Origin: Mucilaginibacter aquariorum
GTDB taxonomy: Bacteria > Bacteroidota > Bacteroidia > Sphingobacteriales > Sphingobacteriaceae
Reading direction: 5' to 3'
Length of the DNA: 64,000 nucleotides
NCBI RefSeq assembly: GCF_024498135.1
Contig: NZ_JANHOH010000002.1
Coordinates: forward strand, 434,001-498,000
Shown: positions 1-64,000 of the stretch, piece after piece
Position numbering within the stretch: position 1 is the stretch's first letter
Layout: the number at the start of each line of letters is the position of its first letter
Notes under the pieces: generated by a model
Seen by the model: only the letters and a program-made list of their open reading frames with translations
Database searches by the model: none
What the model was told of the DNA's origin: nothing
Translations under genes and position numbers: made by a program

Positions 1-76
1 CTTTTTTTGTTTGCTGCGCGATTACTGCTGTAGAAAACAATAGCAAGGCCGAAAGAGTTAATAAGCGTGGTTGCAT
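1..76 (-). CDS. Secreted protein, N-terminal fragment (cut by window edge)
   Basis: On the minus strand an ATG at 76 opens a frame that runs off the window start. The 25 visible residues begin MQPRLLTLS, continue with a hydrophobic stretch and reach an Ala-Gln junction. This is a typical Bacteroidota signal peptide, so the product is probably exported. It lies divergent from the metallophosphoesterase gene, with about 100 bases between them. Nothing of the mature domain can be seen, so no function is given. Confidence 0.5.
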   Translation of the reverse strand, partial: MQPRLLTLSALLLFSTAVIAQQTKK

Positions 77-179
77 AAATTTAAATTGGTGGCTAAAAAT
101 AAGTAATAACCTGCAAAGCAGCGTTTTTACATCCAAATTACCTTTACTTTTTTATATTGCGGCCTAAAGGCTTTACACA

Positions 180-1436
180 ATGCATAGAGGCGGTTTTCTT
201 AAAGTATTCCTCATTATGTCAGCAATTTCCCTGCTGATGGACTGGTACGTTTTTATGGGGTTGCGCACCTTTACTGCCGACTGGCGATCTCGCCCCTTGC
301 GGCTTATAGTTACCTGGGGTTTCCTGCTGGTATCGGTAGGGGTGACCGCGCTATTTTTATTTGGCTTGAGCAGCTTAAGTACTGCCCGGGGTATGACACC
401 TTTTCATGAATGGATGCTGAGTTTGTTCCTTACTTTTTTGGTAACCAAATTATTCTTTGTAATCGTGCTTTCGCTGGGCGATTTAGGGCGTTTTTTATAC
501 GGAATTGTACGTTCTGTGGCCGATAAAAAAACCAGTGAGGGCTTCTTTCCGTCGCGCCGTAAATTTATTACCGAGATAGCCATATTGATTGCAGCGATAC
601 CTTTTACATCGTTTTTTTACGCGATGTTTCGCGGCAAATATGATTATAAGGTGCACAGGCAAACCATATATTATGATGAACTGCCGGATGCTTTTGATGG
701 ATTTACCATAACGCAACTATCAGATATTCACTCCGGTAGCTTTGATAATGTAAAGGCTGTGCAGCGCGGCATAGATCTGGCCATAGCTCAAAAGTCTGAT
801 CTGTTTGTATTCACCGGCGATCTGGTTAACAATGCCGCCTGGGAAATTGAGCAGTACATAGACCGTTTTGGGAAGATAAAAGCGCCTTTTGGTCAGTTCT
901 CGATATTAGGTAACCACGATTACGGCGATTACATCAAATGGAACAGCGAGCAGGACAAACACGCTAACCTTGCAAAACTAAAACAGCATCACGCCGAACT
1001 TGGTTATCGCCTGCTGCTTAACGAAAATGTTGTGCTGGAAAAAGGCGGACAAAAAATATCACTGATAGGTGTGGAAAATTGGGGCAGAGGTTTTATCCAA
1101 TTAGGTGACCTTGACCGGGCCATGCAAGGTGTTGATAAAGAAACGTTTAAGGTGCTTTTATCGCACGACCCAAGCCATTGGGAAGAGAAAGTACGTTATC
1201 ATCCTACAGAAATACATTTAACATTGGCAGGCCACACCCACGGGGCACAGTTTGGTATTGAAGCCGCCGGTTTACGCTGGAGTCCGGTTAAATATCAGTA
1301 TGTGGACTGGGCTGGTTTGGCTAATCATAAAAATCGTTACCTGTATGTAAACCGGGGCTTCGGTTTTCTGGCATTCTCCGGAAGGCTTGGCATTTGGCCG
1401 GAGATAACGGTTATAACGTTGAAAAAGAGGTCTTAA
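180..1436 (+). CDS. Membrane-anchored calcineurin-like metallophosphoesterase
   Basis: A two-metal phosphoesterase of the YkuE-like type. The N-terminal 150 residues hold about four hydrophobic membrane segments (near 8-27, 41-63, 80-100 and 131-148). The catalytic domain follows, with the ordered family motifs D182-x-H184, G213-D214, G244-N-H-D247 and G351-H-T-H-G355, so the metal ligands look complete. The domain should be membrane-tethered; which side it faces is not clear. Substrate is unknown; relatives act on phosphodiesters or lipid pyrophosphates such as UDP-diacylglucosamine. Length (418 residues) is normal for this architecture. The gene stands alone, convergent with the ABC ATPase gene 21 bases downstream. 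Confidence 0.85.
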   Translation: MHRGGFLKVFLIMSAISLLMDWYVFMGLRTFTADWRSRPLRLIVTWGFLLVSVGVTALFLFGLSSLSTARGMTPFHEWMLSLFLTFLVTKLFFVIVLSLGDLGRFLYGIVRSVADKKTSEGFFPSRRKFITEIAILIAAIPFTSFFYAMFRGKYDYKVHRQTIYYDELPDAFDGFTITQLSDIHSGSFDNVKAVQRGIDLAIAQKSDLFVFTGDLVNNAAWEIEQYIDRFGKIKAPFGQFSILGNHDYGDYIKWNSEQDKHANLAKLKQHHAELGYRLLLNENVVLEKGGQKISLIGVENWGRGFIQLGDLDRAMQGVDKETFKVLLSHDPSHWEEKVRYHPTEIHLTLAGHTHGAQFGIEAAGLRWSPVKYQYVDWAGLANHKNRYLYVNRGFGFLAFSGRLGIWPEITVITLKKRS

Positions 1437-1457
1437 CAATATTGGCCATTAGTATAG

Positions 1458-2471
1458 TTAGCTTAGCCACTTCCCAAATTCGTGAAACTTTTTAATGCTG
1501 ATGCCAATTTTACTGCCAACAGGATATTTGCGGCGGGCATAATTAATAACACGAAGAGAAACTTCTTCGCGTTCGATGATCAGTTCTTCAAAAAAGCCTT
1601 TAAAAAGCACTTGCTTTACCGTCCACTTAGTGCCCACTCCGAGTGGGGAAATACTAATGTTTTCGGCGTAAATAACCACTGTACTCCGTTTTGATTTTAT
1701 GCCACAAACTTTGGCCTGTGCTGTAGTAAGCTCGCTGCAGCTAACCAATATTTTAGCGGTGTAAAGCAACTTAGGCGAGTGATAAAGTCCTTCCGGCGAA
1801 CCATATTCTACAATTTCGCCCTCTTTAATAACAATCAACTCGTCAGCCATAGAAAGCAGTTCGGCCGGGTCATGCGATACCAGGATAACGGTTACGCCCC
1901 ATTCTTTAACTATCTGGCGAATATCATGCTGAAGGCTTTCGCGGTAATTGGCATCTACCTGGTTAAATGGCTCGTCAAGCATCAATACTTCGGGGCGGTT
2001 TATCAGGGCTTTTGCAATAGTAACACGCTGCTTTTCGCCACCGCTTAGTTTACTAAAGCGTTGGTCGCGCAGGTCATAAATACCCAGCAGATTTAACGCT
2101 TGGGTAACCTTCTGGATTTTATAATTGGCATCTTCAGTAGGCAGGCCTTTGCCCACATTTTCCCAAACATTTGCGCCCATATCCATATCGGTATTATCCT
2201 GGCTTACCATAGTAATTACCTTGTGGGCGGTAGTGATATGTGCAGTGCGAACAGGCAGGGGCTGGCCATGAAAAAACACATCGCCCGAGTCTGGCTTCAT
2301 GGTGCCCGATAGGAGTTTAAGCAAGGTTGTTTTACCACTGCCGCTTTCGCCAACAATGGCAGTTACTTTGCCCTTAGGTATAAAAACGGTGATATTATTA
2401 ACGCCTGAAGACTTATCGCCAAAAAAGTTTTTGGTAACCGATATGGTTTCCAGTATCAGATCATCTTTCAT
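1458..2471 (-). CDS. ABC transporter ATP-binding protein with C-terminal TOBE-like region
   Basis: A complete ABC nucleotide-binding domain: Walker A GESGSGKT at residues 41-48, Q-loop Gln near 91, signature LSGGEKQ at 142-148, Walker B ending in D166-E167, and the switch His in VSHDP. About 100 residues follow the ATPase core and resemble a TOBE-type regulatory or substrate-sensing region, as in importers of the PotA/FbpC/ModC class. No permease or binding protein lies nearby, so it must pair with subunits encoded elsewhere or act alone. The transported substrate cannot be read from the sequence. Confidence 0.8.
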   Translation of the reverse strand: MKDDLILETISVTKNFFGDKSSGVNNITVFIPKGKVTAIVGESGSGKTTLLKLLSGTMKPDSGDVFFHGQPLPVRTAHITTAHKVITMVSQDNTDMDMGANVWENVGKGLPTEDANYKIQKVTQALNLLGIYDLRDQRFSKLSGGEKQRVTIAKALINRPEVLMLDEPFNQVDANYRESLQHDIRQIVKEWGVTVILVSHDPAELLSMADELIVIKEGEIVEYGSPEGLYHSPKLLYTAKILVSCSELTTAQAKVCGIKSKRSTVVIYAENISISPLGVGTKWTVKQVLFKGFFEELIIEREEVSLRVINYARRKYPVGSKIGISIKKFHEFGKWLS

Positions 2472-2619
2472 TTTTAACCAGGGAATAGCTTAATGTATAA
2501 CTTGTACCAAACCTAATCTATAAAATGGTATTGGCCAAAAAAAAGTAAAATGTGATAGTTATATGGGGCAAACAATTTAGGCCAAATTAACATTCCACTA
2601 ATGACTAATAACCAAAATC

Positions 2620-2829
2620 ATGAACAAAACTATCGGAATTGTACTCATTATTATCGGCGCAGTAATGCTGATATGGACAGGTTTTACTTACACCAAGAAA
2701 GAAAAGGTTATTGATGCCGGGCCAATACAAGTATCTGCCGACAGGCAAAAAACGGTTAACTGGCCGCCATATTTGGGTGGTATATTACTGGTGGGTGGGA
2801 TTGTTATTGTTGCAACTTCAAAAAAATAA
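2620..2829 (+). CDS. Small two-helix membrane protein, unknown
   Basis: A 69-residue protein with two hydrophobic helices (about 4-23 and 50-65) separated by a charged loop. The first helix has the IIIGAVML pattern, the second is glycine-rich (LGGILLVGGIVI). The N terminus starts MNKT and the C terminus ends in Lys-Lys. I do not recognise a named family; similar tiny inner-membrane proteins are common in Sphingobacteriaceae. It sits 24 bases before the YdeI-like gene on the same strand and may be cotranscribed with it. Confidence 0.6.
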   Translation: MNKTIGIVLIIIGAVMLIWTGFTYTKKEKVIDAGPIQVSADRQKTVNWPPYLGGILLVGGIVIVATSKK

Positions 2830-2853
2830 TAAACAGGCTGTATATTAGCTTTT

Positions 2854-3411
2854 ATGGAACCTCACTTTTTTAAAACGCCGGCTGATTTTCGTGCATGGCT
2901 GCAGCAGCATGCCAATAAAGAAACAGAATTACTGGTTGGGTTTTACAAAATAGGCAGCGGCAAGCCAAGCATTACCTGGCCACAATCTGTAGACGAAGCA
3001 CTATGCTTTGGCTGGATAGACAGCGTGCGAAAATCAATAGACGAAGAAAGCTACACTATTCGCTTTACCCCGCGTAAGGCCACCAGCATATGGAGCGCCG
3101 TTAACATGAAGAAAATAGCCGAACTTACCGAAAAGGGCTTGATGCAACCTGCAGGGATCGCCGCTTATGCCAAACGACAGGAAAGTAGATCGGTCATATA
3201 CGCCTTCGAGAACGAAGCGAAAGAACTAAAACCCGAATATGAGCGGCAGCTAAAAGCCAATAAAAAAGCCTGGGAGTACTTTGAATCGCAGGCGCCGTGG
3301 TATAAAAAAGTTTCAATCCATAGAATAATGACTGCTAAACAGGAAAAAACGCAATTAAGCCGTTTAGAAGCCTTAATAAAGGCGAGCGAAAAGGGGGAAA
3401 GGACTGGGTAA
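2854..3411 (+). CDS. YdeI/OmpD-associated family protein
   Basis: A 185-residue cytoplasmic protein of the YdeI (OmpD-associated) family. The diagnostic central segment is present: a WP-x-S-VDEALCFGWIDS stretch near residues 47-63, then an RFTPRK motif and the SIWSAVNMKK block. The C-terminal helix with the R/K-rich run is also typical. Family members are linked by association to peptide or bacteriocin resistance in Gram-negative bacteria, but the biochemical role is unknown. Start ATG is supported by the preceding purine-poor AT leader; no second gene overlaps it. Confidence 0.8.
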   Translation: MEPHFFKTPADFRAWLQQHANKETELLVGFYKIGSGKPSITWPQSVDEALCFGWIDSVRKSIDEESYTIRFTPRKATSIWSAVNMKKIAELTEKGLMQPAGIAAYAKRQESRSVIYAFENEAKELKPEYERQLKANKKAWEYFESQAPWYKKVSIHRIMTAKQEKTQLSRLEALIKASEKGERTG

Positions 3412-3450
3412 GGATGCAGGGGCTGAACCGCCGAAAGATATGCGTAAAGG

Positions 3451-3487
3451 GCTTGTCGCTAATGGTTCGACAAGCTCACCATGACAA
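3451..3487. repeat. Short intergenic hairpin repeat (copy 1)
   Basis: A 7-bp stem (3452-3458 with 3468-3474) is followed by a CTCACCATGACA tail. The same arrangement recurs at 58018-58065, just after the beta-lactamase-like gene. Both copies lie just downstream of a gene end, which suggests a dispersed intergenic element that may also act as a transcription barrier. Confidence 0.55.
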
Positions 3488-3499
3488 CAATCGATTGAT

Positions 3500-3859
3500 T
3501 TACACCAACTTCCCGTTCTGCAGGGCATCTTGTAAAACCGCCACCTTAAATTTGGGTTTATAGCAATAGCCTGCCAGTTTTTTTACCCATGATCGTTTAT
3601 AGCCAAACATTAGTTTAAGTACGCGCACCCGTGTAGAGCCTTTAGGATAACCATACTTATACCAGCTAAATTTAGAGGCGTCGACCTTGAAGTGTTCAGA
3701 AAATTCCGCGATGAAGAGATCTATCTCTATGTCGTAGATATCAAGGTCGAGATCAATGCTGGTATTAGTATCCAGTATCGAAGGATCAACCCGGTAAACT
3801 TTATACCGGTTACAGTAATCAATTATAAAATCTTTTAACTGCGGTTGAATTTGCTCCAT
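3500..3859 (-). CDS. DUF1493-like acidic protein
   Basis: A 119-residue soluble protein. The first half is acidic and resembles DUF1493 proteins: a helix, a DTNTSIDLDLDIYDIEID segment, and the FSEHFKVD part with Phe-Ser-Trp-Tyr. The second half is basic (RVRVLKLMFGYKRSW). DUF1493 proteins have an acyl-carrier-like size and a conserved acidic surface but no established role. Gene is isolated, facing away from the GNAT gene, with a 128-base AT-rich leader in which no clear regulator site was seen. Confidence 0.6.
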   Translation of the reverse strand: MEQIQPQLKDFIIDYCNRYKVYRVDPSILDTNTSIDLDLDIYDIEIDLFIAEFSEHFKVDASKFSWYKYGYPKGSTRVRVLKLMFGYKRSWVKKLAGYCYKPKFKVAVLQDALQNGKLV

Positions 3860-3987
3860 ACAATGCCTTAATAACTTGATTAAAGGACACCGTTTTTTGC
3901 CCGGCGTTGCAGGTTAAATATAAGAAAAACAGATTTTACTTTTCAAAATTTAACATTTATTAACCAAACAAGCCGTTGTACAACAAG

Positions 3988-4497
3988 TTATACGCTCTTT
4001 TCCAGTTTAAACATTTCAACAGGTTGTTTTAAAATGCCGAACTTTTCGGTTATAACAAGTGGCATAACTTCACCGGTTTTGCTGTACCCGCGCCTTTCGT
4101 ACCATTCCAATAGCTCTGTACGGGTGGTTATAACGGTCATGGTGATGGTATGATAATTAATACTTCGGGCATACTCTTCTGCTGCCTGTAATAACTGCCT
4201 GCCCAGGCCATTGGCTTGTAACACAGGGGATACAGTTAGCATACCCAGGTAAAGTTTGTCAACCCGTTTTTGCAGATAAACACAACCGGTTATTTTGCCT
4301 TCATCGTTAGTATTCTTTAGGATGACAGCATTCGGATCGGCCATTTGCTCGGTCAGGCCCTCGTTATCAATGCGTTGCCCGCCAATAAGGTTGGCTTCGG
4401 TAGTCCAGCCTTTTTTAGAAGATTCACCACGGTAGGATGAATTGATCAATACAACCAATTCGCGAACATCGGCAAGGGTAGCAAGTGTAATAGACAT
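3988..4497 (-). CDS. GNAT family N-acetyltransferase
   Basis: A 169-residue GCN5-related acetyltransferase. The acetyl-CoA binding motif appears as a V-SPVLQANGLGRQLLQAAEEYA block near residues 92-112, which matches the Q/R-x-x-G-x-G/A pattern, followed by the ERRGYSKTGE strand-helix typical of motif B. It should transfer an acetyl group from acetyl-CoA to an amine; the acceptor is unknown. Its neighbour on the same strand, a cupin gene, lies 53 bases upstream, so the two may share a transcript. Confidence 0.85.
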   Translation of the reverse strand: MSITLATLADVRELVVLINSSYRGESSKKGWTTEANLIGGQRIDNEGLTEQMADPNAVILKNTNDEGKITGCVYLQKRVDKLYLGMLTVSPVLQANGLGRQLLQAAEEYARSINYHTITMTVITTRTELLEWYERRGYSKTGEVMPLVITEKFGILKQPVEMFKLEKSV

Positions 4498-4550
4498 GCC
4501 GCAAATTTATTAATTAACCACAAAAGCCATAATTAAACTATGCCGATTAA

Positions 4551-4886
4551 TTACAAATTACGATAATCTTCCCGCACGGGGCTAAACACATCTATTAGCT
4601 TACAATCTGTAATAGCCAAACCACTGTGACGCACATTTGGCGGGATAATGGCAAACAGGCCGGCATCTAATACCTGCGGGATACCGTTCACGGTTAGTTC
4701 AAATTGTCCTTCAAGCACAAAAGCGCATTGCTCGTGTATATGGGCATGATCGGGCACTGTGTTGCCGGCCTTTACTTCAATAAAGTTGATGGTGTTGTTG
4801 GCGGTGTGTATCAACTTAGAGAAAAAGCCCGGGGCAATTTCTTTGGTAGGGATATTAGCGAATTGATGGAAGATGTTGGTGTCCAT
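4551..4886 (-). CDS. Cupin-domain protein
   Basis: A 111-residue single-domain cupin. Motif 1 has the HAHIHEQCAFVLEGQFEL pattern (G-x5-H-x-H-x3-4-E-x6-G, residues about 46-64), and motif 2 has P-x-N-V-x-H near residues 83-87. The His and Glu metal ligands look intact, so it probably binds a divalent metal. Cupins of this size act as small dioxygenases, isomerases or ligand-binding proteins; nothing in the neighbourhood points to one substrate. Confidence 0.8.
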   Translation of the reverse strand: MDTNIFHQFANIPTKEIAPGFFSKLIHTANNTINFIEVKAGNTVPDHAHIHEQCAFVLEGQFELTVNGIPQVLDAGLFAIIPPNVRHSGLAITDCKLIDVFSPVREDYRNL

Positions 4887-5138
4887 TGGAAAGTGTTTAA
4901 GCAGGCAAGTTAATAAAAGGTAGGATTTAGAATGATCTTATTTAATACATAATTAAGAACAACATGTTAATGATCAAACGCTAATCCATCACAGGGGAAA
5001 ACTTTTAATACATTTAATACGCGGTTGGGCTTGGTTTAAAAGTTAAATTTGTAGGGGCGATTGTGGGCATGGTTTTAATAATAGGTGTGTAATTTATACA
5101 AAAGGCATGTAAATTAAACAGCAATTATAACTTCGCCC

Positions 5139-5146
5139 TAATTTTG
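5139..5146 (+). promoter_or_regulatory. Candidate -7 box upstream of the DnaJ/CbpA gene
   Basis: TAATTTTG fits the Bacteroidota -7 consensus TAnnTTTG exactly and lies 25 bases before the start codon of the J-protein gene. No good -33 TTTG is seen at the right distance, so confidence is limited. A start of transcription near 5152 would give a 20-base leader. Confidence 0.4.
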
Positions 5147-5171
5147 CCGTTCTAATTAAACATTGTAATCT

Positions 5172-6083
5172 ATGGCATTTATTGACTACTATAAAATACT
5201 AGGTGTAAATAAAAGTGCGTCTGAAAAAGAGATTAAAAGTGCATACCGCAAACTTGCCCGCAAACATCATCCCGATCTTAACCCAAACAATGCCGAAGCC
5301 GAAAAACAATTTAAGCAGGTAAACGAGGCCAACGAGGTTTTAAGCGACCCCGAAAAACGTAAGAAATACGATAAATACGGCGAAAACTGGCAACATAGTG
5401 AAGCTTATGAGCAGCAAGCCAGGCAGCAAAGCCAGCAGCGCAGCTATGGGGGCGGTGGTGGCCAGCAGGACTTTGGAGGATTTGATTTTGGAGGTGGCGG
5501 CGGTGATTTTTCTGACTTTTTCAACTCCATGTTTGGTGGTGGCCCGGCGGGTGGCAGCAGCGGCCGTTCGCAACGATACAGGGGGCAGGACATGAATGCC
5601 GAACTGCAGTTAAACCTGCGCGATATACTGGAATCTAAAAAACAAACTATAACGGTAAATGGTAAAAATATCCGTCTTACCATCCCTGCAGGGATAGAAA
5701 ATGGGCAAACCATAAAAATTAAAGGCCACGGCGGTGCCGGAAGCAATGGTGCACCGGCGGGCGATCTGTACATAAAATTTGCTATCCCCGAAGATGCCGA
5801 GTTTAAACGTGTAGGCAACGATTTGTACCGCAGTATAGGCCTTGACCTGTATACAGCGGTTTTAGGAGGCGAAATTACGGCTGACACCCTTACAGGCAAG
5901 GTGAAACTGAAAGTACAGGCAGGCACGCAACCCGGAACTAAAGTGAAGCTTAAAGGCAAAGGCCTCCCGGTATACAAAAAGGATAACCAATCTGGCGACT
6001 TATATCTAACCTATAATATACAACTACCTACAAACCTTAATCCAAAACAAAAAGAGTTATTTGAAGAACTGGCTAAATCATAA
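5172..6083 (+). CDS. cbpA: CbpA-like J-domain co-chaperone
   Basis: A 303-residue J-protein. The J domain spans residues 4-70 with the invariant H33-P34-D35 motif that stimulates DnaK ATPase. A glycine/phenylalanine-rich linker (about 90-135) and the two beta-sandwich client-binding domains follow. The four-Cys zinc-finger module of DnaJ is absent, which places it with CbpA rather than DnaJ. The next gene, 3 bases downstream, is a CbpM-like modulator, which supports the assignment. In E. coli CbpA is a nucleoid-associated co-chaperone inhibited by CbpM; the same pair is inferred here. Confidence 0.9.
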
Positions 6084-6086
6084 TTT

Positions 6087-6380
6087 ATGAGAACAGAGAA
6101 TTTGATAACAGTGAAGGATTTTTGTGTATACCATAATGTAGAACACACATTTGTTGAGTACCTGGCGGATGCCGGGCTGGTTAAAGTAACTACAGTGAAT
6201 AAAACCCATTGTATCCCGCTTGATGAAATACAGAAGCTGGAACGCTTTGTGCGCTTGCACAACCAGCTGGAAATTAATGAACCGGGCGTTGCAACCATAA
6301 ATAATTTGCTGCAAAAATTAGATGATATGGAGCAGGAAATGAGTGTTTTAAGGAGCAAATTGCGGCTTTACGAAAAGTGA
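6087..6380 (+). CDS. cbpM: CbpM-like chaperone modulator
   Basis: A 97-residue protein of the CbpM/MerR-like chaperone-modulator type. The N-terminal half forms the winged-helix-like part (ENLITVKDFCVYHNVEHTF, then the VKVTTVNKTHCIPLDE segment), and the C-terminal half is a helical coiled coil ending in SKLRLYEK. In the family CbpM binds the J domain of CbpA and blocks its interaction with DnaK. It starts 3 bases after the J-protein stop codon, so translation is probably coupled. Confidence 0.85.
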   Translation: MRTENLITVKDFCVYHNVEHTFVEYLADAGLVKVTTVNKTHCIPLDEIQKLERFVRLHNQLEINEPGVATINNLLQKLDDMEQEMSVLRSKLRLYEK

Positions 6381-6393
6381 TATTCCAAAAAGG

Positions 6394-6471
6394 AGTGAAT
6401 TTTAATTAAACCATGCTGCCGTTATGGTGTCATAGATACAAATGAAACAATAATTGTAACTAAAATTCACT
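6394..6471. repeat. Inverted repeat flanking the leader of the Tyr/Arg-rich protein gene
   Basis: AGTGAATTTTA at 6394-6404 is the exact reverse complement of TAAAATTCACT at 6461-6471. The right arm ends 3 bases before the start codon, so if transcribed the pairing would cover the ribosome-binding region. The 56-base loop and the short 11-base arms mean chance is possible. Confidence 0.3.
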
Positions 6472-6474
6472 ACT

Positions 6475-6786
6475 ATGAAACTGATTAAAATTTCAATAAT
6501 AGCATTGGTATTAACCCTGGGCGCACAATTTGCAAAAGCGCAGGTAAGTGTTGGGATAGGCGTAAATTTAGGCGCCCCTGTACGTGTTATTGAAAGACCA
6601 TATTATTATGATGATTACGACCGCGTGGTTTACTATGACCGCCCGGTACGCAGATATTACGCCCGCCCGGTTTACAGGGCGCGTTATTATGAACGCCCGG
6701 TTTATCGCCGCCAGGTAGTTTACCGCGAACACTATCGCGGTCACGGATGGGGACATGGCAGAGGCCGTGGTCATGGAAGACACTAA
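6475..6786 (+). CDS. Small secreted Tyr/Arg/His-rich protein
   Basis: A 103-residue protein with a clear signal peptide (KISIIALVLTLGAQFAKAQ, cleavage after about residue 23). The mature part is strongly basic and low in complexity: repeated RPVY, YYD and RARYYERP units, then a Gly-His-Arg tail (GHGWGHGRGRGHGRH). Such proteins are frequent in Mucilaginibacter and Pedobacter and have no assigned role. The His-rich tail could bind metal ions, which is only a guess. A strong terminator follows it. Confidence 0.75.
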   Translation: MKLIKISIIALVLTLGAQFAKAQVSVGIGVNLGAPVRVIERPYYYDDYDRVVYYDRPVRRYYARPVYRARYYERPVYRRQVVYREHYRGHGWGHGRGRGHGRH

Positions 6787-6807
6787 TTTTTAACATAAAT
6801 ATATATG

Positions 6808-6836
6808 AAGCCCTTTAGCAATGAAGGGCTTTTTTT
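6808..6836 (+). terminator. Rho-independent terminator
   Basis: An 8-bp perfect stem, AAGCCCTT at 6808-6815 paired with AAGGGCTT at 6824-6831, with an 8-base loop, followed by a T run. It ends the transcript of the small secreted protein gene, 22 bases past its stop. Confidence 0.85.
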
Positions 6837-6906
6837 ATGATAAATAGGAGGCTATCTACGCTGCTATTTTTATTATGTTTGATGCATATTGTAGCATTTT
6901 GATGAA

Positions 6907-7875
6907 ATGAGTGTATCTGCAAAACTTGTACAGGCTGTATTTGTGATCCCGCCGAGGGTGCATTTGTTGGATATTACCGGCCCCGCTCATGTTTTTTATG
7001 AGGCCGCAGATTATGGAGCCCCTTTAAAGCTGCATTTTTGCAATATTCATACCCAGGAAAGTAGTATTCAAAGCAGCAGCAGCCTGTTTTTATCTAATCT
7101 TATAAACTATAACGAACTTGACCTGCAACCCGGGGATGTGATATTTGTGCCCGGCCTGGAATCGTCATTATTAATGGGTGATGGATTTTTAACCTCATCA
7201 AGAGCATTCCAGTACTGGTTAAAAAAGCAGTATGATGACGGCGTTAAAATATGCTCGGTATGTACCGGCGCGTTTTTACTGGCCGAAGCTGGCCTGCTTA
7301 CCAATAAAGAATGTACTACACACTGGAAGTTTACAGATAGGTTTCAGACCAGGTTCCCTCAAACTTTATTGAAAAGTAACCGCCTGTTTGTAAAGGCAGA
7401 CAACATTTACACGAGCGCGGGTGTTTCGTCGGGTATCGATCTGGCTTTATTTATGCTCGAAGAGTTGTTTGGTTCGGGCTTCGCCGCCAAAATTGCCAAA
7501 GAGATAGTGGTGTATATCCGCCGTACCGAATCAGACCCGCAAATAAGCGCGTTTATGCAATTTCGCAACCACATGGATCAGCGCATACATACAGTGCAAG
7601 ATCTGCTGTCGCAATCGTTAGATAAAAAGCTAAGTATAACGGAACTTGCAGCAGAAGTATTTATGAGCCCCCGCAACTTAACCCGCCTGTTCAGAAAAAC
7701 CACTCAAATAAGCATAGGCGATTATCTTAAAAAACTCCGTAACGAACGTTCTGTTCATATGATAGCCGATGGTTATACTATGCAGGCAGCGGCACAAAGC
7801 TGTGGCCTTAAAAGTACCAATCAATTGCGCTCTATTATAAAAAATCAGGTTAATGATGGCCTGATGCTGCGCTAA
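6907..7875 (+). CDS. GlxA-type transcriptional regulator (DJ-1/PfpI plus AraC HTH)
   Basis: A 322-residue regulator with an N-terminal DJ-1/PfpI domain (about 8-195) and a C-terminal AraC-type double helix-turn-helix (about 225-315). The nucleophile-elbow Cys is present at C119 in ICSVCTGAFLLAEAG, although in this family the domain mainly senses a ligand. The HTH region shows LSITELAAEVFMSPRNLTRLF. The gene directly upstream of an exported DJ-1 protein (55 bases) makes that gene a likely target or partner. Ligand unknown. Confidence 0.85.
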   Translation: MSVSAKLVQAVFVIPPRVHLLDITGPAHVFYEAADYGAPLKLHFCNIHTQESSIQSSSSLFLSNLINYNELDLQPGDVIFVPGLESSLLMGDGFLTSSRAFQYWLKKQYDDGVKICSVCTGAFLLAEAGLLTNKECTTHWKFTDRFQTRFPQTLLKSNRLFVKADNIYTSAGVSSGIDLALFMLEELFGSGFAAKIAKEIVVYIRRTESDPQISAFMQFRNHMDQRIHTVQDLLSQSLDKKLSITELAAEVFMSPRNLTRLFRKTTQISIGDYLKKLRNERSVHMIADGYTMQAAAQSCGLKSTNQLRSIIKNQVNDGLMLR

Positions 7876-7904
7876 CTTGGCTGTAATGATCTAAGCCGCA
7901 TAAG

Positions 7905-7912
7905 TAGCTTTG
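7905..7912 (+). promoter_or_regulatory. Candidate -7 box before the exported DJ-1 gene
   Basis: TAGCTTTG matches TAnnTTTG exactly, 18 bases before the ATG. A TTGG at 7877-7880 is 24 bases upstream, slightly beyond the usual spacer, so the -33 element is uncertain. It suggests that the second DJ-1 gene can be transcribed independently of the regulator. Confidence 0.4.
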
Positions 7913-7930
7913 CGCATAAACTAAATCATC

Positions 7931-8719
7931 ATGAAAAAAATACTTTTACTAATTGTTATATGCCTACAGGTATGTGTTGTTAACTGTACATCGGCGCAGC
8001 CGAAAGCTAATTACTATTGCCCGCCCTGCGGCGATTGTGATAAAATAGCCTATAAAGCACCCGGAAAATGCCCGCATTGCGGAATGACCCTGGTGAAGCA
8101 AACCGCTGCAGAACATGATAAAAACACAAAACGATATAAGGTGGCTTTTTATCTGCAAGATGGGGTAGAGGTATTGGATTTTGCCGGCCCAATGGAAGTT
8201 TTTGCTTACGCCGGATTTGATATTTTTACCGTATCGGCAACTAAAGACCAGATCAAATCGCAAGGGATACTAAAAGTGACACCCGATTATAGTATTGACG
8301 ATGCCCCACATGCCGATATACTGGTGTTTTTTGGCGGTAATGCAGGCGTTGCTGCTAATAATCCTAAAGTAATAAGCTGGGTAAAAAAGCAGACAAATAT
8401 TGATTACTACTTTTCGGTTTGTACAGGTGCATTTATATTGGGCAAAGCAGGGTTATTAGATAATTTAACCGCAACTACCTTCCACTTGAGCATTGAGGAT
8501 TTGAAAAGGGATGTCCCTAAAGCTAAAGTTCTAAAAAATGTGCGTTTTGTTGATAACGGTAAAGTGATAACTACTGCCGGTATATCTGCCGGTATTGATG
8601 GCGCCCTACACCTTGTAGAAAAAGTACGTGGTATTGAAGCCGCTAAACAAGTCGCCGTCTATATGGAATATGATAAATGGATACCGCAACAAGGGTTGAT
8701 TATTGCCAAAAGCAAATAA
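7931..8719 (+). CDS. Exported DJ-1/PfpI protein with N-terminal heavy-metal-binding motif
   Basis: A 262-residue protein with three parts. A signal peptide (MKKILLLIVICLQ...) comes first. A Cys-rich head resembling the heavy-metal-binding domain of copper and mercury proteins follows, with C30, C33 and C36, then the C47-P-H-C50-G-M pair. A DJ-1/PfpI domain fills residues about 68-250 with nucleophile C164 in FSVCTGAFILG. It shares the DJ-1 fold with the upstream regulator. A periplasmic redox, metal-handling or hydratase role is inferred; the export and the metal head together are unusual. Confidence 0.8.
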   Translation: MKKILLLIVICLQVCVVNCTSAQPKANYYCPPCGDCDKIAYKAPGKCPHCGMTLVKQTAAEHDKNTKRYKVAFYLQDGVEVLDFAGPMEVFAYAGFDIFTVSATKDQIKSQGILKVTPDYSIDDAPHADILVFFGGNAGVAANNPKVISWVKKQTNIDYYFSVCTGAFILGKAGLLDNLTATTFHLSIEDLKRDVPKAKVLKNVRFVDNGKVITTAGISAGIDGALHLVEKVRGIEAAKQVAVYMEYDKWIPQQGLIIAKSK

Positions 8720-8730
8720 TATCTCTGTAA

Positions 8731-9504
8731 TTATTTCTTTTCTAAAAAGTTGTTTAGCGCGTGCTGGGTAAATTCAGATAATACCAGCTCGCCGCTAATG
8801 GCGGCACGTTCGGTGAGTAGCTGGTCCCAATCTTCAGTACCTTCCCAAAGTATTTGTTTAAGCCCTACAAGCGCCTGGGGGTGGTAGGAGGCAAGTTTAT
8901 GTGTAAGCGTGTCCAAGGCTTCATCCAGTAATTTAACATCGGCATACACCTCGTTATACAGCCCCTTCTCCATAGCCCATTGTGCCGACTGAAAATCGAC
9001 CGCGCGGATAGTTAGCTGAGAAAAAGCCGGCAACCCTATCTTACGTATCACTGCGGGGGATATTACAAATGGGCCTATACCTATAGCCAGTTCGCTTAAT
9101 TTAATGGATGCAGCTTCTGTTGCCAGGCAATAATCGGCACCTGCAGCAAGGCCTACGCCGCCACCCACAGCTTTACCCTGTATGCGGGCTATGATGATCT
9201 TGGGCGATTTGCGACAGGCGTTTATTACATTAGCAAAACCCGAAAAAAATACCGCGCCTGCCTCTTTATCTTTTATTTGTAGTAATTCGTCAAAGCTGGC
9301 ACCTGCGCAAAATGTGCGTTCGCCGGCGCTCTGTAAAACAATAACCTTTGTTTGCGGGTCGTTGCCTGCTTCGTTTATTTTATCGGTAAGTGCCTGTAAC
9401 AGGTGGGCAGGCAGCGAATTTTGTGCAGGATGATAAAAGCCAATGGTTGTAATGCCATCGGCACTGGTATTAATAACTACGTTTCCGTTAATGCTATCGG
9501 TCAT
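8731..9504 (-). CDS. Enoyl-CoA hydratase/isomerase family protein
   Basis: A crotonase-fold protein of 257 residues from the ATG at 9504. That start is preferred because the 18 residues further upstream in the frame do not resemble the family; the family fold starts right after MTDSINGN. The oxyanion-hole segments are visible as an AGERTFCAGASFDELL block and an AVGGGVGLAAGADYCLA block. Acid/base glutamates of true hydratases are not obvious, so substrate and reaction (hydratase, isomerase or thioester hydrolysis) are open. It is convergent with the exported DJ-1 gene, with 11 bases between the stops. Confidence 0.8.
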   Translation of the reverse strand: MTDSINGNVVINTSADGITTIGFYHPAQNSLPAHLLQALTDKINEAGNDPQTKVIVLQSAGERTFCAGASFDELLQIKDKEAGAVFFSGFANVINACRKSPKIIIARIQGKAVGGGVGLAAGADYCLATEAASIKLSELAIGIGPFVISPAVIRKIGLPAFSQLTIRAVDFQSAQWAMEKGLYNEVYADVKLLDEALDTLTHKLASYHPQALVGLKQILWEGTEDWDQLLTERAAISGELVLSEFTQHALNNFLEKK

Positions 9505-9672
9505 AATTGAACTGGTGATGAATACATGGCAATATCCGTAATTTAAATGAGCCTGCAAATTTTCAAGATGTTCAAATGCGAATTACTATGCGACGTTATT
9601 AATGCTGATACCAATGGTTTATGTTGCCATCTGCGGAGTATCGAACAGCAATAAGACAGAATTAAATTATAA

Positions 9673-11331
9673 TTAAATCAATGGTAGTTCGAAGTAAAAG
9701 GTAGAGCCCTGGCCGGGTTCGCTTGTAACACCGATGGTGCCGTTATGATTAGTGATTATCTCGTGCGAAATATATAAGCCCATACCTAAACCACTGGTCA
9801 TGTTCTTTTTATCCTCTACCCGATAAAAACGTTCAAATATCCTGCTTTGCTGATCTTGGGATAAGCCAATGCCCTGGTCTGTTACAGATATCCTTACATT
9901 GTTACCATATTTTACAGCTGTTACAGATACATTTTTATTGCTTTGCGAATACTTTACCGCGTTGTTTAACAGGTTCATTAATACTTGTTCAAGGCGTTCG
10001 GTATTTCCTTTTACGGTAAATGTATCAGCTATATGTTTTTCAAACTGATAGGATGGATAAACATGTTCGGCATTTTCAATACACTGATTTATCAGGTTGG
10101 TAATATTTACATCAGATAAAGCATATTCTAACCTGCCGGCTTTTATTTTACTCACATCAAGCAAGTCGTTAATAAGGCTTTGCAGCTTATTTATAGATAA
10201 ACTCGCCTTGCTTATATATTGCTGAATTATTGGGGGCAGTTCTTCTTTTTTATATCCTGCAATTAGCTGCAGGTAACCTTTTAAACTGGTTAATGGTGTT
10301 TTAAGTTCATGACTGGCAATACCAATAAACTCGTCCTTACGATCCATCTCCCGTTTCTGGTCTTCAATATCTGTAGCTGTACCCACCCAGAATATAATTT
10401 CGCCCTTATCGTTCTTTAGTGGTTTTGATCGGTTAAGATGCCAGCGGTAAACCCCATCGTGCCTGCGGTAACGGTTCTCTACTTCAAACATCTCACCAGT
10501 TTTTAATGATCGGGCATACTTTTCAGCTGTTTCTTTCAAATCATCGGGATGTACCAGTTCTTTCCAGCCAAAACCGCCCATGGTTTCAAAATCTTTACCC
10601 GTATAATCATACCAGCGCTGGTTGTAAGAGTTTACATTACCATCGGGCAAATTGGTCCATGTCATTTGCACAATATTGTTTGTAAGCAGTTTAAAGTGCT
10701 CGCGGCTTATTACCAGGTCATGTGTGCGTTCTTTTACGGTAGCTTCTAACGAGCTATTTAATTTCTGCGTATTAGCACGCGATTCTTCGAGTTGCGCATT
10801 ACGCAGGTGTAGCTGCTTTTCGGTTTCTTTTAATACGCTTAAATCGGTAATAATAATGCTGAGCGCCATGCCGCTATCAAGCTCAATAGTGTTACAAGAG
10901 AACATGCAGTGCATATCTTTGCCACCGCCATCTTTCAAAATAATTTCCTGCCTGCAATCCTCCTCCCAGCTGCTGTGTATCAACTGTTCCAGTTTATCTT
11001 TTGACTCATCGGGGACAAAAGAGGCAAGGGGCATGCCAATTGTTTTCTCTAATGGAGTATCTGTCATTTCGGCGAAGCGGGTATTACAATACAAAACTAT
11101 GCCGTCGCGGTTTATGGTGACCGCTCCTTCGCTCATTTTCTCAATAAACACACGGTAAGTTTGGTCGGCCGTTTTTAAGGTGTACAGCTGGTGGCCGGTT
11201 TTATCCTTTACCACCAGGGCATCAACCTGCCCGGTGCGTATGGCATTAATAGTTTCATGTGCTTCTTCAAGCTGAAACCGTAGCTCTTCTATTTCACTTA
11301 AAAGTTCTTTATCTGAATTGGGTTGCTCCAT
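9673..11331 (-). CDS. PAS-domain sensor histidine kinase, last gene of the Kai operon
   Basis: A 552-residue soluble kinase. A short helix with the AHETINAIRTGQVDALVV motif (residues 24-41) precedes PAS 1 (about 56-170), a coiled linker, PAS 2 (about 215-330), HisKA with H341 in SHELKTPLTSL, and a HATPase domain with N box near 452-460, G1 DQGIGL at 485-490 and G2 GLGMGL at 514-519. No membrane segment is seen, so it senses internal signals. It begins 2 bases after the second kaiB stop. By analogy with SasA, KaiB or KaiC may set its activity, but unlike SasA it carries no fused KaiB-like domain. That link is inference. Confidence 0.9.
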   Translation of the reverse strand: MEQPNSDKELLSEIEELRFQLEEAHETINAIRTGQVDALVVKDKTGHQLYTLKTADQTYRVFIEKMSEGAVTINRDGIVLYCNTRFAEMTDTPLEKTIGMPLASFVPDESKDKLEQLIHSSWEEDCRQEIILKDGGGKDMHCMFSCNTIELDSGMALSIIITDLSVLKETEKQLHLRNAQLEESRANTQKLNSSLEATVKERTHDLVISREHFKLLTNNIVQMTWTNLPDGNVNSYNQRWYDYTGKDFETMGGFGWKELVHPDDLKETAEKYARSLKTGEMFEVENRYRRHDGVYRWHLNRSKPLKNDKGEIIFWVGTATDIEDQKREMDRKDEFIGIASHELKTPLTSLKGYLQLIAGYKKEELPPIIQQYISKASLSINKLQSLINDLLDVSKIKAGRLEYALSDVNITNLINQCIENAEHVYPSYQFEKHIADTFTVKGNTERLEQVLMNLLNNAVKYSQSNKNVSVTAVKYGNNVRISVTDQGIGLSQDQQSRIFERFYRVEDKKNMTSGLGMGLYISHEIITNHNGTIGVTSEPGQGSTFYFELPLI

Positions 11332-11333
11332 AA

Positions 11334-11663
11334 TTAACTGTTTGTGGCAAGGCCAAGTCCTTTTAAAACTCTATTTGTATCGCTCATATCACCTATCATC
11401 CTTCTTTTAGGATAAGGTGATAATTTTATCATTAAAGGCACTGCTATTACATCTTCCCCCTGGGCAAGCTGTGGTTGCTGGTGAATATCTATTATTTCCA
11501 GGTTGTAGTTACCCGGCAGATATTCTTCACAAATAGATTTTATATTTTCTACCGCACGAATAGAGTTAGGGGATGCCCCTGTTATAAACAAACGCAACAC
11601 ATAAATCCCAGACCCGGTATCCCCCTCGTTGTATCTCTCTAAAACCCCACTCTGATCGGCCAT
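11334..11663 (-). CDS. KaiB-family protein, second and more divergent paralogue
   Basis: A 109-residue protein with a 20-residue N-terminal extension before the KaiB fold. The YVLRLFITGASPNS strand-turn, the IDIHQQPQLAQGEDVIAVP segment and the RRMIGDMSD motif align with KaiB. After the conserved GL near the C terminus it has Gly where cyanobacterial KaiB has Asp (from memory of the Synechococcus sequence), and the tail ends ATNS. It lies 18 bases after kaiB 1 and 2 bases before the kinase gene. Role is unknown: it could bind KaiC competitively or dock on the kinase. Confidence 0.85.
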   Translation of the reverse strand: MADQSGVLERYNEGDTGSGIYVLRLFITGASPNSIRAVENIKSICEEYLPGNYNLEIIDIHQQPQLAQGEDVIAVPLMIKLSPYPKRRMIGDMSDTNRVLKGLGLATNS

Positions 11664-11681
11664 AACTATCTATTTATACAA

Positions 11682-11969
11682 TTAAGCGGGGCGAATGTTT
11701 AAGCCAACCAATACCTTTTCCTCGTTAGATAAGTCCCCAATTATCTTACGGATAGGTTCGGGCACTTTTCTTACCAGCGTTGGTATAGCCAGTATCTGGT
11801 CACCCTCAGCCAATTGTGGTTTTTCTAATAGATCAATTATCTCAATACGGTACTGGCCTTTTAAATGTTCTTCGCAGTATTTTTTAAGGTTGCTTAACGC
11901 GGTAACAGATTTTGGTGTTTTACCTGCTACATATAGCCTCAGCTCCCATTTTTTATCAATTCTTACCAT
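11682..11969 (-). CDS. kaiB: KaiB-family protein
   Basis: A 95-residue protein closely following cyanobacterial Kai[20 protein letters not shown], then [22 protein letters not shown], and the [17 protein letters not shown] block. The thioredoxin-like fold-switching region is therefore present; the cyanobacterial Asp of the final GLD motif is Asn here. The acidic C-terminal tail of cyanobacterial KaiB is missing. Its ATG overlaps the kaiC stop by one base (TAATG), so translation is coupled. KaiB is known to bind KaiC during the clock cycle. Confidence 0.92.
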
Positions 11970-13720
11970 TATTTTTTACGGGATGTTTTGGGTTTTTGTA
12001 CATTTTCTTCCGTTTCGCCCTTTCTTATCCTGATCACTTCCTCACGGTTTTTTCGTAGTATTTCTTTTTTAAGTTCTTCTTCCAGATATACCTTGTTCAA
12101 TTCTTCCTCTACCGATTCAAACTCGGTATGCAGGCTGGCTATTTTAGCCTCGAGCACTTTGCGTTTGCGAACGATCTCCCTGTCTTTACGGGTAACTGCA
12201 TTACTGCGTATAGCTTCGCCGGTTTGTTCCAGCAGCATTTGCTGTTCGCGGGCCGATCCTGTAAGGATACCTTCGGGGCCTAAGTAAACATCTACTAATT
12301 GAAGCCCTTTGCCGGTTATTATAAATTCACGCACCTGGTTAGAATGTTTCATTCCGCGCGATTTCATAACGTACAAACCACGATTACGTTCACCGTTAAA
12401 TTCAATATCGCGTACCAGTATCCAGGCATCTACCAATGATGATACACCCTCATCGGTTTGTTCATTTATAATAGTGTTTAATGATAAAGCCGTGAACATC
12501 ACAGAGATTTGCTCTTCCTGCAAAAAATCTATCATACGCACCAGCATATTTTTCACCTCACTTACCGATCCTATATTAATAAAATTGGTTATCGGGTCAA
12601 TAACAACCACACTTGGCCGATATTTTTTGATACACTTATGCATGGCTACCAGGTGCATTTCTAACCCGTACAGGTTTGGCCTCGACGCGTTAAAATAAAG
12701 CAAGCCACTATCAACATGTTTTTGCAGATCAATACCTATTGAACGGATATTTCGAATGATCTGGTTTGGTGATTCTTCCATGGCAAAGTAAACGCACTTT
12801 TCTTTGCGGTTACAGACTTCGTTGGCAAAAGATGCCGCCAAACTTGTTTTACCCGTACCGGCGGTGCCTGATACCAACACGCTGCCACCACGGTATAAAC
12901 CCTTGCCACCCAGCATATCATCTAAAGCAGGTACACCCGTTGATATACGCTCTGTAGAAACTTTATTAGCCATTTTTAGCGAAGTAACCGGTAGTACAGA
13001 TATGCCATCCTCATCTATCAGGAACGGATACTCATTTGTACCATGCACGCTACCACGATATTTAATTACGCGTAGCCTGCGGGTGGTTATCTGGTTAACC
13101 ACGCGGTTATCAAGCAATATCACACAGTCAGATACATATTCTTCAAGGCCCTGGCGGGTCAATGAGCCTTCGCCACGCTCGCCTGTAATAATAGCCGTTA
13201 CGCCTTTTTGCTTTAACCAAGAGAATAGCCTGCGTAGTTCGGTTCGCAAAACCGCCTGGTTGTTTAAACCGGAGAAAAGATTTTCTAATGTATCAAGCAC
13301 CACACGCTTGGCACCAATGCTGTCAATAGCATATCCCAAACGTATAAATAATCCTTCCAGGTCATATTCTCCCGTTTCCTCTATCTCACTGCGGTCAATA
13401 TGTACATGGTCTATTCTTATTTTCTTTTCGGCTTGTAACTTTTTTAGGTCAAAGCCCAGTGAAGCCACATTCATGGCCAGCTCATCAGATTTTTCTTCAA
13501 AAGCTACAAAAACGCCGGCTTCGTTATACTGTACAGCGCCGCGTACAATAAATTCAATAGACATAAGCGTTTTGCCGGATCCGGCTTCGCCGCATATCAG
13601 AGATGGCCTACCATATGGAAGCCCACCACCTGTAATTTCATCAAGCCCTGTAATTCCTGTTAAAGCCTTTGGTAATGTACCGTATTGTACAGGCTCTTTC
13701 TGTTTTTGAGACTTACTCAT
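11969..13720 (-). CDS. kaiC: KaiC-family double-ATPase
   Basis: A 583-residue protein with two RecA-type domains. CI has Walker A GEAGSGKT (44-51), catalytic E75-E76 and Walker B RVVLDTL. CII has GTAGTGKT (285-292), E315-E316 and VVVIDP (371-376). The CII phosphorylation site of KaiC (T426, S431, T432 in Synechococcus) aligns with T422, S427 and S428, so autophosphorylation is likely. The cyanobacterial A-loop tail is replaced by a long charged coiled coil (about 495-575), as in KaiC of Rhodobacter, where KaiA is absent. It heads an operon with two kaiB genes and a kinase. Confidence 0.92.
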
Positions 13721-14120
13721 GCAATCTTATCGTTTTCAATGTTTCATAAAAGTATAAATAGTGCCCTAACAAGCAAGCGTATTGCTTGAGAGAAAGGCTT
13801 ATTTATTCAATTACGTTGTAAAGTATCTTACAAATTATTTCGAGTTAACTACATGGAATTATAATTGTTTGGATTATGATATTTAATTTACGTTTTGCCA
13901 ATAAACAATAACCTTGAAATAAATTAATTAACATTTATTTAAATACGGCAGGAGGGATATCTGCAACAATAAGAGCCTGAAAATTACCCGTTGCAAATGT
14001 TGATGTAACAGATTAGCTATAATCAAACAGAAGAATTAATATTGCATCATATTATCTGCAAGCCGCTCCCTCCCTGATTAATTTATTGCTGTATATTTAT
14101 ATTGTTTTTCTACTATAGAC
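13721..14120. promoter_or_regulatory. Divergent intergenic region between kaiC and the multi-PAS kinase
   Basis: About 400 bases with no open frame of note. It holds the kaiC-side promoter, a small hairpin (CAAGC, GTATT, GCTTG near 13774-13788) and otherwise AT-rich sequence. No -7 box of the TAnnTTTG type is convincing on the kinase side. Because both transcripts of the locus start here, it is the place for a shared regulator to act. No operator could be named. Confidence 0.5.
13747..13776 (-). promoter_or_regulatory. Candidate promoter of the kaiC-kaiB-kaiB-kinase operon
   Basis: Read on the minus strand, TTG (13774-13776), a 19-base spacer and TACTTTTA (13747-13754) give the Bacteroidota layout with 7 of 8 bases of the -7 consensus. 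The predicted transcription start is near 13740, a 20-base leader before the kaiC ATG at 13720. Confidence 0.5.
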
Positions 14121-16751
14121 ATGGAAAGCTACATCTATCAAAATGCTTTGCAAAACGAAAACTTATTTAAGACCATTATAGACGAGTCGCCTTCACCGGT
14201 TGGCTTATATGTTGGTCCTGATATTGTTATTACATTAGTAAATAATGCCATATTAAAGGTATGGGATAAGGATGTATCAATACTTGGTAAAACCTTTCGG
14301 CAGGCATTGCCCGAGTTAGAGGGCCAACCCTTTTTTGATATTTTAGACGAAGTATACGCAACAGGCGTAGCCTATGAAGCATACGGCGAACGGGTTAACC
14401 TATTAGTGAATGGGCAACTGCAACCTTTTTATTTCAATTTTACTTATAAGCCACTTAAAAATGATACCGGAGAAGTTTGGGGCATACTAAACACTGCTGA
14501 TGACGTTACCGAATTGGTGCTTACCCGTCAAAAGCTGGCCGAAAATGAGGAACGGATACGTTTCGCACTGGATTCGGCACAATTAGGTACTTGGGATATG
14601 AACCCTGCCAACGAAGTTGTTACCTGGGATGAGCGTTGTAATCGCTTGCATGGTTTTGCAAAAGATGAGTCAATGACTTATAAAGATGTGTTAAAGAACA
14701 TCCACCCAAATGACCGGGAGATGGTAGAAGCAAAGGTTAAACAAGCCCTTAACCCCACCGGGAGTGGGATTTACGATTGCGAGTTTAGAACAATAGGTTC
14801 GGTTGATAAGCAGCTAAGGTGGCTGCGCAGCAGGGGTAAGGCATACTTTGATGATAGTGGGAAATGTATACGCTTTGCGGGTACGTCTCTTGATATTACC
14901 GCCGGTATCCGTGACAAGGAAGAGAAGCGGAAACTAATAACCCTGATAGATAATATATATGATTTTATTAGCCTTTCGGATATTGATGGTAAGGTTACTT
15001 ATATAAATACGGTTGGCCGGAAAATGATTGGGTTAGATGATGTTGAAGAACTGCCAAATGACCTGGAATTTATTATGCCCGACGAAATAAGCAAGTTGAA
15101 AATTGTAAATAAATCGCTTGAAAAATCGGGGCAATGGTCTGGTCAGCTTCTATACCGACATCATAAAACCGGTGATGCTATCCCTGTTTACATAACGTCT
15201 ATGTATACATATGACCCCAGCGGCAAACCACAGGGTAAAGCAACCATTGCCCGTGACTTACGCAGTGAAATTGCTGGTAGGCAAGCCTTAATTGATAGCG
15301 AGCATTTATTGCAAAATATAACCAGCGCTTCGCCAACAGCGCTTTGGATGTCTAACGACGAAGGTGTTATAATTTATGTCAACAAAACGTGGACAGATTG
15401 GACCGGTCAAACCAACGAACAAATAGTTGGTGCAGGTTGGCTGGAAGCCATAGTGCCCGAGGATAGGGGCCGGGCAGCCGAAAGGTTTTTACATGACTTG
15501 AAATTGCAGCAGCCCTACGAGGTTGATTTTAGGATCCGCCGCAAAACCGGTGAAATACGCTGGTGCATTGCAACTGGCAACCCGCAGTATAATAGTGAAG
15601 GACGTTTTATGGGTTATGTTGGCTCTTGTACAGATGTTACCGAAAAAACTAAAACCGATATTGAACTGCAACAAAAGAATAATGAGCTGAATGATCAGAT
15701 AAGGCAGTTTGAATTTGTAACCGATTTTATGCCGGTACAATTATGGACGGCCAAAACAACAGGCGAACTTGATTATGTAAATAAGCAAACCCTTAATTTC
15801 TTTGGTTTACCTAAGGAAGATATAATAGGCGAAAAGTGGCTGGATTATATACATGCCGAAGATCAGCCGGGATATATGGTTGCCTGGACAGAGGCACTAC
15901 AGTCTGGTAATATTTATCAGTATGAGTTTAGGCTACGCGATAAGAATGGTAATTATAAATGGCACCTTGCCCGCGCCTTACCTTTTAAAAACGATGATGA
16001 AATTGTAAGATGGTTTGGCACCAATACAGATATTGACGAGCAAAAACAGATGCAACGCCAAAAAGATGACTTTTTGGGTATTGCCAGCCATGAATTAAAA
16101 ACACCGGTAACCAGCATAAAAGCTTATGCGCAGGTGCTTGGCGCCATGTTAAGCCGTGAGGGCGAAGAGAAAAAAGCCGCAATGGTAATGAAAATGGATG
16201 CGCAGCTAAACCGCCTCACCAATTTAATTGGCGACTTGTTAGACGTAACCAAAATAAACTCGGGCAGGATATTATTTAATAAGGTTTGGTTTGATTTAAA
16301 CCAGGCTGTACAAGAAACTATACAGGATTTACAAGCTACTACACACAAGCACATCCTGGTAATGGATTTTAAAGATACGGGCAAAATATATTCTGATAAA
16401 GAGCGGATAGGGCAGGTAATAACCAACCTGGTAACAAACGCTATCAAATACTCCCCGCATTCTAACCGCATTATCATCAGTACGATGCGGGAAGGCAACA
16501 TGGTTACAGTATGTGTGGAAGATTTTGGTATCGGCATCCCCGATGATAAAAAGGAAAAAGTGTTTGAGCAATTTTATAGGGTAAGTGGCAGCAAACAGCA
16601 TACTTTCCCCGGTTTGGGGCTGGGATTATACATCTCGAACGAGATAATACGGCGCGAGGGCGGTAAAATGTGGGTAAACAGTACAGAAGGAAAAGGGTCT
16701 ACTTTTTGCTTTTCGTTACCGGTGGCTGATGAAATAGCAACAGACGTTTAA
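14121..16751 (+). CDS. Multi-PAS sensor histidine kinase
   Basis: An 876-residue kinase without membrane segments. About five PAS domains stand in tandem (roughly 15-135, 142-262, 268-388, 392-515 and 520-638), several ending in the PAC-type D-V/I-T motif (SLDIT, CTDVT). HisKA has H657 in SHELKTPVTSI, and the HATPase domain shows a DFGIGIP G1 box and a GLGLGL G2 box. The H-box and last PAS resemble those of the kinase across the intergenic region, so the two may be related by duplication. It is transcribed divergently from kaiC and followed by a receiver gene, its likely partner. PAS cofactors and stimuli are unknown. Confidence 0.9.
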   Translation: MESYIYQNALQNENLFKTIIDESPSPVGLYVGPDIVITLVNNAILKVWDKDVSILGKTFRQALPELEGQPFFDILDEVYATGVAYEAYGERVNLLVNGQLQPFYFNFTYKPLKNDTGEVWGILNTADDVTELVLTRQKLAENEERIRFALDSAQLGTWDMNPANEVVTWDERCNRLHGFAKDESMTYKDVLKNIHPNDREMVEAKVKQALNPTGSGIYDCEFRTIGSVDKQLRWLRSRGKAYFDDSGKCIRFAGTSLDITAGIRDKEEKRKLITLIDNIYDFISLSDIDGKVTYINTVGRKMIGLDDVEELPNDLEFIMPDEISKLKIVNKSLEKSGQWSGQLLYRHHKTGDAIPVYITSMYTYDPSGKPQGKATIARDLRSEIAGRQALIDSEHLLQNITSASPTALWMSNDEGVIIYVNKTWTDWTGQTNEQIVGAGWLEAIVPEDRGRAAERFLHDLKLQQPYEVDFRIRRKTGEIRWCIATGNPQYNSEGRFMGYVGSCTDVTEKTKTDIELQQKNNELNDQIRQFEFVTDFMPVQLWTAKTTGELDYVNKQTLNFFGLPKEDIIGEKWLDYIHAEDQPGYMVAWTEALQSGNIYQYEFRLRDKNGNYKWHLARALPFKNDDEIVRWFGTNTDIDEQKQMQRQKDDFLGIASHELKTPVTSIKAYAQVLGAMLSREGEEKKAAMVMKMDAQLNRLTNLIGDLLDVTKINSGRILFNKVWFDLNQAVQETIQDLQATTHKHILVMDFKDTGKIYSDKERIGQVITNLVTNAIKYSPHSNRIIISTMREGNMVTVCVEDFGIGIPDDKKEKVFEQFYRVSGSKQHTFPGLGLGLYISNEIIRREGGKMWVNSTEGKGSTFCFSLPVADEIATDV

Positions 16752-16810
16752 TAATTATTTAATAATAAGTTAAACCTGCCCGTCGTTCTGCACTCAAACT
16801 ATACAATACC

Positions 16811-17176
16811 ATGATCCAAAGACCGAAGAAAATAATGATAGCCGATGATGATCCCGGTATAGTGGATGCTGTAGAAATGCTGCTCGAATTTGAAGGCTAC
16901 ACAGTAACCACTACCGTTGACGGATCTACCGTATTGGATATGAAGGATGAACTGCCCGACCTGCTTTTGCTTGATATATGGATGAGCGGCGAAGATGGCC
17001 GCGATATTTGCCGTAAGCTAAAATCTACAACCATCACTAAAAATATCCCTGTAATAATGGTATCTGCAAGCCGCGATATCGAAGAATCGGCAATGGAGGC
17101 CGGTGCTGACGACTTCCTTGCCAAGCCATTTGAAATGGATGTGCTTTTGAAAAAGATTAAAAAGTTAACCCACTAA
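16811..17176 (+). CDS. Stand-alone response regulator receiver
   Basis: A 121-residue CheY-type receiver with no output domain. The acidic pocket D12-D13, phosphoacceptor D55 in LLLLDIWMSGEDG, S85 of the MVSAS strand and K105 of AKPF are all present, so it should be phosphorylated. It lies 59 bases after the multi-PAS kinase on the same strand, which suggests that kinase as the phosphodonor. With no DNA-binding part it must act by protein contact or as a phosphate relay or sink. Confidence 0.9.
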   Translation: MIQRPKKIMIADDDPGIVDAVEMLLEFEGYTVTTTVDGSTVLDMKDELPDLLLLDIWMSGEDGRDICRKLKSTTITKNIPVIMVSASRDIEESAMEAGADDFLAKPFEMDVLLKKIKKLTH

Positions 17177-17179
17177 TCG

Positions 17180-17644
17180 TTAATTAAGTTTCACCTCCCC
17201 TTCAGATGGTTTTGGGGCCTGGTTAACCTTGCTCTTATCCTCTGCGCGCCACGGTTCGTAACTTAAACCTGGTGTAAGCCAGTACAGCAAAGCCACCCGT
17301 GAATAACGATAATTAAATGGCGATAGTAAAAATACCACACCCATTAATACAGCCACATACAACCATGGCGAGTTTGAGCCTGTTAAGATGTGTGTACCTA
17401 CAGCAAATGTTACCATTTCGGCTACGTTAAAGGCATAGCTTACAAACATGGCCACATACCAGTATCCCGGTTCGCGTTCGTAATGCAGGCCGCAATGCGA
17501 GCAGCGTTCATGCATTTTTTGTCCGCCAAAACTATAAGTAGGGGTAGAATAAATATCCCCACGACGGCAACGCGGGCATTTAGCTTTTATAAAAGCTTCT
17601 AAAACGGGTACGTAACCCTGTGGGTTTTTATTATCTGGTGTCAT
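17180..17644 (-). CDS. DUF983 zinc-ribbon membrane protein
   Basis: A 154-residue protein. The N-terminal half has a zinc ribbon (KCPRCRRGDIY, then CSHCGLHY), and the C-terminal half has two membrane helices (about 65-88 and 96-113). The YEREPGYWYVAMFVSY segment is diagnostic for DUF983. Function is unknown in the family; its genes often sit near respiration or lipid genes. The ATG overlaps the AraC regulator stop by 4 bases (ATGA), so the two are translationally coupled. Confidence 0.85.
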   Translation of the reverse strand: MTPDNKNPQGYVPVLEAFIKAKCPRCRRGDIYSTPTYSFGGQKMHERCSHCGLHYEREPGYWYVAMFVSYAFNVAEMVTFAVGTHILTGSNSPWLYVAVLMGVVFLLSPFNYRYSRVALLYWLTPGLSYEPWRAEDKSKVNQAPKPSEGEVKLN

Positions 17645-18516
17645 TGTGCTATTGGATTTTTCCGGAAATCTTCTGGGGTTATCCCGGTATATTTTTTAAA
17701 GAATTTTGTAAAGTAAGAGTTATCGGCAAAGTTAAGTTTGCCGGCAATTTCGGTAATATTTAAATCAAGGTTTACCAGCAAGCGCTTTGCTTCCAGTATA
17801 ACACGGTTGCGTATCACCTCACCTGCAGATATCCCCAGCATATCGTTACATAAAGCATTTAAATGGTTTGGGGTTATATATAGCAGGGCGGCGTAATCCT
17901 TTGGTAACTTTAAATTTGTGAAATTCTTATCTGTTAACTTTCTGAAGCTTTGCAGCAGTGTGTAGTTATAAGTTGGTACAGTGGTTTGGCTGCTTTGTTC
18001 ACTTTGCCTCGCCACTAAAATAAATAATTGCAGCATAAGGGTACGTATCATGTCCATTCCCATGCGGCCGGGCTCGTGGCTTTCCTTTATCAGTTGTTCA
18101 AACAGATCGGTAACTTGTTGCCGAACATCCACAGTTAGGTCAATCACCTCATCATCTACGTTGCCGGTAAAAAAAGGCATGCCTTCTAAATAATCCGGCC
18201 TCAGTAAAAACGATTGAAAGAACTCGCCCGAAAAATTGATGATATAACCGTCAACCGGGCCTTCAAAATTCCAGCGGTGCACTTGCCCCGGTGTCATAAA
18301 ATATATTTGGTAAGGCTTAACCCCGAAGCTTTTAAAATCGATGGAATGATTGCCAGCGCCCTCGGTAAAAAATACCACATGGTAAAAGGTATGCTTATGC
18401 GGCAGGCTAAGGTTTTGGTGTTTTTGTAGATAAGGTGCAAAACGGCTAATGAGCAGGTCGTTGTGCTGATGATCGGCCAGGGAACAAATGTCATAAACCG
18501 GAAATGCCTTTTTCAT
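17641..18516 (-). CDS. AraC-family transcriptional regulator
   Basis: A 291-residue regulator from the ATG at 18516. The preferred start is MKKAFPVYD, because the 11 residues upstream in frame are not family-like. An N-terminal cupin-type sensing half (HKHTFYHVVFFTEG, then PGQVHRW) is followed by a C-terminal double HTH with LPKDYAALLYITPNHLNALCND and a second helix set ending NSYFTKFFKKYTGITPEDFRK. Its stop overlaps the DUF983 start. The effector is unknown. Confidence 0.85.
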   Translation of the reverse strand: MKKAFPVYDICSLADHQHNDLLISRFAPYLQKHQNLSLPHKHTFYHVVFFTEGAGNHSIDFKSFGVKPYQIYFMTPGQVHRWNFEGPVDGYIINFSGEFFQSFLLRPDYLEGMPFFTGNVDDEVIDLTVDVRQQVTDLFEQLIKESHEPGRMGMDMIRTLMLQLFILVARQSEQSSQTTVPTYNYTLLQSFRKLTDKNFTNLKLPKDYAALLYITPNHLNALCNDMLGISAGEVIRNRVILEAKRLLVNLDLNITEIAGKLNFADNSYFTKFFKKYTGITPEDFRKNPIAQ

Positions 18517-18594
18517 ACACCAAAGGTACTCAACAATTACCCATCGCAATGGTGTTGAATGTTGATGTTGTGGTACTTTTTACTTATCGTTGTT

Positions 18595-18727
18595 TTTAAA
18601 CCACAGAGATCACCAAGTGAAAAACCACAGAGAGCACAAAGTGATTAGCCCTCGGTACCCTCGTGGTTAAAATACTTTGACTTCAAAGAGGATTCGCAGG
18701 AATATCTCTATGTTCTTTGTGGTTAAA
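18595..18727. repeat. Intergenic repeat, CCACAGAG/CTNTGTGG family (copy 1)
   Basis: AAACCACAGAGATCACCAAG at the left, a second ACCACAGAGAGCACAAAGTG inside and TTCTTTGTGGTTAAA at the right form an imperfect inverted array. A related block lies at 29480-29617. Both precede plus-strand genes (the HAD phosphatase and the DUF2130 gene). No coding potential seen; the family is common in intergenic DNA of this group. Confidence 0.6.
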
Positions 18728-18750
18728 AAACTAAAGTTTAATTTCACCCC

Positions 18751-19383
18751 ATGCAAAAACCCGATAGTCTTATTTTTGATATGGATGGCACCCTGTGGGA
18801 TGCTGTTGACACCTACGCACACTCATGGAATGTTGTTTTTACCGATCTGGGGATAGATAAAACCATTACGCGCGATGTTTTGGCCGGTATGGTTGGTATG
18901 GAAGGTAAAAAGGTTATCGAGATTTTAATGCCCGAGTTTGAGCACGATAAACGTGTTGAAATTTATGGCCTGGTTAATGGCAGGCGAAACAACCTGATAA
19001 AAGAAAAAGGTGGTGTTTTGTACGATGGCGTAAAAGATGGCCTGAAATTATTGGCAGAGAAATACCCGCTATTTATACTCAGTAACTGCGCTAAAGGCAT
19101 TATACGGCAGTTTATTGATTGGGCAGGCATTGATGACCTGATAAAAGATGAGCTGGCACACGGCGTTAATTTTATGCCCAAAAATCATAACATAAAACTG
19201 TTAATAGATAAGCACGGCCTTAAAAACCCGGTTTATGTGGGCGATACCGCAGGTGATGGCGAGCAAAGCCGCTTAGCAGGCATACCTTTTGTATTTGTAA
19301 GTTATGGCTTTGGCGAAACCGAAGATTATGATTTGAAATTTGATGATTTCAATTCGCTGGTGAACTATTTTGTAAACTTATAA
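18751..19383 (+). CDS. HAD-family hydrolase
   Basis: A 210-residue phosphoglycolate-phosphatase-like HAD enzyme. Motif 1 is FDMDGTLWD (residues 9-17, Asp nucleophile D10), motif 2 Ser is in LSNC, motif 3 Lys is in the K-NH region and motif 4 is VGDTAGD near residues 163-169. The cap between motifs 1 and 2 is helical (type C1). It should remove phosphate from a small sugar or acid; substrate is unknown. No adjacent biosynthetic genes guide the call. Confidence 0.85.
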   Translation: MQKPDSLIFDMDGTLWDAVDTYAHSWNVVFTDLGIDKTITRDVLAGMVGMEGKKVIEILMPEFEHDKRVEIYGLVNGRRNNLIKEKGGVLYDGVKDGLKLLAEKYPLFILSNCAKGIIRQFIDWAGIDDLIKDELAHGVNFMPKNHNIKLLIDKHGLKNPVYVGDTAGDGEQSRLAGIPFVFVSYGFGETEDYDLKFDDFNSLVNYFVNL

Positions 19384-19420
19384 GCTGAATACCTTAGTTT
19401 TACGTATAAATTTTAACATT

Positions 19421-19810
19421 ATGAAAGGACGCGTTTTAACAATTATATTTTTGGTACTGGCCGTTGTAATTGTAGGGGTGGTTTACTACCGCTATTATTT
19501 TGTTTTTGGCGAAGGTACAAAGGCCGGCACTATGAACTATTTTGTTAAAAAAGGCTATATGTTTAAAACCTACGAAGGCCGGTTGATACAAAGCGGGATC
19601 CGCAGCCAAACGCAGGGCAATATTTCATCAAACGAATTTATGTTTTCGGTAACCGACCCCAAGGTGGCCGATAAACTTAACCATAGTGCTGGCGCGATGC
19701 TGGAGCTGCATTACAAAGAATACCTGCACACGTTGCCATGGCGTGGGGTAAGTAATTTTGTAGTCGATAGCGTTATGTCGGTTACGCCGGTATCGCCTAC
19801 GGCACCGTAA
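19421..19810 (+). CDS. Hypothetical protein with N-terminal membrane anchor
   Basis: A 129-residue protein: an N-terminal hydrophobic helix (LTIIFLVLAVVIVGVVYY, residues 4-24), then a 100-residue soluble part with a KTYEGRLIQSGIRSQTQGN segment. Position suggests an inner-membrane-anchored domain. Members with this arrangement are annotated in Bacteroidota only as 6-phosphogluconate dehydrogenase-named or unknown proteins; I make no functional call. It follows the HAD gene by 37 bases. Confidence 0.6.
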   Translation: MKGRVLTIIFLVLAVVIVGVVYYRYYFVFGEGTKAGTMNYFVKKGYMFKTYEGRLIQSGIRSQTQGNISSNEFMFSVTDPKVADKLNHSAGAMLELHYKEYLHTLPWRGVSNFVVDSVMSVTPVSPTAP

Positions 19811-19876
19811 TTATTGTAAGCATCTATAGCTGATACATGGCTTTATTATCCATGACATTTGATAGCAAATTGCCTG

Positions 19877-20031
19877 AAGTGTTCACGTTCACAGCCGTGA
19901 ACGCCATCGTGAACGCATAAATAATTGTTAATAAGATGTTTAAAAAATAGGCGACTGACAAAATAACGTCACCATTAATTCCAAAATAAGCACAAGTAAA
20001 ATGGACTATAATATAGTCTGTCACGCTGCAC
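19877..20031 (+). repeat. 155-bp dispersed element, copy 1
   Basis: This segment aligns without gaps to the reverse complement of 39244-39398. By hand count 125 of 155 positions are identical. Conserved blocks include AAGTGTTCACGTTCAC, TTTAAAAAATA and AAATAACGTCACCATTAA. It contains a near-palindrome, GTTCAC/GTGAAC arms around AGCC. It lies between two convergent genes and would not be expected to be coding; a 66-codon minus-strand frame covers it but the other copy is broken by stops in the same frame. No known family recognised. Confidence 0.75.
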
Positions 20032-20105
20032 AGCTCTTTAAAAATATATCATTGCACCTTCAAAGCCTTTAGGAATTTTAAAACTCAGGATGACAGAAAG
20101 GGAAA

Positions 20106-20426
20106 TTAAAACAACTTATCTGCCTTACCCGAGTTTGGTGTAAGTATCTTGCTCAGGTTATATTGCCTTTCTGGTTCGTAATCGCCTTTTATCAGGCCTT
20201 TGTTAAATAAACCTTCTAATACTTCGCGTGTTTGCTGCTGATGGGTAGCTTTATCGGTTTGCGGTTCAAACTCGTCCATTTTTGCGGCAACTTCGGGTGC
20301 GGTGGCATATTCCAGCTGGGCTAAGGCGTATACTACATTATCCTGTAACGAAGCGCCTGCATCGTACTTATGTGGTACGTGCAGGGGCTTGTAATTTTTT
20401 AAAAAATCTTGATCGGGGCTGTCCAT
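20106..20426 (-). CDS. Hypothetical protein, coupled to the DUF2383 gene
   Basis: A 106-residue soluble, acidic protein with an AAKMDEFEPQTDKATHQQ region and a helix EVLEGLFNKGLIKGDYEP that looks like a small winged-helix tail. I do not recognise a family. Its start codon overlaps the stop of the upstream DUF2383 gene by one base (TAATG), so the two are coexpressed. A stress link is inferred from the partner only. Confidence 0.65.
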   Translation of the reverse strand: MDSPDQDFLKNYKPLHVPHKYDAGASLQDNVVYALAQLEYATAPEVAAKMDEFEPQTDKATHQQQTREVLEGLFNKGLIKGDYEPERQYNLSKILTPNSGKADKLF

Positions 20427-20902
20427 TATGCTTCTTGTTTGGAAGAGTCGCGCAGCGCTTTAATAGCATCGTGCGCTATTTTTAATCCGTTCATGTGGTT
20501 ATTAAGCAAGCTTACCACTTTCTCATCTTCCCAAATCAGTTCCTTGTCATCTAACGCTTTGCGGTAAGCACTTTTGGCAATATCCTCACCGCGTTCACAG
20601 TCGGATAGTACCGAATGGCTGTCATTTTTAGTAAAGGCTGATTTTACATCCATCCAGGCATGATAAAACTTACCCGAAAGGGTGGTGCCATCCGTAGGTG
20701 AACCTCCAAGTAGGTGAATATAATCGTTTAGTTCGTTAACATAAGCCTTGCTTTGATCTATATAACCCTCAAAAACAGTTTTCAAAGCCCGGTCTTCAGT
20801 GCTTTCAACCGCTTTTTTGTAGCCTGCCATGCGGTCATTATTTATCTTGATCAGATCGTTCAATGCATCGATCTGGTGTTGCACATGCTGTAAAGTTCCC
20901 AT
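20426..20902 (-). CDS. DUF2383/PA2169-type four-helix protein
   Basis: A 158-residue all-helical protein of the PA2169 family (DUF2383), a ferritin-like four-helix bundle. Motifs seen are INDLIKINNDRMAGYKKA, then DYIHLLGGSPTDGTTLSGKFYHAWMDVKSAF and the CERGEDIAKSAYRKAL helix. Some ferritin-like metal ligands may be present but a full di-iron set cannot be confirmed by eye. The proteins are often stress-induced; function is unknown. First gene of a two-gene unit. Confidence 0.8.
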   Translation of the reverse strand: MGTLQHVQHQIDALNDLIKINNDRMAGYKKAVESTEDRALKTVFEGYIDQSKAYVNELNDYIHLLGGSPTDGTTLSGKFYHAWMDVKSAFTKNDSHSVLSDCERGEDIAKSAYRKALDDKELIWEDEKVVSLLNNHMNGLKIAHDAIKALRDSSKQEA

Positions 20903-20974
20903 AGTAGTTTAGTATTTGTTTGTACTAAACATAGCGCTGAAGTTAAATGTTTTAAGTTTATAGAAAATAAAGGA

Positions 20975-21056
20975 AAGCCTCATCTAAATCCTCTCCAAAG
21001 GAGAGGACTTTGAAATTTTTAGAACCCTCTCCTTTGGAGAGGGTAGGGTGAGGCTT
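20975..21056. repeat. Inverted intergenic repeat, CCTCTCC AAAGGAGAGG family (copy 1)
   Basis: AAGCCTCA at the left and TGAGGCTT at the right frame two oppositely oriented CTCTCC-AAAGGAGAG hairpins. Part of the element recurs at 52311-52348. It sits between the DUF2383 gene start and the glycosylase gene end. Intergenic, noncoding. Confidence 0.6.
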
Positions 21057-21063
21057 CATATAT

Positions 21064-21840
21064 TTAACTATACAACTCCTGCTCCTTGGTATAATAGGTC
21101 TTCCGCGAACCTTCTTTAACCAGTATTTCGGCACCTTTAGGGCTGGTCTTTTTCTTGGCGTTATGGATCAGCATAAAATCGCGCACTTCACCGGCAATAA
21201 TATCGGGGTTTGATTTGATGATCTGCTTTTCGGCGTCTTTCAAAACAGAGTAGATTGATCTTACCAGGTCTTTCACTTTATCGCCGGGTATCTTATTACT
21301 TGCCGAAAAGGGCGATATCCCTGCGTCCCAAAGTATCTCATCGGCATAGGCGTTGCCAATACCACGAATTATTTTCTGATCAAGCAAAACGGTTTTAACA
21401 TTGGTTTTTGTTTTGCCCAGCTTTTGTTTCAGGTAATCCAAACCGGCATCTGGTGATAGCGCATCCGGAGCATCTTTTGCCCCGGGATTTAGGGTAGGGG
21501 TGGCTATCCCCTGAAAGTCAGTAAGCACCAGGCCGGTATCATCTGTAAATATCAATTCTATAATAGGGTATTTGTTATCGTTTTTCCCTTCAAATAAAAA
21601 CAACTTACCATGCAGCATTAAATGCAGGCCAAGCACATCGCCCTTACTAAATTTAAAGAACAGCTCCTTGCCATCGCGGTAAACTGAAGATAGTTTCTGG
21701 CCGTGCAGGGTGTTTTGCAGCTCTGTATGGGTTACGTTTAGTTTTGGCGCTTTGTGCACATTAATTTCTTTAACCGTTTTACCGGCTAACTTTTTATCAA
21801 GGTTGCGGCTAAAGACTTGCAGGTCGGGTAATTCTGGCAT
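21064..21840 (-). CDS. Fpg/Nei-family DNA glycosylase (zincless)
   Basis: A 258-residue base-excision glycosylase. The mature N terminus PELPDL carries the Pro nucleophile (P2) and Glu (E3). The H2TH region and the ...KIIRGIGNAYADEILW helix (about residues 156-172) are present. Unlike classical Fpg the C-terminal four-Cys zinc finger is missing; instead the chain ends GSRKTYYTKEQELYS, a zincless finger like NEIL1-type proteins, though Arg of the finger may remain. It should excise oxidised bases and cleave the backbone. Specificity for 8-oxoguanine or pyrimidine lesions is open. Confidence 0.85.
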   Translation of the reverse strand: MPELPDLQVFSRNLDKKLAGKTVKEINVHKAPKLNVTHTELQNTLHGQKLSSVYRDGKELFFKFSKGDVLGLHLMLHGKLFLFEGKNDNKYPIIELIFTDDTGLVLTDFQGIATPTLNPGAKDAPDALSPDAGLDYLKQKLGKTKTNVKTVLLDQKIIRGIGNAYADEILWDAGISPFSASNKIPGDKVKDLVRSIYSVLKDAEKQIIKSNPDIIAGEVRDFMLIHNAKKKTSPKGAEILVKEGSRKTYYTKEQELYS

Positions 21841-21968
21841 AGTGCTTGGTTTTATTTATTTACGAAATTAAGCTTGATGATAGATAAAACAATACTCTTT
21901 ATTAAAAGTTGTCAACCAAAGCCAACTTTCTAACGTATTGTTTATAGGCTTCATTAAAATAATTATCA

Positions 21969-23027
21969 ATGCCATTTATAGCATCAGTTTCTAAAATAGA
22001 TCTTCCGGACAAGGTTGACCAGCAAACCGTAAAGGAACAGGCCAGGGCCATGTTCTCTGTAGATTTTCCGCAGGTTGACAGGTTGATACAGGCTTTTGAT
22101 AATACAGGCATAGTAACCCGTAATTTTGTTAAGCCACTAAACTACTATGCCCAAACTACCACCTTTAAGCAACGCAACGACGAGTATATTAAACTGGCCC
22201 TGCAATACTCGGTTGAGGCCGCAGAGGCGGTTATAGAAAAGGCGGGTATCAGCAAGGAAGATATTACCGATATTATATTTCTTTCGACTACCGGGCTGGC
22301 AACACCCAGTATAGATGCGCTTATCATCAATCAAATGCAGCTAAACCCGCACGTTAATCGTACACCTGTTTGGGGGTTAGGCTGTGCAGGTGGGGTATCT
22401 GGCATGGCTAAGGCTAATATAGCGGCAAAGGCTAACCCGGATGCGGTAGTGTTGTTAATAGCGGTAGAGCTTTGCTCGCTCACACTTATAAAAAACGATT
22501 ACAGTAAGAGTAATTTTATTGGGTCGAGTTTATTCTCGGATGGGGTAGCAGCTTGTATTGTTAAGGGCGATAGCCACTTGCAACCCAAACCACAAATAAC
22601 CTTTAAGGCAACCAGCAGTAAATTGTATTATGATTCGCTTGAGGTGATGGGCTGGGATTTTAGCGAGGATGGCTTTAAAGTGGTTTTCTCTAAAGATATA
22701 CCTACGTTTATACACCAAAACATTAGCAAGGATATTGAGGATTTTTTGGCGAAGCATGATCTGCAACTTAGCGATATCAAAAACTTCATCTTTCATCCCG
22801 GGGGGAAGAAGGTGTTGGATGCGTATGCCGATGCTTTACAAATTGAAGGTGATTTTTTGAAGAATACCCGTGAGGTTATGAACGATAACGGTAATATGAG
22901 CAGTGTTACGGTTTTATATGTGCTGGAAAAATTTGTAGCCAACGGTTTTGACGATGGGTATGGGTTAATGCTGGCCATGGGCCCGGGCTTCAGCAGCGAA
23001 ATGGTATTACTTGATATGAAAAACTAA
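21969..23027 (+). CDS. Type III polyketide synthase
   Basis: A 352-residue chalcone-synthase-like enzyme. The catalytic triad is visible: C139 in GLGCAGGVSG, H276 in FIFHPGGKK, and N309 in DNGNMSS. Such enzymes extend an acyl-CoA or acyl-ACP with malonyl units and cyclise the product. The next gene, 4 bases downstream, is an ICMT-like methyltransferase, a pairing known from the Bacillus BpsA-BpsB alkylpyrone system. A methylated alkylpyrone or alkylresorcinol lipid product is therefore inferred. Starter and chain length are unknown. Confidence 0.9.
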   Translation: MPFIASVSKIDLPDKVDQQTVKEQARAMFSVDFPQVDRLIQAFDNTGIVTRNFVKPLNYYAQTTTFKQRNDEYIKLALQYSVEAAEAVIEKAGISKEDITDIIFLSTTGLATPSIDALIINQMQLNPHVNRTPVWGLGCAGGVSGMAKANIAAKANPDAVVLLIAVELCSLTLIKNDYSKSNFIGSSLFSDGVAACIVKGDSHLQPKPQITFKATSSKLYYDSLEVMGWDFSEDGFKVVFSKDIPTFIHQNISKDIEDFLAKHDLQLSDIKNFIFHPGGKKVLDAYADALQIEGDFLKNTREVMNDNGNMSSVTVLYVLEKFVANGFDDGYGLMLAMGPGFSSEMVLLDMKN

Positions 23028-23031
23028 GCCG

Positions 23032-23523
23032 ATGATATTCACCATATTTATCCTGTTCCTTATATTTCAGCGCCTGGCCGAGCTTTATGTATCGTCAAAA
23101 AACGAAAAATGGCTGCTTAAAAATGGCGCGGTAGAATATGGTAAAGAGCATTACCCCTTTATGGTAGCCATGCATACGCTTTTTATTATATCCGTCATAG
23201 CCGAATACATTTGGCGGGATGATACGGTGGTTAACTACGCGCTTATCATATTGTTTTTTGTGCTGATAGTTATCAAGGCAATTGTGATATCAACCCTGGG
23301 CCATTACTGGAATACTAAAATTTACAAAGTACCCGGCACGCGCCCGGTTGCTACAGGGATTTATAAGTATATAAAGCATCCTAATTACATTATTGTTATC
23401 TGCGAGATAGCCATAATCCCTTTGGCATTTGGGTTGTACTATACTGCTGTGGTGTTTACCTTATTGAATGCCATAATGCTTACCGTGCGCATTAAAAAAG
23501 AGAACGAAGTTTTGGCGATGTAA
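23032..23523 (+). CDS. ICMT-like integral membrane methyltransferase
   Basis: A 163-residue membrane protein with about four helices (1-13, 45-62, 69-88 and 126-150). The C-terminal KVPGTRPVATGIYKYIKHPNYIIVICEI part matches the isoprenylcysteine carboxyl methyltransferase family signature (H-P-x-Y). It starts 4 bases after the polyketide synthase stop. The inference is O-methylation of the polyketide lipid with S-adenosylmethionine in the membrane, as for BpsB. Alternative substrates cannot be excluded. Confidence 0.85.
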   Translation: MIFTIFILFLIFQRLAELYVSSKNEKWLLKNGAVEYGKEHYPFMVAMHTLFIISVIAEYIWRDDTVVNYALIILFFVLIVIKAIVISTLGHYWNTKIYKVPGTRPVATGIYKYIKHPNYIIVICEIAIIPLAFGLYYTAVVFTLLNAIMLTVRIKKENEVLAM

Positions 23524-23526
23524 TAA

Positions 23527-23555
23527 TTTGCCCGATTTACATTAGCTTAGTTCTG
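23527..23555 (+). promoter_or_regulatory. Candidate promoter for the DinB gene
   Basis: TTTG (23527-23530), a 17-base spacer and TAGTTCTG (one mismatch to TAnnTTTG, 23548-23555). The predicted start near 23562 leaves only 6 bases before the ATG, so a slightly different start of transcription or a near-leaderless mRNA is possible. Confidence 0.4.
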
Positions 23556-23567
23556 TAAATCAACTTT

Positions 23568-24029
23568 ATGCCCAACCATTACCAGGCCCTGTTTGCCAAT
23601 TCTTTCGATACCTTTAAAGTATTTGATAACCTTACTTTAAGCGAAATAAGCAACACGCCTACAAATTCTCCCAAAACTATCTGGCAGATATTAAACCACT
23701 TAATTACGTGGCAAAACTATCAGCTCACACAGCTAAAAAATATCCAACAGCATATTGAGCTGGATGAAGAAGCAACCTGGATAGATGACCAAAATCCGTC
23801 AGATCAGCAAGGGTTGAATAGTGCCCTTGTTATCTTTAAAAATCAGCAGCAGCAATTAGCAGATGAAATATCAGCATTTGATAACAATGACCTCTACATC
23901 AATCAAAAGCTTAAAATAGTTCAGGATCTTTCGGTGCATTTATCCTTCCATGTAGGCGAGGTTATTTTGATGCGCCGTATGGCCGGCACCTATCCTTTGC
24001 CACACCAAATGAAAGAGTTTTTAAATTAA
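23568..24029 (+). CDS. DinB-family protein
   Basis: A 153-residue four-helix-bundle protein of the DinB/YfiT metal-dependent superfamily. The metal-ligand pattern is a His in helix 1 (ILNHLITWQNYQL, about 41-53) and a His in the SVHLSFHVGEVILMRRM block (about 124-140). The family includes damage-inducible proteins and thiol-dependent enzymes; specific function is unknown. Its own promoter candidate lies just upstream. Confidence 0.8.
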   Translation: MPNHYQALFANSFDTFKVFDNLTLSEISNTPTNSPKTIWQILNHLITWQNYQLTQLKNIQQHIELDEEATWIDDQNPSDQQGLNSALVIFKNQQQQLADEISAFDNNDLYINQKLKIVQDLSVHLSFHVGEVILMRRMAGTYPLPHQMKEFLN

Positions 24030-24106
24030 CTACAAGGCAAAATAATCGATATGTTTGTAACAAAACAGCCCCACAACTATCCAAAACAAACAAACTAAGA
24101 AACATA

Positions 24107-24544
24107 ATGAAACTAAAACTATTAACAGCAGTGGCTGCAACCGTTGCATTATCTGCCTTTACAATTGTATCAACTTCAGAAAAAGACCTGGTTGGTGCAT
24201 GGAAAATTGATGATTCGCGTGTTAACAGCATTGTGAAAAAAGTTATTGATAAAGCGGTAGAGGCTAACCCGGATGCGGAAGACCAAATCACGGCACAAAA
24301 AGAGGCTATTGCAACTATGGTACAAGGCCTTAGGCTTACCATAAATGCAGACCATACCTACAAAAATGTTAGTCCGCAAGGTACAAAAGGTGGTAAATGG
24401 GCTTTAACAAATAGTGGCCACACGCTGGAGTTTACTAAAGAGGATGGCAGTGTTCGTAAAGACAGCATCCTTGAATCATCTGCAACCCGCTTAAAGTTAA
24501 TTAACCGCGACCTTGCCGATACCATACTTTACGTTCACCCATAA
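24107..24544 (+). CDS. Exported lipocalin-like protein
   Basis: A 145-residue protein. A signal peptide (LKLLTAVAATVALSAFTIV, residues 3-21) precedes a small beta-rich domain. The LVGAWKIDDSR opening, GGKWALTNSGHTLEF and the terminal RLKLINRDLADTILYV resemble lipocalin-like domains of Bacteroidota (calycin-type). It is likely periplasmic or surface-attached. Ligand and role are unknown. A strong bidirectional terminator follows. Confidence 0.65.
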   Translation: MKLKLLTAVAATVALSAFTIVSTSEKDLVGAWKIDDSRVNSIVKKVIDKAVEANPDAEDQITAQKEAIATMVQGLRLTINADHTYKNVSPQGTKGGKWALTNSGHTLEFTKEDGSVRKDSILESSATRLKLINRDLADTILYVHP

Positions 24545-24561
24545 CCGCAACCTCTATTCAT

Positions 24562-24596
24562 AAAAAAGCCCTGCTGATACTATCGGCAGGGCTTTG
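24562..24596. terminator. Bidirectional rho-independent terminator
   Basis: AAAGCCCTGC (24565-24574) pairs with GCAGGGCTTT (24586-24595); further wobble and Watson-Crick pairs extend the stem inward. A-run on one side and T-run on the other serve both strands. It separates the convergent lipocalin-like and DUF2723 genes. Confidence 0.8.
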
Positions 24597-24617
24597 TGCT
24601 TTAAAAGCGATAGTTAA

Positions 24618-27600
24618 TTACTGCTGACCCAATATCGGCGCGAATTTGGTTTCGTAGGCCTTCAACTGTGCTTGCAACTTATTGCTAAGCGCTGTTTGGT
24701 GGGCGGTTTTTGTGTACTCCGTCATTCCGTTTAACACCTGCAGGCTTATCTGTACATCGCGTTGGTTTACACGGTCCGGGTTGTCCTGCAGCAAGTGATA
24801 ATTGTAGTCCAGCTGGTCAATTAAAAACTCATCAATGTTGTTAATGAATTTATTGCCAAGTGTACTATCATTTAATTGATAAGCCATTTGGGCCATAAAC
24901 ATCCGGCGGGCGGCAATATCAATGTATGGATAAATATAAGGCAGTTCGTTATCACATTTATGCAACACTTTAAGGGCCAGATCCTGATGGCCTTCCTGTA
25001 CAAGGTTTTGTGCCAGATCTAAAAACGTGGTCATTAACACCGGGTAAAACATAGTGGTAGACTCATGATCAAGGTATTTGGCGGTTTTAAATCTGCCATA
25101 CTTAAACTTGTTCATCATGTTGTCGTACATTACCAGGCTATTGGTTTTGCTTAGCTGATCGTGGTTGGCTGTATCCGGCTTTAAAGGTAATAAGCGATAA
25201 GTAAAGCCCTCTTTATACAGGTATGGCTGTAAACCAATAAGGTTGCTGTTACCAATAGTTGTAGTGAAGCAAATAGGTCTTTTCCAGTTATTATGGGCAA
25301 GGATATCCAGCAGGGCAAGGTTATCTTTAGTTATATAGTTTGACGTGTATGTCCACTCTATAGCAGGGGCCAGCTTGTCTTTTTGCTCGGGTGTTATCAC
25401 CTTGTTCTTCATCACATCATCCGGGTTAACGGTTAGCTTGAAGTGTTTGGTTGGTAAATAATTAACACTTTCGCCGCCCTGGTTTTGGCCCTGGGTGTTT
25501 TTATCATCCGATGTAATAAAATCAAATACTTCCTTTAACTCAACAGACCCTGTAATTTTGGCATCGTTAAAGTAAATGATATCCCTTATGCCGTCCTTGT
25601 ATTTATCATAAGGCATAGTGATAGGCAAAGGCTCAGACTGGTTCATTTTCTTTTGCATCTGGCGTATGTACCAGTCGCCGCTAAACAGGCTCAGGTTAAC
25701 AATGCGCACATCCGGGCGTATACCTTCTACTTCCTGATCGTACCATAACGAGTAGGTATCGTTATCACCGTAGGTAAATAAAATAGCGTTTGGCGGGCAG
25801 GATATCAGGTAATTGTAAGCCATATCATGTGGCGTCATTTTGGTAGAGCGGTCATGTCCAGGCCATTCTTTAAATGCCATTAACACCGGGGCAGCTAACA
25901 AACAAACACCGGTAGCGATGTATGCCGATGTGCGGGCGTTCAGTTTTCTGCTGATACCATCGGCAATGGCAATAACGGCCAGTCCTATCCAAATAGCAAA
26001 GGCATAAAATGACCCCACGTAGGAATAATCCCGCTCTCGTGGCTGCACCGATGGCTGGTTTACGTATAATACAATAGCTATACCGGTAAAAAACCAAAGC
26101 AGGGCTATGATAAGGGCATCTTTCTTTTTACGTTCAAACTGGTAAACCATACCAATCACCCCTAAAATAAATGGCAGGGCGTAAAGCGGGGTATAAGTAG
26201 GGCTGTCTACTACAGATTTTGGCAAATGCCTGCCCCCGTCAAGTATCCCGCTGGTCCAGTTGCCATCAATGCTTTCGGTGCTTTGCTGGCCATCCTGGTC
26301 GTTATAGCGGCCTACAAAGTTCCACAGAAAATAGCGGAAATACATTTGATAGATTTGCCAGCTGGCCATCCATTTAATGTTATCCGCAAAGGTTGGTGCC
26401 TGTCCTTCGGGAATCTGCAGCCAGCCACGATAAAAACCAACATCACTGCCATCGGTACTATACATACGCGGCAAAAAGGTGGTATGGCTATACTCATAGT
26501 TGGCCCTTTTTCCAGCAATTTCGTATTTGTCTTTTCCCTTGCGATATATCGTGCTGCCATCGGTTTGGCCGGTTATCTGCGCATCAAAATATGGGCCGGT
26601 AAGCAGTGGGTTTTCACCATATTGGATCCGGTTTAAATAGCCATACAGAGTGAAGGCGTTATCGGGGTGTGAGTTATTCAGGTTGGTATTTGCCGATGCC
26701 CTGATAGGGATATAGGCGAACGAACCATATCCAAAATAGATGAATGCGATACACAAGAATGCCAGGTTAAGCGTTGGCTTGTTTTTGCGGATACTGTAAA
26801 TTATACCGGCAACAATGCAGGCTATTAGCAGTATAAAAAAGAAGAATGCGCCCGAGCCAAAACCCAGGCCAAGGGTATTCACAAAAAACAGATCGAAAAA
26901 CGCGGCGAACTTTATAGTGTAGCCCCTTATGCCGTACTGCACAAAACCCAGTATAGCTATACTTACCAAAAAGGCAATAAGCGCACTTTTTGTAGTCACT
27001 TTTTTATACCTGCGGAAGTAATATACCAACGCGATAGCCGGTATAGTTAATAAGTTAAGCAGGTGGATACCTATTGAAAGGCCCATAACATAGGCTATGA
27101 AAATTATCCATTTATCGGCGCCGGGCTCATCTGCATGGGCATCCCATTTTAATATGGCCCAAAATACTACGGCAATACAAAGCTGAGATAAGGCGAACAC
27201 GATGGTTTCGACAGCCGAGAACCAAAAGGTATCGGTATAGGTGAACGCCAGCGCGCCAACCAAACCTGCACCCATTATAACGGTGGTTTGTGCGTCGCCA
27301 AAAGTTTTTTCGCGGTTAGCAAGCAGCTTTTTTGCCATGGCGGTTATCGTCCAAAACAAAAACATAACCGATGCGCCACTTGCAATGGCCGAACCCATAT
27401 TAGTGAAATACGGTACCTTGGTATTATCGCCCAGTGATAGCAGCGAAAACACCTTGCCCAACATAGCAAACAAAGGGTAGCCGGGCTGATGTGATACCTG
27501 CAACCTGTATGCGCACGAAATAAATTCGCCACAATCCCAAAAACTTACTGATGGCTCTAATGTTAAGATGTAGGTTGCTGAAGCTATAACAAAGCAAAGC

Positions 27601-27635
27601 CAGCCAAAAAGGTTGTTAATTTTATTGTATTGCAT
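24618..27635 (-). CDS. DUF2723 multi-pass membrane protein (protein O-glycosyltransferase-like)
   Basis: A 1005-residue integral membrane protein. The N-terminal DUF2723 region starts INNLFGWLCFVIASATYIL with an early acidic SVSFWDCGEFISCAYRLQVSHQPGYPLF loop, as in GT-C glycosyltransferases that use a polyprenyl sugar donor. About 11-13 membrane segments run to residue about 600; the rest is a soluble C-terminal region with TPR-like helices. By fold it belongs with protein O-mannosyltransferase-type enzymes; in Bacteroidota it may glycosylate exported proteins. Activity is inference. It lies alone between terminators. Confidence 0.8.
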   Translation of the reverse strand: MQYNKINNLFGWLCFVIASATYILTLEPSVSFWDCGEFISCAYRLQVSHQPGYPLFAMLGKVFSLLSLGDNTKVPYFTNMGSAIASGASVMFLFWTITAMAKKLLANREKTFGDAQTTVIMGAGLVGALAFTYTDTFWFSAVETIVFALSQLCIAVVFWAILKWDAHADEPGADKWIIFIAYVMGLSIGIHLLNLLTIPAIALVYYFRRYKKVTTKSALIAFLVSIAILGFVQYGIRGYTIKFAAFFDLFFVNTLGLGFGSGAFFFFILLIACIVAGIIYSIRKNKPTLNLAFLCIAFIYFGYGSFAYIPIRASANTNLNNSHPDNAFTLYGYLNRIQYGENPLLTGPYFDAQITGQTDGSTIYRKGKDKYEIAGKRANYEYSHTTFLPRMYSTDGSDVGFYRGWLQIPEGQAPTFADNIKWMASWQIYQMYFRYFLWNFVGRYNDQDGQQSTESIDGNWTSGILDGGRHLPKSVVDSPTYTPLYALPFILGVIGMVYQFERKKKDALIIALLWFFTGIAIVLYVNQPSVQPRERDYSYVGSFYAFAIWIGLAVIAIADGISRKLNARTSAYIATGVCLLAAPVLMAFKEWPGHDRSTKMTPHDMAYNYLISCPPNAILFTYGDNDTYSLWYDQEVEGIRPDVRIVNLSLFSGDWYIRQMQKKMNQSEPLPITMPYDKYKDGIRDIIYFNDAKITGSVELKEVFDFITSDDKNTQGQNQGGESVNYLPTKHFKLTVNPDDVMKNKVITPEQKDKLAPAIEWTYTSNYITKDNLALLDILAHNNWKRPICFTTTIGNSNLIGLQPYLYKEGFTYRLLPLKPDTANHDQLSKTNSLVMYDNMMNKFKYGRFKTAKYLDHESTTMFYPVLMTTFLDLAQNLVQEGHQDLALKVLHKCDNELPYIYPYIDIAARRMFMAQMAYQLNDSTLGNKFINNIDEFLIDQLDYNYHLLQDNPDRVNQRDVQISLQVLNGMTEYTKTAHQTALSNKLQAQLKAYETKFAPILGQQ

Positions 27636-27809
27636 CCTGTATGGGTATAATTAAGCGGGGCAAATATCAGTATTTTTTGTAGCTTGATATTACAATAATA
27701 AGGCAGTATTAACAAATTTAACAGAAATTAACTGTTTACCATGGCGATGATACTTTAATTAGCGCCTTAAATTTTAATGTTACAATAAATAACACTTATT
27801 TTGTTGTGT

Positions 27810-29462
27810 ATGCAAAAAAACTATACTAAGCTGGCAGGTAAATCAATCTTGCTGTTGTGCGCCATCATGTTATCGGCTACGATAAGTAAAGCGCAATCTG
27901 TTTATTTGCCCCAATCGTATCAGCTTTATCAAAAATTTAATGCCGATATATACTCCAAAAGCAGCCGGATGCATACATCGCTGCGCCCGTTTCTTATAGA
28001 TAGTACATTAAATGCAAGGTATGATCAGTTAATGAACCTTGGGGTTGATACCAACCGCAAAAACTGGTTTTTACGCAAGATATTTAACGAGCATTTAATA
28101 GATATAAAAACCAAAGATTATACCTTTTACGGCGATATACTTTTAGAAAATACCTTTGGCCACGATTTTAAGGACAAATCAAACGAACCCATAAACTTTA
28201 AGCCAATTGGTTTTGGCCCAAATGCCAGGATAGGTTTAAATACACGCGGTTTCCAATTTGGCGGTACGGTAGGCACAAAATTCTCTTTTTATACCAGCGG
28301 TTTTGAGAATCAGGCATCGTTCCCCGATTATTACACCGATTATGTTAAACAGATCCGATTCATTCCCGGCCAGGCGTATGACAGGTCGCCTTCTAAAAGC
28401 TATCGCGACTATTCTTACGCAACAGCAATATTATCATACACACCAATAAAACAATTGAACATTACCTTAGGGCAGGATAAAACCTTTATTGGCGATGGTT
28501 ACCGCTCAATATTATTGTCAGATAATGCCGCACCTGCACCTTTATTAAGGTTAACCGCCAATGTTGGCAGGGTGCAATACATGATGATGTGGACTTACAT
28601 GCAGGATATTAACCTGCCCAAGTTTGACAGCTTTGGCGGCAATCGCCGTAAATGGGGCCTGTTCCACTACCTGGACTGGAACGTAAGCAACAGCCTTTCG
28701 TTAGGGTTCTTTAACGCTTATATAGTTCCCGAGGCCGATGATCAGGGTAACCGCCGTGGCTTTGATATTAACTTTATTAACCCCGTACTGTTTGCAAGCG
28801 GTTTAGGCTCGTCATCGCAACCGGGCAATGCTTTGATTGGCTTTACAGGCAAGTACAAAATATTTGATAAAACCGCGCTTTACGGGCAGCTATTGTTAGA
28901 TCGCTTTAAGGCAGATAACTTTTTCAAGAGCGACAATACCGATAATACAGGTGGTTTACAGTTAGGTATCCGCGGGGCGGATATATTTGGTGTGAAGAAC
29001 CTGAATTACCTGTTTGAATACAATACCGTTAAACCATATACCTACTCGGATGAGCAGGCTATAAGCGCCTACACGCTTTACAGCCAGCCATTGGGCAACC
29101 CGCTGGGAGCGAATTTCAGAGAGTTTATAGGGATAGTAAATTATTCTGCTGGCAGGTTTGATTTTCAGGGCCAGCTAAACTATGCCAAATACGGCTTGGA
29201 TGCTACCGGACAAAACAATGGTAAGGATGTTACCAAACCCTTTGTACCAACGTTAAATTCGACAAAGGTAGGGCAGGGCATAAGCACCAATCTTTACTAC
29301 GCCGAAGGCACAGTCTCATTTATGGTTAACCCCAAATACAACCTCCGTTTTGAGCTTGGCGGTATTTACCGGAGAGAATCTAACGCGATAGATACAAAAA
29401 ATGCCGCTATTATCTCTTTCGGACTAAGAAGCAGCTTCCGGAACTTGTATCACGATTTTTAA
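27810..29462 (+). CDS. RemB/Wzi-like outer-membrane beta-barrel protein
   Basis: A 550-residue exported protein. I use the ATG at 27810 rather than an in-frame TTG at 27801. A signal peptide ends near SATISKAQ (about residue 28). The rest alternates aromatic strands with polar turns and ends in the Phe-type residue pattern (LYHDF) of outer-membrane barrels. The SKSYRDYSYATAILSYTPIKQLNITLGQDKTFIGDGYRS region resembles the gliding-motility protein RemB and capsule-assembly Wzi proteins. A role in surface attachment, gliding or polysaccharide export is inferred. Confidence 0.75.
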   Translation: MQKNYTKLAGKSILLLCAIMLSATISKAQSVYLPQSYQLYQKFNADIYSKSSRMHTSLRPFLIDSTLNARYDQLMNLGVDTNRKNWFLRKIFNEHLIDIKTKDYTFYGDILLENTFGHDFKDKSNEPINFKPIGFGPNARIGLNTRGFQFGGTVGTKFSFYTSGFENQASFPDYYTDYVKQIRFIPGQAYDRSPSKSYRDYSYATAILSYTPIKQLNITLGQDKTFIGDGYRSILLSDNAAPAPLLRLTANVGRVQYMMMWTYMQDINLPKFDSFGGNRRKWGLFHYLDWNVSNSLSLGFFNAYIVPEADDQGNRRGFDINFINPVLFASGLGSSSQPGNALIGFTGKYKIFDKTALYGQLLLDRFKADNFFKSDNTDNTGGLQLGIRGADIFGVKNLNYLFEYNTVKPYTYSDEQAISAYTLYSQPLGNPLGANFREFIGIVNYSAGRFDFQGQLNYAKYGLDATGQNNGKDVTKPFVPTLNSTKVGQGISTNLYYAEGTVSFMVNPKYNLRFELGGIYRRESNAIDTKNAAIISFGLRSSFRNLYHDF

Positions 29463-29479
29463 GCTAATATGGTGGTGAT

Positions 29480-29617
29480 TTAACCACAGAGGAAACAGAG
29501 GTTTTCACAGAGAGGGTAGAGCTTTCCGGTCTTTTAATAATATTCTTATCTATTATTTTTTAGATATTCCTCTGTGGGCTTTGTGCTTTTCACTTTGTGA
29601 TCTCTGTGGTTAAAATT
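29480..29617. repeat. Intergenic repeat, CCACAGAG/CTNTGTGG family (copy 2)
   Basis: TTAACCACAGAGGAAACAGAG on the left and GTGATCTCTGTGGTTAAA on the right form imperfect inverted ends around 100 bases. It is related to 18595-18727 and stands between the barrel protein gene and the DUF2130 gene. Confidence 0.6.
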
Positions 29618-29640
29618 CTAAAACCAAACAAAAATCCCCC

Positions 29641-29648
29641 TATCTTTG
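29641..29648 (+). promoter_or_regulatory. Candidate -7 box before the DUF2130 gene
   Basis: TATCTTTG matches TAnnTTTG exactly, 17 bases before the ATG. A good -33 TTG is not seen at the normal distance, so this is a partial promoter call. Confidence 0.4.
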
Positions 29649-29665
29649 ATATTCTATTTTAAATT

Positions 29666-30916
29666 ATGGCTACAGAAGTTAAGTGCCCAAGCTGCGGACA
29701 TGGTTTCCCTATTGAGGAGGTTATGGCCGAGGAATATAAACAGCAGCTAAGGCTGAAAATGCAGGATTATACCCGCCAAAAAGAAGAAGAGTTCCAGAAG
29801 AAGGAAGCTGATTTTGTTAACCGCGAAAAACAACAACAGGAAGCCTTTGAACAGCGCCTTGCCGGAGAAAAGAAAGCTTTACAGCTAACCCTGGAAGAAA
29901 ACCTGCGTAAATCAATCGCATCCGATTTTGAGAACCAGTTGCTGATGCTGCAAAACTCGGTAAATGCAAGCGCCGAAAAACTAAAGGAATCGCGACAGAA
30001 AGAACTGGAGTTTTTACAGCGCGAGCAATCTCTCAAACAAAAAGAAGAAGAGATGGAAATTGCCCTGCAACGCAAATTGCAGGAACAACGCGCCGAACTA
30101 AGTGAGCAGATCCGCAAACAGGAAACCGAAAAATACAGCATAAAAGATACCGAGCACCAGCTAAAGGTGAAGGAGATGGAGAAACAACTTGAAGATCAAA
30201 AAAAACTGGTTGACGAGATGAAACGCCGTGCCGAGCAAGGATCAATGCAGTTACAGGGCGAGGCCCAGGAGCTGATACTGGAAGAACAGTTACGCAGTTA
30301 TTTCCCGTTCGATGTGATCAGCGAAGTAGGTAAGGGTGTACGCGGGGCCGATTGCGTGCAAACCGTACGTAACCAATTTGGACAGGAGTGCGGGCGTATC
30401 ATATATGAAAGTAAGCGTACTAAAGACTTTGGCGGCGACTGGATAGATAAACTTAAAAAGGATATGCGTGCCCAGGGCGTTGATGTTGCCGTTATTGTAA
30501 CACAATGTTATCCTAAAGGTATGGACTGCTTTGGCGAAAAGGATGGCGTATGGATCTGTAGCTTTGATGAGTTAAAGGCAGTGTCCTACATCCTGCGCGA
30601 TGGTGTTGTTAAACTGGCTAACATGGCCAAAGCCCAGGATAATAAAGGCGATAAAATGCATTTGCTGTATGATTACCTAACCAGCGGCGAATTTTCTGAA
30701 CAATGGAAGGCCATTAGGGAGGGATATATGAGCATGCGTATATCTATCCAAAAAGAGCGCGACGCCATGGAGAAACTATGGAAAGCCCGCGAAAAGCAGC
30801 TGGAAAAGGTTTTATTGAACGCGGCCCACATTAAAGGCTCAATAGAAGGCATTGCCGGTACAGATGTTATACAACTAAGCCTGGGCGATGAGGACGAACC
30901 TTTACTGCTCGAATAA
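29666..30916 (+). CDS. DUF2130 coiled-coil protein
   Basis: A 416-residue protein. It starts with a CPSCGHGFP zinc-knuckle-like motif, then a long charged coiled coil (about 25-205, rich in Gln, Glu and Lys) and a C-terminal globular DUF2130 domain. The latter shows LRSYFPFDVISEVGKGVRGADC, SKRTKDFGGDWIDKLK and the VIVTQCYPKGMDCFGEKDGVWIC blocks, reminiscent of a restriction-endonuclease-like core. Proteins of this family have no proven role; a nuclease or DNA-binding function has been suggested from the fold. It stands alone. Confidence 0.8.
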   Translation: MATEVKCPSCGHGFPIEEVMAEEYKQQLRLKMQDYTRQKEEEFQKKEADFVNREKQQQEAFEQRLAGEKKALQLTLEENLRKSIASDFENQLLMLQNSVNASAEKLKESRQKELEFLQREQSLKQKEEEMEIALQRKLQEQRAELSEQIRKQETEKYSIKDTEHQLKVKEMEKQLEDQKKLVDEMKRRAEQGSMQLQGEAQELILEEQLRSYFPFDVISEVGKGVRGADCVQTVRNQFGQECGRIIYESKRTKDFGGDWIDKLKKDMRAQGVDVAVIVTQCYPKGMDCFGEKDGVWICSFDELKAVSYILRDGVVKLANMAKAQDNKGDKMHLLYDYLTSGEFSEQWKAIREGYMSMRISIQKERDAMEKLWKAREKQLEKVLLNAAHIKGSIEGIAGTDVIQLSLGDEDEPLLLE

Positions 30917-31050
30917 GAATTAATACTTTATAATTAATATTTATACGCATAATACCAATCTTTATATGTAGATTTACTCTTCTTTCCGCTCACCCAATAC
31001 TACTTCCCGGTACTTATATCATCCCGCTAAGTTTTTTTAGTAATACTATA

Positions 31051-31704
31051 ATGATTAAGATTATACTGGCCGAAGGTCATAATGTTGTGCGTAATGGTAT
31101 CCGTTTGCTTTTAGATAAGGAAGCTGATATTGAAGTAATTGCCGAAGCTAACAATGCTAAAGAGGTACTGCAGTTACTTAGTGATGGCCTTAAGCCGGAT
31201 ATTATAATAACCGCCATTAATCTGCCCCATATAAATGGCATCGAACTTTTAACAAAAGTACGTTCAACATACCCCGAGATCAAGCTTGCCGTGCTTTCTA
31301 TGGTGGAGGAAGAAAAATACATTATACAAGCTTTTAAAGCAGGCACTACGGGCTACATGCTAAAAAGTGTGAATGAGTTTGAATTGGTTTATGGGATAAG
31401 GCATATGTATTTGGTTAACGAAAGATACCTGTGTAACGAACTTGCCTTAAGGCTGCTTGATAAGCTATTACGCATGCCCGAAAATAAATTTGACGTGCAC
31501 ATAAAAGATATCGAAATATCAAAAAGGGAAGTAGAGATCTTGTCGCTCGTATCAGAAGGATTTACCAATCAGGAAATAGCAGATAAACTTTTTACCAGCA
31601 AACGTACTATTGAAGGGCACCGCCAGGACCTTATTGCAAAAACCGGAACACGCAACACTGCCGCTTTGATCAGGTATGCGGTTTTGAACAGTATCATAGA
31701 GTAA
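31051..31704 (+). CDS. NarL-type response regulator with degenerate receiver
   Basis: A 217-residue protein with a receiver (1-120) and a LuxR/NarL HTH (about 150-215, KREVEILSLVSEGFTNQEIADKL with the ISKREVEIL start). The receiver departs from the norm: the acidic pair is E8-G9 (usually DD), and the phosphoacceptor position is Ala, A55 in IIITAINLP, where a canonical regulator has Asp. Lys in YMLKSV is retained. It should therefore not be phosphorylated in the normal way and may act constitutively or bind another ligand. The HTH looks intact. No kinase lies adjacent. Confidence 0.85.
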   Translation: MIKIILAEGHNVVRNGIRLLLDKEADIEVIAEANNAKEVLQLLSDGLKPDIIITAINLPHINGIELLTKVRSTYPEIKLAVLSMVEEEKYIIQAFKAGTTGYMLKSVNEFELVYGIRHMYLVNERYLCNELALRLLDKLLRMPENKFDVHIKDIEISKREVEILSLVSEGFTNQEIADKLFTSKRTIEGHRQDLIAKTGTRNTAALIRYAVLNSIIE

Positions 31705-31809
31705 TTACCATTGAGATGTAATTATGGTATTCAATTACTTTTTAATTAGAATACCGTATTTATTCCTGTAAATTAGGTACTTATACTTATTGATTGAGTT
31801 TTCTTTTCT

Positions 31810-31817
31810 TAGCTTTG
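31810..31817 (+). promoter_or_regulatory. Candidate -7 box of the 96-residue/RR pair
   Basis: TAGCTTTG matches TAnnTTTG exactly, 19 bases before the ATG at 31837. No -33 TTG occurs at the usual distance. It would serve the unknown gene and the receiver gene together. Confidence 0.4.
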
Positions 31818-31836
31818 TATTCTAATAGGGAGTCTT

Positions 31837-32127
31837 ATGAAAGCTATCCTCACCCGTTCGGTTGTGAGATTTTTGATTTTACAGGGTTATAAGTACTGTT
31901 TATCAAAAACAACCAACATTCAACACACAGATGCATCTGTCTGCATCACTTTAACCCCCGTAAAATTTAAACCGGCAACCAGGTTTTTGCCCCAGGGCTA
32001 CGATACCTATTTTAGTATTATGCGAGAGCCTCTGCAGCTTGCAGGAGGTGTTGATGATACTGAAGTTTTGGTAAATATTGACGATACCGAGCTCCAGAAA
32101 TTTAAAGGCAGCATAAGTATCCTATAA
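31837..32127 (+). CDS. Unknown protein coupled to a receiver
   Basis: A 96-residue protein of no recognised family, basic in its first half and acidic near the C terminus (LAGGVDDTEVLVNIDDTEL). Its stop overlaps the start of the next gene by one base (TAATG), so translation is coupled to the receiver protein. Pairing with a receiver suggests a signalling role, for example as the target of the receiver. This is inference from position only. Confidence 0.6.
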   Translation: MKAILTRSVVRFLILQGYKYCLSKTTNIQHTDASVCITLTPVKFKPATRFLPQGYDTYFSIMREPLQLAGGVDDTEVLVNIDDTELQKFKGSISIL

Positions 32128-32513
32128 TGAGCGGTATTATAAAACGGTTACTAATTCTGGATAATGACGGGGACCTTCTCGAAATTATGGAGGAAGTTTT
32201 TGTGTATGAGGGTTATGAAGTTAAAGCGCTGCAAGGCACTGATGATATTTTTAATGATATAGCTGCCTATAAACCACATGTAATTATGCTCGATTACATT
32301 TTAGATGGTGTAAACGGCGGTGAAATATGCCATCAGGTAAAAAACAGCCCCCTTACCTGCTATTTACCAGTAATTATTGTATCGGCATACCCAAAGGTTA
32401 TTAACTCTTTGGGTTACTACGGGTGCGACAAGTTTATACCAAAGCCATTTGATATATATGATCTGATAAATCAGGTTAATCAGCTGATTATTCCCGATAA
32501 CAAACACGTATAA
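32127..32513 (+). CDS. Stand-alone response regulator receiver
   Basis: A 128-residue receiver-only protein. The N-terminal acidic residues (D12, D14 and D16 in LDNDGD), phosphoacceptor D56 in IMLDYILDGVNGG, S86 and K106 of PKPF are present, so phosphorylation is expected. It is translated with the upstream 96-residue protein. No histidine kinase is adjacent; its kinase is probably encoded elsewhere. No output domain is present. Confidence 0.85.
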   Translation: MSGIIKRLLILDNDGDLLEIMEEVFVYEGYEVKALQGTDDIFNDIAAYKPHVIMLDYILDGVNGGEICHQVKNSPLTCYLPVIIVSAYPKVINSLGYYGCDKFIPKPFDIYDLINQVNQLIIPDNKHV

Positions 32514-32597
32514 ATTCATATTAAATACGTATAAATACTACTTTTAATTAAATTTATTAACCCAAAATTTGCAAGGCAATTACTATTCAATATAATT

Positions 32598-32951
32598 TTG
32601 ATGCTAAGCAATTCGGGAATAAACAAAGTACTACTGTTAGGGCAAATTACAAATGATCCTTTTATTGACAGTTATGTTAACGACCAAAGGTATGTATCCG
32701 TTACATTGGTAACTAACGAGCAAATAAAAAGAGGTGACGATACCGTAGAGCATAACGAATATCATAAAATTAAGATCCCCGAAAAAATGGTATCTCAGGA
32801 TAGATTGCAGCTACAAGCGGGCCAGGTTGTTTTTATAGAGGGTAAAATTCATACAAGCGCTGTAATTGATAATGATAACATTAAAAGATATAACCTGGAG
32901 GTGATAGTTAATAAATTAGAGGTATTAAATTTAGTTTCAGTAACTGCTTAA
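32598..32951 (+). CDS. Short SSB-like OB-fold protein
   Basis: A 117-residue single-stranded DNA-binding-type OB fold: GINKVLLLGQITNDPFIDSY at the N terminus, the RYVSVTLVTNEQI strand and the EYHKIKIPEKM...LQLQAGQVVFIEGKIHTSA block. It is shorter than the usual 140-180 residue SSB and ends SVTA without the acidic DDDLPF-type C-terminal tail used to recruit repair partners. It may be an accessory SSB or a specialised paralogue. A terminator follows. Confidence 0.8.
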   Translation: MMLSNSGINKVLLLGQITNDPFIDSYVNDQRYVSVTLVTNEQIKRGDDTVEHNEYHKIKIPEKMVSQDRLQLQAGQVVFIEGKIHTSAVIDNDNIKRYNLEVIVNKLEVLNLVSVTA

Positions 32952-33025
32952 TAATTAAATTGTAACTATCGAGAAATATTTATAGCTTTGAGTATAATAT
33001 GCCGATTCTTAAAGAAAAATACTCC

Positions 33026-33053
33026 AAGCCGGGACAGCCCGGCTTATTTTTTT
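33026..33053 (+). terminator. Rho-independent terminator
   Basis: AAGCCGGG (33026-33033) pairs with CCCGGCTT (33038-33045), loop ACAG, then a T run. It ends the SSB-like transcript. Confidence 0.85.
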
Positions 33054-33056
33054 GCC

Positions 33057-33140
33057 CGTCATGCCGAATTTATTTCGGCACCCCACCAGAATAGCTTGCC
33101 GCCTTACTAATGAGATCCCGAAATAAATTCGGGGATGACA
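33057..33140. repeat. Intergenic repeat, CGTCATGCCGAA family (copy 1)
   Basis: A CGTCATGCCGAATTTATTTCGG hairpin start and a GAGATCCCGAAATAAATTCG... end with GGGATGACA. Related sequence occurs at 58312-58410, and a shorter stretch at about 37601-37633. Intergenic hairpin element without coding potential. Confidence 0.55.
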
Positions 33141-33152
33141 TATAAGGTTCAA

Positions 33153-33183
33153 TTGTTACCTTACACCAAAAGCATTACTTTTG
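33153..33183 (+). promoter_or_regulatory. Promoter of the M20 hydrolase gene
   Basis: TTG (33153-33155), a 20-base spacer and TACTTTTG (33176-33183), which matches TAnnTTTG exactly. This is the best promoter in the window. It rules out the in-frame TTG at 33181, which lies inside the -7 box, and supports ATG 33217. Confidence 0.65.
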
Positions 33184-33216
33184 CCGTTCACTATTTGGGA
33201 ACATTACCCGCTATTT

Positions 33217-34281
33217 ATGGCCGATATAACAGCATTATCGCAACTGGCTTTACAGCTGCTTCAGCAACTCATCTCTATACAATCTTTCAGTAAAGAAGAA
33301 GACCGCACCGCCGATCTTATAGATCAGGTTTTACAGCAGCACGGTGTTAAAACACATCGCAAGCTCAATAATATATGGGCATGGAACAAACACTTTGACG
33401 AGGGCAAGCCCACCGTACTATTAAACTCTCACCACGACACCGTTAAACCCAACAGCGGCTACACCCGCGACCCATATGACGCCAAAATAGAAGACGGCAA
33501 GCTGTATGGCCTGGGTAGTAATGATGCCGGCGGATGCCTGGTATCATTGATAGCCGTGTTCCTTTATTATCACGATCAGGAAAACTTGAAATACAACTTT
33601 TGCCTGGCTACTACCGCCGAAGAAGAAATTTCTGGCGTGAACGGATTGGAACTGATCATCCCTGACCTTGGTAAACTGGATTTTGGCATAGTTGGAGAAC
33701 CTACCCTGATGGACCTTGCCATTGCCGAACGTGGACTGATGGTGCTGGATTGTGTTGCCCACGGCCGTGCAGGCCATGCCGCGCGCGAGGAAGGCGACAA
33801 TGCCATTTACAAAGCCCTGGCCGATATTGAATGGTTCCGTAATTTTAAATTCCCGAAGGAATCGGAAGTGTTCGGGCCAATAAAAATGTCGGTTACTATT
33901 ATTAATGCGGGTTCGCAGCATAATGTAGTGCCCGCAACCTGTACCTTTACGGTAGACGTTAGGGTGACCGATGCTTATCGTAACGAAGAGGTGCTGGAAA
34001 TTATCCGCCAGCATGTAAGCTGTGATGTAACCCCGCGCAGTATCCGTTTAAAACCATCATCAATAGATAAAAAACACCCGTTTGTGCAGGCAGGTGTATC
34101 GCTTGGCCGAAACACATACGGTTCGCCCACAACGTCCGATCAATCCTTATTAGATATCTCCTCCATCAAAATTGGTCCCGGCGATTCCGCACGTTCCCAC
34201 ATGGCCGATGAGTTTATTTATGTCGATGAAATAGGCGAGGGGATTGATCTGTATATCCAGATGCTAAGCAAGATAATTTGA
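33217..34281 (+). CDS. M20-family deacylase of arginine biosynthesis
   Basis: A 354-residue metallo-hydrolase. The M20 zinc site is visible: H and D in LLNSHHDTVKPN, D of SNDAGG, the catalytic E-E pair of TTAEEEISG and a late H in PGDSARSHMADEF. Because argH follows after 440 bases, the natural role is deacylation of N-acyl-ornithine or N-acetylcitrulline, as in the Bacteroidota arginine route. Which acyl substrate is used is not shown. Start at 33217 is chosen from the promoter position. Confidence 0.8.
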   Translation: MADITALSQLALQLLQQLISIQSFSKEEDRTADLIDQVLQQHGVKTHRKLNNIWAWNKHFDEGKPTVLLNSHHDTVKPNSGYTRDPYDAKIEDGKLYGLGSNDAGGCLVSLIAVFLYYHDQENLKYNFCLATTAEEEISGVNGLELIIPDLGKLDFGIVGEPTLMDLAIAERGLMVLDCVAHGRAGHAAREEGDNAIYKALADIEWFRNFKFPKESEVFGPIKMSVTIINAGSQHNVVPATCTFTVDVRVTDAYRNEEVLEIIRQHVSCDVTPRSIRLKPSSIDKKHPFVQAGVSLGRNTYGSPTTSDQSLLDISSIKIGPGDSARSHMADEFIYVDEIGEGIDLYIQMLSKII

Positions 34282-34312
34282 TTTTAGATTTACGATATAC
34301 GATTTTAGATTT
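34280..34312. repeat. Left inverted-repeat arm flanking the four-helix gene
   Basis: A 33-base stretch of the GATTTTAGATTTACGAT type that begins inside the M20 stop codon. Its last 15 bases (TACGATTTTAGATTT) are matched exactly by the reverse complement of the arm at 34687-34719; the rest is a permuted version of the same units. Confidence 0.65.
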
Positions 34313-34317
34313 GTTTT

Positions 34318-34668
34318 ATGACTAAGCAAGAAATGCTATTAAGAACTAAACAGTACTCAATAGCAAATGCACGATTGGTATTGAGCATTCCTATCAATAT
34401 TGTAAATAAAAATTATTGCGATCAGTTAAGCAGGAGCGCAAGTTCAACCGGCGCAAATTACCGGGCAGCCTGTCGGGCAAAATCTAAAGCCGATTTTATT
34501 AACAAATTAAAAATTGTAGAAGAAGAGCTTGATGAAAGTATGTTCTTTTTAGAACTTTTGGTGGAACTTAATCCTGAACTAAAAGAAAAAATTACACCAA
34601 TATATAGAGAAGCCAATGAACTTCTTTCTATTATTGTATCTTCAATTAATACATCCCGTGGAAACTGA
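34318..34668 (+). CDS. Four-helix-bundle protein (23S IVP family)
   Basis: A 116-residue protein of the S23/23S rRNA intervening-sequence family: RTKQYSIANARLVLSI, the NYCDQLSRSASSTGANYRAACRAKSKADFINKLKIVEEELDESMFFLELL helices and a final helix EANELLSIIVSSIN. Free-standing copies are widespread and have no proven biochemical function. It lies between the M20 gene and argH, bordered by 33-base inverted arms, which suggests arrival as a unit. The arms sit directly against both neighbours. Confidence 0.85.
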   Translation: MTKQEMLLRTKQYSIANARLVLSIPINIVNKNYCDQLSRSASSTGANYRAACRAKSKADFINKLKIVEEELDESMFFLELLVELNPELKEKITPIYREANELLSIIVSSINTSRGN

Positions 34669-34686
34669 TTGCGATAGAACTTTATT

Positions 34687-34719
34687 AAATCTAAAATCGT
34701 AAATCTAAAATCGTAAATC
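34687..34719. repeat. Right inverted-repeat arm flanking the four-helix gene
   Basis: Reads AAATCTAAAATCGTAAATC in tandem, the reverse complement of the left arm. It ends 2 bases before the argH start codon, so it forms the argH leader and probably replaces its ribosome-binding site. Confidence 0.65.
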
Positions 34720-34721
34720 AA

Positions 34722-36056
34722 ATGAGCAAGCTATGGCAAAAAACCACAAACGTTGATAAGCTGGTAGAAAACTTTACCGTTGGCCGCGACCGCGAGCTGG
34801 ATAGGCAAATGGCCGCTTTTGATGTGCTGGGTTCACTTGCCCATACCACCATGCTGCAATCTATCGGCCTGATGGAAATGGAAGATCTTGTGCTGGTTCA
34901 GCAGGAGTTAAAGTCAATTTATGCTGATATCGAGAACAATAATTTCGAGATAGAAGCTGATGTAGAGGATGTGCACTCGCAGGTAGAAATGCTGCTTACC
35001 CGCCGCATTGGCGACGCCGGTAAAAAGATCCATAGCGGCCGTTCCCGTAACGACCAGGTGCTTGTAGACCTGAAACTTTTCTTCCGCCATCAGCTACAAC
35101 AGGTAGTTATTGAAACTAACACCTTATTTCGCCAGCTAATAACGCTGAGCGAATTACATAAGAATGTGCTATTACCCGGTTATACACACCTGCAGGTAGC
35201 CATGCCATCGTCATTCGGGCTATGGTTTGGCGCTTATGCCGAAGGCTTGGTAGACGACCTTGAAATGGTTTTAGCCGCATGGAAGATCACGAATAAAAAC
35301 CCCTTAGGTTCGGCCGCGGGGTATGGTTCGTCATTCCCGCTGAACAGGACAATGACAACCAATTTACTTGGTTTCGAAAGCCTTAATCATAACGTAGTTT
35401 ATGCCCAAATGGGGAGGGGTAAAACAGAGCGTGTTATTGCACAAGCCCTATCATCTATAGCAGCCACGCTGGCTAAAATGGCTATGGACCAATGCCTGTA
35501 CCTAAGCCAAAACTTCGCTTTTGTAAGCTACCCCGAAAACCTTACTACGGGCAGCAGTATAATGCCGCATAAAAAGAACCCGGATGTTTGGGAAATAATG
35601 CGTGGTAAATGTAACCGTCTGCAAGCCCTGCCGAATGATGTTGCCCTGATGACCACCAACCTGCCATCGGGTTATCACCGCGAATTGCAGTTATTGAAAG
35701 AGCTGCTGTTCCCGGCCTTTACCGATTTGATCGATTGCCTGCAAATGGCAACCTTCATGTTGCAAAACATCGCCGTAAACGAAAATATACTGGATGACCC
35801 CAAATATACCTACCTGTTCAGCGTAGAGGAAGTGAACAGATCGGTATTGAATGGTACACCTTTCCGCGATGCTTACAAGCAAATAGGTTTGGATATTGAA
35901 CAGGGTAATTTTAATCCCGACAAAACGGTTAACCATACTCATGAAGGCAGTATAGGCAACCTGCAAAACCAGCAGATAGCCGAAGCAATGGATAAAGTGA
36001 TAGGTAGTTTCGACTTTAAAAAGGTTGAGGATGCGATAAGCTGGCTGGTGAAGTAA
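34722..36056 (+). CDS. argH: Argininosuccinate lyase
   Basis: A 444-residue member of the fumarase/argininosuccinate lyase superfamily. The signature GSSIMPHKKNPD (near residues 280-291) carries the catalytic Ser loop, and H of the PGYTHLQVAMPSS segment (about 150) is the other catalytic part. It cleaves argininosuccinate to arginine and fumarate. It starts just after the right repeat arm, 440 bases from the M20 gene, supporting an arginine biosynthesis pair. Confidence 0.93.
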   Translation: MSKLWQKTTNVDKLVENFTVGRDRELDRQMAAFDVLGSLAHTTMLQSIGLMEMEDLVLVQQELKSIYADIENNNFEIEADVEDVHSQVEMLLTRRIGDAGKKIHSGRSRNDQVLVDLKLFFRHQLQQVVIETNTLFRQLITLSELHKNVLLPGYTHLQVAMPSSFGLWFGAYAEGLVDDLEMVLAAWKITNKNPLGSAAGYGSSFPLNRTMTTNLLGFESLNHNVVYAQMGRGKTERVIAQALSSIAATLAKMAMDQCLYLSQNFAFVSYPENLTTGSSIMPHKKNPDVWEIMRGKCNRLQALPNDVALMTTNLPSGYHRELQLLKELLFPAFTDLIDCLQMATFMLQNIAVNENILDDPKYTYLFSVEEVNRSVLNGTPFRDAYKQIGLDIEQGNFNPDKTVNHTHEGSIGNLQNQQIAEAMDKVIGSFDFKKVEDAISWLVK

Positions 36057-36061
36057 ATATT

Positions 36062-36529
36062 ATGACTATTTTGCTTGATATGGATGGGGTTTTAGTTACC
36101 GTTCCATCGTGGAGAAAAGTAGAAATAGGCCCGGATGGTTTTATGTTATTTAATGAAAAAGCAGCAAAGAACCTGGCAGACATATTATCAAAAACAAATG
36201 CGTCAATAGTTTTAACAACCACCCATAGGATAAACTACAACATAGAAAGGTGGCTTGAAATACTTGCGGCAAGAGGTTTAAAATTACAAACTATAGCTAA
36301 AATTAATAGCGTTAATTCAATATCCTTAATGGGTAGTCGGGCATCTGAAATAGAAGGATGGGTCAATAATAACACACCGGAAAATTATGTAATTATTGAC
36401 GATGACCTGTCGATTGAAAGTTTACCTGAAAGCATTAAATCAAGATGGGTTAAAACCAATCCAATGATTGGGATAGATGAACAAGCAAAACAAGCGGTCT
36501 TACAAATACTGGGTGCAGTCAATCAATAA
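36062..36529 (+). CDS. HAD-like domain protein
   Basis: A 155-residue protein with an N-terminal LLDMDGVLVTVP (D5 and D7), which resembles the HAD motif 1, and a VIIDDDLS motif 4 at about 117-124. Between them is a short region with SIVLTTTHRIN that plays the motif 2 part. It matches the HAD domain found in Swiss-Army-Knife RNA repair proteins (PF18143) in size and pattern. Start is 6 bases after argH. Substrate is unknown and the pairing with argH may be accidental. Confidence 0.65.
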   Translation: MTILLDMDGVLVTVPSWRKVEIGPDGFMLFNEKAAKNLADILSKTNASIVLTTTHRINYNIERWLEILAARGLKLQTIAKINSVNSISLMGSRASEIEGWVNNNTPENYVIIDDDLSIESLPESIKSRWVKTNPMIGIDEQAKQAVLQILGAVNQ

Positions 36530-36544
36530 TAAGTAAATTATAAC

Positions 36545-36745
36545 ATGAACGGACAAAACAGGGCAGACATATATCCCGGACTTGAAGTAGACATTATCCT
36601 TAAAAAAGATCAGCGCAGCGGTAAACTTACACGTGGCATAGTGAAAGATCTACTTACCAGTTCTTCTTTTCACTCACGTGGCATAAAAGTGCGTTTGGAA
36701 GACGGGCAGGTAGGCCGTGTTGCAGAAATAGTGGAAGAAGATTAA
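36545..36745 (+). CDS. YwbE-family small protein
   Basis: A 66-residue protein of the YwbE family (DUF2196): RADIYPGLEVDIILKKDQRSGKLTRGIVKDLLTSSSFHSRGIKVRL. The family is a small beta-rich fold conserved in many bacteria, without proven function. It begins 15 bases after the HAD gene, so a small operon with argH is plausible. Confidence 0.85.
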   Translation: MNGQNRADIYPGLEVDIILKKDQRSGKLTRGIVKDLLTSSSFHSRGIKVRLEDGQVGRVAEIVEED

Positions 36746-36832
36746 ATTTAGTTCCTGATTCATAGTTAATAGGCCATAGCCGAATGTATATTTGGCATAA
36801 CCGTATTGCTCTGAACCATTAACTATAAGCTA

Positions 36833-37516
36833 ATGCCATCCCAACCCAAAAAAAACTTCTTATTACGTATGGATGCCCATTACAGGCTTTACCTATCCCT
36901 GTTAATTGGTATGGGTACGTTTTTCGCCATAAGGCATGTGCAATCGGTGCCGGCCGTAGCATTAATTGCCTGGATAGCCGTTGCCATGAGCATTATCATA
37001 CTCGATTGGATAGTTATCTTAAGCGCGCACCCAAAAGATATCCGTAAGGTTGCCAGTCTGGAAGATTCCAGCAGGCTTACTATATTTCTTTTTGTGCTGG
37101 TAGCATCGTTGGCAAGTTTGATAGCCATGTACCTGTTGCTAAAATCAACTAAGGGCGAATCTGAAGAAACAGTTACCGGTTATATATTTTTAGCTATGAC
37201 AGCGGTTGTGGTATCCTGGTGGCTCGTACATACGGTGTTTACTATGCGTTATGCCCATCTATTTTACACCGTAACAGACGGTCATAGAACACCAACTGGT
37301 GGCCTGGAGTTTCCAGGTGATGACAAAGAACCCGATTATCTCGATTTTGTGTACTTCTCTTTCGTTATAGGGATGACCTTCCAGGTATCCGACGTCGAGA
37401 TCTCATCCAAACAGATCCGCCGCCTTGCCTGGGCACATGGGCTGATCGCTTTCGCGTTTAATACCGCTATAGTGGCGTTGAGTATTAATGTGATATCGGG
37501 GTTGGTATCGAAGTAA
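36833..37516 (+). CDS. DUF1345 membrane protein
   Basis: A 227-residue integral membrane protein. Five or so helices are visible (about 18-36, 40-60, 75-98, 118-140 and 190-215). The cytoplasmic loop has LVHTVFTMRYAHLFYT and the RTPTGGLEFPGDDKEPDYLDFVYFSFVIGMTFQVSDVEISSK signature of DUF1345. Function is unknown. It ends before a repeat-filled intergenic region. Confidence 0.85.
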   Translation: MPSQPKKNFLLRMDAHYRLYLSLLIGMGTFFAIRHVQSVPAVALIAWIAVAMSIIILDWIVILSAHPKDIRKVASLEDSSRLTIFLFVLVASLASLIAMYLLLKSTKGESEETVTGYIFLAMTAVVVSWWLVHTVFTMRYAHLFYTVTDGHRTPTGGLEFPGDDKEPDYLDFVYFSFVIGMTFQVSDVEISSKQIRRLAWAHGLIAFAFNTAIVALSINVISGLVSK

Positions 37517-37823
37517 AGATAACAAGCATCTTCCTCCACTCGTCATTGCGAGGTACGAAGCAATCCCTTTAGACAGTTAGTAAATATGCTGAGTCGATAC
37601 ATCATGCCGTTGTTTCGGCATCTCTAATGCTAAGCCTCCTGCTATAACATTCGCCGCTCATTGCCGCGGAGGCTACTTCTTTTGTCTTGATACAAAAGGA
37701 AGCAAAAAATCAAGACAAAAAAATCCTTCCCCACACAGGCCTTTACCTATCGGCCCCGGTTTTTTGTCACCCCAGCGCTCTTTATTAATTGTCCTAAAAA
37801 ATCTCTTAATCTCTAAAATCCGC
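37517..37823. other. Gene-free region of about 307 bases
   Basis: Holds intergenic repeats only. CGTCATTGCGAGGTACGAAGCAATC at 37541-37565 is the same unit as at 43144-43238. A CATCATGCCG...CGGCATCTC stretch follows near 37601-37633. A TTTGTCTTGAT (37681-37691) pairs with ATCAAGACAAA (37709-37719). No gene or promoter could be supported. Confidence 0.6.
37541..37580. repeat. CATTGCGAGGTACGAAGCAATC repeat (copy 1)
   Basis: One arm of the same sequence that forms a long palindrome at 43144-43238. Dispersed intergenic element of Bacteroidota. Confidence 0.6.
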
Positions 37824-39134
37824 TTAATCCGGGTTTTCCTCTATCTTCGAATGTTTCTGCGTATCATTCATCGTAATATATATCACCAATGACACAATGA
37901 TACAGCCCGTAACATACCAGTAAAACCAGTTCTCGTGGCCATAACCTTTAAACATTAACGCGATGTACTCGGCAGTGCCGCCAAAAACAGAAACCGCTAT
38001 AGCATACGGGAAACCCACACCCAGCGCACGGATGTGTGCGGGGAAAAGCTCGGCTTTTACTACGGCGTTAATAGCGGTATAATTACTCACAATAAGCAGG
38101 GCCAGCATTATCAGCGCGAAGGCTACCCAAAAGTTATGGGTTTGGCTCAGGTAAGTAAATATGGGGATGGTTGTCAGCGTACCCAGTATCCCGAAGGTTT
38201 TTAGCATGGGCTTGCGGCCTATTTTGTCAGATACCCAGCCATACAGCGGTTGTATCAGCATAAAAACAATTAGGGTAAGGCTTGATATTAAGGTAGCCTC
38301 GTTCTTGCTGAAACCATTGGTGTTCACCAAAAACTTTTGCATGTAGGTAGTAAACGTATAAAATGCTACCGTACCGCCAATAGTTAACCCTATAACGGTG
38401 AAAACAGCCTTTGGATGCTGCGCTAAGGCCCTTAACGAGCCACGGGCGTTCTTATTTACATCTTCGGGTTTATTGAGTGTAACAGACTCCTGCAGACTGC
38501 GCCTTAAATACATAACAATAATGGCCAGCATAGCGCCAATAGCAAAGGGAATGCGCCATCCCCAGGAATGTAATTGTGCTTCGGTAAGGAAAACGCGTTG
38601 CAATAATATAAGCACGCCAAGGGCCAGCAACTGCCCCATAATAAGGGTTACATACTGAAAGCTGGAGTAAAATCCTCGATCCTTTTTAGTAGCCATTTCG
38701 CTGAGGTAAGTGGCGCTGGTACCATATTCGCCGCCAACGCTAAGCCCCTGTATAATACGGGCCAAAACAAGTAATATAGGCGCGGCTATACCGATGTGGT
38801 TATAGTCGGGGGTGATGGCAATGATCAGTGACCCGGCACTCATTAACAAAACTGAAAAGGTAAGCGCCGTTTTACGGCCGCGTTTATCGGCAAAAGTACC
38901 CATTAACCAACCGCCTATCGGGCGCATTAAAAAGCCGATAGCGAATATCCCTGCAGTATTTAATAACTGCGCCGTAAGGCTTCCCTTAGGGAAAAAAGCC
39001 CCTGCAAAATATAGCGAGAATGCAGAGTAAACATACCAATCGTACCATTCCACCAAATTACCCAGCGACCCACCAACAATTGACCATACACGACTTTGGG
39101 TGGTTTGTGGTTCGGCGATAGTAGTAGTATTCAT
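37824..39134 (-). CDS. MFS transporter of the metabolite:H+ symporter type
   Basis: A 436-residue, twelve-helix transporter. The family signature DRKGRR-like loop appears as TFADKRGRKTALT between helices 2 and 3, and WVSDKIGRKP between helices 8 and 9. Similarity to KgtP/ProP-type organic-acid symporters is suggested by the length and the RSLQESVTLNK loop. Substrate is probably a small carboxylate such as alpha-ketoglutarate or citrate, but this is not proven. It is transcribed divergently from the DUF2851 gene across a 331-base spacer. Confidence 0.8.
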   Translation of the reverse strand: MNTTTIAEPQTTQSRVWSIVGGSLGNLVEWYDWYVYSAFSLYFAGAFFPKGSLTAQLLNTAGIFAIGFLMRPIGGWLMGTFADKRGRKTALTFSVLLMSAGSLIIAITPDYNHIGIAAPILLVLARIIQGLSVGGEYGTSATYLSEMATKKDRGFYSSFQYVTLIMGQLLALGVLILLQRVFLTEAQLHSWGWRIPFAIGAMLAIIVMYLRRSLQESVTLNKPEDVNKNARGSLRALAQHPKAVFTVIGLTIGGTVAFYTFTTYMQKFLVNTNGFSKNEATLISSLTLIVFMLIQPLYGWVSDKIGRKPMLKTFGILGTLTTIPIFTYLSQTHNFWVAFALIMLALLIVSNYTAINAVVKAELFPAHIRALGVGFPYAIAVSVFGGTAEYIALMFKGYGHENWFYWYVTGCIIVSLVIYITMNDTQKHSKIEENPD

Positions 39135-39465
39135 ATACGATCAGGGTTTGGTGCAAGGTAATAAATAAGTTTCCTTTTGTCATGCGAGTTATCAAATCCC
39201 GTGGCCTATTTAGGGCGAAATGAACACTAATTTTTGCGAAACCGTGCAGCGTAACCGACTATGTTATTTGCATGTTTGCCTGTGCTATATTTGGATTTAA
39301 TGGTGACGTTATTTCGTCAGTAGCTTATTTTTTAAACTAGTCATTATCAGTTATTTATGAATTAAAGATGGTGTTCACGGCCGTGAACGTGAACACTTCT
39401 CACGCCATTTGCTAACAAGTTTAAATCGAATTGGTAAGGTTCAGACAAATTTCTTACCTTCCCTG
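39135..39465. other. Divergent spacer with the second 155-bp element
   Basis: Between the MFS and DUF2851 genes. It contains the inverted copy of the dispersed element (39244-39398) and a TATATTTG box at 39286-39293 that could serve DUF2851. The rest shows nothing recognisable. Confidence 0.55.
39244..39398 (-). repeat. 155-bp dispersed element, copy 2 (inverted)
   Basis: Reverse complement matches 19877-20031 at 125 of 155 positions with no gap. It holds the perfect 16-base palindrome GTTCACGGCCGTGAAC at 39373-39388, one base off in the other copy. Frame that is open in copy 1 has two stops here. It lies in a divergent promoter region. Confidence 0.75.
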
Positions 39466-40752
39466 ATGCTTTTCACCGAAGACTTTTTGCATTATGTTTG
39501 GAAGTTCCGCTTGTTCGATCGTATCAACTTGCGTACAACCGCAGACGAAGAGCTGGAAGTATATTCGGTAGGGCTACATAACTCGCATGCCGGGCCCGAT
39601 TTTCAGAACGCCCGCATCCGCATAGGCGAAACCACATGGGCGGGGAATGCGGAACTGCACCTTTCCTCGTCAGACTGGCAACGCCACGGCCACACCTCCG
39701 ATAACGCTTACGATAACGTAATACTGCACGTAGTTTACCGTGATGACGAACCGCTGTTCAGGACAGATGGCCGTAAGGTTCCTACATTGGAACTGAAAGA
39801 CCGTATCTCGCCCGATCTGTATAACCGCTATCATAACCTGGTATTCGGCAACCAAACCATTATCCCCTGCGAGGCAAGTATTGCAACCGTTGACGGACTT
39901 ACTATGCAAAACTGGCTCACCCGCATTTTGGTAGAGCGGTTAGAGAAGCGGTCGGAGGCTGTAATAGCTGCCCTTGCGGTAAATCGTGGCGATTGGGAAG
40001 AAACCTTTTACCAGTTTTTATCGGCAAATTTTGGCTTTAAAACCAATGCGCTGCCGTTTGAGTTAATGGCTAAATCGCTGCCCCAAAGCATCCTGGCAAA
40101 GAATAAAAACAACCCAATGCAAATAGAGGCGCTGATATTTGGGCAGGCCGGTTTCCTGAAAGATGATCTGCAGGACGAATATCCGCGCAGCTTAAAAAAA
40201 GAATACGATTATCTAAGTAAAAAATATAGTCTGCAGCCGGTAGAGAACCACTTATGGAAATTCCTTCGGATGCGCCCGCAAAACTTTCCAACTATTAGGT
40301 TAGCACAATTTGCAGCGCTGGTAATACAATCAAATCACCTGTTCTCGAAAGTACTGGAGGTAAGAGATGTGAAAGGCCTGCGGGACCTGTTTACAGATAT
40401 TAAGATAAATGAATATTGGGAAACCCATTATCGTTTCGATAAAGAATCAAAGCCTGCGGGTAAAAGTTTGGGCCATGCATCCATAGATACCATATTGCTG
40501 AATACTGTGGTATTATTTTTGTTTAGTTATGGCAGGCACCTGCAATTGCAGCACTTTGTGAGTCGCGCATTAAAGTTACTGGAGAATATTCCGGCCGAGC
40601 AAAACAATATTACGGCAGATTTTGCTAACTTAGGAGTGAATATTAATACCGCCTTTGAGTCGCAAGCGTTGCTGGAGCTAAAAAATACTTACTGCGATTA
40701 TAAGAAATGCCTGCAATGTGGCGTTGGTATTAAGATATTAAAACCCTGCTGA
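39466..40752 (+). CDS. DUF2851-family protein
   Basis: A 428-residue soluble protein of DUF2851, a Bacteroidota family. I use the ATG at 39466 because the frame upstream runs into the dispersed repeat. The N-terminal TEDFLHYVWKFRLFD and the NSHAGPDFQNARIRIGETTWAGNAELHLSSSDWQRHGH segment are typical, and the CKKCLQCGVGIKIL end carries a Cys cluster. The family is annotated as unknown; a metal-dependent fold related to nucleases is suggested but not shown. A small PspC protein follows by 1 base. Confidence 0.85.
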   Translation: MLFTEDFLHYVWKFRLFDRINLRTTADEELEVYSVGLHNSHAGPDFQNARIRIGETTWAGNAELHLSSSDWQRHGHTSDNAYDNVILHVVYRDDEPLFRTDGRKVPTLELKDRISPDLYNRYHNLVFGNQTIIPCEASIATVDGLTMQNWLTRILVERLEKRSEAVIAALAVNRGDWEETFYQFLSANFGFKTNALPFELMAKSLPQSILAKNKNNPMQIEALIFGQAGFLKDDLQDEYPRSLKKEYDYLSKKYSLQPVENHLWKFLRMRPQNFPTIRLAQFAALVIQSNHLFSKVLEVRDVKGLRDLFTDIKINEYWETHYRFDKESKPAGKSLGHASIDTILLNTVVLFLFSYGRHLQLQHFVSRALKLLENIPAEQNNITADFANLGVNINTAFESQALLELKNTYCDYKKCLQCGVGIKILKPC

Positions 40753-40753
40753 T

Positions 40754-40975
40754 ATGTTACAACGGATAATCACCTTTTTTGAGCGCTATTCCTTCGGAGT
40801 ATGCACCTATCTGGGCGAGCGTTTTAATATTTCTATCAGCAAGATCAGGCTTTTCTTTATCTATTCGTCATTCCTGGCAGTAGGATTCCCCTTGATAGTC
40901 TACTTCTTTGCCGGCATAGTGCTCGATTTTCGCAACTATATCAAACGCAGCCGTACACGAGCTGTGGATATGTAA
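40754..40975 (+). CDS. PspC-domain protein
   Basis: A 73-residue protein with a PspC-like domain. A charged start (MLQRIITFFERYSFG) leads to a helix pair GERFNISISKIRLFFIYSSFLAVGFPLIVYFFAGIVLDF with a strong membrane helix. In other bacteria PspC is part of the phage-shock membrane stress response. It begins 1 base after the DUF2851 stop, so coexpression is likely. Confidence 0.8.
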   Translation: MLQRIITFFERYSFGVCTYLGERFNISISKIRLFFIYSSFLAVGFPLIVYFFAGIVLDFRNYIKRSRTRAVDM

Positions 40976-40993
40976 GAAAAGTATTAATAGTAC

Positions 40994-41088
40994 CTGTCAT
41001 CCTGAGCGATAGCGAAGGATCTATTCGCGAATTTACAGGTTGGTTACATGGCGGCTATTAGATGCTTCACATACGTTCAGCATGACAA
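40994..41088. repeat. Intergenic repeat, GTCATCCTGAGC family
   Basis: CTGTCATCCTGAGCGATAG at the left and CGTTCAGCATGACA at the right form an imperfect inverted pair around a 60-base middle. It resembles the CGTCATGCCGAA repeats in layout. Intergenic, no gene. Confidence 0.5.
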
Positions 41089-41202
41089 AATTTAAATTTA
41101 TGGCGTTGCCTTCGGCCGGGCTTTCCGCTCATACTGCACAGGCATTAGCCACAGGCCGGTATCCGCTTCAATCCCTAACGTAGGGAATGAGGATAATGTA
41201 GA

Positions 41203-41220
41203 GACGCGATACTTCGCGTC
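41203..41220. repeat. GACGCGA hairpin
   Basis: GACGCGA (41203-41209) pairs with TCGCGTC (41214-41220) around TACT. It lies just downstream of the DUF72 gene end, in a position for a weak terminator, but lacks a clean T run. Confidence 0.4.
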
Positions 41221-41236
41221 TTTGTTAAAATTGCAA

Positions 41237-42154
41237 TTAATCAAACAACCCTTTATCTTTTCCAATAAACTGCGGGCGGTGCAAATTAATATCTAATTTC
41301 TTGTTCAGTTTTTCTATCACATAATCACACAACTCGGGCGAGTATCGTTCATCGTGCTGGTGCATAAAAAACCAAACAGACTGCAGGCCTTGTTGCTTCC
41401 AGTCGGCAATGCGTTCTACCCATTCGTCGCAACGGGCGTAATCGGTAGGGTGCAGACTGTTACCCACAAAGCGGATAAAGGCGTGTGGGGTAGGCAGCAT
41501 CATGTGTAAGCAGTCGCGGCGACCTGTAGCGTCGGTTATCACTGCGCCGATATTTAATCGCTTAAACAAGCTAAAAACAGCATCCCGGTTTTCGGGTACG
41601 GCAAACCAATCTTTATGGCGCAATTCTACAAATACAGGTACATCTGTTGGCAACTGTTCCAGGTAAGCGGTTAGCTCAGGCAGGCTTTTAGGGGTGAAGT
41701 TATCACTCAGCTGTAAAAATAGTGGTCCCAGTTTATCGCCAAAGGCCATAATGCCTTCGTAATAACTGGTGGTCACATCTTCCGCATTTTTTAAACGGCG
41801 GATATGACTGATGCTTTGAGAAAATTTAGGGCAAAATTTAAACCCCGGGGCTACATCTGCCTTTTGCTTCCATTTGCCAATGGTTTCGGGTCCGTATGTT
41901 TGATAAAAGGTAGCGTTTAACTCAATACAGTTAAAGTGTTTAACATATTCGTCTAAAAAGTTGGCGTCTTTAGTTTTTGGCGGATAGATCTTGCCTACCC
42001 ATTCTTTTCGGCCCCATTTGGCGCAGCCTACGTGCACTTGTAACGGCCTGCTTTTGTCTGCCGCTTGCAGGGTCTCCATGGTAAAAGCCGGATCGGGCGG
42101 CAGGGTGAAATCTATAGTGGGCAGTTCATGATCGGGTACGCGGCCAAATTCCAT
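41237..42154 (-). CDS. DUF72-domain protein
   Basis: A 305-residue TIM-barrel-like protein of DUF72 (YecE-type). Motifs include VHVGCAKWGRKEWVGKIYP, NFNCIELNATFYQTYGPE-like segment and the VWFFMHQHDERYSPEL part. YecE-like proteins have no proven reaction. It lies between the SDR gene and the intergenic repeats, on the same strand as SDR and separated from it by a terminator. Confidence 0.85.
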   Translation of the reverse strand: MEFGRVPDHELPTIDFTLPPDPAFTMETLQAADKSRPLQVHVGCAKWGRKEWVGKIYPPKTKDANFLDEYVKHFNCIELNATFYQTYGPETIGKWKQKADVAPGFKFCPKFSQSISHIRRLKNAEDVTTSYYEGIMAFGDKLGPLFLQLSDNFTPKSLPELTAYLEQLPTDVPVFVELRHKDWFAVPENRDAVFSLFKRLNIGAVITDATGRRDCLHMMLPTPHAFIRFVGNSLHPTDYARCDEWVERIADWKQQGLQSVWFFMHQHDERYSPELCDYVIEKLNKKLDINLHRPQFIGKDKGLFD

Positions 42155-42198
42155 AGTAATAGTATTGCTTTATGCCCGAAGATACAGCGATTGCACCA

Positions 42199-42233
42199 AC
42201 AAAAAAAGAGAACGGTGTTGACCATTCTCTTTT
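42199..42233 (-). terminator. Terminator of the SDR gene
   Basis: On the minus strand a 13-base stem with one mismatch is closed by a GTTG-like loop and followed by a T run (A run at 42201-42207 on the plus strand). It ends the SDR transcript before the DUF72 gene. Confidence 0.75.
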
Positions 42234-42265
42234 ACTTGATAATTTGATAGGCAACTACTCACCAA

Positions 42266-43027
42266 TTACAAGAACATCCCACCCGATGCTTCTATCCTTT
42301 GCGCGTTTATCCAGCGGGCATCTTCGGTGCATAAAAATGCTATAACACCGCCAATATCATCCGGCTGGCCGGGCCTGCCTAATGCGGTTATAGACGATAT
42401 AAATTCGTGCATTTTAGGGTGGCTTTCGAAAGCATCTTTGGTAAAATCTGTTTCTATAATGCCCGGTGCAACAAGATTAGCTGCAATACCACGGCTGCCC
42501 AACTCTTTGGCCAGATATTTAGTGAATACCTCAATAGCGCCTTTCATTGATGCGTAAGCCGCGTAACCCGGTGTGGCAAAACGGGTAAGCCCGGTTGATA
42601 GGTTAATAATACGGCCACCATCGGCAATGGTAGTAAGCAGCGTTTGCGTTAAAAAGTAAACGCCTTTAAAGTGAACGTTAAACAGGTTGTCAAAATCTTC
42701 CTCGGTAGTTTTGGCAAACGGCGATGCAGCATCGATGCCGGCATTGTTTATCAGAAAATCAAATGTATCCCTGTTCCATTTTTGCTGCAGGATAGTGGTT
42801 AACTGTTCTTTAAAAGGGCCAAATGACGCGATTTTAGAGGTGTCTAACTGTAAAGCTGCGGCTTTTAACCCTTGCGATTCAATTTCTTTAACAACCTCAT
42901 CAGCTTCTTCTTTTTTGCTGCGGTAGGTAATTATTACATCGTTGCCGTTTTTGGCAAGCTTTAACGCGGTGTTTTTACCAAGGCCCCTGCTTCCGCCTGT
43001 TATTAATGCAATTTTGTTTGTGCTCAT
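42266..43027 (-). CDS. Short-chain dehydrogenase/reductase (SDR)
   Basis: A 253-residue classical SDR. The NAD(P)-binding TGGSRGLG motif (residues 10-17), NNAG at 90-94, the catalytic Tyr-x-x-x-Lys (YASMKGAI) around 157 and the following PG segment are present. It reduces or oxidises an alcohol/ketone; the substrate is unknown. A small AraC-type regulator gene lies 220 bases upstream on the same strand and could control it. Confidence 0.85.
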   Translation of the reverse strand: MSTNKIALITGGSRGLGKNTALKLAKNGNDVIITYRSKKEEADEVVKEIESQGLKAAALQLDTSKIASFGPFKEQLTTILQQKWNRDTFDFLINNAGIDAASPFAKTTEEDFDNLFNVHFKGVYFLTQTLLTTIADGGRIINLSTGLTRFATPGYAAYASMKGAIEVFTKYLAKELGSRGIAANLVAPGIIETDFTKDAFESHPKMHEFISSITALGRPGQPDDIGGVIAFLCTEDARWINAQRIEASGGMFL

Positions 43028-43143
43028 TTTGTTATGTGTTTTAATACATTACAAATGTGAGCTTAAAACGTTGTGAAAAAATGGTGACAGCTACAGTTTT
43101 AATGGTGAGCAGTACAGTATTTTAAGCTTGATAAACGCCGCCA

Positions 43144-43238
43144 CGTCATTGCGAGGTACGAAGCAATCTCTTTAGGACAGTTATACACTTTGCATAAACG
43201 AATAACATAAAGAGATTGCTTCGTACCTCGCAATGACG
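43144..43238. repeat. Long palindromic element, CATTGCGAGGTACGAAGCAATC family (copy 2)
   Basis: A perfect 31-base inverted repeat: 43144-43174 pairs with 43208-43238 around a 33-base loop. One arm also occurs alone at 37541. It lies between the SDR and AraC-type genes and could form a strong hairpin in RNA or a cruciform in DNA. Confidence 0.75.
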
Positions 43239-43246
43239 CATATTTA

Positions 43247-43648
43247 TTAATGCAATGCTTCCTCAAACACCCGTTCCCTGTATTCTTTTGGTGTTACACC
43301 TTCAAAGCGTTTGAAAAACTTGGTAAAGTTTGATGCATCAAAAGTGAGTTTAAAGGCAACCTCTTTGATGGGTTTATGCTGCTGTATCATATCTTTAGCA
43401 ATGGCCATTATCTTTTCTTCAAAGAAAAAACAGGGTGGTTTGCCTGTGGTTAACTTAATGGTATTGGTAAGGTGGGTAGGATGTATATGCAGTATTTCAG
43501 CAAAGTCGCGGATCTCAAACATATCTACTACACGCTCATTTACTATATCGTCCAGGTGTTTATCAAGCTCCCGCAGGTAATCGGCAAATATCTCATGCTG
43601 ACGGGCTAATATTTTCTTGGGGATGGGAGTGGGCATTTTAGTTTGCAC
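43247..43648 (-). CDS. Short AraC-type helix-turn-helix protein
   Basis: A 133-residue protein comprising little more than the AraC double HTH (residues about 30-125: DFAEILHIHPTHLTNTIKLTTGKPPCFFFEEK, then the FKLTFDASNFTKFFKRFEGVTPKEYRE helix). The usual N-terminal sensing domain is absent, and nothing at the start looks like a frameshifted remnant. Such short forms exist in Bacteroidota as one-domain regulators. A likely target is the SDR gene on the same strand. Confidence 0.8.
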   Translation of the reverse strand: MQTKMPTPIPKKILARQHEIFADYLRELDKHLDDIVNERVVDMFEIRDFAEILHIHPTHLTNTIKLTTGKPPCFFFEEKIMAIAKDMIQQHKPIKEVAFKLTFDASNFTKFFKRFEGVTPKEYRERVFEEALH

Positions 43649-43726
43649 TTTTGAGTTTGCGGTTAGCAGATATCAAAATTAATAATTAATGTTTAATCAT
43701 ACACTGTTTGCAACAGAACGCCGCGT

Positions 43727-45340
43727 TTATGCAAACAGATCCGGCCTGAACTTTGGTGCAACCCTTTTCTTTGAGGCTTGTTCATAGGCATACGCAAGGC
43801 TTATGAGGTTACCTTCGTTCCAGGCAGTGCCTACAAACGATAGGCCCATCGGCAGATCATGCCAGGCACCCATGGGTACTGTGATATGCGGATAACCGGC
43901 CATAGCAGCAGGCCCGGAGAAGGAAAAACCATTATCATAGTCGCCATTGATCAGGTCTATACAAACCGCGAAGCCATTGGTTGGCGCAATTAAAGCGTCC
44001 AGCTTATTTTCCTTGAGTAAGCCGTCAATGCCCTGCCTGCTGATGCTGGTGGTTTTAGCAACCGCGTCCAAATATTCCTTACTGTTCAGGTCGCCTTTTG
44101 TTTGCGCATACTCTGCTGTCTCCTGTTTGAAAAATGGCATTACTTTTTCCTCGTTCTGCTTATTAAAGGCAATCACATCGGCCAGTGTTTTAACCTTTGC
44201 GTTGGCTTTGCTCAGGTAATGGTTTAGACCATCTTTAAACTCGTATAGTAACACTTTAAATTCTGCTCCGTCTATCGGTTTTAAGCGGACACTCAAATCA
44301 ACTTCTATAATTTCAGCACCCTGCTTTTTCATGGTGTCGATAGCTGCTTTAAGTAAAGCATCTGTAGCAGCGGGCAGCTTTTCAATTTTTACTAAGCCAA
44401 GTCGTTTGCCTTTTAGTCCGTTAATGTCCAGGTACTTAGTGTAATCTTTCTCGGGTTTGCTTTTAAGGGTCGCATCATCGGCTGCGTCAATATCAGCCAA
44501 TGCGCCAAGCAGTATAGCGGCATCTTTAACAGTACGCGCCATTGGCCCGGCGGTATCCTGTGTTTTTGATATGGGGATAATGCCGCTGCGGCTCCATAAG
44601 CCTACTGTCGGCTTAATGCCTACCAAACCATTTACCGAGGATGGCGAAACGATTGAGCCATCTGTTTCGGTACCTATGGCTATGGCGCATAAATTGGCTG
44701 CGGTTGCAGAGCCCGAACCTGCGCTGGATCCGCTTGGGTTCCTGTCGAGCACATAAGGGCATTTGGTTTGCAAACCGCGGCTGCTCCAGCCGCTTGTTGA
44801 CCGTGTAGAGCGGAAATTTGCCCACTCGCTCAGATTGGTTTTGCCTAAAATTACCGCGCCAGCCTTACGCAGTTTGTGTATAATAAAGGCATCTTGCTTG
44901 GCAAAGTTATCGCTTAAGGCCAGTGAACCCGCGGTGGTATGCATGTTATCGCCCGTATCAATATTGTCTTTTATCAGTACCGGGATACCGTGTAAAAGGC
45001 CACGCAGCCTGCCTGCTTTGCGTTCCTTATCCATATTGTCGGCCATATCCAGCGCGCTTTTATTTAGCTCGATAACCGAGTTTATTTTAGGGCCGTTCTT
45101 ATCTATGGCTTCAATCCTTTTTAAATACAGTTCGGTGATCGACCGGGAGGTATGCGTACCGCTTTCCATCTTTTTTTGCAGATCGCTTATGGTTGCTTCA
45201 TTCAATTCAAAATCGTCGGTAAAGCCTTCGTTTTCAGCTGTTTTCTTATCTGCAGAGGGTTGGGCGCACGATGCTGCAACAAGGGTTGATAAGGTTAAAC
45301 CAGCTAATGAACCTGTTTTTAAAAAGTTTCTTCTTTGCAT
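43727..45340 (-). CDS. Exported amidase of the amidase-signature family
   Basis: A 537-residue amidase. It starts MQRRNFLKTGSL, a twin-arginine motif (RRNFLK) followed by a hydrophobic stretch and a Cys in VAASC that fits a lipobox, so it is probably a Tat-exported lipoprotein. The Ser-cisSer-Lys triad is visible: Lys in VLIKDNIDTG, the GSSAGSGSA core and Ser in GTETDGSIVSPS. It should hydrolyse amides; the substrate is unknown. Gene is between the AraC-type gene and a pair of secreted paralogues on the same strand. Confidence 0.85.
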   Translation of the reverse strand: MQRRNFLKTGSLAGLTLSTLVAASCAQPSADKKTAENEGFTDDFELNEATISDLQKKMESGTHTSRSITELYLKRIEAIDKNGPKINSVIELNKSALDMADNMDKERKAGRLRGLLHGIPVLIKDNIDTGDNMHTTAGSLALSDNFAKQDAFIIHKLRKAGAVILGKTNLSEWANFRSTRSTSGWSSRGLQTKCPYVLDRNPSGSSAGSGSATAANLCAIAIGTETDGSIVSPSSVNGLVGIKPTVGLWSRSGIIPISKTQDTAGPMARTVKDAAILLGALADIDAADDATLKSKPEKDYTKYLDINGLKGKRLGLVKIEKLPAATDALLKAAIDTMKKQGAEIIEVDLSVRLKPIDGAEFKVLLYEFKDGLNHYLSKANAKVKTLADVIAFNKQNEEKVMPFFKQETAEYAQTKGDLNSKEYLDAVAKTTSISRQGIDGLLKENKLDALIAPTNGFAVCIDLINGDYDNGFSFSGPAAMAGYPHITVPMGAWHDLPMGLSFVGTAWNEGNLISLAYAYEQASKKRVAPKFRPDLFA

Positions 45341-45395
45341 AAAAAGGGCGGTTGTTTAATTGCGTAATTAACGAAATAAATAGCTGATTATAAAG

Positions 45396-45914
45396 CTAAT
45401 CTGCAAAGAACATGGGTTTGCCAGATGGGGGAATGATCAGATCATTATTATAATTGGGCAGAAGCTTGTGTAAAACATCAGCAGGCATTTTGCCTACATC
45501 TAAAAAGGTCCAGCTTTTACCCTTGTTATCACTAATAGCCAGCAGGTAAGAGCGCCCAACATAGCGTCCGTTAAACATCCGCAGGATAATGGTTTCTGGC
45601 AGCAGGCAGTGTATTTGGTTGCCTGCCTTATAGAACCGGCCGGGCGAACCTACCGAGCCGTCAAATGTCATGATGCCTTGTTTTTTCAGGTTTTCAATAC
45701 GCTCTATAATGAGTTTTTGCATGGTATCCCTGCCGCCGGATAATTCGACCAATTTAGGATATGTAAGGTCAATAACCGTCCTGAAATCGCCATTAAATGT
45801 CGCTGTGGCAAAACGTTTCGCCTGTTTTTTAACCACTACAGTGTCCTGGGCAAAAGTTGCAAAAGGGAGTAGTAAAACAAGTACGGAAAAGATGAAATTC
45901 TTAATAGAGCACAT
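45396..45914 (-). CDS. Secreted protein, paralogue 2
   Basis: A 172-residue protein with a signal peptide ending FATFAQ. The mature part shares an alignable pattern with the next-upstream gene: VVVKKQAKR, DFRTVIDLTYPKLVE, GSVGSPGRFYKAGNQIHCLLPETI, SKGKSWTFLDV and DLIIPP. The two genes are tandem duplicates. Family function is not recognised; each looks like a small exported beta-rich domain (cystatin- or nuclear-transport-factor-like in length). Downstream of paralogue 1 by 108 bases. Confidence 0.7.
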   Translation of the reverse strand: MCSIKNFIFSVLVLLLPFATFAQDTVVVKKQAKRFATATFNGDFRTVIDLTYPKLVELSGGRDTMQKLIIERIENLKKQGIMTFDGSVGSPGRFYKAGNQIHCLLPETIILRMFNGRYVGRSYLLAISDNKGKSWTFLDVGKMPADVLHKLLPNYNNDLIIPPSGKPMFFAD

Positions 45915-46021
45915 TTACAATTTCGGCCAGGGCCGGGTTTTCTGTTTATAGTGGTCCGTAAATAACGGCAATAAATTTATAACGAAGTTATGATATTTTC
46001 ATTGCCGTTGGTAACCGTTGG

Positions 46022-46525
46022 TTACAACATTACAGGTGGGGCCGGCTTAGGGATTATAAGGTTATTATTGAAGTTGGGGAATAAGGTTTTAACAGAATTG
46101 ATAGTGCCCTGGTTCAAATCCAAAAAGCTCCAGTTCTTGCCACCATCGTTGCTTATGGCCAGCAAATTGCTTTTTGCAGACATGCGCCCCCTTGAAGTTT
46201 TCATGATCAGCGTTTCGGGGATCAAACAATGGATTTCGGTGCCGGCTTTATAAAACTTACCCGGCGATCCAATACTGACCTTTTCGAATGCAAATCCCTG
46301 CGCCTTCATTTGGTTAATGCCATTGCTCATCATTTGAAGCATCTTCTCCTTACCGCCTCCAAACGCAACCGCTTTTGGATAGGTATGCGCAATAACCGTT
46401 TTAAAATCGCTGTTTAATAGTGCTTTGGCAATTACGTTAGCCTGGCGTTTAACAACTGTGGTATCCTGCGCAAAAAGTGAGGCAGGCATTAAAAGGAGCA
46501 GTATTATTTTGATAGATAACTTCAT
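46022..46525 (-). CDS. Secreted protein, paralogue 1
   Basis: A 167-residue exported protein: signal peptide to about residue 20 (KIILLLLMPASLFAQ), then VVKRQANVIAKALLNSDFKTVIAHTYPKAVAFGGGKEKML, the SIGSPGKFYKAGTEIHCLIPETLIM segment and a NLLAISNDGGKNWSFLDLN block. Its start overlaps the stop of the upstream phosphodiesterase by 4 bases (ATGA), so it is made with that enzyme. Paralogue 2 lies downstream. I do not recognise the family. Confidence 0.7.
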   Translation of the reverse strand: MKLSIKIILLLLMPASLFAQDTTVVKRQANVIAKALLNSDFKTVIAHTYPKAVAFGGGKEKMLQMMSNGINQMKAQGFAFEKVSIGSPGKFYKAGTEIHCLIPETLIMKTSRGRMSAKSNLLAISNDGGKNWSFLDLNQGTINSVKTLFPNFNNNLIIPKPAPPVML

Positions 46526-47808
46526 TTCTTCTTTTTAGGCGTTTTACCGACCAGTATTTTATTGGCCAACTGGTTTGTACCGTCAATTTTATCGGTGTAC
46601 TTAATGCCCAATATCCGACTAATTAAATTAAATACCGAAACATTCTCAAATGCCGGGATGCTTAGATGCTTTTTAAATGCCGAGCCCCAGGCATAAAAGG
46701 TGGCGTGCATGTCTTTAACCGCACTTGGGTCGTACCCATGCCAGCCGGGGTTTATTTTCTTGCTTTTCCAAAGATTAAAGATCTTAGGCGCCCGTGGTAT
46801 CAGTAGGATATCGCCAATGCGGTTATGCCAGTCGTCAGTTGTGCCATAATGCAGGTGGGCCGGTACGTTGGTTTTTAAGTAAACGTCGTAATCCCTTGCC
46901 TCTTTTCTAAGCCCCTCATAGGTGCTTTGGATATATTTTTTATCCTTAGCATAAAGCTCCACCAAAACACCATCGCCAGATACCACAAACTGAGTGGTGT
47001 CAATAGCTGCCGGGATACCCATGGGGTTTTGGTTGTCAACTTTAGTCATACCGTGGTCTGATACAAAAACAAAGTTTACATCTAACCCGGTGGTTTTTAC
47101 AGCTTTCTGCAACTCATTTACTGCCGAATCTACAAAATGCACCTCGTGCTCCGTCTCCGGTGACTCGGGGCCGTAAAGGTGCGCGGCATGGTCAACCTGC
47201 GGGAAGTAAAAGGTTATAAAATGCGGGCGCTGGGCGGGGGGAAGGTTCAGCCAGTCGACCACTGCAGCAATACGGTTATGAATATTTATTTTTTCGTTAT
47301 AGATGTAGTAATAGGTTGGGCGTGTGCCCTGGATCTCGGCTTCTGATGCTACCCAGTAAAAACTGGCCGAAAGCATTTTTTGCTGCTCGGCACGTACCCA
47401 AAGCGGGGCGCCGCCATACCAGGTGCCATCAGCCACCTTGGTTTTGTTGCCCATCGAGTATCTGTCGTTACGTTTGCGATCGTAAAAAGTATTGTTCACT
47501 AAACCCGAGTGGGATGGATACAAACCGCTGATAATGGCATAATGATTTGGAAAGGTAACCGAAGGATAGGACGGTATCATAGATGTAGCGCTTATTCCTT
47601 CGCTGCTCAGTCTAAGCAGGTTATCCGCATTGTATTTTTTAGCGAAATCGTACCGGAAACCATCGGCAGAGATCAATATTACATAAGGCTTTTTCTGCTG
47701 AGCGACGCTGTTTGTACGGTTTGGGATTATTTTTTGTGTGGTATCCTGGCAAAAGCTATTAAGGGTAACCGCGAGCAGCGTAAGCAGCAGCAAGCTATAT
47801 TTTTTCAT
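46522..47808 (-). CDS. Secreted nucleotide pyrophosphatase/phosphodiesterase-like protein
   Basis: A 428-residue alkaline-phosphatase-superfamily enzyme. The ATG at 47808 starts MKKYSLLLLTLLAV, a proper signal peptide; the longer upstream frame is not used. Metal/nucleophile motifs are ISADGFRYDF, YPSVTFPNHYAI (Thr nucleophile region), VSDHGMTKV and HAATTDDWHN-like later His. Similar proteins hydrolyse nucleotide or lipid phosphodiester bonds outside the cell. Its stop overlaps the start of the first secreted paralogue. Confidence 0.85.
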   Translation of the reverse strand: MKKYSLLLLTLLAVTLNSFCQDTTQKIIPNRTNSVAQQKKPYVILISADGFRYDFAKKYNADNLLRLSSEGISATSMIPSYPSVTFPNHYAIISGLYPSHSGLVNNTFYDRKRNDRYSMGNKTKVADGTWYGGAPLWVRAEQQKMLSASFYWVASEAEIQGTRPTYYYIYNEKINIHNRIAAVVDWLNLPPAQRPHFITFYFPQVDHAAHLYGPESPETEHEVHFVDSAVNELQKAVKTTGLDVNFVFVSDHGMTKVDNQNPMGIPAAIDTTQFVVSGDGVLVELYAKDKKYIQSTYEGLRKEARDYDVYLKTNVPAHLHYGTTDDWHNRIGDILLIPRAPKIFNLWKSKKINPGWHGYDPSAVKDMHATFYAWGSAFKKHLSIPAFENVSVFNLISRILGIKYTDKIDGTNQLANKILVGKTPKKKK

Positions 47809-47988
47809 ATGTATAACGATGGTGAGTAAAATTAGGTAAATAAGGTTAACGAAAGGATATGTTAACGTTAATGTTGCAGTTGGCTGGCGTAAACTTATCG
47901 CTGACATACCTGTTCATTTTTAACATACTCTAACTGATTTTTTGCAAAACCATTGTTTGATGTACTCAATTAATTAAACTTGTTTAGT

Positions 47989-48960
47989 ATGAAGATCAAA
48001 GCTTTATTAGTGCTAATTGGCCTTGTTACAGGCACTGTTTCATTCGCGCAAAACCCTGTGGCTATAAATGGCGCCTTAACGGTACGTGGCAATAAAATTA
48101 TCAACAAAAATGGTGTTCCGCCGCAATTAAGGGGCATCAGCCTTTCGTGGAGTTTGTGGGGCGGGAAAAAGTATTATAACCCTGCTGTAATAGATTGGTT
48201 GGTGTCTGATTTTAAAGCTTCGATAATTCGCGCTTCAATGGGTGTACAGCCCGACCATGGTTATTTGCAGGAGCCGGAAAGGCAAAAGAAAATGATAATT
48301 ACCGTGGTAGATGAAGCCATTAAACAAGGTGTTTATGTACTGATTGACTGGCATGATCATAATGGGCACCTGCATATCCCGCAATCAAAAGCATTTTTTG
48401 CCGAAATGGCAAAGAAATATAAAGGCGTGCCCAATGTAATTTACGAAATATGGAACGAGCCCGAACGCATTAGTTGGGATACCGTTAAAAATTATTCGGT
48501 GCAGTTAATTGCTGAAATTAGAAAGTATGACCCTGATAACCTGATCGTGGTGGGCAGCCCAAAATGGGATCAGGATGTGGACGTGGCCGCTGCAAGCCCG
48601 GTAACCGGCTTTAAAAACATAGCTTATTCTTTTCACTTTTATGCGACAGACCCAAACCATCAGGATGGTTTACGCGCCAAGGCAGATAAAGCCATTAAAA
48701 TGGGTTTGCCGCTTATTGTTACCGAGTGGGGCGTTGGCGAATCAAACGGCGACGGCAAATTTGATCTGGCCAAAAACAAAAAGTGGATGGATTGGGTAGA
48801 GAAGAATCAGCTTAGCTGGGTAAACTGGAATATTACTGATAAAAAAGAAACTACCGCCATTTTGCGACCCGGTGCCCCAGGCAAGGGTGGATGGACAGCA
48901 AACCAGCTTACACCTGCCGGTTCTTACATCCGCGAGCAGCTTAGATCGCTGAATAAGTGA
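47989..48960 (+). CDS. Glycoside hydrolase family 5 protein
   Basis: A 323-residue exported glycosidase. ATG at 47989 gives a signal peptide ending VSFAQ; an in-frame TTG at 47980 is rejected. The family 5 acid/base E157 stands in IWNEPER and the nucleophile E246 in VTEWGVG; IDWHDH and FHFYATDPNHQ are also typical. It should cut beta-1,4 glucans or mannans; exact substrate unknown. Followed by a lipoprotein gene on the same strand. Confidence 0.88.
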   Translation: MKIKALLVLIGLVTGTVSFAQNPVAINGALTVRGNKIINKNGVPPQLRGISLSWSLWGGKKYYNPAVIDWLVSDFKASIIRASMGVQPDHGYLQEPERQKKMIITVVDEAIKQGVYVLIDWHDHNGHLHIPQSKAFFAEMAKKYKGVPNVIYEIWNEPERISWDTVKNYSVQLIAEIRKYDPDNLIVVGSPKWDQDVDVAAASPVTGFKNIAYSFHFYATDPNHQDGLRAKADKAIKMGLPLIVTEWGVGESNGDGKFDLAKNKKWMDWVEKNQLSWVNWNITDKKETTAILRPGAPGKGGWTANQLTPAGSYIREQLRSLNK

Positions 48961-49010
48961 AATTTATGTTACAATGACCTGCTTATGTGTTAAATCACTT
49001 ACATTTATGC

Positions 49011-49469
49011 ATGGCACCAGGCAGGGTATATATTGTATTGTTATTTGTATTAGCCCTGCAGGCATGCAACACCCATAAAAAGAAGATCTATACCAGTGAA
49101 TGCGCTACAGAAGTGCATTTTAAAAGAGTGAACTTTTCCCATCTCATAGATAGTATTAAATTTTACGACAAGCAGTATGTAGAAGTATCCGGCAAATATG
49201 TGGAGGGTAAGCATATATCTGCCCTGGTAAACGATAGCACCTTTACCAGCCATGGCAATAATCGTTCGCTTTGGGTAAATTTTACGCAAGATTGCCCGCT
49301 ATATCTTAAAGATAAACATATTGGGTTATTTGAGACTGAAGATGGCCAGTATAATGAGATCAACAACAAGCAAATGACCATTAGGGGGCGTATAGACTTA
49401 CAAAAGAAAGGCCATAAAGAAGCTTATTGTGCAACCCTAAACGAGGTTAGTTACCTGGAGCTTTATTAA
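49011..49469 (+). CDS. Lipoprotein-like hypothetical protein
   Basis: A 152-residue protein from the ATG at 49011 (a GTG at 48987 is less likely). The N terminus VYIVLLFVLALQAC ends in a lipobox-like Cys, so a lipid anchor is expected. The mature region is polar with AEVHF-type and SGKYVEGKHISALV segments, beta-rich and without a recognised domain. Its stop overlaps the stop of the convergent BLUF gene by 4 bases. Confidence 0.6.
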   Translation: MAPGRVYIVLLFVLALQACNTHKKKIYTSECATEVHFKRVNFSHLIDSIKFYDKQYVEVSGKYVEGKHISALVNDSTFTSHGNNRSLWVNFTQDCPLYLKDKHIGLFETEDGQYNEINNKQMTIRGRIDLQKKGHKEAYCATLNEVSYLELY

Positions 49470-49888
49470 AAACTTATTAAAAGTTTATTGGTTTCTATAA
49501 AAGTTTGCAAGGTTACAATAGCTGCGCTGCTATCCTGTTTTTGGCTTAACTCATCAGTATGTTTTAGATAACCTATTAAGTGATCAACCTTATCAGCCTT
49601 TGCAGTAGAAAAGCCCATCGACCAGTCAGAAAAGCTTCTTTCCTGAATAGGCCCGTTAATTAATGTTATTAGATTTTTGTGCCTGGTATCGGTTTCAATT
49701 TTTGAAAATATCGCGTCTACATCAGCATCATCGCCTTCAACCACTTGTATAAAAGTTCCTTCACTATATAGTAAAACTCCTGTTACATTACGCTCAGTAT
49801 TATTTTCGCGGGCCGAATTAAGAATCTCGATAAGCTGTTCATCATCCAGTAATTTAACAGCGGTACATAAATAAACAATGTTTTTCAT
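49466..49888 (-). CDS. BLUF-domain blue-light photoreceptor
   Basis: A 140-residue protein consisting of a single BLUF domain. The flavin-site residues are in place: Y6 (VYLC), N34 (NVTGVLLY), Q48 (FIQVVEG), W89 and M91 (FSDWSMGF). These match the Tyr-Gln-Trp/Met network that drives the light response in AppA-type BLUF proteins. No output domain is fused, so it must act on a partner protein. A short C-terminal extension after the fold (about 95-140) could make that contact. The partner is not identifiable here. Confidence 0.9.
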   Translation of the reverse strand: MKNIVYLCTAVKLLDDEQLIEILNSARENNTERNVTGVLLYSEGTFIQVVEGDDADVDAIFSKIETDTRHKNLITLINGPIQERSFSDWSMGFSTAKADKVDHLIGYLKHTDELSQKQDSSAAIVTLQTFIETNKLLISF

Positions 49889-49958
49889 TATATGTGGTTA
49901 TGTATCGTAAGATAATATTTTCTTTTGATGAAAAAATAAATCCTATAAATAAATTAGA

Positions 49959-50720
49959 TTAAATATCTAATTGTAAACCATCATAAGCTAACTCAATCCC
50001 GGCAGGAAGTTCTTTAGCGATATCTGCATGACGGCCCAGGCGGTGACTAATATGGGTGAAGTAGGTTTTTTCGGCGTTGATATCCTGTGCAAAGGCAATG
50101 GCTTCATCCAGGGTAAAGTGTGAGATATGTGTATCTTTTTGCAGCGCGTTTATTACCAATATTTTTGAACCCCGAATTTTTTCTTTCTCTACATCAGATA
50201 CCGTTTTTGCATCGGTGATATAAGTAAAATCCTTTATCCGGAAACCTTTAACCGGCAGCTTGTAATGCATTACCTCGATAGGGGTAAAGTGCACCCGGCC
50301 AATATCAAAAGGCTGCAGATCGATAGTATGGAGGTTTATCTGCGGGATGCCCGGATATCCTTTATCGGCAAAAATATAAGGAAACTCGCGGCGCAGGGCT
50401 AATTGAACACGTTCATCGGCATATACATCTACAGGCCCAAGTTGCTTGTAATTAAACGCGCGAATATCATCCATGCCGGCCACATGATCTTTATGCTCGT
50501 GGGTAAAAACAATGGCATCCAGGTGTTTTACTTTAGCGCGCAGCATCTGGTACCTAAAATCGGGCCCCGAATCAATCACGATCACTTTATCTTCGCCCTC
50601 TACCAAAATAGAGGTACGCAAGCGGTTATCATGCTTATCGGCAGATGTACACACCTCGCATTCGCAGGCAATAACAGGTACGCCCTGTGATGTTCCGGTT
50701 CCTAAAAATGTAATGGTCAC
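49959..50720 (-). CDS. Metallo-beta-lactamase-fold hydrolase (PhnP-like)
   Basis: A 253-residue protein with GTG start at 50720. The metal-binding motif THEHKDHVAGMDDI and the later H and D residues (VMHYKLPVKGFR, THISHRLGRHADI) are present. The overall layout matches PhnP/RNase Z-related phosphodiesterases, which hydrolyse cyclic phosphodiesters. Exact substrate unknown. The GTG overlaps the upstream 90-residue gene stop (GTGA), so the two are coupled. Confidence 0.85.
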   Translation of the reverse strand: MTITFLGTGTSQGVPVIACECEVCTSADKHDNRLRTSILVEGEDKVIVIDSGPDFRYQMLRAKVKHLDAIVFTHEHKDHVAGMDDIRAFNYKQLGPVDVYADERVQLALRREFPYIFADKGYPGIPQINLHTIDLQPFDIGRVHFTPIEVMHYKLPVKGFRIKDFTYITDAKTVSDVEKEKIRGSKILVINALQKDTHISHFTLDEAIAFAQDINAEKTYFTHISHRLGRHADIAKELPAGIELAYDGLQLDI

Positions 50721-50989
50721 AGCTGCAGGGTTGTTTGTTTTAATTGATGTAAAAATGCAGCCTGTTTATCGTCTAATAAATTATAATCTACTTCAAGGGT
50801 ACGAGCCAGCTCGGCCACCGAGGCTATTTTGCTTTCCAGGTTGGCAAATTTATTTACAACTATTACACGGCTGTTTAGCAGCATGCAAGCGCCGGTTTTA
50901 AAGTTGCCTTTCTCATACCTAACCCGGTAACCTGCTGTTTTAAGCAGCATCTCCAGTTTTTCGAGTGTATGATTGGTAATGGTAAGCAT
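50717..50989 (-). CDS. Small hypothetical protein coupled to PhnP-like gene
   Basis: A 90-residue protein if ATG at 50989 is used (a longer version starts at 51016). It is helical, with EKLEMLLKTAGYRVRYEKGNF and ACMLLNSRVIVVNKFANLESKIASVAELA. The stop overlaps the PhnP-like start by 4 bases. No family recognised. Its strict coupling suggests a shared process. Confidence 0.6.
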   Translation of the reverse strand: MLTITNHTLEKLEMLLKTAGYRVRYEKGNFKTGACMLLNSRVIVVNKFANLESKIASVAELARTLEVDYNLLDDKQAAFLHQLKQTTLQL

Positions 50990-51173
50990 CTTTTCAAAAA
51001 TAGTAACATTTACCATTATGGAGGTAAAATGTTGTAAATAGATGTATCATCGATCTGTAAATAAACTTCTTAAATTTTTTTATAAAGATTTGTAGTCTAT
51101 TGTAAATCACTTTAATTAATTACTATATTGGTGCAATAATTCTCCTGAAATAATTTAATCAATTGTACCCATT

Positions 51174-52307
51174 ATGAGCCAAAAACCCGAACGGTTTCTT
51201 TCGCTGGATGTCTTCCGCGGACTGACTATTTGTTTTATGATCATTGTAAACACGCCGGGGAGCGGCGCGGCGCCATTTGCACCGCTTGAACATGCTGCCT
51301 GGTTTGGTTTTACCCCCACAGACCTGGTGTTCCCATCTTTCTTATTCGCGGTAGGTAATGCTATGAGCTTTACCATGAAAAAGTTTGATACGCTGAGCAC
51401 CGGCACGGTTCTTTACCGGGTATTAAAACGTGGTTTGCTCATATTTTTGATTGGTTACCTTATGTACTGGTTCCCGTTTGTAGAACCACATAACGGCGTA
51501 TGGTCAATGAAACCGATAGACCACACCCGCATAATGGGCGTGTTACAACGTATTGGCCTTTGCTACATATTTGCTTCGCTTATTATTTACTTTATCAGAT
51601 CTAAAACGGCTGTTATTGTTGTGAGCATATTGCTTTTAGTGGGCTATCAGGTTTTATTGCTGGTATTTGGCGATCATGCTGCCCCTTACGGGATGCTTAC
51701 AAACGCGGGCACCTATCTTGATAAATTTGTTTTAGGCGATAACCACCTGTACCACGGCGAAGGTGTTGCCTTTGACCCGGAAGGGATCCTGGGCACTTTG
51801 CCGGCCATTGTAAATGTTATTGTAGGGTATTATGCCGGTAAGTTTATCCAGGAAAAAGGTAAAGGGTACGAAACCATTGCACGGCTGGCATTAATGGGAT
51901 GCGTATTCATCTTCATCGCCCTAACCTGGAATATGAGCTTCCCTATAGGTAAAAAACTTTGGAGCAGTCCTTTTACGCTGCTTACAACAGGTATAGATAT
52001 GGTGATGATAGCTGCCTTAATATATGTGGTTGAAGTGCGGGCCTGGAACAAAGCCAACTGGACATCGTTCTTTACTACGGTTGGTAAAAACCCGCTGGCT
52101 ATTTATATCCTGTCAGAAATCTTGGTTATTGCTTTCTGGATGATCCACATAGGTGATAAAAACCTGTACGCCTGGATAAACGATGTGTTCTATCAGAAAA
52201 TAGCGCCGGGGGCTATTGGCTCATTATTGTTTGCCGTAAGCTATATGCTGATCTGCTGGGTTGTGGGTAAGGTGCTGGATAATAAAAAGATATATATAAG
52301 AGTGTAG
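51174..52307 (+). CDS. Acyltransferase-like membrane protein (NagX/HGSNAT family)
   Basis: A 377-residue protein with about ten membrane helices. RFLSLDVFRGLTICFMIIVNTPG at the start and the FPSFLFAVGNAM segment are signatures of DUF5009/DUF1624 proteins related to heparan-alpha-glucosaminide N-acetyltransferase. The His residue of the family active site is probably the one in the LEHAAWFGFTPTDL loop. It is inferred to move acetyl groups to a sugar across the membrane. A perfect hairpin terminator follows. Confidence 0.85.
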   Translation: MSQKPERFLSLDVFRGLTICFMIIVNTPGSGAAPFAPLEHAAWFGFTPTDLVFPSFLFAVGNAMSFTMKKFDTLSTGTVLYRVLKRGLLIFLIGYLMYWFPFVEPHNGVWSMKPIDHTRIMGVLQRIGLCYIFASLIIYFIRSKTAVIVVSILLLVGYQVLLLVFGDHAAPYGMLTNAGTYLDKFVLGDNHLYHGEGVAFDPEGILGTLPAIVNVIVGYYAGKFIQEKGKGYETIARLALMGCVFIFIALTWNMSFPIGKKLWSSPFTLLTTGIDMVMIAALIYVVEVRAWNKANWTSFFTTVGKNPLAIYILSEILVIAFWMIHIGDKNLYAWINDVFYQKIAPGAIGSLLFAVSYMLICWVVGKVLDNKKIYIRV

Positions 52308-52310
52308 GGG

Positions 52311-52348
52311 AAGCCTCACCCCAGCCCTCTCCAAAGGAGAGGGGGAGG
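52311..52348. repeat. Intergenic CCTCTCCAAAGGAGAGG repeat (copy 2)
   Basis: AAGCCTCACC followed by CCTCTCCAAAGGAGAGG, related to 20975-21056 but without its right half. It lies right after the acyltransferase stop. Confidence 0.55.
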
Positions 52349-52386
52349 AATAATAAAGGCGATGAGAAATCATCGCCTTTATTATT
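52349..52386 (+). terminator. Perfect hairpin, likely terminator
   Basis: A 17-base stem (52349-52365 with 52370-52386) around a GAAA loop, AT-rich on its outer part, which gives a T-containing tail. It ends the acyltransferase-like gene. Confidence 0.75.
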
Positions 52387-52395
52387 GTAACAAAA

Positions 52396-52513
52396 TGTCA
52401 TTTCGAACGAGGTACGAGGAGAAATCTTTTACAAAATGCATGTTAGTGAATATGGTGTAAAAGATTTCTCTTCGCACTCCGCTCTTTCCACCCCTCCGCT
52501 CATCGAAATGACA
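52396..52513. repeat. Inverted element, TGTCATTTCGA ends
   Basis: TGTCATTTCGA on the left and TCGAAATGACA on the right frame a second inner pair AAATCTTTTAC / GTAAAAGATTT. It lies between the acyltransferase-like and LolA genes. Layout resembles the other dispersed elements of the window. Confidence 0.6.
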
Positions 52514-52535
52514 GTTGGGGTTTGCTTAATAAGTC

Positions 52536-53207
52536 TTACCTCAAATCCACCACCTCAACACCGGGATACGCTTTTTTATCAAACACAAAGGCTGTTTCTG
52601 CAACTTTGTAGTTTGGGGTAAAGGTGCGCAGGGCATAAGTATAGGTGCTGCCGTTTTTATCGAAGATCTGGGCGCTGTAAAGCTGGTTCTTAACCTTATC
52701 AATCATCAGCCTTACCTTAAAAAAGCTTTTCTTGCTGTCTTCGGGGGTAAGGTCAACAACCTGGTATATTTTGCCTGTAAGCTTTTGCTGACCTGTGTAG
52801 ATGTATTTGTACCCTTTCTCGTACATGGTGAAGATCTTGGCCGGGTTAAAGCCTTCTTCACTGTTATCGGCTGCGCTTAATTGTACCTCATTGGCATCTT
52901 TCAGGAAAGTCCATTGGTTTTTGCCATCGCTGATAATATCCTGCGTAACTGTTTTTTTGCCCGGGGCATATAAGGTCACCTTGTACTTGTTGGTTTTTGA
53001 ACGGGATATAAGCGTGCCTGTCTGCGTTTCTTTTACACCCGCCTGCTGGTTGTCAATCGTCAGGGTAAAATCTGTTTTAACCGCATCGTAACTGCGGTAT
53101 TGCTTGCTCAGTTTGTTGAGAATAACTTTTGCATCGGCATCTTTTTGCGCGAACGCGGTGGCTACAGTAAGGGTAGATAATACTATGCAGATAAATAATC
53201 TTTTCAT
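52536..53207 (-). CDS. LolA-like outer-membrane lipoprotein carrier
   Basis: A 223-residue periplasmic protein: signal peptide ending TVATAFAQ, then a beta-sandwich with SKTNKYKVTLYAPGKK, NQWTFLKDANEVQLS and the NGSTYTYALRTFTPN pattern. It is a LolA-family carrier, which shuttles lipoproteins from the inner to the outer membrane. It follows the FtsK gene by 82 bases on the same strand, an arrangement common in this phylum. Confidence 0.85.
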   Translation of the reverse strand: MKRLFICIVLSTLTVATAFAQKDADAKVILNKLSKQYRSYDAVKTDFTLTIDNQQAGVKETQTGTLISRSKTNKYKVTLYAPGKKTVTQDIISDGKNQWTFLKDANEVQLSAADNSEEGFNPAKIFTMYEKGYKYIYTGQQKLTGKIYQVVDLTPEDSKKSFFKVRLMIDKVKNQLYSAQIFDKNGSTYTYALRTFTPNYKVAETAFVFDKKAYPGVEVVDLR

Positions 53208-53289
53208 GTTCTTTTTTGTCGATTTAAAAGCTCACAGGCAATAACCATTAGGGCTTATAATGGTTTAGAGTGATGTAAACTAAATTAGT

Positions 53290-55857
53290 TTAATCGCGCG
53301 GTTTTTGCAGCTCTTCCAGGTGGCGCTCCAGGCTGTATTCATCCGGATAAAGTACATCGCGGGCTTTGCTACCTTCAAACGGGCCGACAATACCTGCGGC
53401 TTCCAGCTGATCAATAATACGGCCTGCACGGTTATAACCCAACTTCATTTTACGCTGGATAAGCGATGTTGAGCCTTGCTGATGCAGCACAATAAGTCGT
53501 GCGGCATCTTCAAACATCGGGTCGCGGTCATCCGGGTCAAAATCTTTAGGGCTGCTGCCTGCTTCACCTTCGCCAACATACTCTGGCAGGAACATCGCCG
53601 AAGGATAGCCGCGTTGGTTACCAATAAAATCGGAGATACGTTCAACTTCCGGTGTATCCACAAAGGCGCACTGTAGGCGTATCAAGTCGCTGCCTGTAGA
53701 AAGCAACATATCACCACGACCGATCAACTGATCAGCGCCGCCGGCATCTAATATCGTACGCGAATCTATTTTAGACAACACCCTAAAGGCCAAACGGGCC
53801 GGGAAGTTAGCTTTAATAGTACCCGTAATAACGTTAACCGAAGGCCTTTGCGTAGCAATAACCAAATGGATACCAACCGCACGGGCAAGCTGTGCGATAC
53901 GCGCGATTGGCTGCTCTACCTCTTTACCGGCAGTCATCATCAAATCGGCAAACTCATCAATTACCAGTACGATGAACGGCAGGTAACGGTGTTTCTCGGG
54001 ATCGCTTATTTTGCGGTTAACAAATTTTGTGTTGTATTCTTTCAAGTTACGTACCTGTGCGTCTTTCAACAGATCGTAACGCTGGTCCATCTCAATACAA
54101 AGCGAGTTGAGCGTGTTTACTACCTTTTTGGTATCGGTGATAATAGCATCAGCTTCATCGGGCAGTTTGGCCAAAAAGTGTCTTTCTATTTTACGGAACA
54201 GGGTAAGCTCCACCTTTTTAGGGTCGACAAGAACAAACTTTAGCTCTGCAGGGTGCTTTTTATAAAGCAGGGATACCAATATGGCATTAATACCAACCGA
54301 TTTACCCTGGCCGGTAGCACCCGCAACCAGTAAGTGGGGCATCTTAGCCAGATCGGCAATGAATACCTCGTTAGAGATAGTTTTACCAAGGGCGATTGGC
54401 AGATCCATGGTGTTGTTCTGCCATTTTTCGGTAGCCAGTATCGAGCGCATGGATACCATCTCGGGGTTTTGGTTGGGCACCTCAATACCGATAGTTCCCT
54501 TGCCCGGCATTGGCGCAATGATACGGATCCCCAAAGCCGCTAAACTCAGCGCTATATCATCTTCCAGGTTTTTTATTTTGGAGATGCGCACACCTGGTGC
54601 TGGTATAATTTCATATAAAGTAACTGTGGGCCCAATGGTGGCTTTAATTTTATCGATCTCGATGTTGTAGTGGTTCAGCGTTTCAACAATTTTGTTTTTG
54701 TTGGCTTCCAATTCTTCGGAGTTTACAGCAATTTTAGCCGAACCGTAGTTCTCTAAAAGATCTATCCCCGGATATTTGTAGCTGGCAAGGTCAAGCTTAT
54801 GGTCATACATGCCAAATTGCTCTACCAGGCTTTTAGCCTTATCATCATCGCTTATTTCGATGTTTAAGATAGGGTTGGGGCGCTCTACATCAATGGTAAG
54901 CGGTATTTCGGTTTCTTCTTCGGGCTCGTGACTGGTGGTATCGGGGCGCAGCGTAACAGGTTCATGAAAAGGAGTATTCTGTGTCATGGGCTGCTGTTTC
55001 AGTGGCTCTATGGTTTCGGCGGCCTGGTTAGCCAGCATATCTTTAACACGGTTGCCGTTTCTTGGCCATTCAACCGGTAAAGAAATTTCTTCGTCCACCA
55101 ACTCAACAGGCTCGGGTGTTACACCGTCTACAGCCATAGGCGAAACTCTCTCTTTTCGCTGTGGTAGCTTAAAGTCGATGTTATAGGCGATAATTAATAC
55201 GGTTAACACCAAAAACAGCAGTATAAAACCAGTACCCGATTGGCCAAACTGCGCGGCTAATAAACGGTTTGTCCAAAAGCCAAAGTTGCCTTCCAGGAAG
55301 TGGGGGTAATCGATAATAAAAGCGTGGAAAAAACCTATAGATACCGATATAAATACGATACCAAAAAAGGAATAGGCCAGCATTTTACTAACCGAGAATA
55401 GTTTTATTTTGAATAACAGGCGGTAACCAATAGTGAAAAATATAAATACGAACAGGAACGATGCTATACCAAACCACTCGAATATGAACTGGTTAGATAG
55501 CAGCGCGCCAAACTTGCCCAGCCAGTTGTCCACCATGGGGTTGTTAACACCGTTCTCTAAAAGCTCTTTTGTGGTTTTGAACAGGTTGCCCCAGCCGCCG
55601 TTTGCTTTTGAAACGTAGCTTTGGTCCTGCTGCCAGGTAAACAGGTAGGAGGTGAAGGCGATAAGGAAAAACACCGACAGCACCAGGAAAAACAGGCCTA
55701 TTATTTTGATAGCCCTGCCATCGCGCAAGTCGAAAAGTGGCAAGCGCTCGGTTGGCTGCTTTACAGGCCTTTCTCTTTCGGGTTTTGATCCCGGTTTGCG
55801 TGGCTGGTTCTCTTCCTTAAAACTATTTGATCTGAACTGGTTTCCTTTAATCGGCAT
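53290..55857 (-). CDS. ftsK: DNA translocase FtsK
   Basis: An 855-residue SpoIIIE/FtsK translocase. Four N-terminal membrane helices (about 50-75, 125-150, 155-185 and 205-225) anchor it; a Pro/Glu-rich linker leads to the motor with Walker A GATGQGKS (about 511) and VLVIDEFADL Walker B. The C-terminal gamma domain (LIQRKMKLGYNRAGRIIDQLEAAGIVG) binds KOPS-like DNA sites. It moves the chromosome terminus at division. The motor and gamma parts are complete. Confidence 0.95.
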   Translation of the reverse strand: MPIKGNQFRSNSFKEENQPRKPGSKPERERPVKQPTERLPLFDLRDGRAIKIIGLFFLVLSVFFLIAFTSYLFTWQQDQSYVSKANGGWGNLFKTTKELLENGVNNPMVDNWLGKFGALLSNQFIFEWFGIASFLFVFIFFTIGYRLLFKIKLFSVSKMLAYSFFGIVFISVSIGFFHAFIIDYPHFLEGNFGFWTNRLLAAQFGQSGTGFILLFLVLTVLIIAYNIDFKLPQRKERVSPMAVDGVTPEPVELVDEEISLPVEWPRNGNRVKDMLANQAAETIEPLKQQPMTQNTPFHEPVTLRPDTTSHEPEEETEIPLTIDVERPNPILNIEISDDDKAKSLVEQFGMYDHKLDLASYKYPGIDLLENYGSAKIAVNSEELEANKNKIVETLNHYNIEIDKIKATIGPTVTLYEIIPAPGVRISKIKNLEDDIALSLAALGIRIIAPMPGKGTIGIEVPNQNPEMVSMRSILATEKWQNNTMDLPIALGKTISNEVFIADLAKMPHLLVAGATGQGKSVGINAILVSLLYKKHPAELKFVLVDPKKVELTLFRKIERHFLAKLPDEADAIITDTKKVVNTLNSLCIEMDQRYDLLKDAQVRNLKEYNTKFVNRKISDPEKHRYLPFIVLVIDEFADLMMTAGKEVEQPIARIAQLARAVGIHLVIATQRPSVNVITGTIKANFPARLAFRVLSKIDSRTILDAGGADQLIGRGDMLLSTGSDLIRLQCAFVDTPEVERISDFIGNQRGYPSAMFLPEYVGEGEAGSSPKDFDPDDRDPMFEDAARLIVLHQQGSTSLIQRKMKLGYNRAGRIIDQLEAAGIVGPFEGSKARDVLYPDEYSLERHLEELQKPRD

Positions 55858-55940
55858 CCTGTATTTTGAACGTTTAATTGCAAATATAAAGTTATTAGAT
55901 TAAACAGATATTTTTTAATTTTTTAGTAATATTGAATTAA

Positions 55941-56588
55941 ATGAGCGTTGAACAACTGGAAGAATTTATTGCCAATGCCGATACTGATGCTTTAGATGCT
56001 TTGCTGGCCGCAAATCCCGAACTGGCTAAAGCAAAAACAAGCCTTAACGTATCGCCGTTAATGCTTTCCTGTTATTATCATAAACCGGTGGTAACAAATA
56101 TTTTGTTAAAACACACAACAGATCTTACCCTGTTTGAAGCCGCTGCTGCCGATAGATTTGATGATGTTGCCCATCTTATTTACACCCATCCCGAAAGAAT
56201 TGACTCGTATGCCGATGACGGTTTTACTGCTTTAGGGCTAGCCAGTTACTTTGGCCGTTTTGATATTGCCCGTTACCTGGTACTTAAAGGTGCTGATGTG
56301 AACCGTCCGAGTGATAATGGTTTTAATGTTTACCCGCTGCACTCGGCCGCGGCCGGTAATTTTACAAGCACCGCCCGCATGCTGATAGAGAACGGCGCCG
56401 ATGTTAATGTGAAGCAACAGGCCGGTAGCACACCACTGCACTCAGCCGCACAAAACGGTAATTTAGAGTTATTGATATTGCTGCTGGAGAAAGGCGCCCA
56501 CGTTGATATCCGCATGGAAGGTGGTAAGCTCCCCGCCGACCTGGCCCGCGAAAAAGGTTATGATGAGATAGCCGAGATCTTATGGTAG
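55941..56588 (+). CDS. Ankyrin-repeat protein
   Basis: A 215-residue soluble protein of ankyrin repeats. At least four units can be seen with the G-x-TPLH-x-AA pattern, e.g. DDGFTALGLASYFGRFDIARYLVLKGADVN, NVYPLHSAAAGNFTSTARMLIENGADVN and GSTPLHSAAQNGNLELLILLLEKGAHVD. No signal peptide or enzyme domain. It is a binding scaffold of unknown partner. Divergent from ftsK across 83 bases. Confidence 0.85.
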   Translation: MSVEQLEEFIANADTDALDALLAANPELAKAKTSLNVSPLMLSCYYHKPVVTNILLKHTTDLTLFEAAAADRFDDVAHLIYTHPERIDSYADDGFTALGLASYFGRFDIARYLVLKGADVNRPSDNGFNVYPLHSAAAGNFTSTARMLIENGADVNVKQQAGSTPLHSAAQNGNLELLILLLEKGAHVDIRMEGGKLPADLAREKGYDEIAEILW

Positions 56589-56631
56589 ACCCAATATCAG
56601 ATGCAGCTTCCTGCTTAATTAATTAATCTGT

Positions 56632-56650
56632 AACATGTTCCTAAACATGT
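56632..56650. promoter_or_regulatory. Small inverted repeat before the serine hydrolase gene
   Basis: ACATGT, six bases, ACATGT stands 30 bases before the ATG. It could be a protein-binding site. The arms are short and palindromic by themselves, so confidence is low. Confidence 0.25.
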
Positions 56651-56679
56651 AGTCAAACCAATATTTAAACCACATCGCC

Positions 56680-58008
56680 ATGATTAAAAGAATACTCCCT
56701 TTAATACTCCTTGCATTAGGGTTAAATTTTAGCCTGCATGCCCAAAGCCTGAAAAAAGCCCGTTTAGATAGTCTGCTGGATGTGCTTGCTGCCAATAATA
56801 AAAGCATGGGCAGTTTGGCTATATCGCAAAACGGAGAGATTCTTTATCAAAGAAGTATTGGTAATGCTGTAGTTGATAGTCCTGCTACCGTACCGGCATC
56901 GGCCAAAACCAAATACCACATAGGCTCTATCAGTAAAATGTTTACTGGTGTAATGGTGTTTCAGCTGATTGAAGAAGGTAAGCTAACCCTGGAAACCACC
57001 CTGGATAAATTTTATCCGCAGGTAGCTAACGCAGGGAAGATAACCATTGGTATGATGTTAAGCCACCATAGCGGCTTGCATAACTTTACTAATGACCCCA
57101 CGTATATGACGTATATGCTTGCCCCGCAAACCCACGAGCAAATGCTAACCAGGATAGCGGCCATGAAAACCGATTTTGAACCGGGCGCTAAGGGGGAGTA
57201 CAGCAACACCAATTTTGTATTGCTGAGCTATATTATTGAAAAGATCACAAATAAAACCTATCCCGAACTAGTTAAACAACGCGTAACTTCCAAAATAGGG
57301 TTAAAGGATACCTACTACGGCGGTAAAGTTAATACAGCCAATAACGAAGCGTTATCTTATACCTATTCCAATAATAAGTGGAGCAAGTTTGTAGAAACTG
57401 ATATGAGTATTCCGTCTGGTGCGGGCTCTATGGTATCAACCCCGGCCGATCTGGATAAATTTATCGAAGCCTTATTTGCCGGTAAGCTGATAAAGCCTGC
57501 CAGTTTAGAGCAAATGAAAACTATGAAGGATAATTATGGGATGGCTATGTTCTTAAACCCATTTAAAGATAAGGCAAAGTATGGGCATGGCGGTGCTATA
57601 GATGCGTTCCGGTCAGAGTTGGCTTACTTTCCCGAGGAGAAATTAGCTGTAAGTTATATTTCAAATGGTGGTACTTACTCCCCGGGTAAAGTTATGGAGG
57701 GTGTATTAAGTATTTGTTTGAAAGTGCCTTATACTATCCCCAGTTTTGCTGAAGCAAAAGGGCTTGATAAATACACAGGTGTTTATGCGAATCCAGAACT
57801 GCCTATAAAAATTACTATTTCAAAAGATGACTCCAACTTAATAGCTCAGGCCACCGGTCAGTCTTCATTTCCGCTTGATGCTACCACAACAGCCGATAAT
57901 TATCAGTTTGAATCAGCAGGCATTGTAATGGAGTTTCGCCCGGATAAAGGTGAATTTACGCTGAAACAGGGTGGTAAAGAGTATGTGTTTACGAAAGAGG
58001 TTAAATAG
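56680..58008 (+). CDS. Exported serine hydrolase, class C beta-lactamase/DD-peptidase type
   Basis: A 442-residue exported protein. Signal peptide ends SLHAQS. The active-site Ser is in GSISKMF (S-x-x-K), a YSN triad and a HGG element (GHGGAIDAF) stand in order. The C-terminal extra 90 residues are a separate beta domain. Such enzymes are beta-lactamase-like hydrolases or esterases rather than true lactamases in many Bacteroidota. No regulator nearby. Confidence 0.85.
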   Translation: MIKRILPLILLALGLNFSLHAQSLKKARLDSLLDVLAANNKSMGSLAISQNGEILYQRSIGNAVVDSPATVPASAKTKYHIGSISKMFTGVMVFQLIEEGKLTLETTLDKFYPQVANAGKITIGMMLSHHSGLHNFTNDPTYMTYMLAPQTHEQMLTRIAAMKTDFEPGAKGEYSNTNFVLLSYIIEKITNKTYPELVKQRVTSKIGLKDTYYGGKVNTANNEALSYTYSNNKWSKFVETDMSIPSGAGSMVSTPADLDKFIEALFAGKLIKPASLEQMKTMKDNYGMAMFLNPFKDKAKYGHGGAIDAFRSELAYFPEEKLAVSYISNGGTYSPGKVMEGVLSICLKVPYTIPSFAEAKGLDKYTGVYANPELPIKITISKDDSNLIAQATGQSSFPLDATTTADNYQFESAGIVMEFRPDKGEFTLKQGGKEYVFTKEVK

Positions 58009-58017
58009 CAAACTGAA

Positions 58018-58065
58018 CTTGTCGGATACTTAGTCCCTAATGATCCGACAAGCTCATCATGACAC
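58018..58065. repeat. Short intergenic hairpin repeat (copy 2)
   Basis: CTTGTCGGAT (58018-58027) pairs with ATCCGACAAG (58043-58052), followed by CTCATCATGACAC. Same layout as 3451-3487. It may serve as a terminator for the hydrolase gene. Confidence 0.55.
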
Positions 58066-58073
58066 GTGAATAT

Positions 58074-58259
58074 TTATTCAAACTGCAATTCCCATTTATC
58101 GTCACCACCATCAACCACACGGAAGATGGTTTTTTCTACATAGGCGTAATCGTCAGATGATTCTATTCGAATGGTTTCATGGTCGTGATACTCGGCTTCG
58201 CGGGGTACCATTATAGCTGTTAATGATTCGGGGTTGCCTTCAATTGTTATCGTTTTCAT
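58074..58259 (-). CDS. Small hypothetical protein
   Basis: A 61-residue soluble acidic protein (MKTITIEGNPESLTAI...). Beta strands with TIRIESSDDYAYVEKTIF and a Trp near the end are visible. Start and stop look natural and it fills a gap between two genes, but I recognise no family. Coding status is moderate. Confidence 0.5.
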   Translation of the reverse strand: MKTITIEGNPESLTAIMVPREAEYHDHETIRIESSDDYAYVEKTIFRVVDGGDDKWELQFE

Positions 58260-58311
58260 TGTTGTATCGGTTTATGATAGTTCAACAAAGCAAAGGAGTT
58301 TTAGTTTCTCC

Positions 58312-58410
58312 CGTCATCCTGAACTTGTTTCAGGATCTCTCGGGACAAGTCGCAAGTGTGCATATTTATTACTTAGCATGAGGGATGCCGAAACAAGTTC
58401 GGCATGACGG
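58312..58410. repeat. Intergenic repeat, CGTCATCCTGAA/CGTCATGCCGAA family (copy 2)
   Basis: CGTCATCCTGAACTTGTTTCAGGAT on the left and ATGCCGAAACAAGTTCGGCATGACG on the right form two hairpins in opposite polarity. Related to 33057-33140. Located between the small gene and ilvE. Confidence 0.6.
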
Positions 58411-58471
58411 TTGGGCGATCAATACTTCACCTGGCATAATTCGCAACAAAAACTTGTCCCGGGATGAGAGC

Positions 58472-58503
58472 AAAAAAAATCCCCTCATGAAAATGAGGGG
58501 ATT
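58472..58503 (-). terminator. Terminator of ilvE
   Basis: On the minus strand a perfect stem AATCCCCTCAT type (58479-58488 with 58493-58502) is followed by a T run (A run at 58472-58479 on the plus strand). It ends the ilvE transcript, 20 bases past its stop. Confidence 0.85.
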
Positions 58504-58523
58504 CTATATCTAAATCAGCAGAA

Positions 58524-59588
58524 TTATACGATATAATTCCAGCCGTTGGTATCTTCGGCGCGGCCGTATTTGATGTCATCAAGGGTTGATAGCACCTTCT
58601 TAGAGAACTCACGCGTTTGAGGGTCGCTCAGGAAATACTCTTCGCCATTGTAACTGATCGAAGCTACAGAAGCAATGGTTGCAGCTGTACCGGCACCAAA
58701 AGCATCGGTTAGTTTACCATTTTTTGCTCCTTCTATCAGTTCGGCAACAGATACCTTACGCTCTTCAACCGGGATGCCCCAGCTTTTAGCCAAAGCGATA
58801 ACCGTATCGCGGGTTACACCATCAAGGATGGTGTCTTTTGCTTCGGCAGTTATCAGTGTGCCATCTAAAAGGAACATCGCGTTAGCGGCACCCATTTCTT
58901 CAATGTACTTATGTTCTTTGGCGTCTGTCCAAATCAATTGGTCAAAACCTTCTTCGGCAGCTTTACGGGCAGGTAACATTGACGAACCGTAGTTACCGGC
59001 AGCTTTTGCAAAGCCCATACCACCTTCGGCAGCGCGGGTGTAATGTGTTTCAATTTTAACCCTAAGCGGTTTTGAAAAATATGGGCCAACCGGGCCAACA
59101 ATTACTACAAACTTATAGGTAGCCGATGGGTTTACGCCCAAAAAAGGGTCGGTAGCAAACATGAACGGACGGATGTACAGGGCATGATTGGCCTTGCCGG
59201 GGATCCAGTCGCGGTCAATATCAACCAAAGCGGCAATAGTTTGTACAAATACTTCTTCGGGCAGGGTAGGCATGCACAAGCGCTCTGCCGATTTATTAAA
59301 GCGGATAGCGTTCTTGTCAGGGCGGAAGATAGAAACCTTACCATCGGCATGTTTGTAGGCTTTAATGCCTTCAAAAAACGACTGGCCATAATGCAGTGCA
59401 GAAATAGCAGGGCTCATTAAAATTGGGCCGTAAGGCAGTATCTCAAAATTCTTCCATTCGCCATCAATATAATCGGCCACAAACATGTGGTCAGAAAAAA
59501 CCTTACCGAAAGGCAGTGTATTAAAATCCGTTTCAGCTAAACGGGAATGTTGTGTTTTGGTGATCTTTATGTCCAGTGTGTCGGTCAT
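58524..59588 (-). CDS. ilvE: Branched-chain amino acid aminotransferase
   Basis: A 354-residue fold-type IV PLP enzyme. The PLP Lys is K195 in GFAKAAGNYGSS. Other family landmarks are the SALHYGQSFFEGIKAY segment, RPDKNAIRFNKSAERL and the EHKYIEEMGAANAMF part. It transfers the amino group between glutamate and the keto acids of Leu, Ile and Val. The length and the KY-IEE-M-G-A-N signature fit the class II (mitochondrial-type) BCAT. It has its own terminator. Confidence 0.93.
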   Translation of the reverse strand: MTDTLDIKITKTQHSRLAETDFNTLPFGKVFSDHMFVADYIDGEWKNFEILPYGPILMSPAISALHYGQSFFEGIKAYKHADGKVSIFRPDKNAIRFNKSAERLCMPTLPEEVFVQTIAALVDIDRDWIPGKANHALYIRPFMFATDPFLGVNPSATYKFVVIVGPVGPYFSKPLRVKIETHYTRAAEGGMGFAKAAGNYGSSMLPARKAAEEGFDQLIWTDAKEHKYIEEMGAANAMFLLDGTLITAEAKDTILDGVTRDTVIALAKSWGIPVEERKVSVAELIEGAKNGKLTDAFGAGTAATIASVASISYNGEEYFLSDPQTREFSKKVLSTLDDIKYGRAEDTNGWNYIV

Positions 59589-59695
59589 GGCGTATGTATT
59601 TAATCGAAAAATGGCAAGTTAAAAAATTTTTAGGCGATTTTTTAATTTTTAAGTCTTTTGAAGGCTATATTACAGCAAATTAACAAATAGCTAAT

Positions 59696-60172
59696 ATGCC
59701 TGTATACCGTTTTAGCCCGCAGGGCAACATTGACATGAAAAAAACCTGGGTACGCACCATGCTGGTGTACTATGGGATAATTATAGCGGTATTTGCCTAC
59801 AACCTGCTTTATAAAGGGCACAACACATTAAGCATAGGTATTTTTGTAGTTATTGTAGCGGCACTTACTTTTGGATATATCTTCGGGCGCAAAAAGTATT
59901 TCGCCATTATTGATAACACCGAATTGACTGCCGACGATAACGAAGTAACGCTTAGCGTGAAAGACAGGCCCGATATTACTATTGCCTATCGTAACATCAA
60001 AAAGATAACCCATCGTAAAGACGGCATCCACCTGAGCAGTAAACTACCGGCCGAGCCATCCATGATCATCATCAATAAATTCGAGGATTTTTATGGGATA
60101 GAAAAAATGCTTACGGATAAGGTTGACGAAAACGACTTACCCGCTGATAAGCAGGGTGCTACAATTCGCTAA
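59696..60172 (+). CDS. Two-helix membrane protein, unknown
   Basis: A 158-residue protein with two membrane helices (about 17-35 and 42-60) followed by a 100-residue soluble beta-rich tail (KYFAIIDNTELTADDNEVTLSVKDRP, PSMIIINKFEDF). The layout resembles small PH-like membrane proteins of Bacteroidota. Its 3' end overlaps the tryptophan dioxygenase gene by 14 bases on the other strand. Confidence 0.65.
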   Translation: MPVYRFSPQGNIDMKKTWVRTMLVYYGIIIAVFAYNLLYKGHNTLSIGIFVVIVAALTFGYIFGRKKYFAIIDNTELTADDNEVTLSVKDRPDITIAYRNIKKITHRKDGIHLSSKLPAEPSMIIINKFEDFYGIEKMLTDKVDENDLPADKQGATIR

Positions 60173-61112
60173 TAACCTTCTCTACCCAGGCTTTACCCCA
60201 GTTTTCCAGTTGCTCGGCACTCCATAAGGATGGGTAAAATATACGGCGCTGAAAGCGCGGAGGCAGGTATTTCTGCCAGTTGGTGCCACCTGTTGCCTTG
60301 ATATCTTCGGGGTCGCGGTTTAGGTAACGCACGGCCGATTTATAATGACAAAGTGGCCAGTTCACATTTACGTTAACATCCAGCTGGCGCAATTCATCCT
60401 CTAAAGCTTTTGTGTTTTCGCCCTTGTATTTAAATTGCTGTAGCAATGCGTTAAAGTTGGTATTAGCCACATCCTTGCCCAGCTCAATAAATGTTTTGGC
60501 GTATTTTTTCTCGAACTGTTTTAGGGTGAGGGTTTGTTTGCCGGTAGATAATTCGGTTGCGCCAAATTTCCAGTAGATCTGTTCAAATTGCTCTTCAACC
60601 GGCGCGTTAGCAAGGGCTATGCGCTTATCGGCAATTACCAGGTTAATAAAATCAGTAGCATAGATCTCTATCAGGCGGTATTGCCCGCTTTGGAAACCAC
60701 TGGCCGGTAACAAACTCATCCTAAACTGCAGGAACTGTTCTTTATCCATGCCATCCACCATTATCTCGAACGAGTGGGTAAGCGCTTCAAAGTAGCGGTT
60801 AATGCGTTTTAAGCGGATGGTGAAAAACTCGGTAGTGAGGTTTTCCGCGCCTGATATTTGCTTGCACTCGTGCAGGGTAAGCTTAAAATACAGCTCGGTT
60901 ATCTGGTGATACATGATGAAGATCTCTTCATCCGGGAAGGGCGTTTTGGGGCTTTGCAGGCTCAAAAGCGTATCCAGGTGAATATAATCCCAATAGGTTA
61001 AAAAGTCGGCATGCAGCAGGCCGTCCAGGTACGATGTCATATCCTGGCCCATGGCGTTGTATTTTTCTTGCAGCAGGGTAAGCCTTTTTTCTATTTCGGG
61101 AGAGATGCTCAT
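60159..61112 (-). CDS. Tryptophan 2,3-dioxygenase
   Basis: A 317-residue heme dioxygenase. The N-terminal SPEIEKRLTLLQEKY helix, the HADFLTYWDYIHLDTLLSLQ segment, the YHQITELYFKLTLHECKQI helix with its candidate heme-site His, and FMVDGMDKEQFLQFRMSLLPASGFQSGQYR-like block fit the tryptophan 2,3-dioxygenase family. It opens the indole ring of tryptophan to N-formylkynurenine. No other kynurenine genes are next to it. The C terminus overlaps the neighbouring gene by 14 bases. Confidence 0.9.
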   Translation of the reverse strand: MSISPEIEKRLTLLQEKYNAMGQDMTSYLDGLLHADFLTYWDYIHLDTLLSLQSPKTPFPDEEIFIMYHQITELYFKLTLHECKQISGAENLTTEFFTIRLKRINRYFEALTHSFEIMVDGMDKEQFLQFRMSLLPASGFQSGQYRLIEIYATDFINLVIADKRIALANAPVEEQFEQIYWKFGATELSTGKQTLTLKQFEKKYAKTFIELGKDVANTNFNALLQQFKYKGENTKALEDELRQLDVNVNVNWPLCHYKSAVRYLNRDPEDIKATGGTNWQKYLPPRFQRRIFYPSLWSAEQLENWGKAWVEKVISEL

Positions 61113-61130
61113 GAGGCAAATATAGAAAGT

Positions 61131-61634
61131 TTAAGGATTAGATTGAGAGGCCTCTATTTGCTCTATTTTTTTTATTCTATCACGAATAATTTCGGTTGCG
61201 CCATTATAATACCAGGGTGAAGAATCCCTGTCAAATTCAAAGCTAAAATGTATCCAGAAGAACTTAAATCCTAAAACATATCCACCGCCGTCAGTGCAGT
61301 CGGGGCACCCAAAACTTCCCCATATATTAGATAAAAGCAAAAGAGGGGCATTAAATTTCAAATCTTCAAAATTACCTTTTATTACTTTGTGGACATTGGT
61401 AGCTGGATCTGTCGATGTGTCGTCAATTGTTAATTCATCGGAAGTGATTTTGTATTCTGAGCGGCACATTCCTTGTCCGCATTCTCCTGCAAAATAGCCA
61501 ATATACTCAGTGCTAAAGCTAAACCTGATAAGCGAGAAAGCAAATACAAGGCATATTATCAGAAAAACTTTTGTCTTTTTAGATAATTTGTGCCATTTAA
61601 AATTCAGGTTGACAGATTCTTCGCTAATTCCCAT
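61131..61634 (-). CDS. Hypothetical membrane-anchored protein
   Basis: A 167-residue protein with one internal membrane helix (KVFLIICLVFAFSLIRFS, about 22-39) and a Cys-bearing outer part (GECGQGMCRSEYK, CPDCTDGGGYVLGF). It may be a periplasmic domain with two Cys pairs. No family recognised. It lies 18 bases upstream of the tryptophan dioxygenase gene on the same strand, so cotranscription is possible. Confidence 0.6.
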   Translation of the reverse strand: MGISEESVNLNFKWHKLSKKTKVFLIICLVFAFSLIRFSFSTEYIGYFAGECGQGMCRSEYKITSDELTIDDTSTDPATNVHKVIKGNFEDLKFNAPLLLLSNIWGSFGCPDCTDGGGYVLGFKFFWIHFSFEFDRDSSPWYYNGATEIIRDRIKKIEQIEASQSNP

Positions 61635-61706
61635 GCCTGTTAATATCTGTTTACCAAATAGGTAACCCGAACTTTAAGCTATCGGTATAAAATTAAATTA
61701 AAAAAC

Positions 61707-61714
61707 TATATTTG
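61707..61714 (+). promoter_or_regulatory. Candidate -7 box of the fluoride-response transcript
   Basis: TATATTTG matches TAnnTTTG exactly. Transcription from about 61721 would begin a few bases before the riboswitch at 61729, the layout expected. No clear -33 TTG at the usual distance. Confidence 0.5.
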
Positions 61715-61728
61715 TGCTATACAAACAA

Positions 61729-61780
61729 GGCAATGGTGTTCTGCCTACTTGAACCGCTGCAAAGCTGATGACGCCTACTC
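61729..61780 (+). ncRNA. Fluoride riboswitch (crcB motif)
   Basis: The 5' part GGCAATGGTGTTCTGCC forms helix P1 (AGGC with GCCT) and a loop that pairs with the 3' part: GGTGT with ACGCC (one wobble), the known pseudoknot. The core AACCGCTGCAAAGCTGATGACGCCTACTC matches the crcB consensus, with a 3-bp stem closed by a GCAA tetraloop. CCTAC (61774-61778) can pair instead with GTAGG (61805-61809) just before the ATG at 61812, so a translation switch is likely: fluoride binding would free the start site. Confidence 0.85.
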
Positions 61781-61811
61781 AAATAATTTGTTATTTATTT
61801 GCATGTAGGTT

Positions 61812-63152
61812 ATGTTTAAAAATATCGTTTCAAAACAAATTTCTCTCTTCAAATATCTTATCCGCTGGACGCTGATCAGCATACCTGTAGCTATTGCTAT
61901 TGGTAGCGTGGTTGCGCTATTTTTGTGGCTGCTTACCTGGGCTATTCATTTCCGCTTTGCGCATACATGGTTGCTATACCTTTTACCGGCGGCGGGTGTG
62001 GTTATTCACTTGTTGTACAAACTGTACGGACAAAGCGCTGAGCGGGGCAATAATTTGATCATAGACGAGATCCATCAGCCAGGTGCGGGTGTCCCCAAAC
62101 GCATGGGGCCGCTTATTTTGATTACCACCGTTATTACCCATTTGTTTGGTGGCTCAGCAGGTCGCGAGGGTACGGCTGTGCAAATTGGCGGCAGTTTGGC
62201 CAACCTTTTTGGCGGCTGGCTAAAGCTTAACGAGGCCGATAAGAAAGTGATATTAACAGCAGGTGTGGCGGCGGGTTTTGGGGCGGTGTTTGGCACGCCG
62301 TTAACAGGTGCCATTTTCGCGCTGGAGGTTATTGCTATTGGCAATATCCGGTATAATGCTTTGCTGCCCTGTTTAATTGCGGGTTTGGTTGGCGATATTA
62401 CCGTATCTGCCTGGGGCGTGCATCATACTTTGTATCATGTAGATATTATTAATACCAGTCAGGACCTGTACGGGCTTCATTTGCCTGTAAGCTTATGGCT
62501 GTTATCAAAAGTTATTGTAGCGTCGGCAGTTTTTGGGGTGATGAGCCGGGTCTTCGCAAAGGCAGTGCATTTGGTAAAAAACTTCTCTTTAAAATGGATG
62601 AAAATTACCTGGCTGATACCCATTTGCGGCGGTTTGATCATCATCCTGCTCACGTTTATTTTGGGCAAGCCCGATTATTTAAGTCTGGGTGTCGACGCGG
62701 AATACCCGGGAGCGGTAACCATTGTATCGGCGTTTCAGCATGCCGGGGCAGATGCTTTTAGCTGGCTGTGGAAACTGATATATACGGCCATTACTTTAGG
62801 TACGGGTTTTAAAGGGGGCGAGGTAACGCCGCTGTTCTATATTGGCTCAACATTAGGCAATACCCTGGCCGAATTAATGAACGCGCCCGTGAGCCTTTTT
62901 GCCGCTTTAGGTTTTATAGCTGTATTTGCCGGGGCTACCAATACCCCGCTGGCCTGTACCTTAATGGGGATTGAATTGTTTGGCGGAGAGTATGCGCTGT
63001 TTTTCGCGGTAGCCTGTTTTACCGCCTATTTCTTTAGCGGCGAAGGGGGGATATATTCTGCCCAGCGGGTAGCAACGCCGAAGATTGTTGATGGCGGCGG
63101 TGGCCATTCGCCAAAATATTTAAAGCGCATGTTTTCAAAGTATAAGCTTTAA
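61812..63152 (+). CDS. ClC-family transporter, probable fluoride exporter (CLC-F type)
   Basis: A 446-residue ClC protein with about a dozen membrane helices. The gating-Glu motif reads GREGT (117-121, E119) where classical chloride ClC has GREGP, and the selectivity motif GSGIP is not present; RGNNL stands at the matching place. Both changes are typical of fluoride/proton antiporters (CLC-F). The fluoride riboswitch in its leader supports this strongly. Later filter parts GFGAVFGTPLTGAIFALE and GFKGGEVTPLFYIG are present. Role: expel fluoride from the cytoplasm. Confidence 0.9.
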   Translation: MFKNIVSKQISLFKYLIRWTLISIPVAIAIGSVVALFLWLLTWAIHFRFAHTWLLYLLPAAGVVIHLLYKLYGQSAERGNNLIIDEIHQPGAGVPKRMGPLILITTVITHLFGGSAGREGTAVQIGGSLANLFGGWLKLNEADKKVILTAGVAAGFGAVFGTPLTGAIFALEVIAIGNIRYNALLPCLIAGLVGDITVSAWGVHHTLYHVDIINTSQDLYGLHLPVSLWLLSKVIVASAVFGVMSRVFAKAVHLVKNFSLKWMKITWLIPICGGLIIILLTFILGKPDYLSLGVDAEYPGAVTIVSAFQHAGADAFSWLWKLIYTAITLGTGFKGGEVTPLFYIGSTLGNTLAELMNAPVSLFAALGFIAVFAGATNTPLACTLMGIELFGGEYALFFAVACFTAYFFSGEGGIYSAQRVATPKIVDGGGGHSPKYLKRMFSKYKL

Positions 63153-63261
63153 GTAAATCAAAAAAATGCCAAAACATATTTAATATTGATTGTTTAGTAA
63201 GGATAACCCCAATCCTTAAAGCCATGATAGCTTCATCTCTATTAAAAAACAAATTACCCCG

Positions 63262-63738
63262 ATGAAAATTAGCAAGATACTTATTGGTATAGACGACAGC
63301 AAATTTGCTGAATACGCGGCCTCGTATGGCTTTGATGTAGCGCGCACCTTTAATGCCCACGTTGGCCTGGTGCATATTGTTGAGCCCGCGATAACAACAG
63401 ATACCTCTACCGATACAATAATGGGCATGCCCCTGCAAACACCTGATTATAACGAAATGAATTTACTGGAGTTTCAGAAAGACCAGGCGGAAAGCATTAT
63501 AGAGCGCACTATTGTAAAGTATGCTCACGGGTTGCAGGTTACCCACTTTAACGAATACGGTTCAACCGCTGATGGTATTTTAAACTGCAGCAAAGAATTC
63601 AAGGCGGATCTTATTGTTATAGGCACCCATAGCCGCAGCGGTATAGACAGGCTGTTAATGGGCAGCGTTGCCGAAAGTGTTGTGCGTAATTCGCATATAC
63701 CTGTACTGGTGGTGCCAATGTTAGAGACTGATGAATAA
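63262..63738 (+). CDS. Universal stress protein
   Basis: A 158-residue UspA-family protein. The nucleotide-binding signature is visible at the end: GTHSRSGIDRLLMGSVAESVVRNSHIPVLVV (G-x2-G-x9-G-S/T type). Starts MKISKILIGIDDS, a proper beta-alpha opening. It lies 110 bases after the ClC gene; cotranscription is possible but not shown. Function is probably stress tolerance through ATP binding or protein contact. Confidence 0.88.
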   Translation: MKISKILIGIDDSKFAEYAASYGFDVARTFNAHVGLVHIVEPAITTDTSTDTIMGMPLQTPDYNEMNLLEFQKDQAESIIERTIVKYAHGLQVTHFNEYGSTADGILNCSKEFKADLIVIGTHSRSGIDRLLMGSVAESVVRNSHIPVLVVPMLETDE

Positions 63739-63742
63739 TAAC

Positions 63743-63760
63743 CCCTCCCTTTAATTGGGA
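63743..63760. terminator. Weak hairpin after the stress-protein gene
   Basis: CTCCC ... GGGAG around TTTAATT follows the stop of the universal stress protein gene. The stem is only 5 bases and lacks a T run. Confidence 0.35.
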
Positions 63761-63764
63761 GCGG

Positions 63765-64000
63765 CTAATGCCCCTTCTTACGCTTAAGTAAGCCACCTGT
63801 GGTATCGTCAACGCTTTGTTGAACAATAAATGCTGCGGGGTCTATTTTTAATATTTCGCGTTTTAGTAAAGGTACCTCTAAACGTGTGGCCACGGTAAAG
63901 ATAATTTCCCGTGGGGCATTAATATGCCCATCTTTTCCGTACCCGCTTTTACCCTGGTAAACCGTAACCCCACGACCAAGCGACTGGGTTATAGCCATAC
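63765..64000 (-). CDS. DUF2179/YitT-type protein, C-terminal part (cut by window edge)
   Basis: Minus-strand frame that ends at 63765 and runs out of the window. The visible 78 residues read MAITQSLGRGVTVYQGKSGYGKDGH, then the EIIFTVATRLEVPLLKREILKIDPAAFIVQQ segment, which is the cytoplasmic C-terminal DUF2179 domain of YitT-family membrane proteins (glycine-rich GRGVT loop, E-V-x-x-L-K-R-E). The membrane part must lie beyond position 64000. The initial Met seen is internal. Confidence 0.8.
   Translation of the reverse strand, partial: MAITQSLGRGVTVYQGKSGYGKDGHINAPREIIFTVATRLEVPLLKREILKIDPAAFIVQQSVDDTTGGLLKRKKGH

Follow-up and report, generated by a model that had tools for sequence, protein, structure and literature searches.

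Repeats of the REP, BIME and RIB types are best known from Proteobacteria, and their role is still debated. The RIB/BIME mosaics are about 100 bp in size. Those of E. coli bind IHF and lie at the 3′ ends of transcription units, as stated in the title of Boccard and Prentki (1993; cited in PMC12306157). REPs themselves are 20–40 bp long, most of them with GTAG or CGTC tags (PMC3733652), and REPINs, or RAYT-mobilized REPs, are non-autonomous intergenic palindromes present in many copies (PMC2817692, PMC3116915). The Correia repeats (NEMIS/CREE) of Neisseria are non-autonomous elements of 107 and 155 bp, the longer one intergenic and with an IHF site; they end in inverted repeats of 24 bp and show target duplications. 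MITE families have terminal inverted repeats of 7–24 bp (PMC2229807). The ERIC/RU repeats of enterobacteria, at around 100–170 bp, are also intergenic; their orientation matters to the neighboring genes, their transcripts form long stem-loops, and target duplications are present (PMC2229807).

We analyzed a 64-kb stretch of DNA (the window) carrying two copies of a repeat from a family of about 98-base elements, which occurs in tens of copies per genome in many Mucilaginibacter species and is apparently undescribed; a literature search on Mucilaginibacter repeats found nothing. Like the RIB/BIME repeats, its members are intergenic and numerous, lie at the ends of transcription units and have a palindrome beside an IHF-type site, here a candidate one that fits the consensus in part of the copies. 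They differ in sequence and phylum, in their three blocks at fixed spacing and 10-bp motif array, and in having no Y1/RAYT gene nearby. The 155-bp Correia repeat with its IHF site also resembles the Mucilaginibacter family, whose core, however, has only an imperfect 8-bp match between its ends and no target duplication. REPINs share the many non-autonomous intergenic palindromes, but are mobilized by RAYT, whereas no RAYT or Y1 gene was found linked to the Mucilaginibacter family, and ERIC/RU repeats are similar in size range, in intergenic position and in an orientation that matters to the neighbors, but the Mucilaginibacter family lacks a consensus fold. We do not assign it to a named family, because its placement is that of RIB/BIME repeats, target duplications of the Correia kind were not found, and protein binding is putative. 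It would instead be a further form of interspersed repeat that binds proteins, outside the named families and likened to RIB/BIME by its presumed workings, not by the REP consensus sequence.

Two copies in the window and a genus-wide family

Copy 1, at 19877–20031 (+), aligned to the reverse complement of 39244–39398 (copy 2) with no gaps and 125 of 155 positions identical, just as counted in the preliminary description. A blastn search within the window gave this pair E = 1e-38, a repeat search lengthened it to 170 nt at 79% identity, and the window held only these two copies. The palindrome GTTCACGGCCGTGAAC, previously noted in one copy, was indeed exact in copy 2 (39373–39388) and had one mismatch in copy 1 (19887–19902). 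Judging from the ORF positions, the gene contexts were also as claimed: copy 1 lies in a convergent gap, between ORFs 19421–19810 (+) and 20106–20426 (−), and copy 2 in a divergent promoter, between ORF 37824–39134 (−) and a (+) ORF whose start is at 39409 or later. While the 155-bp match was confirmed, the natural unit is shorter. What the family as a whole shares is the first 98 bp, or core, at 19877–19974 (+) in copy 1 and 39301–39398 (−) in copy 2, scoring 87.4 and 91.6 bits, respectively, over positions 1–98 of our profile (R1).

The right part of the 155 bp is a lineage-specific extension, present in about 21 of roughly 40 copies and always adjoining a core. The extension was considered as a separate MITE, but all 21 matches adjoin a core, and the idea was dropped. 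The resulting composite of about 240 bp, TTGTTAGTAAATGG...GATAACTCAGACTGACA, has approximate outer limits at 19857–20095 (+) for copy 1 (5′ TTGATAGC..., 3′ ...CTCAGGATGACA) and 39178–39418 (−) for copy 2 (5′ TTGTTAGCAAATGG..., 3′ ...GATAACTCGCATGACA). Its ends, read by eye, have an imperfect 16-bp inverted match, and it frequently borders on a second kind of palindromic repeat, TGTCAT..TGACA. Both here and in RYN_316, a relative, the core is part of this composite, which has multiplied recently; the core-only copies are older and are kept at the same loci across species.

Several other features were observed in the window. A perfect 31-bp inverted repeat, CGTCATTGCGAGGTACGAAGCAATCTCTTTA, at 43144–43174 and 43208–43238, has a third copy 5.6 kb away at 37541–37572 and represents another intergenic palindromic repeat family. 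A 35-bp repeat ending in CTCTCCAAAGGAGAGG (20972–21006 and 52308–52342) is a further interspersed repeat, and a fluoride riboswitch aptamer (RF01734, 56.8 bits) is located at 61720–61784 (+).

When copy 1 was searched against its own genome (5.97 Mb, 22 contigs), 40 matches were found, of which 36 spanned about 96 bases or more. A profile search recovered the family from 82 of 149 Mucilaginibacter genomes; the complete chromosome of one of them (G064) has 41 copies. Among 301 genomes from across the taxonomic family, 23 Mucilaginibacter genomes were positive and one other genus gave two single marginal matches, and the exact pattern TGTTCACGTTCACNNCCGTGAAC occurred in GTDB contigs of Mucilaginibacter only, save one Gallionella contig. 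In G064, the 41 copies were evenly distributed over the chromosome (KS p = 0.61), and their strands were unpolarized (25/41 co-oriented, p = 0.21, with the origin assumed at coordinate 0), showing no origin or terminus bias. A replication-polarized or terminus-limited motif had been hinted at by the first 14 of these copies, but was not supported by all 41.

In M. rigui, a family member lies just past the apparent 5S end of what reads from its sequence as an rRNA operon (L241 46–68, minus; L211, L238 50–72), on a contig with double coverage; two other contigs begin at the same sequence. The M. rigui contig NODE_11 was considered as an autonomous transposon, but reads as an rRNA-operon contig.

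Anatomy and constraint of the 98-bp core

An alignment of 76 copies from six genomes gave 98 nearly gap-free columns, AAG-TG...CACCA. Flanking information was about zero on the left and consisted of a weak T-rich tail on the right, and in 93 of 113 copies the stretch from TG to CACCA had a length of 94 or 95. Three blocks are conserved at fixed spacing: A (columns 1–28), with GTTCA/TGAAC motifs on a 10-bp period; B (42–58), containing TGATAATCA; and C (75–98), containing TACTGACAAAATANCGYCACCA. Columns 5–10 and 12–15 were invariant across the 76 copies. In copy 1, block A (19877–19904, +) reads GTTCACGTTCAC-NN-CCGTGAAC and makes up the palindromic start of the TGAAC/GTTCA array, block B (19918–19934, +) is degenerate relative to the family consensus TAAATANCTGATAATCA, and block C (19951–19974, +), GCGACTGACAAAATAACGTCACCA, forms the right boundary. 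The corresponding blocks of copy 2, all on the minus strand, are at 39371–39398 (A, including the exact GTTCACGGCCGTGAAC palindrome), 39341–39357 (B) and 39301–39324 (C).

Across 155 copies, GTTCA started at positions 2 and 8 and TGAAC starts clustered at positions 19, 29 and 39. The most frequent spacing between successive TGAAC motifs was 10 bp (62/119), a period that would put them on one face of the helix. In two more distant genomes (G064 and G053), the three direct repeats are plain; in the lineage of the window, CATAAATA looks like a decayed third repeat. Most copies in G053 have blocks A and B but no block C (loci L362–L382), suggesting that C is a separate module. An inversion of the inner block was suspected in M. 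rigui copies, but a wider alignment gave the same order. Short repeats of the AAACGCCC type precede many copies in M. rigui and in sp. L294 (upstream flanks L171, L174, L177, L180 and L195), and GAAAANCCTTA precedes many copies in G053 (L364–L380).

The IHF consensus, WATCARNNNNTTR, was matched by block B and the bases following it in 44 of 118 copies, mostly at one position, compared to 0.8 in shuffled sequences. It fits the older copies, whereas the young copies of this genome, the two in the window among them, have largely lost it. The genome has one identified gene of the HU/IHF family, at 59778–60044 of its contig C7.

For ten core-only copies, we looked for the flanking sequences in four relatives; at seven loci, one relative or more shared the core at that position. 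In the 15 orthologous pairs from these loci, blocks A, B and C were 92, 83 and 83% identical, compared to 60 and 63% for the spacers, which had few gaps, and 61 and 69% for the 60-bp flanks, which had about 10% gaps. The difference between blocks and spacers gave p = 5e-25, calculated over the 15 pairs, which are not independent. The 18 young composite copies in this genome showed the same pattern, with 95, 88 and 90% identity in the blocks, 65–68% in the spacers and 72–80% in the attached extensions. Gene conversion is an unlikely cause, since the spacers between the blocks remain locus-specific.

Placement, mobility and alternative explanations

Placement was assessed with mechanical ORF calls, using gaps of at least 200 bp from the window and from fetched 8-kb loci as background. 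Almost all copies were intergenic, mainly on the 3′ side of genes, and four fell inside an ORF call. Convergent gaps were enriched (36/92 copies vs. 13/82 background gaps, p = 7e-4) and divergent gaps depleted (7/92 vs. 36/82, p = 2e-8), and in 69 of 92 cases the gene on the right was oriented toward the element. A mobile sequence that is simply tolerated would be expected to avoid promoters as well.

The copies do come and go, as shown by filled and empty sites among relatives. At site 1, the element is present here and in RYN_316 (G107), but M. rigui (G048), G006, G112 and G114 have an empty site; site 2 is filled here, but without the element in RYN_316, G006, G064, G112 and G145. At site 2 in G006 (L139), the spot corresponding to window positions 39178–39418 is taken up by another palindromic repeat, GTCATCTTAAACGTAGTGAAGGATC...; this repeat has outer AACTTGT / ACAAAAGG bases in common with the window element, so that two repeat families use one site.

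These insertion differences, together with the many copies, bear out part of the earlier suggestion that the element is a MITE. In such a non-autonomous mobile element, the motif array and block C would be ends recognized by a transposase acting in trans, and conservation would reflect the needs of mobility with no gain to the host. The multiplication of about 21 composite copies as a unit, the intergenic positions away from promoters and the TG...CACCA ends are consistent with this; these ends (TGTTCACG / TGGTGACG) show an imperfect inverted match, at 6 of 8 positions. Speaking against a MITE, no target-site duplication was detected in 69 copies (best z 2.6 in 315 offset/length tests), no long terminal repeat was found, the inverted match of the core ends being no longer than these imperfect 8 bp, and the GTTCACG motif of the palindrome was absent within about 1.5 kb of 12 Y1 (PF01797) genes in five genomes, one of these genes being in this genome, which led us to reject Y1/RAYT mobilization. 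Furthermore, the block-specific constraint is seen in orthologous copies that have not moved, where selection for mobility would not maintain it. A MITE-like element is possible, but we doubt it. Local duplication of no further significance, which the preliminary description would have favored had there been neither further copies nor compensatory changes, fits the two copies in the window, but has practically no chance given that the genome holds about 40 and the family extends across the genus.

The preliminary description had also proposed a regulatory RNA or a decayed gene. Single copies do fold better than shuffled sequences (z about −1.4 to −3.9), as would be expected from the palindrome in the DNA, and the orientation bias toward the right-hand gene (69/92) would suit a multi-copy small RNA or a structured 3′-UTR element. 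However, RNAalifold gave 0 consensus pairs for the 76 copies, the arms of block B showed no covariation in 110 sequences, and no Rfam match to the element was found in the whole window at gathering thresholds or in 19700–20200 at E up to 1. Block A hardly varies, so that covariation is uninformative for its palindrome. Hairpins in the block-B arms were convincing by eye in some copies but failed a systematic test, and several copies lie beyond a terminator-like hairpin, as read by eye. We consider an RNA improbable. The decayed gene found no support, since conservation is confined to three DNA motifs separated by spacers of fixed length and variable sequence, and there are stops in copy 2. Finally, the palindrome, the helically phased motifs and the tens of copies around the chromosome might indicate a site for a single transcription factor or a chromosome-segregation protein of the parS, matS, SlmA or Noc-like kind. 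We consider this very unlikely, because the copies are depleted from divergent promoters, their uniform and unpolarized placement in G064 weakens the reading, and three blocks over 98 bp far exceed a simple operator.

A proposed docking site for a protein complex

Our preferred explanation, which we hold with moderate confidence, is that the family is a genus-specific interspersed DNA repeat, of which each 98-bp intergenic copy would serve as docking site for a multi-protein complex. While the copies, their boundaries, fixed spacing, per-copy constraint and genomic placement are observations, protein binding, bending and any role are our inference. A putative sequence-specific protein would recognize the inverted GTTCA and direct TGAAC motifs. 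The TGATAATCA block, which in older copies fits the IHF consensus, would owe its bending to a protein of the HU/IHF family, and the third block, TACTGACAAAATANCGYCACCA, would close the site at a fixed distance. With sites mostly beyond gene ends and often between converging genes, the complex may isolate transcription units or anchor the chromosome; proposals of this kind exist for E. coli and its REP/IHF (RIB, BIME) repeats.

More tentatively, and with less expectation that it is right, the sites might represent a genus-wide, sequence-specific nucleoprotein site of a new type, in which helically phased motifs would combine with a bend made by HU/IHF and with the third block at its fixed place, all maintained by selection where transcription units end. 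This would amount to a chromosome-architecture or transcription-boundary system in Bacteroidota, with an undescribed DNA-binding protein.

For annotation, the results are a warning against taking these 98-bp stretches for genes or for known RNAs. An unrelated repeat family in another phylum has a placement similar to that of the RIB/BIME repeats, in enough species and copies for constraint to be measured block by block. If the proteins were found, it would become testable whether such repeats serve the host or themselves.
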